From contig CANNUR010000085.1 of NCBI GenBank assembly GCA_947523045.1, positions 1 through 10,859 on the forward strand: 10,859 bases of DNA, in the 5' to 3' direction. The stretch comes from an uncultured Prosthecobacter sp. Lineage in GTDB: Bacteria; Verrucomicrobiota; Verrucomicrobiia; Verrucomicrobiales; Verrucomicrobiaceae. The notes beneath the pieces were generated by a model that made no database searches, was not told the DNA's origin, and saw only the letters and a program-made list of their open reading frames with translations. Position numbers and translations under genes: made by a program. How positions within the stretch are numbered: position 1 is the first letter of the stretch; every line of letters begins with the position of its first letter. Positions 1 to 10,859 of the stretch are shown here, piece after piece.

Positions 1-185
<185 letters not shown>

Positions 186-192
186 GCCGCTG

Positions 193-222
193 CGCCCGCC
201 GTTTCTCCGGAATCGGCGGGCG
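193..222 (+). terminator. Hairpin downstream of leuS, possible terminator
   Basis: A perfect 9-bp inverted repeat (CGCCCGCCG at 193-201 and CGGCGGGCG at 214-222) encloses a 12-nt loop, starting 8 bp after the leuS stop codon. Position and stability suit transcript termination or 3'-end protection. No T tract follows, so it is not a textbook intrinsic terminator. Confidence 0.5.
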
Positions 223-253
223 ACCGCAGTTCGCGCTTGCCAGTCGGCCGGCG

Positions 254-272
254 GGCCGCGCATGCTGCGGCC
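254..272 (+). promoter_or_regulatory. GC hairpin abutting the M1 peptidase start codon
   Basis: GGCCGC (254-259) pairs perfectly with GCGGCC (267-272) around a 7-nt loop, and the next base is the A of the ATG at 273. The ribosome-binding region is therefore inside an all-GC stem, and no Shine-Dalgarno sequence is visible. It could restrain translation initiation, or it could be a chance product of high GC content. An out-of-frame ATG lies in the loop at 262. Confidence 0.35.
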
Positions 273-2870
273 ATGTTGCGTCGATCCCTGTTGTTTTTCG
301 CCCTGGCCTCGGTCGCTGCCGCGGAGGGCCTGTACCACTGCGAGCACTGCGCCAAGCACCAGCTGCCGCCGGTGACCCAGTTGCTGGCGGGGCGCAAGTA
401 TGCGCGCGATCGCCGGGTCGACATCCAGCACCTGCGTTTGGAGGTGGCCCCCGATTTCGCTGCGCGCACGGTGGCGGGTCGCATGGCGATGGATTTCACC
501 CCGGTCGGTCTGCCGCTGACGAAGTTCGAGTTGGATGCGGTCGATCTGCGCATCAGCGAGGTCGTGCTGGAGGGCGCAGCCCTGGCCGACTGGCAGGCCG
601 GTGCCGACAAGCTGGTGCTGCAGTTGGCCGAACCGGTCGCGCCGGGGGTGGCGTTGAAGGTGCGCGTGACCTGGACCGTGGCGCCGGAGCGCGGGCTGTA
701 CTTTCGCATGCCCGAGATGGGCTATGCGCCGGGCGACACGCAATTGTGGACCCAGGGCGAGGCCGATCTGCACCGCTTCTGGTTTCCCTGTTACGACTAC
801 CCGAACGAGCGTTTCAGCAGCGAGGTGCTCTGCGAGGTGCCGGAGGGCATGGAAGTCGTTTCCAACGGCGTCTTGCTGGGCAAGGAACCGGTCGGCGGGC
901 GGGTGCGCTGGCACTGGCGTCAGGACAAGCCGCACGTGAATTATCTGGTTGCCCTGGCGGCGGGCTATTTCCACAAGCTCGAAGACCGGGCCGGCGATCT
1001 GCCGCTGGCCCTGCTGGTGCCGCCCTCGCTCAAAGACACGGCCGAGGCGGCCTTTGCCGACACGCGCGCCATCCTCGGCTTTTACGAGCGCGAGATCGGC
1101 CTGGCCTTTCCCTGGGACAAGTACCACCAGGTGTTCTGCCTCGACTTCCTCGCCGGTGGCATGGAAAACACGAGCTGCACCTTCAATGCCGCCGGCCTGC
1201 TGTTCGATCGCTCGTCGGAGACCCTGCGCACCCTGCACCGGCTCGACGCCCATGAGACCGCCCACCAGTGGTTTGGTAACCTGGTGACCTGCCGCGACTG
1301 GTCGCACCTGTGGTTGAACGAGGGGTTTGCCAGCTACTACACCGTGCTTTACGAGGGCGAAAAAAGCGGTGAGGAAGCGATGAAGTTCGCTCTCTGGCGC
1401 GAGGCCGAGGAGGTGTTTCGCGCCAAGGACAGCCGGCCGACCGTCTGGCGCGATTATGGCGACCCGATGCAGCAGTTCGACACCCGGGTCTATCCCAAGG
1501 GCGCCTGGATCCTGCACATGCTGCGCAGCCAGCTTGGACCGGAGCTTTTCCGCAAGGGCATCCGCCTGTACCTCGAGCGCCATCAAAACGGCATCGTCGG
1601 CACCGACGACCTGCACGACGCGCTGGCCGAGGTCAGCGGGCTGTCGCTCGACGCCTTTTTCGATCAATGGTTGTACCACGGCGGCTGGCCCGAGCTTGAC
1701 GTGAGCTATGCCTGGGATGGCGGCGCCAAGCTGGCGAAGCTGACGGTGAAACAGACCCAGAAGGTGAACGAGCAGGTGCGGCTGTTTCAGGTGCCGCTGC
1801 CGGTGGCCTTCACGGTCAAGGGCGAGGCCGCACCGCGGCGGGTGACGCTGGAGGTCGGCAAGGCGGAGGAAACGTTTTATGTCAGCCTGCCGTCGGCGCC
1901 CGAGTTCGTCCGTGTCGATCCCGACTACACCCTGCTGGCGCCGATCCGGTTCACGCCGCCGGGCGACCAGCTCGACCGGCAGCTGCAGGCCGACGTCATC
2001 GGGCGCCTGCTGGCCGTGCGCGCGCTCGGCGACAAGAAGGATGCGGGCAGTGTCGCCAAACTGGCGAAGCGCCTGCGCGAGGACGGCTTTCATGGCGTGC
2101 GCGCCGAGGCGGCCGCCGTGCTGGCCAAGGTGGCGACGCCGGAGGCGCGTGCCGCCCTGATCGCGGGGCTGCAGGGCCAGGACGATGCGCGGGCGCGCAA
2201 GGCGGTGGTCGAGGCGCTGGCGGCGGTGCCGCATCCGGAAGCGCAGGCGGCGTTGTGGCAGCAAGCGCAGGTGGAAAAGAATCCGGAGATCCTCGCGAGC
2301 ATCGTGCGCAGTTGGGGCGCCCGACCCGGCGAGGCCGACGTGGCGAAGGCCCTGCAGGAGCTGTTCCGTCGACCGAGCTTCGGTCATCAACTCGCGGCGG
2401 CGGTGGCCGCCGCCTGGCGCGCCCAGGACGAGGCCAGTGCCGTGCCGCTGCTGCTCGCCGATCTGCGTGCGCAGCCGCTGGCCTGGCGCACGCGCGATCA
2501 GGCCGCTGCGCTCGACACCCTCGCCTTTCTGTCGCGCAAGGCGACCGATCGCAGCGAGGTGCGCGCCTTCCTCGTCGAGCACCTGACGCATCCCAAGCAG
2601 GAGCTGCGGGTGGCGGCGGCGAAGTCGCTCGGCACCCTGCGCGACCCGCGTGCGCTGGCCGTGCTGGAACCCATGCTTGCCGGTGGCGGTCCCTATGCCG
2701 ATCCCGTCCGTGAAGCGGCGTCCGCCTCGGTGCGCGCCCTGCAGAGCGAGGAACCGGCGCCGGCCGAGTTGAAGAAGCTTTGGCAGGAGGTGCAGCAGTT
2801 GCAGAAGAAGGCCGAGACCCTGGAGAAGCAGCTCGCCGACCAGAAGAAAAAGGCGGCGCCGGCGAAGTGA
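273..2870 (+). CDS. Secreted M1 family zinc aminopeptidase with HEAT repeats
   Basis: An 865-aa exported metallopeptidase expected to remove N-terminal amino acids from peptides outside the cytoplasm. The ATG at 273 is preferred over an in-frame TTG at 237 because it starts a clean signal peptide ([17 protein letters not shown], likely cut after residue 17). Domains: N-terminal beta-sandwich about 35-210; catalytic domain about 220-450 with the substrate motif GGMEN (295-299, a variant of GAMEN), the zinc site HETAH (327-331) with the third ligand E350 exactly 18 residues further on, and the transition-state tyrosine Y407; a beta domain to about 555; alpha-helical HEAT-type repeats about 566-820; and a charged coiled coil about 831-860. 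Two cysteines (C23, C26) in a CxxC among histidines sit just after the predicted cleavage site, with no lipobox. All catalytic residues are intact. A pyruvyl-transferase-like gene follows after 46 bp and may share the transcript. The family call is firm; the substrate is unknown. Confidence 0.93.
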
Positions 2871-2871
2871 C

Positions 2872-2883
2872 ACCCGGGTTGCA
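2872..2883 (+). repeat. 12-bp intergenic repeat ACCCGGRTTGCA, copy 1
   Basis: ACCCGGGTTGCA lies between the aminopeptidase stop and the next gene, and matches copy 2 at 4677-4688 at 11 of 12 bases. Both copies are intergenic, but they face opposite ways relative to the nearest start codon. It may be a short regulatory word, a repeat remnant or coincidence. Confidence 0.25.
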
Positions 2884-2916
2884 TCGGGCGCGGGTTTGTG
2901 GGATGTCAATGGCACC

Positions 2917-4173
2917 ATGAACCGTCGTCATTTTCTCGCTTCCGCCCTCGCCGCCAGCCTGTCGTCCGTCGCCGCCCGCGAGGGCCGCGCGCCGCGCCTG
3001 GTGCTGCGTTCGTCCTGGCAGACCGTCAACATCGGCGACATCGCCCACACGCCGGGCGTGCTCGCCCTGCTGGAAAAGCACCTGCCCGAGGTCGAGGTCT
3101 GGCTGTGGCCGAGCAAGATCGACAACGGCGTCGATGCGCTGCTGCAGGCGCGGTTTCCGAAGGTGCGCCTGCTGAAGTCGAAGGCCGAGATCGAAACGGC
3201 CTTCACCGAGTGCGACTTCCTGCTGCACGGTTCCGGGCCTTCGCTGGTGGCGCAGAATGATGTCCTGCGCTGGCGCGAAGCGACCGGCAAACCCTACGGC
3301 ATCTACGGCATCACCTTCGCCGCGCGCGGTTCGACCTCGACCAAGGACGCCCCCGAGGCGGCCGTGGCGAAGACGCTCGACGTCTTCAACCAGGCGCGCT
3401 TTGTCTTCTTCCGCGATTCCGTTTCGCTCGGCCTCGCCCGCGAGCTGGGCTGCACCTGTCCGATTCTCGAGTTCGGTCCCGATGGCGCCTTTGCCACCGA
3501 CCTGCGCGAGGATGCCAAGGCGCTGGCCTTTTTGGAGAAGCACGGATTGGAGGAGGGCAAGTTCCTCTGCTGCATCCCGCGCCTGCGCTACACGCCGTAT
3601 TGGACGATTCCGGAAAAGAAGGCGGCGATGGATCCGGTCAAGCACGCGCGCAACGAGGAACTCAAGGAGCATGACCACGCGCAACTGCGCCAGGCCATCA
3701 TCGAGGTCGTGCGCCAGACCGACCTCAAGGTGCTGGTTTGTCCCGAGGATCGCACCCAGATGGCGGTTGGCAAGGAACTGCTCTATGACCCGCTGCCGGA
3801 GGACGTGAAAAAGAAGGTCGTCTGGCGTCCCGACTACTGGTTGACGGGCGAGGCCCTGAGCACCTACGTGCGCAGCGCCGGCCTGTTCGGCAACGAGATG
3901 CACAGCCCGATCATGTGCATCGGCAACGGCATCCCGGCGATTGTCTGTCGCTGGGCCGAGCAGACCAGCAAGGGTTTCATGTGGCGCGACATCGGCCTCG
4001 ACGAATGGCTGTTCGATCTCGATCAGGAAGCGCAGCTTGCCGGCATCGTGCCGGCCGTGCTTGCCATCGCCAAGGATCCGGCGGCCGCCAAGGCCAAGGC
4101 GGCGAAGGCGCGGGCCTTCGTCGAACAGCGCCAGCGCGATACGATGGCCGTCGTCGGCAAGTCGCTCGGCTGA
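2917..4173 (+). CDS. Exported polysaccharide pyruvyl transferase family protein
   Basis: A 418-aa protein resembling the polysaccharide pyruvyl transferase family (PF04230), whose known members transfer pyruvate from phosphoenolpyruvate to sugars of cell-wall polymers or exopolysaccharides. The ATG at 2917 is chosen over TTG 2896 because it opens a twin-arginine-like leader, [20 protein letters not shown]. Seen in the sequence: a [11 protein letters not shown] block (about 37-47, like the family's N-x-GD loop), a [11 protein letters not shown] glycine-rich turn near 105-115, and near the C terminus [18 protein letters not shown] (H329), which corresponds to the usual SxRxH...G.P block. Here the arginine of SxRxH appears to be glutamate. 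A leader peptide is odd for an enzyme needing cytoplasmic PEP, so the real reaction may differ. It sits 46 bp behind the aminopeptidase and converges on the deaminase with an 8-bp gap. The fold assignment is fairly sure; the activity is not. Confidence 0.75.
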
Positions 4174-4181
4174 AGCGATCC

Positions 4182-4643
4182 TCAGGCGCCGACGTCCAGG
4201 CCGGAGACGATCTGCGGATAGTCGGTCAGGTTGACGAGGGCGATGCCATAGCGCTGGGCAATGGCGTCGGCCTCGGACTCGGGATAGTCGTCGCGGTAGT
4301 ACACCTCCTTCACCCCGTAGGCGCAGAGCATCTGCATGCAGCTCGTGCAGGGCTTGGTCGTGCAGGCGACCAGGCGCACGTTGCCGCGGGTGAACAAGCT
4401 GCAGAGGTTGACCTCGGCGTGCAGCATGTACTTGCGGCGCTCATCGCGGTCGGCCCAAAACTCCTGGGCGGCGTCGTAGCCGGGTGCCAGGCCGTTGTAG
4501 GCGGTGCCGATGACCCGGTTGTCGAAGTCAATCGCCACCGCGCCGACCTTGCGGTAGGGATCCTCGGAGCGCAGGCTGGCGACGTGGGCCAGGGCCATGG
4601 CGTACTCCGGAATGGTCAGGCGGGTGCGGGGCGAGGCGGACAT
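4182..4643 (-). CDS. dCMP deaminase-like zinc enzyme
   Basis: A 153-aa cytoplasmic protein of the cytidine/deoxycytidylate deaminase family, most like dCMP deaminases that convert dCMP to dUMP and so feed dTMP synthesis. The zinc site is complete: HAE at 75-77 (H75 ligand, E77 proton shuttle) and PCTSC at 98-102 (C99 and C102 ligands). The N-terminal half has the family pattern SEDPYRKVGAV (26-36) and AYNGLAPG (48-55), which supports dCMP deaminase over free-cytidine deaminase. The ATG at 4643 is preferred: the frame stays open to a TTG at 4739, but that extension has no family similarity and runs into the operator region. No clear Shine-Dalgarno is seen. The gene is divergent from the small gene at 4762 across the AT-rich control region, so it may share regulation. 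Other cytosine or guanine deaminases of the same fold cannot be excluded. Confidence 0.88.
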   Translation of the reverse strand: MSASPRTRLTIPEYAMALAHVASLRSEDPYRKVGAVAIDFDNRVIGTAYNGLAPGYDAAQEFWADRDERRKYMLHAEVNLCSLFTRGNVRLVACTTKPCTSCMQMLCAYGVKEVYYRDDYPESEADAIAQRYGIALVNLTDYPQIVSGLDVGA

Positions 4644-4676
4644 GGCGCATTCACCGCGGGGCGGCGACGAGGTCAA

Positions 4677-4688
4677 ACCCGGATTGCA
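4677..4688 (+). repeat. 12-bp intergenic repeat ACCCGGRTTGCA, copy 2
   Basis: ACCCGGATTGCA is copy 2 of the word at 2872-2883 (11 of 12 bases identical). It lies 34 bp upstream of the deaminase start, in reverse relative to that gene. On the deaminase strand a TTGACC follows it, a possible -35 element, but no convincing -10 is visible. Confidence 0.25.
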
Positions 4689-4716
4689 GGCAGCTGGCGA
4701 CCGCAAATTTTCAAAA

Positions 4717-4730
4717 AGTTCACTTGAACA
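4717..4730. promoter_or_regulatory. LexA-box-like palindrome, site 1
   Basis: AGTTC-ACTT-GAACA matches 9 of 10 fixed positions of TGTTC-N4-GAACA, the 14-bp LexA-binding motif I recall as reported for Verrucomicrobia. The core GTTC-N4-GAAC is perfect. It lies between the divergent deaminase and small gene and covers a TTGAAC (4724-4729) that could be the -35 element of the rightward promoter. A second site with the same score starts 38 bp downstream. Confidence 0.5.
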
Positions 4731-4738
4731 GTGTTTCA

Positions 4739-4753
4739 ATGTTTATTAAACAT
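4739..4753. promoter_or_regulatory. Perfect AT-rich palindrome ATGTTTATTAAACAT
   Basis: A perfect 7-1-7 inverted repeat sits midway between the two LexA-box-like sites. Its half-sites (TGTTT/AAACA) resemble theirs, but the spacing is one base shorter. It contains the best -10-like hexamer for the rightward gene (TATTAA at 4744-4749). It could be a third operator for the same or another dimeric repressor. Confidence 0.4.
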
Positions 4754-4754
4754 G

Positions 4755-4768
4755 TGTTTCCATGAACA
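4755..4768. promoter_or_regulatory. LexA-box-like palindrome, site 2, over the start codon
   Basis: TGTTT-CCAT-GAACA matches TGTTC-N4-GAACA at 9 of 10 fixed positions. It overlaps the ATG at 4762-4764 of the small gene, so a bound dimer would cover the likely transcription start and first codons. The adjoining GAAC-A-GTTC (4764-4772) adds another short palindrome that runs into the coding sequence. Confidence 0.5.
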
Positions 4769-4953
4769 GTTCCAAACACGCCAAGCTGCCGCGCCTGCTC
4801 GATCACCTGCGTCACCTCATCCATGCCGACTCGGGTCGCCTGGTCCGCCGTCGCGATCTCTACGACCCGAACCAGGGCGAGGTGCAGTTGGAGCTGGAAT
4901 TGGAGCCGCGCGCCAAGGGCAGCTTCTGGCGCGGCGGGCAGGCGCGGGGCTGA
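4762..4953 (+). CDS. Small protein of unknown function under a putative SOS operator
   Basis: A 63-aa protein I do not recognise. Support for it being real: an ATG start, a high proportion of G/C at third codon positions through its length (like its neighbours), and a dedicated AT-rich control region just upstream. The N-terminal half is basic and probably helical (KLPRLLDHLRHLIHADSGRLVRRR, about 8-31, rich in Leu, His and Arg); then come an acidic-polar middle with an alternating QLELELE stretch (about 43-49) and a basic tail ending in FWRGGQARG. There are no cysteines, signal peptide or membrane segment, so it is likely cytoplasmic and may bind nucleic acid or a partner protein. No Shine-Dalgarno is seen, and the -10-like TATTAA is only 12 bp before the ATG, which would give a nearly leaderless mRNA. 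It converges on the DUF1501 gene with an 8-bp gap. The SOS link is inferred from the operator motif alone. Confidence 0.6.
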   Translation: MNSSKHAKLPRLLDHLRHLIHADSGRLVRRRDLYDPNQGEVQLELELEPRAKGSFWRGGQARG

Positions 4954-4961
4954 GCCGTCTG

Positions 4962-6386
4962 TCAGGCGAGGATCTCGCGGATCACCTTGCCGAAGTCGCG
5001 CTCCAGGCGCTTGCGACCCGGCACCTCCATCCGGTGCGGGTTCAGGCCGAGCTGGTGCAGGACCGTGGCGTGAATGTCGGTGACGTAGTGCGGGTGCTCC
5101 ACCGCGTGGAAACCAAGTTCGTCGGTGGCGCCGTGGATCGTGCCGCCCTTGATGCCGCCGCCGGCCATCCAGACGCTGAAGCCGAAGGGATGGTGGTCGC
5201 GGCCGTCGGCGCCCTGCGAGCCGGGGGTGCGGCCGAACTCGGTGCCGAACACCAAGAGGGTGTCGTCGAGCAGGCCGCGCTGCTTGAGATCCTTGAGCAG
5301 GCCGGCGATCGGCTTGTCGACCTGCGCGGCCAGCGCGGAATGGTTCTTTTTCAGCCCGGAGTGGGAATCCCAGGCACCGGCGGCGCCATCGCCGTGGAGG
5401 ATCTGGATGAAGCGCACGCCGCGTTCGGCGAGCCGGCGGGCGACCAGCAACTGGCGGGCAAAGGGTTCGGTGACCTTCTGGTCGAGACCGTACAGCCGCT
5501 TCGTCTCCTCGCTTTCGTCGGCGAGGTCGAGCGTTTCCGGCACGGCGGTCTGCATCCGGTAGGCGAGGGTGTAACTGCGCAGGCGCGCGGCGAGCATGGC
5601 ATCGCCGGGGTGCTCGGCGGCGGCGAGTCGGTTGAGACGCTGGACGAGGTCGAACTGCGCGGCCTGCTGCGGGCGGGCGATGCCGCCCTCGGAGGTGGCG
5701 AAGGCGAGCGGGTTCTGCGGATCGACGCTGAGTTTCACCGCGTCGTGGGCCGGGCCGAGGTAATGGCCGTCGCGCGTGTCGAAGAAGCGCGGGCCCATGC
5801 TGACGAAGGACGGCAGGTTGTCGGTCAGGCTGCCCAGCCCCCAGTTCACCCAGGCGCCGAGGGTGGGGGCGCGCGGTTCGAGCATGTGGCGACCGCTGTG
5901 GAACTGCACCTGAGCGCCGTGATTGTCATCGGTCGTCCACAGGCTGCGGATGAAGGCAATTTCATCGGCGCAGGAGCCGATGTGCGGAAACCAGTCGCTG
6001 ATCTCGACCCCGCACTGGCCGTACTTCTGGTAACCGATCTGCAGCGGGTAGATGACATTGCGCTGCTGGCCGTTGGCGTCGTTGACGACGACGACGCGCA
6101 CCTTCTTGAGCTTCTCCGGATCCTGAACGTCCTTGAAGGGCGTTTCGCCGATCGATTTGCCGGCGTAGCGGTTGAGCGCTGGTTTCGGGTCAAAGCTCTC
6201 CATGTGGCTAACGCCGCCGCGCATGAACAGCCAGATGACCCGCTTCGCTTTCGGCGCATGCATGGGCAGGCCGTCGGGCGGTCGCCCGCCACCCGCGGCG
6301 CCTGCGTCACGCGCCAGCAGCGCCTGCAGGGCGATGCCGGACAGGCCGGTGAGGAAGGGGCGGCGCTGGAGGAGGTCGGGGAACAT
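4962..6386 (-). CDS. DUF1501 family protein with twin-arginine leader
   Basis: A 474-aa protein of the DUF1501 family, which has a sulfatase/alkaline-phosphatase-like fold and is abundant in Planctomycetes and Verrucomicrobia; no biochemical role is firmly established. The ATG at 6386 gives a leader with [18 protein letters not shown] (R8, R9), a twin-arginine pattern; the frame stays open further upstream, but only through the repeat-filled intergenic region. Family blocks: [21 protein letters not shown] (residues 49-69, the opening motif), [16 protein letters not shown] in the middle, FGTEFGRTP near 380-388, and [21 protein letters not shown] leading to the [18 protein letters not shown] block near the end. 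It normally follows a DUF1549/DUF1553 gene; here that partner (6993-10139, same strand) is 606 bp upstream with an opposite-strand gene in between. The two products are often assumed to work together in the periplasm. Confidence 0.92.
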
Positions 6387-6457
6387 GAAGCGGGCTCGGT
6401 CACAATACGCGGCGGCCGAGGCCAATGCTTCAGCGGCCGTGAAGATCCCGGGCGACC

Positions 6458-6490
6458 GTGGGCTCGTTCGCCAGAACGAGGGCTTGGAGG
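6458..6490 (+). repeat. Hairpin repeat, copy A
   Basis: GTGGG, then a perfect 7-bp stem CTCGTTC (6463-6469) / GAACGAG (6474-6480) around a GCCA loop, then GGCTTGGAGG. It is identical to copy C through the stem-loop and GGCTTGG. It is REP-like: short, intergenic, and present in both orientations. Confidence 0.75.
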
Positions 6491-6510
6491 AGGCGGCATC
6501 GTGGGTGATC

Positions 6511-6539
6511 AAGCCCCGCCCTCTGGCGAGGGCGCCTAC
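6511..6539 (-). repeat. Hairpin repeat, copy B (inverted)
   Basis: On the minus strand it reads GTAGG, stem CGCCCTC / GAGGGCG around GCCA, then GGGCTT. The stem differs from copies A and C at three pairs, and every change is matched on the other side. It lies inverted between them. Confidence 0.75.
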
Positions 6540-6545
6540 GCGGAG

Positions 6546-6577
6546 GTAGGCTCGTTCGCCAGAACGAGGGCTTGGGC
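6546..6577 (+). repeat. Hairpin repeat, copy C
   Basis: GTAGG, stem CTCGTTC (6551-6557) / GAACGAG (6562-6568) around GCCA, then GGCTTGGGC. It starts 88 bp after copy A in the same orientation. The three copies A, B and C fill most of the 246-bp divergent gap between the DUF1501 gene and the membrane-protein gene; I see no strong promoter in that gap. Confidence 0.75.
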
Positions 6578-6632
6578 AAGGCGGCGTCGACGCGTCGCTT
6601 GCGTCCCGAGTGCCCGCGTGTTTCGTTGTCGC

Positions 6633-6986
6633 ATGTTCGAGTCCAGGGGTCGTCCGCTTGCTTCCCGTTGGGCCTTTGCCGGCCGACTGTTCCGCCATGG
6701 TGTCATTGCCACGCTGGTGGTGGCTGTGGCGCTCGGCATCGGTGTGCTGGGCTATCACTACTTCGAGGATTTGTCCTGGCTGGACGCGTTGGAGAATGCC
6801 TCGATGATCCTCGGTGGCATGGGGCCGGTGAGCGAGATGCGCAGCGATGCCGGCAAGCTCTTTGCCAGCGCCTACGCCCTGTTCTGCGGCCTGGTCTTCA
6901 TCGGCGTCATGGGCATCGTGCTGGCACCGGTGGCGCACCGGCTGCTGCATGCCTTCCACCTGGAGGAGGATGAGGATCCCTCCTGA
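6633..6986 (+). CDS. Small two-helix membrane protein, 2TM channel-like
   Basis: A 117-aa predicted inner-membrane protein. It has a short basic N-terminal arm (rich in Arg, about 1-21), a hydrophobic helix about 22-42 ([21 protein letters not shown]), a re-entrant-looking segment [22 protein letters not shown] (about 43-64), a second hydrophobic helix about 75-98 ([21 protein letters not shown]), and a tail [16 protein letters not shown]. The order helix, pore-like glycine loop, helix resembles the pore module of 2TM potassium channels (Ion_trans_2), but the selectivity filter TVGYG is absent and LGGMG stands in its place. It may be a divergent channel or a channel-derived protein; ion transport is inference only. 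No clear Shine-Dalgarno precedes the ATG; an in-frame GTG lies at 6618. It runs against the flanking DUF genes and stops 6 bp from the end of the DUF1553 gene. Confidence 0.75.
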
Positions 6987-6992
6987 GCGGCT

Positions 6993-9900
6993 TCAGCGCA
7001 CGGTGACGAAGTCGTTGTGATTGAACAGGGCCTGCAGGACCAGCGGGCGGCTGAGTTGGGCGAGCGATGCTAGGCAGGCGGCGGTCTCCTCGGCGCTGGC
7101 GTTGCGACCGAGCACGGCGAGGAAACCGTCGCGGATGAAGTCGCGGTCGTCGCGCCCCTTGAGGCGCTCGGTCAGGGCGGTGGCGCAGTCGTGCGACAGG
7201 CGACTGTTCACCAGGGCCAGGGCCTGCTGCGGAGCGACGCTTTCCTCGCGCCGGTAGCACTCGAGCACGCTGGCGTTGTCGAAGACCCCGAGGAAGAGGT
7301 TTTGCTCATTGGCGGTCTGGTTGAAGTAGAGCGAGCGGCGGGCGGTGGTCTCCAGCTTGACCGGATCGAGGGTGGGACCGCCGAGGCTGGGATCAAGTCG
7401 GCCGCTGACCTGCAGCAGGCTGTCGCGCACCGCCTGCGCTTCCAGGCGACGGGCGTTCATGCGCCAGAAGTGCAGGTTGTCGGGATCGGCGGCCAGCGTT
7501 TGGGCATCGGCACCGGCGTTCGAGGACAGGCGGGCGTAGGTCGCGCTCAGCACGAGTTCGCGGTGCAGCCACTTCAGGCTCCAGCCGTTCTTCATGAAAC
7601 GCACGGCCAGGGTGTCGAGCACATCCTGATGCAGCGGCGCCGGGCTGCGCCGACCGAAGTCGCTGACATCGGCCACCAGCGGCGTGCCGAAGTGGCGCAG
7701 CCAGACATGGTTGACAAGCACGCGCGCGGTCAGCGGGTTGGCCTCGTCGGCGATCCAGCGTGCCAGCGCCAGGCGACGACCACTGCTGGTTTCCGGGAAG
7801 CGTTGCACCTCGGTGTTGCCGGCCTCATCCGGACCCTCCTGGGCCTTCAGACTGGCGCGCACCAGGCTGTAGGTGTCGCCAGGCTCCGCGATCTTCTTGC
7901 GTGCCTCCGCCAGGGCGGCGCGTGCCTCCTTCAGTTTCTTCTCCGCGGCCGCTTTCTTTTTGGCGTCCTGAAGGTCGCCGCTGTGCTCGGCCTGAAACAG
8001 GTCGACCTCGGCCTGGGCCAGCCGGCGTCGCGCATCGGCGCTGGCTGCGGCGCGGGCGAGTGCCTGGTCGGTCGGCCGGCTCTCGGCGGCATGCACGGCG
8101 CGCAACCAGACGGGGCGGGTCTCGGCGAGAGCCAGACGGAGGCGGGCGAGCTGCCGTGGATGGGCAGTGGCGAGCTGCGGCGCCTGGCCGGCCGGCTGCA
8201 TCGGCACCTCGGGGGCGAGAGCAGCCACGTGCAGGGCATGGAAGTCGGCGGCGGCATCGAAGGCGGCGAGGCGTAGGCGACCCTCGGCGGGGCGATCGCT
8301 GAGCCGGTGGCTGAGGATGAGTTGACCGTCGAGCCGGACGTTGAGCAGGTCGCCACGCACGCGCAGCTCCAGCTCGTAAGGCTGGCCGGTGCGGATCGGC
8401 AGGGCCTTGGCGGCACCGGCGGGATAACTCGTGTTGCCGCCGCGGCTGAGCGACACCTGCACCTTGCTGCCCCCCTCGACGGCGCTGGCATAAACGAGCG
8501 TGTCGTCGTTGCCGACACCGTCAAAGGCGAGACCGACCGATTTCCACTTGTCGCCACCCGTGATGGTGAAGCGGGCGGTGGCGGTGAAGTCGCGCGGGTG
8601 CGGCTGGCGCAGCTCGAGCTGGCGTCGCTTCATGCCCGTCTCCAACTGACGCAGCCGGCCCGCGCTCCAACGCCAGTCGCCGGCGAGACGGTCGTAACGT
8701 CCGGGTGACTCGGCTTGGAAGTCGTCGGTCAGGGGAGCGAAAGCGACCGGGGCTGCCTTTGTCTGTTCCGGCTTAGCAGTCGTCGTCGCTTCCAGCTTGG
8801 CAAGCTGCTCCCTGGCGGCCTGGATTTCCGCTTCGGCGACGCGCAGTTGATCCTGCAGGACAAAGGGCAGCAGCAGCGGGCGGGTGCTGGTCGGCGGCAG
8901 CGCCACCGGTTGCACGGCGAAGGTCGCGCCCTTCAGTGCCTTGGGCACGCCGGGTTCGAGCGGGCGCGACTTGTCCTCGTTCTTGTCATCGCCGCGCACA
9001 TGGCGCCAGGTCGGGCGGTCGAGGTGGAGGTCGAAGACGCGCGGCAGGCCGTCCTTTTCGAGGTCGGTCACCCCGGGCTGCGGATCGAGGCGCACGTGCA
9101 GCGGCTCAAACACCGCGCGCATCCGGTAGTACTCGGCGTGATCGATGGGGTCGTACTTGTGGTCGTGGCATTTCACGCACTGCATGGTCAGGCCGAGAAA
9201 GGCGCGGTTGGTGTGCTCCAGCGTGTCGTCGAGCCAGGTGGTGCGGTTGAAGAGGTAGTAGCTGCGTGCGAGAAAGCCGGTGGCGCGCAGGTTGGCGCGG
9301 TCCTCGGGCGCGAGTTCATCGGCCGCGAGCATCTGCAGGATCATCGTGTCGTACCCCTTGTCGGTGTTGAGCGATTCAACAATCCAGTCGCGCCAGTGCC
9401 ACAGATGCTTCTGGCTGTTGCGCAGCTGGTTGCCGAGTCCGTACCAGTCCGAGTAACGCCAGACATCCATGAAGTGCCGACCCCAGCGCTCGCCGTACTG
9501 GGGCGAGGCGAGCAGGCGGTCGACCACCTGGGCGCGCGCGGTCGCCGTGGCGTCGGACCCGGCGGCAGAGGCCGCGGGCGTTTGCGTGGCCAGAAATTCG
9601 CGGATGGCCTGCGGGGAAGGCGGCAGCCCCGTGAGATCGAGGAAAACACGCCGCAGCCACGTTTCCGGCGGGGCCGGCGGTTGCGCTTTCAGGCCGCGCG
9701 CGGCGAGTTTCTGATCGAGCAGCGCATCGATGGAAGCACCGCGATCCTCGGGGCGCTGGTAGGCCCAGTGCGAGTTCGGGTCGGGCTCGGGTTGTTCATC
9801 GGCCGGCCCCGGCGCACCGGCGCTGATCCAGGCCTTGAGCAGGTCGATCTGTTCCTGCGTCAGCGCCGCGCCCTCGCCCTCGGGCGGCATGCGCTCGTCG

Positions 9901-10139
9901 AGGTCATGGCTCGTGACCCGCTCCAGCAGCAGCGCGCCGTTATCGGCGAACAGGTCGCCCGCATCGCCGCCCTGGCGCATGAGGGCGACCGTGTCCATGC
10001 GCAGGCCGGCCTTCTGCTTGAGCGCGCCGTGGCAGGCGTAGCAGCGCTCCTGCAGCAGCGGCTTGATGTCGCGCGCATAATCCGCCGCCGGCAGCAGGGC
10101 CGGGAGGAGCAGGAGACTGGCGGACAGAAGGCAGCGCAT
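6993..10139 (-). CDS. Secreted DUF1549/DUF1553 protein with cytochrome c-like motifs
   Basis: A 1048-aa exported protein of the PSCyt1-PSCyt2(DUF1549)-PSD1(DUF1553) type typical of Planctomycetes and Verrucomicrobia; its function is not established. The ATG at 10139 opens a signal peptide, MRCLLSASLLLLPALLPA. Domains: planctomycete cytochrome C domain with CYACH at 33-37; DUF1549 about 135-345 with LRRVFLDLTGLPP near 160 and a second CxxCH, CVKCH, at 321-325; a concanavalin/LamG-like beta domain about 468-642; a Lys/Ala-rich coiled coil about 720-750; and DUF1553 about 785-1045 (TSSGRRLALARWIA, NHVWLRHFG, a closing FNHNDFVTVR). The two CxxCH motifs predict covalent haem c. Its usual partner DUF1501 lies downstream on the same strand beyond an inserted opposite gene. 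Hairpin repeat D and a tandem repeat lie upstream of its start; no strong promoter is evident. Confidence 0.93.
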   Translation of the reverse strand: MRCLLSASLLLLPALLPAADYARDIKPLLQERCYACHGALKQKAGLRMDTVALMRQGGDAGDLFADNGALLLERVTSHDLDERMPPEGEGAALTQEQIDLLKAWISAGAPGPADEQPEPDPNSHWAYQRPEDRGASIDALLDQKLAARGLKAQPPAPPETWLRRVFLDLTGLPPSPQAIREFLATQTPAASAAGSDATATARAQVVDRLLASPQYGERWGRHFMDVWRYSDWYGLGNQLRNSQKHLWHWRDWIVESLNTDKGYDTMILQMLAADELAPEDRANLRATGFLARSYYLFNRTTWLDDTLEHTNRAFLGLTMQCVKCHDHKYDPIDHAEYYRMRAVFEPLHVRLDPQPGVTDLEKDGLPRVFDLHLDRPTWRHVRGDDKNEDKSRPLEPGVPKALKGATFAVQPVALPPTSTRPLLLPFVLQDQLRVAEAEIQAAREQLAKLEATTTAKPEQTKAAPVAFAPLTDDFQAESPGRYDRLAGDWRWSAGRLRQLETGMKRRQLELRQPHPRDFTATARFTITGGDKWKSVGLAFDGVGNDDTLVYASAVEGGSKVQVSLSRGGNTSYPAGAAKALPIRTGQPYELELRVRGDLLNVRLDGQLILSHRLSDRPAEGRLRLAAFDAAADFHALHVAALAPEVPMQPAGQAPQLATAHPRQLARLRLALAETRPVWLRAVHAAESRPTDQALARAAASADARRRLAQAEVDLFQAEHSGDLQDAKKKAAAEKKLKEARAALAEARKKIAEPGDTYSLVRASLKAQEGPDEAGNTEVQRFPETSSGRRLALARWIADEANPLTARVLVNHVWLRHFGTPLVADVSDFGRRSPAPLHQDVLDTLAVRFMKNGWSLKWLHRELVLSATYARLSSNAGADAQTLAADPDNLHFWRMNARRLEAQAVRDSLLQVSGRLDPSLGGPTLDPVKLETTARRSLYFNQTANEQNLFLGVFDNASVLECYRREESVAPQQALALVNSRLSHDCATALTERLKGRDDRDFIRDGFLAVLGRNASAEETAACLASLAQLSRPLVLQALFNHNDFVTVR

Positions 10140-10212
10140 GGGGCAGGCAGGAATACGCCGCCCAAAGCCCCGCGTTATCGGGGTCGTGAAGGGGGGCGCC
10201 AGAGGTGGGCCT

Positions 10213-10239
10213 ACGGAACAGACGGAAAGCACGGAAAGG
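10213..10239. repeat. Three tandem 9-bp repeats (ACGGAANNN)
   Basis: ACGGAACAG, ACGGAAAGC and ACGGAAAGG lie head to tail. The ACGGAA core is constant and the last three bases vary. This is an intergenic microrepeat with no coding support, about 75 bp upstream of the DUF1553 gene start. Confidence 0.6.
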
Positions 10240-10293
10240 GAAGCGTCCGTTGATGGAGGAGGGTTGATGGGGTTCAGAAGGGAGCGTTCCCGT

Positions 10294-10325
10294 GTAGGCG
10301 CCGTCGCCAGACGGCGGGGCTTGGG
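10294..10325 (+). repeat. Hairpin repeat, copy D
   Basis: GTAGG, stem CGCCGTC (10299-10305) / GACGGCG (10310-10316) around GCCA, then GGGCTTGGG. It has the same architecture as copies A-C, about 3.7 kb away, with a third stem sequence that is again fully complementary. Confidence 0.75.
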
Positions 10326-10498
10326 TGGGGTGGACACGGTTCCAAAACCCGAAGGTCCGCAGATCGAGATGGCTATCGACTTCGATTTCCGCCATTACCA
10401 CGGCGAGTGGGCACACGACCATTTGGTTGCAGCCGTCAAAGACGATATTGTGCGGGGGCGCGTGGCTCCTTGATATCTGATATGAACAACTTTTGTGG

Positions 10499-10518
10499 AG
10501 AACTCGAAGAAGAGCTCT
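10499..10518 (-). terminator. Hairpin after the sialidase-like gene, possible terminator
   Basis: In minus-strand RNA, AGAGCUC pairs with GAGUUCU across a UUCUUC loop (seven pairs, one of them G-U), 22 bp past the stop codon of the gene ending at 10541. No U tract follows, so termination here is only plausible. Confidence 0.35.
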
Positions 10519-10540
10519 AACAGACGTTGAATCCAAGCTG

Positions 10541-10859
10541 CTACTGATGCATCCCCTCCAGTGCATTGAGCCGCAGGGTGGCGAGGTAGATGGCGGATTT
10601 GGCTTCGTGGCTGGAGTAGTAGCTGACGAGGACGCGGTTTTGGTCGGGTTCGACGACGAGGCCGGCGTAGCTGCAGTCGCCGCCGCTGGGCAGGTCGAGC
10701 AGGGGGGTGAACTGGGCGCGGTCGATGTCGAGCAGGCCGAGGCGCATTTTTTCGCCGGCGCCGCGGGTGGCGGCGAGCCAGCGGCCGTTGGGCAGTTGCA
10801 CGAGGTTGGGGCCGCCGAGGGGCAGGTTGAGCTCGCGGTATTCCCAGTCGGTGAAGGGG
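10541..10859 (-). CDS. Sialidase-like (BNR/beta-propeller) protein, C-terminal end (partial)
   Basis: The last 105 residues of a protein whose frame stays open to the window edge; the start is outside. The visible part resembles the final blades of exo-alpha-sialidase-like six-bladed propellers: GGPNLVQLPNGRWLAATR, then SGGDCSYAGLVVEPDQNRVLVSYYSSHE, then SAIYLATLRL and a short tail. In many PVC bacteria such proteins (BNR-repeat, sialidase-superfamily) are secreted and numerous, and only some are true sialidases. Catalytic residues cannot be checked here because most of the Arg triad and the Asp lie N-terminal to this piece. The gene is on the same strand as the DUF1553 gene but 401 bp upstream of it, with a hairpin after its stop, so co-transcription is doubtful. 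The stop is TAG. Confidence 0.7.
   Translation of the reverse strand, partial: PFTDWEYRELNLPLGGPNLVQLPNGRWLAATRGAGEKMRLGLLDIDRAQFTPLLDLPSGGDCSYAGLVVEPDQNRVLVSYYSSHEAKSAIYLATLRLNALEGMHQ

Follow-up and report, generated by a model that had tools for sequence, protein, structure and literature searches.

Analysis of a 10,859-bp stretch of DNA from an uncultured Prosthecobacter sp. (hereinafter, the window), together with related genomes, points to a LexA-controlled family of small, basic proteins that is very likely real and is represented in the window by a 63-amino acid member. The best reading of this family, with a probability of roughly two in three, is that its members are SOS-induced microproteins that bind the beta clamp and modulate the replisome. 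The operators are conserved, the same motif is found at recA and lexA of the relatives, the small gene evolves under coding constraint, and its tail is nearly invariant; from these features of the sequences, we infer LexA binding and repression, induction by DNA damage, docking of the product to the clamp (DnaN), and competition for it.

The two palindromes, AGTTCACTTGAACA (box 1, positions 4717-4730, divided as AGTTC-ACTT-GAACA) and TGTTTCCATGAACA (box 2, positions 4755-4768, divided as TGTTT-CCAT-GAACA), were confirmed by a motif scan of the window: as the sequence-only reading had it, each matches 9 of the 10 fixed positions of TGTTC-N4-GAACA, i.e. contains one mismatch, and their centres are 38 bp apart. 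That reading also held the proximity of the two sites to be striking. They are the only sites in the window with at most one mismatch; when up to two mismatches are allowed, five sites were seen against 2.44 expected, and five or more were obtained in 22 of the 200 shuffles. The window alone is thus suggestive and compatible with chance, so that the evidence for the boxes rests on comparison across relatives. Box 2 spans the start codon of the small gene (ATG, 4762-4764) and hence does not lie upstream of the transcription start but coincides with or follows it; boxes likewise overlap the ATG at L128, L135, L138, L144 and L146. Of the further proposal that the boxes bracket the small-gene promoter, what survives is the presence of two boxes before and at the gene; box 2 covers the ATG, and no sigma-70-type consensus promoter was recognised within 4600-5000. 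The inter-box stretch (4731-4754, plus strand) is presumed to be the promoter region of the small gene by its position alone. A central palindrome between the boxes, ATGTTTATTAAACAT, is not kept in L107, the corresponding locus of a relative, and was dismissed as a chance occurrence. Elsewhere in the window, a 44-nt direct repeat (6458-6501 and 6546-6589, 89% identity) contains an inverted repeat, CTCGTTCGCCAGAACGAG, in each copy; no Rfam match was found in the window.

Loci of relatives (68 in total) were collected with the deaminase encoded next to the small gene as the query, the closest being L001, labelled as a Prosthecobacter MAG, with 93% deaminase identity; 12 of their genomes were read for recA and lexA. 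The exact TGTTC-N4-GAACA motif is present at recA in all 12 genomes, starting 102 to 124 bp before the RecA domain match, and 11 of the 12 also have it upstream of their LexA domain match (some of the recA and lexA loci are in reverse orientation); the only miss is G011, with no exact box upstream of its LexA domain match. The identification of the palindromes with the LexA motif is thus borne out at these two genes of the relatives. In the 4.0-Mb genome of G001, the closest relative compared, the only two exact sites are those at recA and lexA. Sites with at most one mismatch number 41 genome-wide (about 1 per 98 kb; the reversed control pattern gives 13) and include the same pair before the small gene and one site upstream of a Y-family polymerase gene. 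Four exact sites were detected in G007, at recA, at lexA, in front of a UmuD-like gene located behind an SRAP gene, and at L154 (G007:C3:200060). Besides its boxed RecA match (L081), G001 encodes a second one (L069, G001:C41) without a LexA box, and the second LexA-domain matches L083, L096 and L097 have no box either. Binding of the palindromes by a different repressor that recognises the same half-site is very improbable: second LexA-domain matches are indeed present in some relatives (G004, G002 and G007), but the same motif is found at recA, lexA, the UmuD-like gene and the UmuC-type genes of the relatives. TGTTC-N4-GAACA, exact at recA and lexA here, is reportedly also the motif published for the Verrucomicrobia LexA/SOS regulon by Erill et al. 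2016; to our knowledge, the small gene is not among the targets of that regulon. PMC8565304 cites Erill et al. 2016 as its reference 7.

The boxes are conserved together with the small gene. Between the window and L107 of G001, 28 of the 28 box bases are identical (14 of 14 in each box), against 16 of the 24 bp between the boxes; for the small ORF in the same pair, dS is 1.84, so that synonymous sites are near saturation, and dN/dS is 0.05. Among the 68 deaminase loci and the window, 27 contain the small gene next to the deaminase gene, each with a box no more than 200 bp away (one mismatch or none at 25 loci, two mismatches at the other two), whereas none of the 42 deaminase loci without an adjacent small gene has a box with two mismatches or fewer. 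In the small-gene family as recovered from the taxonomic family of G001 (one member in each of 51 genomes), a box is located between -85 and +9 in 51 of the 51 members (16 exact, 33 with one mismatch, 2 with two mismatches), compared to 0 of 51 with a site of at most two mismatches in the control stretch from +300 to +394. The retention of the palindromes upstream of orthologues that the sequence-only reading implied is thus observed throughout this set. In shuffled upstream stretches, the best site had one mismatch in 0.7% of the cases and two mismatches in 6.4%, so the two loci with two-mismatch boxes are weak by themselves. The seeds of the profile used to find the family (A1) came mostly from beside the deaminase, where boxes had already been noted; the independent test consists of the 18 loci among the 51 (L131-L148) that are boxed despite showing no deaminase match within the sequence retrieved, and of the second family described below. 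At one more locus, L129, about 1.5 kb separates the small gene from the deaminase match. Because the boxes track the small gene and are kept where the deaminase is missing, they belong to the small gene.

In 25 of the 51 family genes, the start region contains at least two sites with no more than two mismatches, and the spacing of paired boxes varies, from 38 bp in the window to between 14 and about 29 bp at other loci, which disfavours a single fixed cooperative geometry. The best box carries at least one mismatch in 35 of the 51 members, and both boxes in the window are imperfect as well, which may make repression less tight than at recA.

The divergent gene of the dCMP/cytidine deaminase family (4182-4643, minus strand; PF00383, E-value 6.8e-15), suggested at the outset as a possible second target of the boxes, is probably a bystander, because deaminase loci without an adjacent small gene are uniformly boxless; the same contrast led to its rejection as the real SOS target. 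It is extremely unlikely, then, that the boxes serve the deaminase, with a role in the nucleotide pool, and that the small ORF is incidental. The boxes do sit between the two genes and, where these adjoin, co-regulation of both is possible, but the boxless deaminase loci, the boxed small genes without a deaminase match and the strong coding constraint on the small ORF all argue against this explanation. In the window, 8 bp separate the stop of the small gene from the end of the DUF1501 gene, and 118 bp separate its start from that of the deaminase gene, leaving no room there for a partner such as an adjacent antitoxin gene. In relatives, the neighbours vary, as seen at 13 loci among L131-L148 for which frames of at least 90 codons were listed; at some of these, the neighbours resemble citrate synthase or QueE (a reading of the sequences, with no domain scan).

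The 63-amino acid ORF (4762-4953, plus strand), which has homologues in relatives, is a real gene, as judged from its coding constraint: dN/dS ranges from 0.04 to 0.35 in 12 of the 13 pairs compared, the synonymous sites being saturated in the remaining pair, and this rules out a spurious ORF. Members of the family are 45 to 93 residues long, with database homologues reaching 102, and their net charge is between +1 and +11 (median of +5 in 39 members). The AlphaFold2 model, produced with 51 sequences and of low confidence (mean pLDDT 64.8), consists of a single predicted helix at residues 9-27 (4786-4842, plus strand) and an extended tail, with no further helix or strand. The description of the protein as unannotated proved accurate, in that across the 51 members no significant match to a known domain was detected (best E-values of 0.05 in Pfam and 0.045 in NCBIfam). 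No sequence match was found in the PDB at E-value of 1 or less, and no such protein is described in the titles and abstract openings of the open-access matches listed. A phage origin was considered and rejected, given that tblastn yielded no match at E-value of 0.01 or less among 50,697 phage records.

The gene is not the orphan it was initially taken to be. In the taxonomic family to which G001 belongs, profile A1 of the small protein matches 52 of 68 genomes, or 51 after removal of one spurious match. Left out of the counts as spurious are the match in G054 (L149; neither motif nor box) and a second match in G020 (L150; no ORF match); L101 of G043, where the small-gene frame ends after 33 residues, before the tail, and the box is retained, was kept in the counts. 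An enlarged profile, A2, matches 55 of the 386 genomes of the order. Its new weak matches in G014, G189 and G203 are all boxed and have the tails QLEFPF, QLEFPW and QLEFQW, respectively; the weak match in G112 has neither box nor tail. Profile A4, which includes the G189 and G203 sequences, matches 24 of the 195 genomes of the family of G189 at E-value of 0.05 or less. Seventeen A4 matches carry a Q[LM]E[LF]x[FW] tail, and close to the start of every one lies a box that is exact or has a single mismatch; two of the 17 were seeds, and the tail, unlike the boxes, is part of the profile. None of the 7 matches without the tail has such a box (one of these has a two-mismatch site, and one gave no ORF match). 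In L319, L320 and L324, very basic small ORFs that end in QLELPFR lie behind an exact LexA box and are possibly an independent lineage of the same design.

Box-driven small ORFs were also found in G013 and G021 (tails QLELGI and QMELDL), where A1 detected nothing. These came from a scan for boxed small ORFs with a clamp-type tail in the 12 genomes without a convincing A1 match (in G054, there was only the spurious one), which yielded two hits from 116 strand-resolved exact-box anchors; of 2320 random anchors, 3 gave a hit with the strict motif and 10 with the loose one. The scan covered 58 loci and only part of the boxes of those genomes, and is therefore not a census. A phylum-wide search retrieved matches in 10 of 387 genomes at E-value of 0.01 or less, of which five were already known as members; none of the remaining five has a box with at most one mismatch, and among these, L331 has QLEFDF in a long frame and a two-mismatch site. 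Altogether, the small-gene family is represented in at least 54 of the 68 genomes of one taxonomic family and sparsely in another. In the remaining 14 of the 68, no member was found by any route used, and some of these may be incomplete assemblies.

The nearly invariant tail of the protein conforms to QLE[LF]x[FLW] and fits the hexameric beta-clamp-binding motif, one of the short motifs (QLxLF or QLxLxL) through which many bacterial proteins attach to the replication clamp; the hexameric form is given as QLxLxL in PMC4564189, with a related consensus in PMC3716654. In the window, this putative clamp-binding motif is QLELEL (residues 42-47; 4885-4902, plus strand), and variants in relatives include QLELDF, QLEFPW and QLELPF. 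In 39 of the 39 aligned members, Q42 and E44 are invariant, position 43 is L or M, position 45 is L or F, and position 47 is F or L, so that the second, fourth and sixth positions of the motif are hydrophobic throughout. The motif starts 12 to 51 residues before the C-terminus in these members, not at the end, whereas in most members of the second family it is at, or a few residues from, the C-terminus; no helix or strand is predicted around it in the low-confidence model. The assignment concerns only six residues, a short motif, and the tail contributes to the profiles by which members are found. With these caveats, clamp binding by the microprotein is probable.

An internal comparison with 15 polymerase loci of the same genomes, in one of which (L301) the polymerase was not read, shows the same class of motif; the labels UmuC-type and DinB-type are our own reading. 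The six boxed UmuC-type proteins (L293-L298) have QLELF or QLDLF, and L292, partly read, has QLDLF. In the weaker IMS-family proteins L299 and L300, the scan found no clamp-type motif, so this control is not universal; no IMS match was found in G010. In six DinB-type proteins (L170-L174 and L176), the C-terminus or its vicinity holds QLRLGI, QLRLPI, QMVLPF or QLVLPL; at the other loci of this reading, no frame was read, or the frames were cut, long or of another kind and without such a C-terminal motif. The microprotein thus has the motif class of UmuC, DinB and ImuB, the motif of the latter being QLPLWG (PMC10421592), and the UmuC-type genes share the LexA boxes; however, those proteins are polymerases or polymerase-like, whereas here the motif stands nearly alone on a 63-amino acid protein. 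A separate observation concerns L228 of G007 (G007:C2, 2765-6970), which encodes a 1402-amino acid protein that combines a Y-family polymerase (IMS, IMS_C) with a C-family DnaE (PHP, alpha, finger, HHH), downstream of the SRAP and UmuD-like genes with the exact LexA box. Similar frames are present in L288-L291, and IMS frames of 1405 to 1490 amino acids were seen in 5 of the 12 genomes, the domain scan having been made for L228 alone.

Small lineage-specific checkpoint proteins are often present in SOS regulons, and the microprotein, once induced in the SOS response, could inhibit something other than the clamp, for instance the division machinery (a role like that of SulA or SidA), the predicted helix contacting a division protein or the membrane and the QLE motif serving some other interaction. 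This is improbable given that the near-invariant residues follow the clamp-motif pattern and resemble those of the UmuC-type and DinB-type proteins encoded alongside in these genomes.

The clamp-directed reading can be put as a self-contained SOS cassette that would comprise one or two LexA boxes and a gene that encodes a basic microprotein, roughly 45 to 100 amino acids long. LexA bound before and across the start codon would keep the small gene off, and upon DNA damage, RecA-stimulated cleavage of LexA would turn it on. The product would have a helix at its N-terminus and, in a flexible tail, the hexameric motif, and during the SOS response, the tail most likely would dock in the DnaN cleft and alter which proteins use the clamp. 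The simplest effect would be competition with the replicative polymerase; alternatively, a partner bound by the helix would be brought to the clamp. The main rival to competition is this bridging function, whereby the helix would bind a polymerase or repair factor that lacks a clamp motif of its own, for example, the UmuC-DnaE fusion of some relatives, and tether it in the manner of ImuB in the mycobacterial mutasome. Such bridging to the clamp is established for ImuB in mycobacteria (PMC10421592), and no clamp-like motif was found in three of the five fusions read (L228, L289 and L291; the other two, L290 and L288, have QLPLEQ and QVPLLG, respectively). We nevertheless consider the adaptor unlikely, because the long fusion frame was found in 5 of the 12 genomes compared with the microprotein in 11 of those 12, and no conserved gene partner was found among the neighbours read.

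Precedents for clamp-directed proteins include SocB of Caulobacter crescentus, which acts on DnaN via the usual clamp-binding motif (PMC9690074), and RipA of Streptococcus pneumoniae, which also acts on DnaN (PMC12795458). Both, likened here by description, come from toxin-antitoxin systems, whereas the microprotein is preceded by LexA boxes and its locus in the window lacks space for a partner gene.

Eukaryotic p21 is a damage-induced PCNA-binding protein with its motif in the C-terminal part. The microprotein would resemble it in being damage-induced and in carrying a clamp motif in its C-terminal part; this is an analogy alone, with no homology and with a different clamp and a different regulator. 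The p21 PCNA-binding peptide is mentioned in PMC9690074. Tentatively, and with the odds somewhat against it, the family might be a bacterial counterpart of p21, a damage-induced, stand-alone microprotein that would serve mainly to occupy the clamp and thereby slow or remodel the replisome during the SOS response, occurring in two or more families of a single order and everywhere accompanied by its own LexA boxes.

A conserved microprotein left unnamed by annotation would represent a new output of the DNA damage response outside the model phyla. Should it bind DnaN, it would be a minimal natural protein governing access to the replication clamp, would offer a natural lead for clamp-directed inhibitors, and would allow a direct test of a damage-induced clamp-competitor checkpoint in bacteria, as in eukaryotes. 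Taken together with the clamp-type tail, the boxed family suggests that Verrucomicrobia have a small regulator of replication that is induced by DNA damage.
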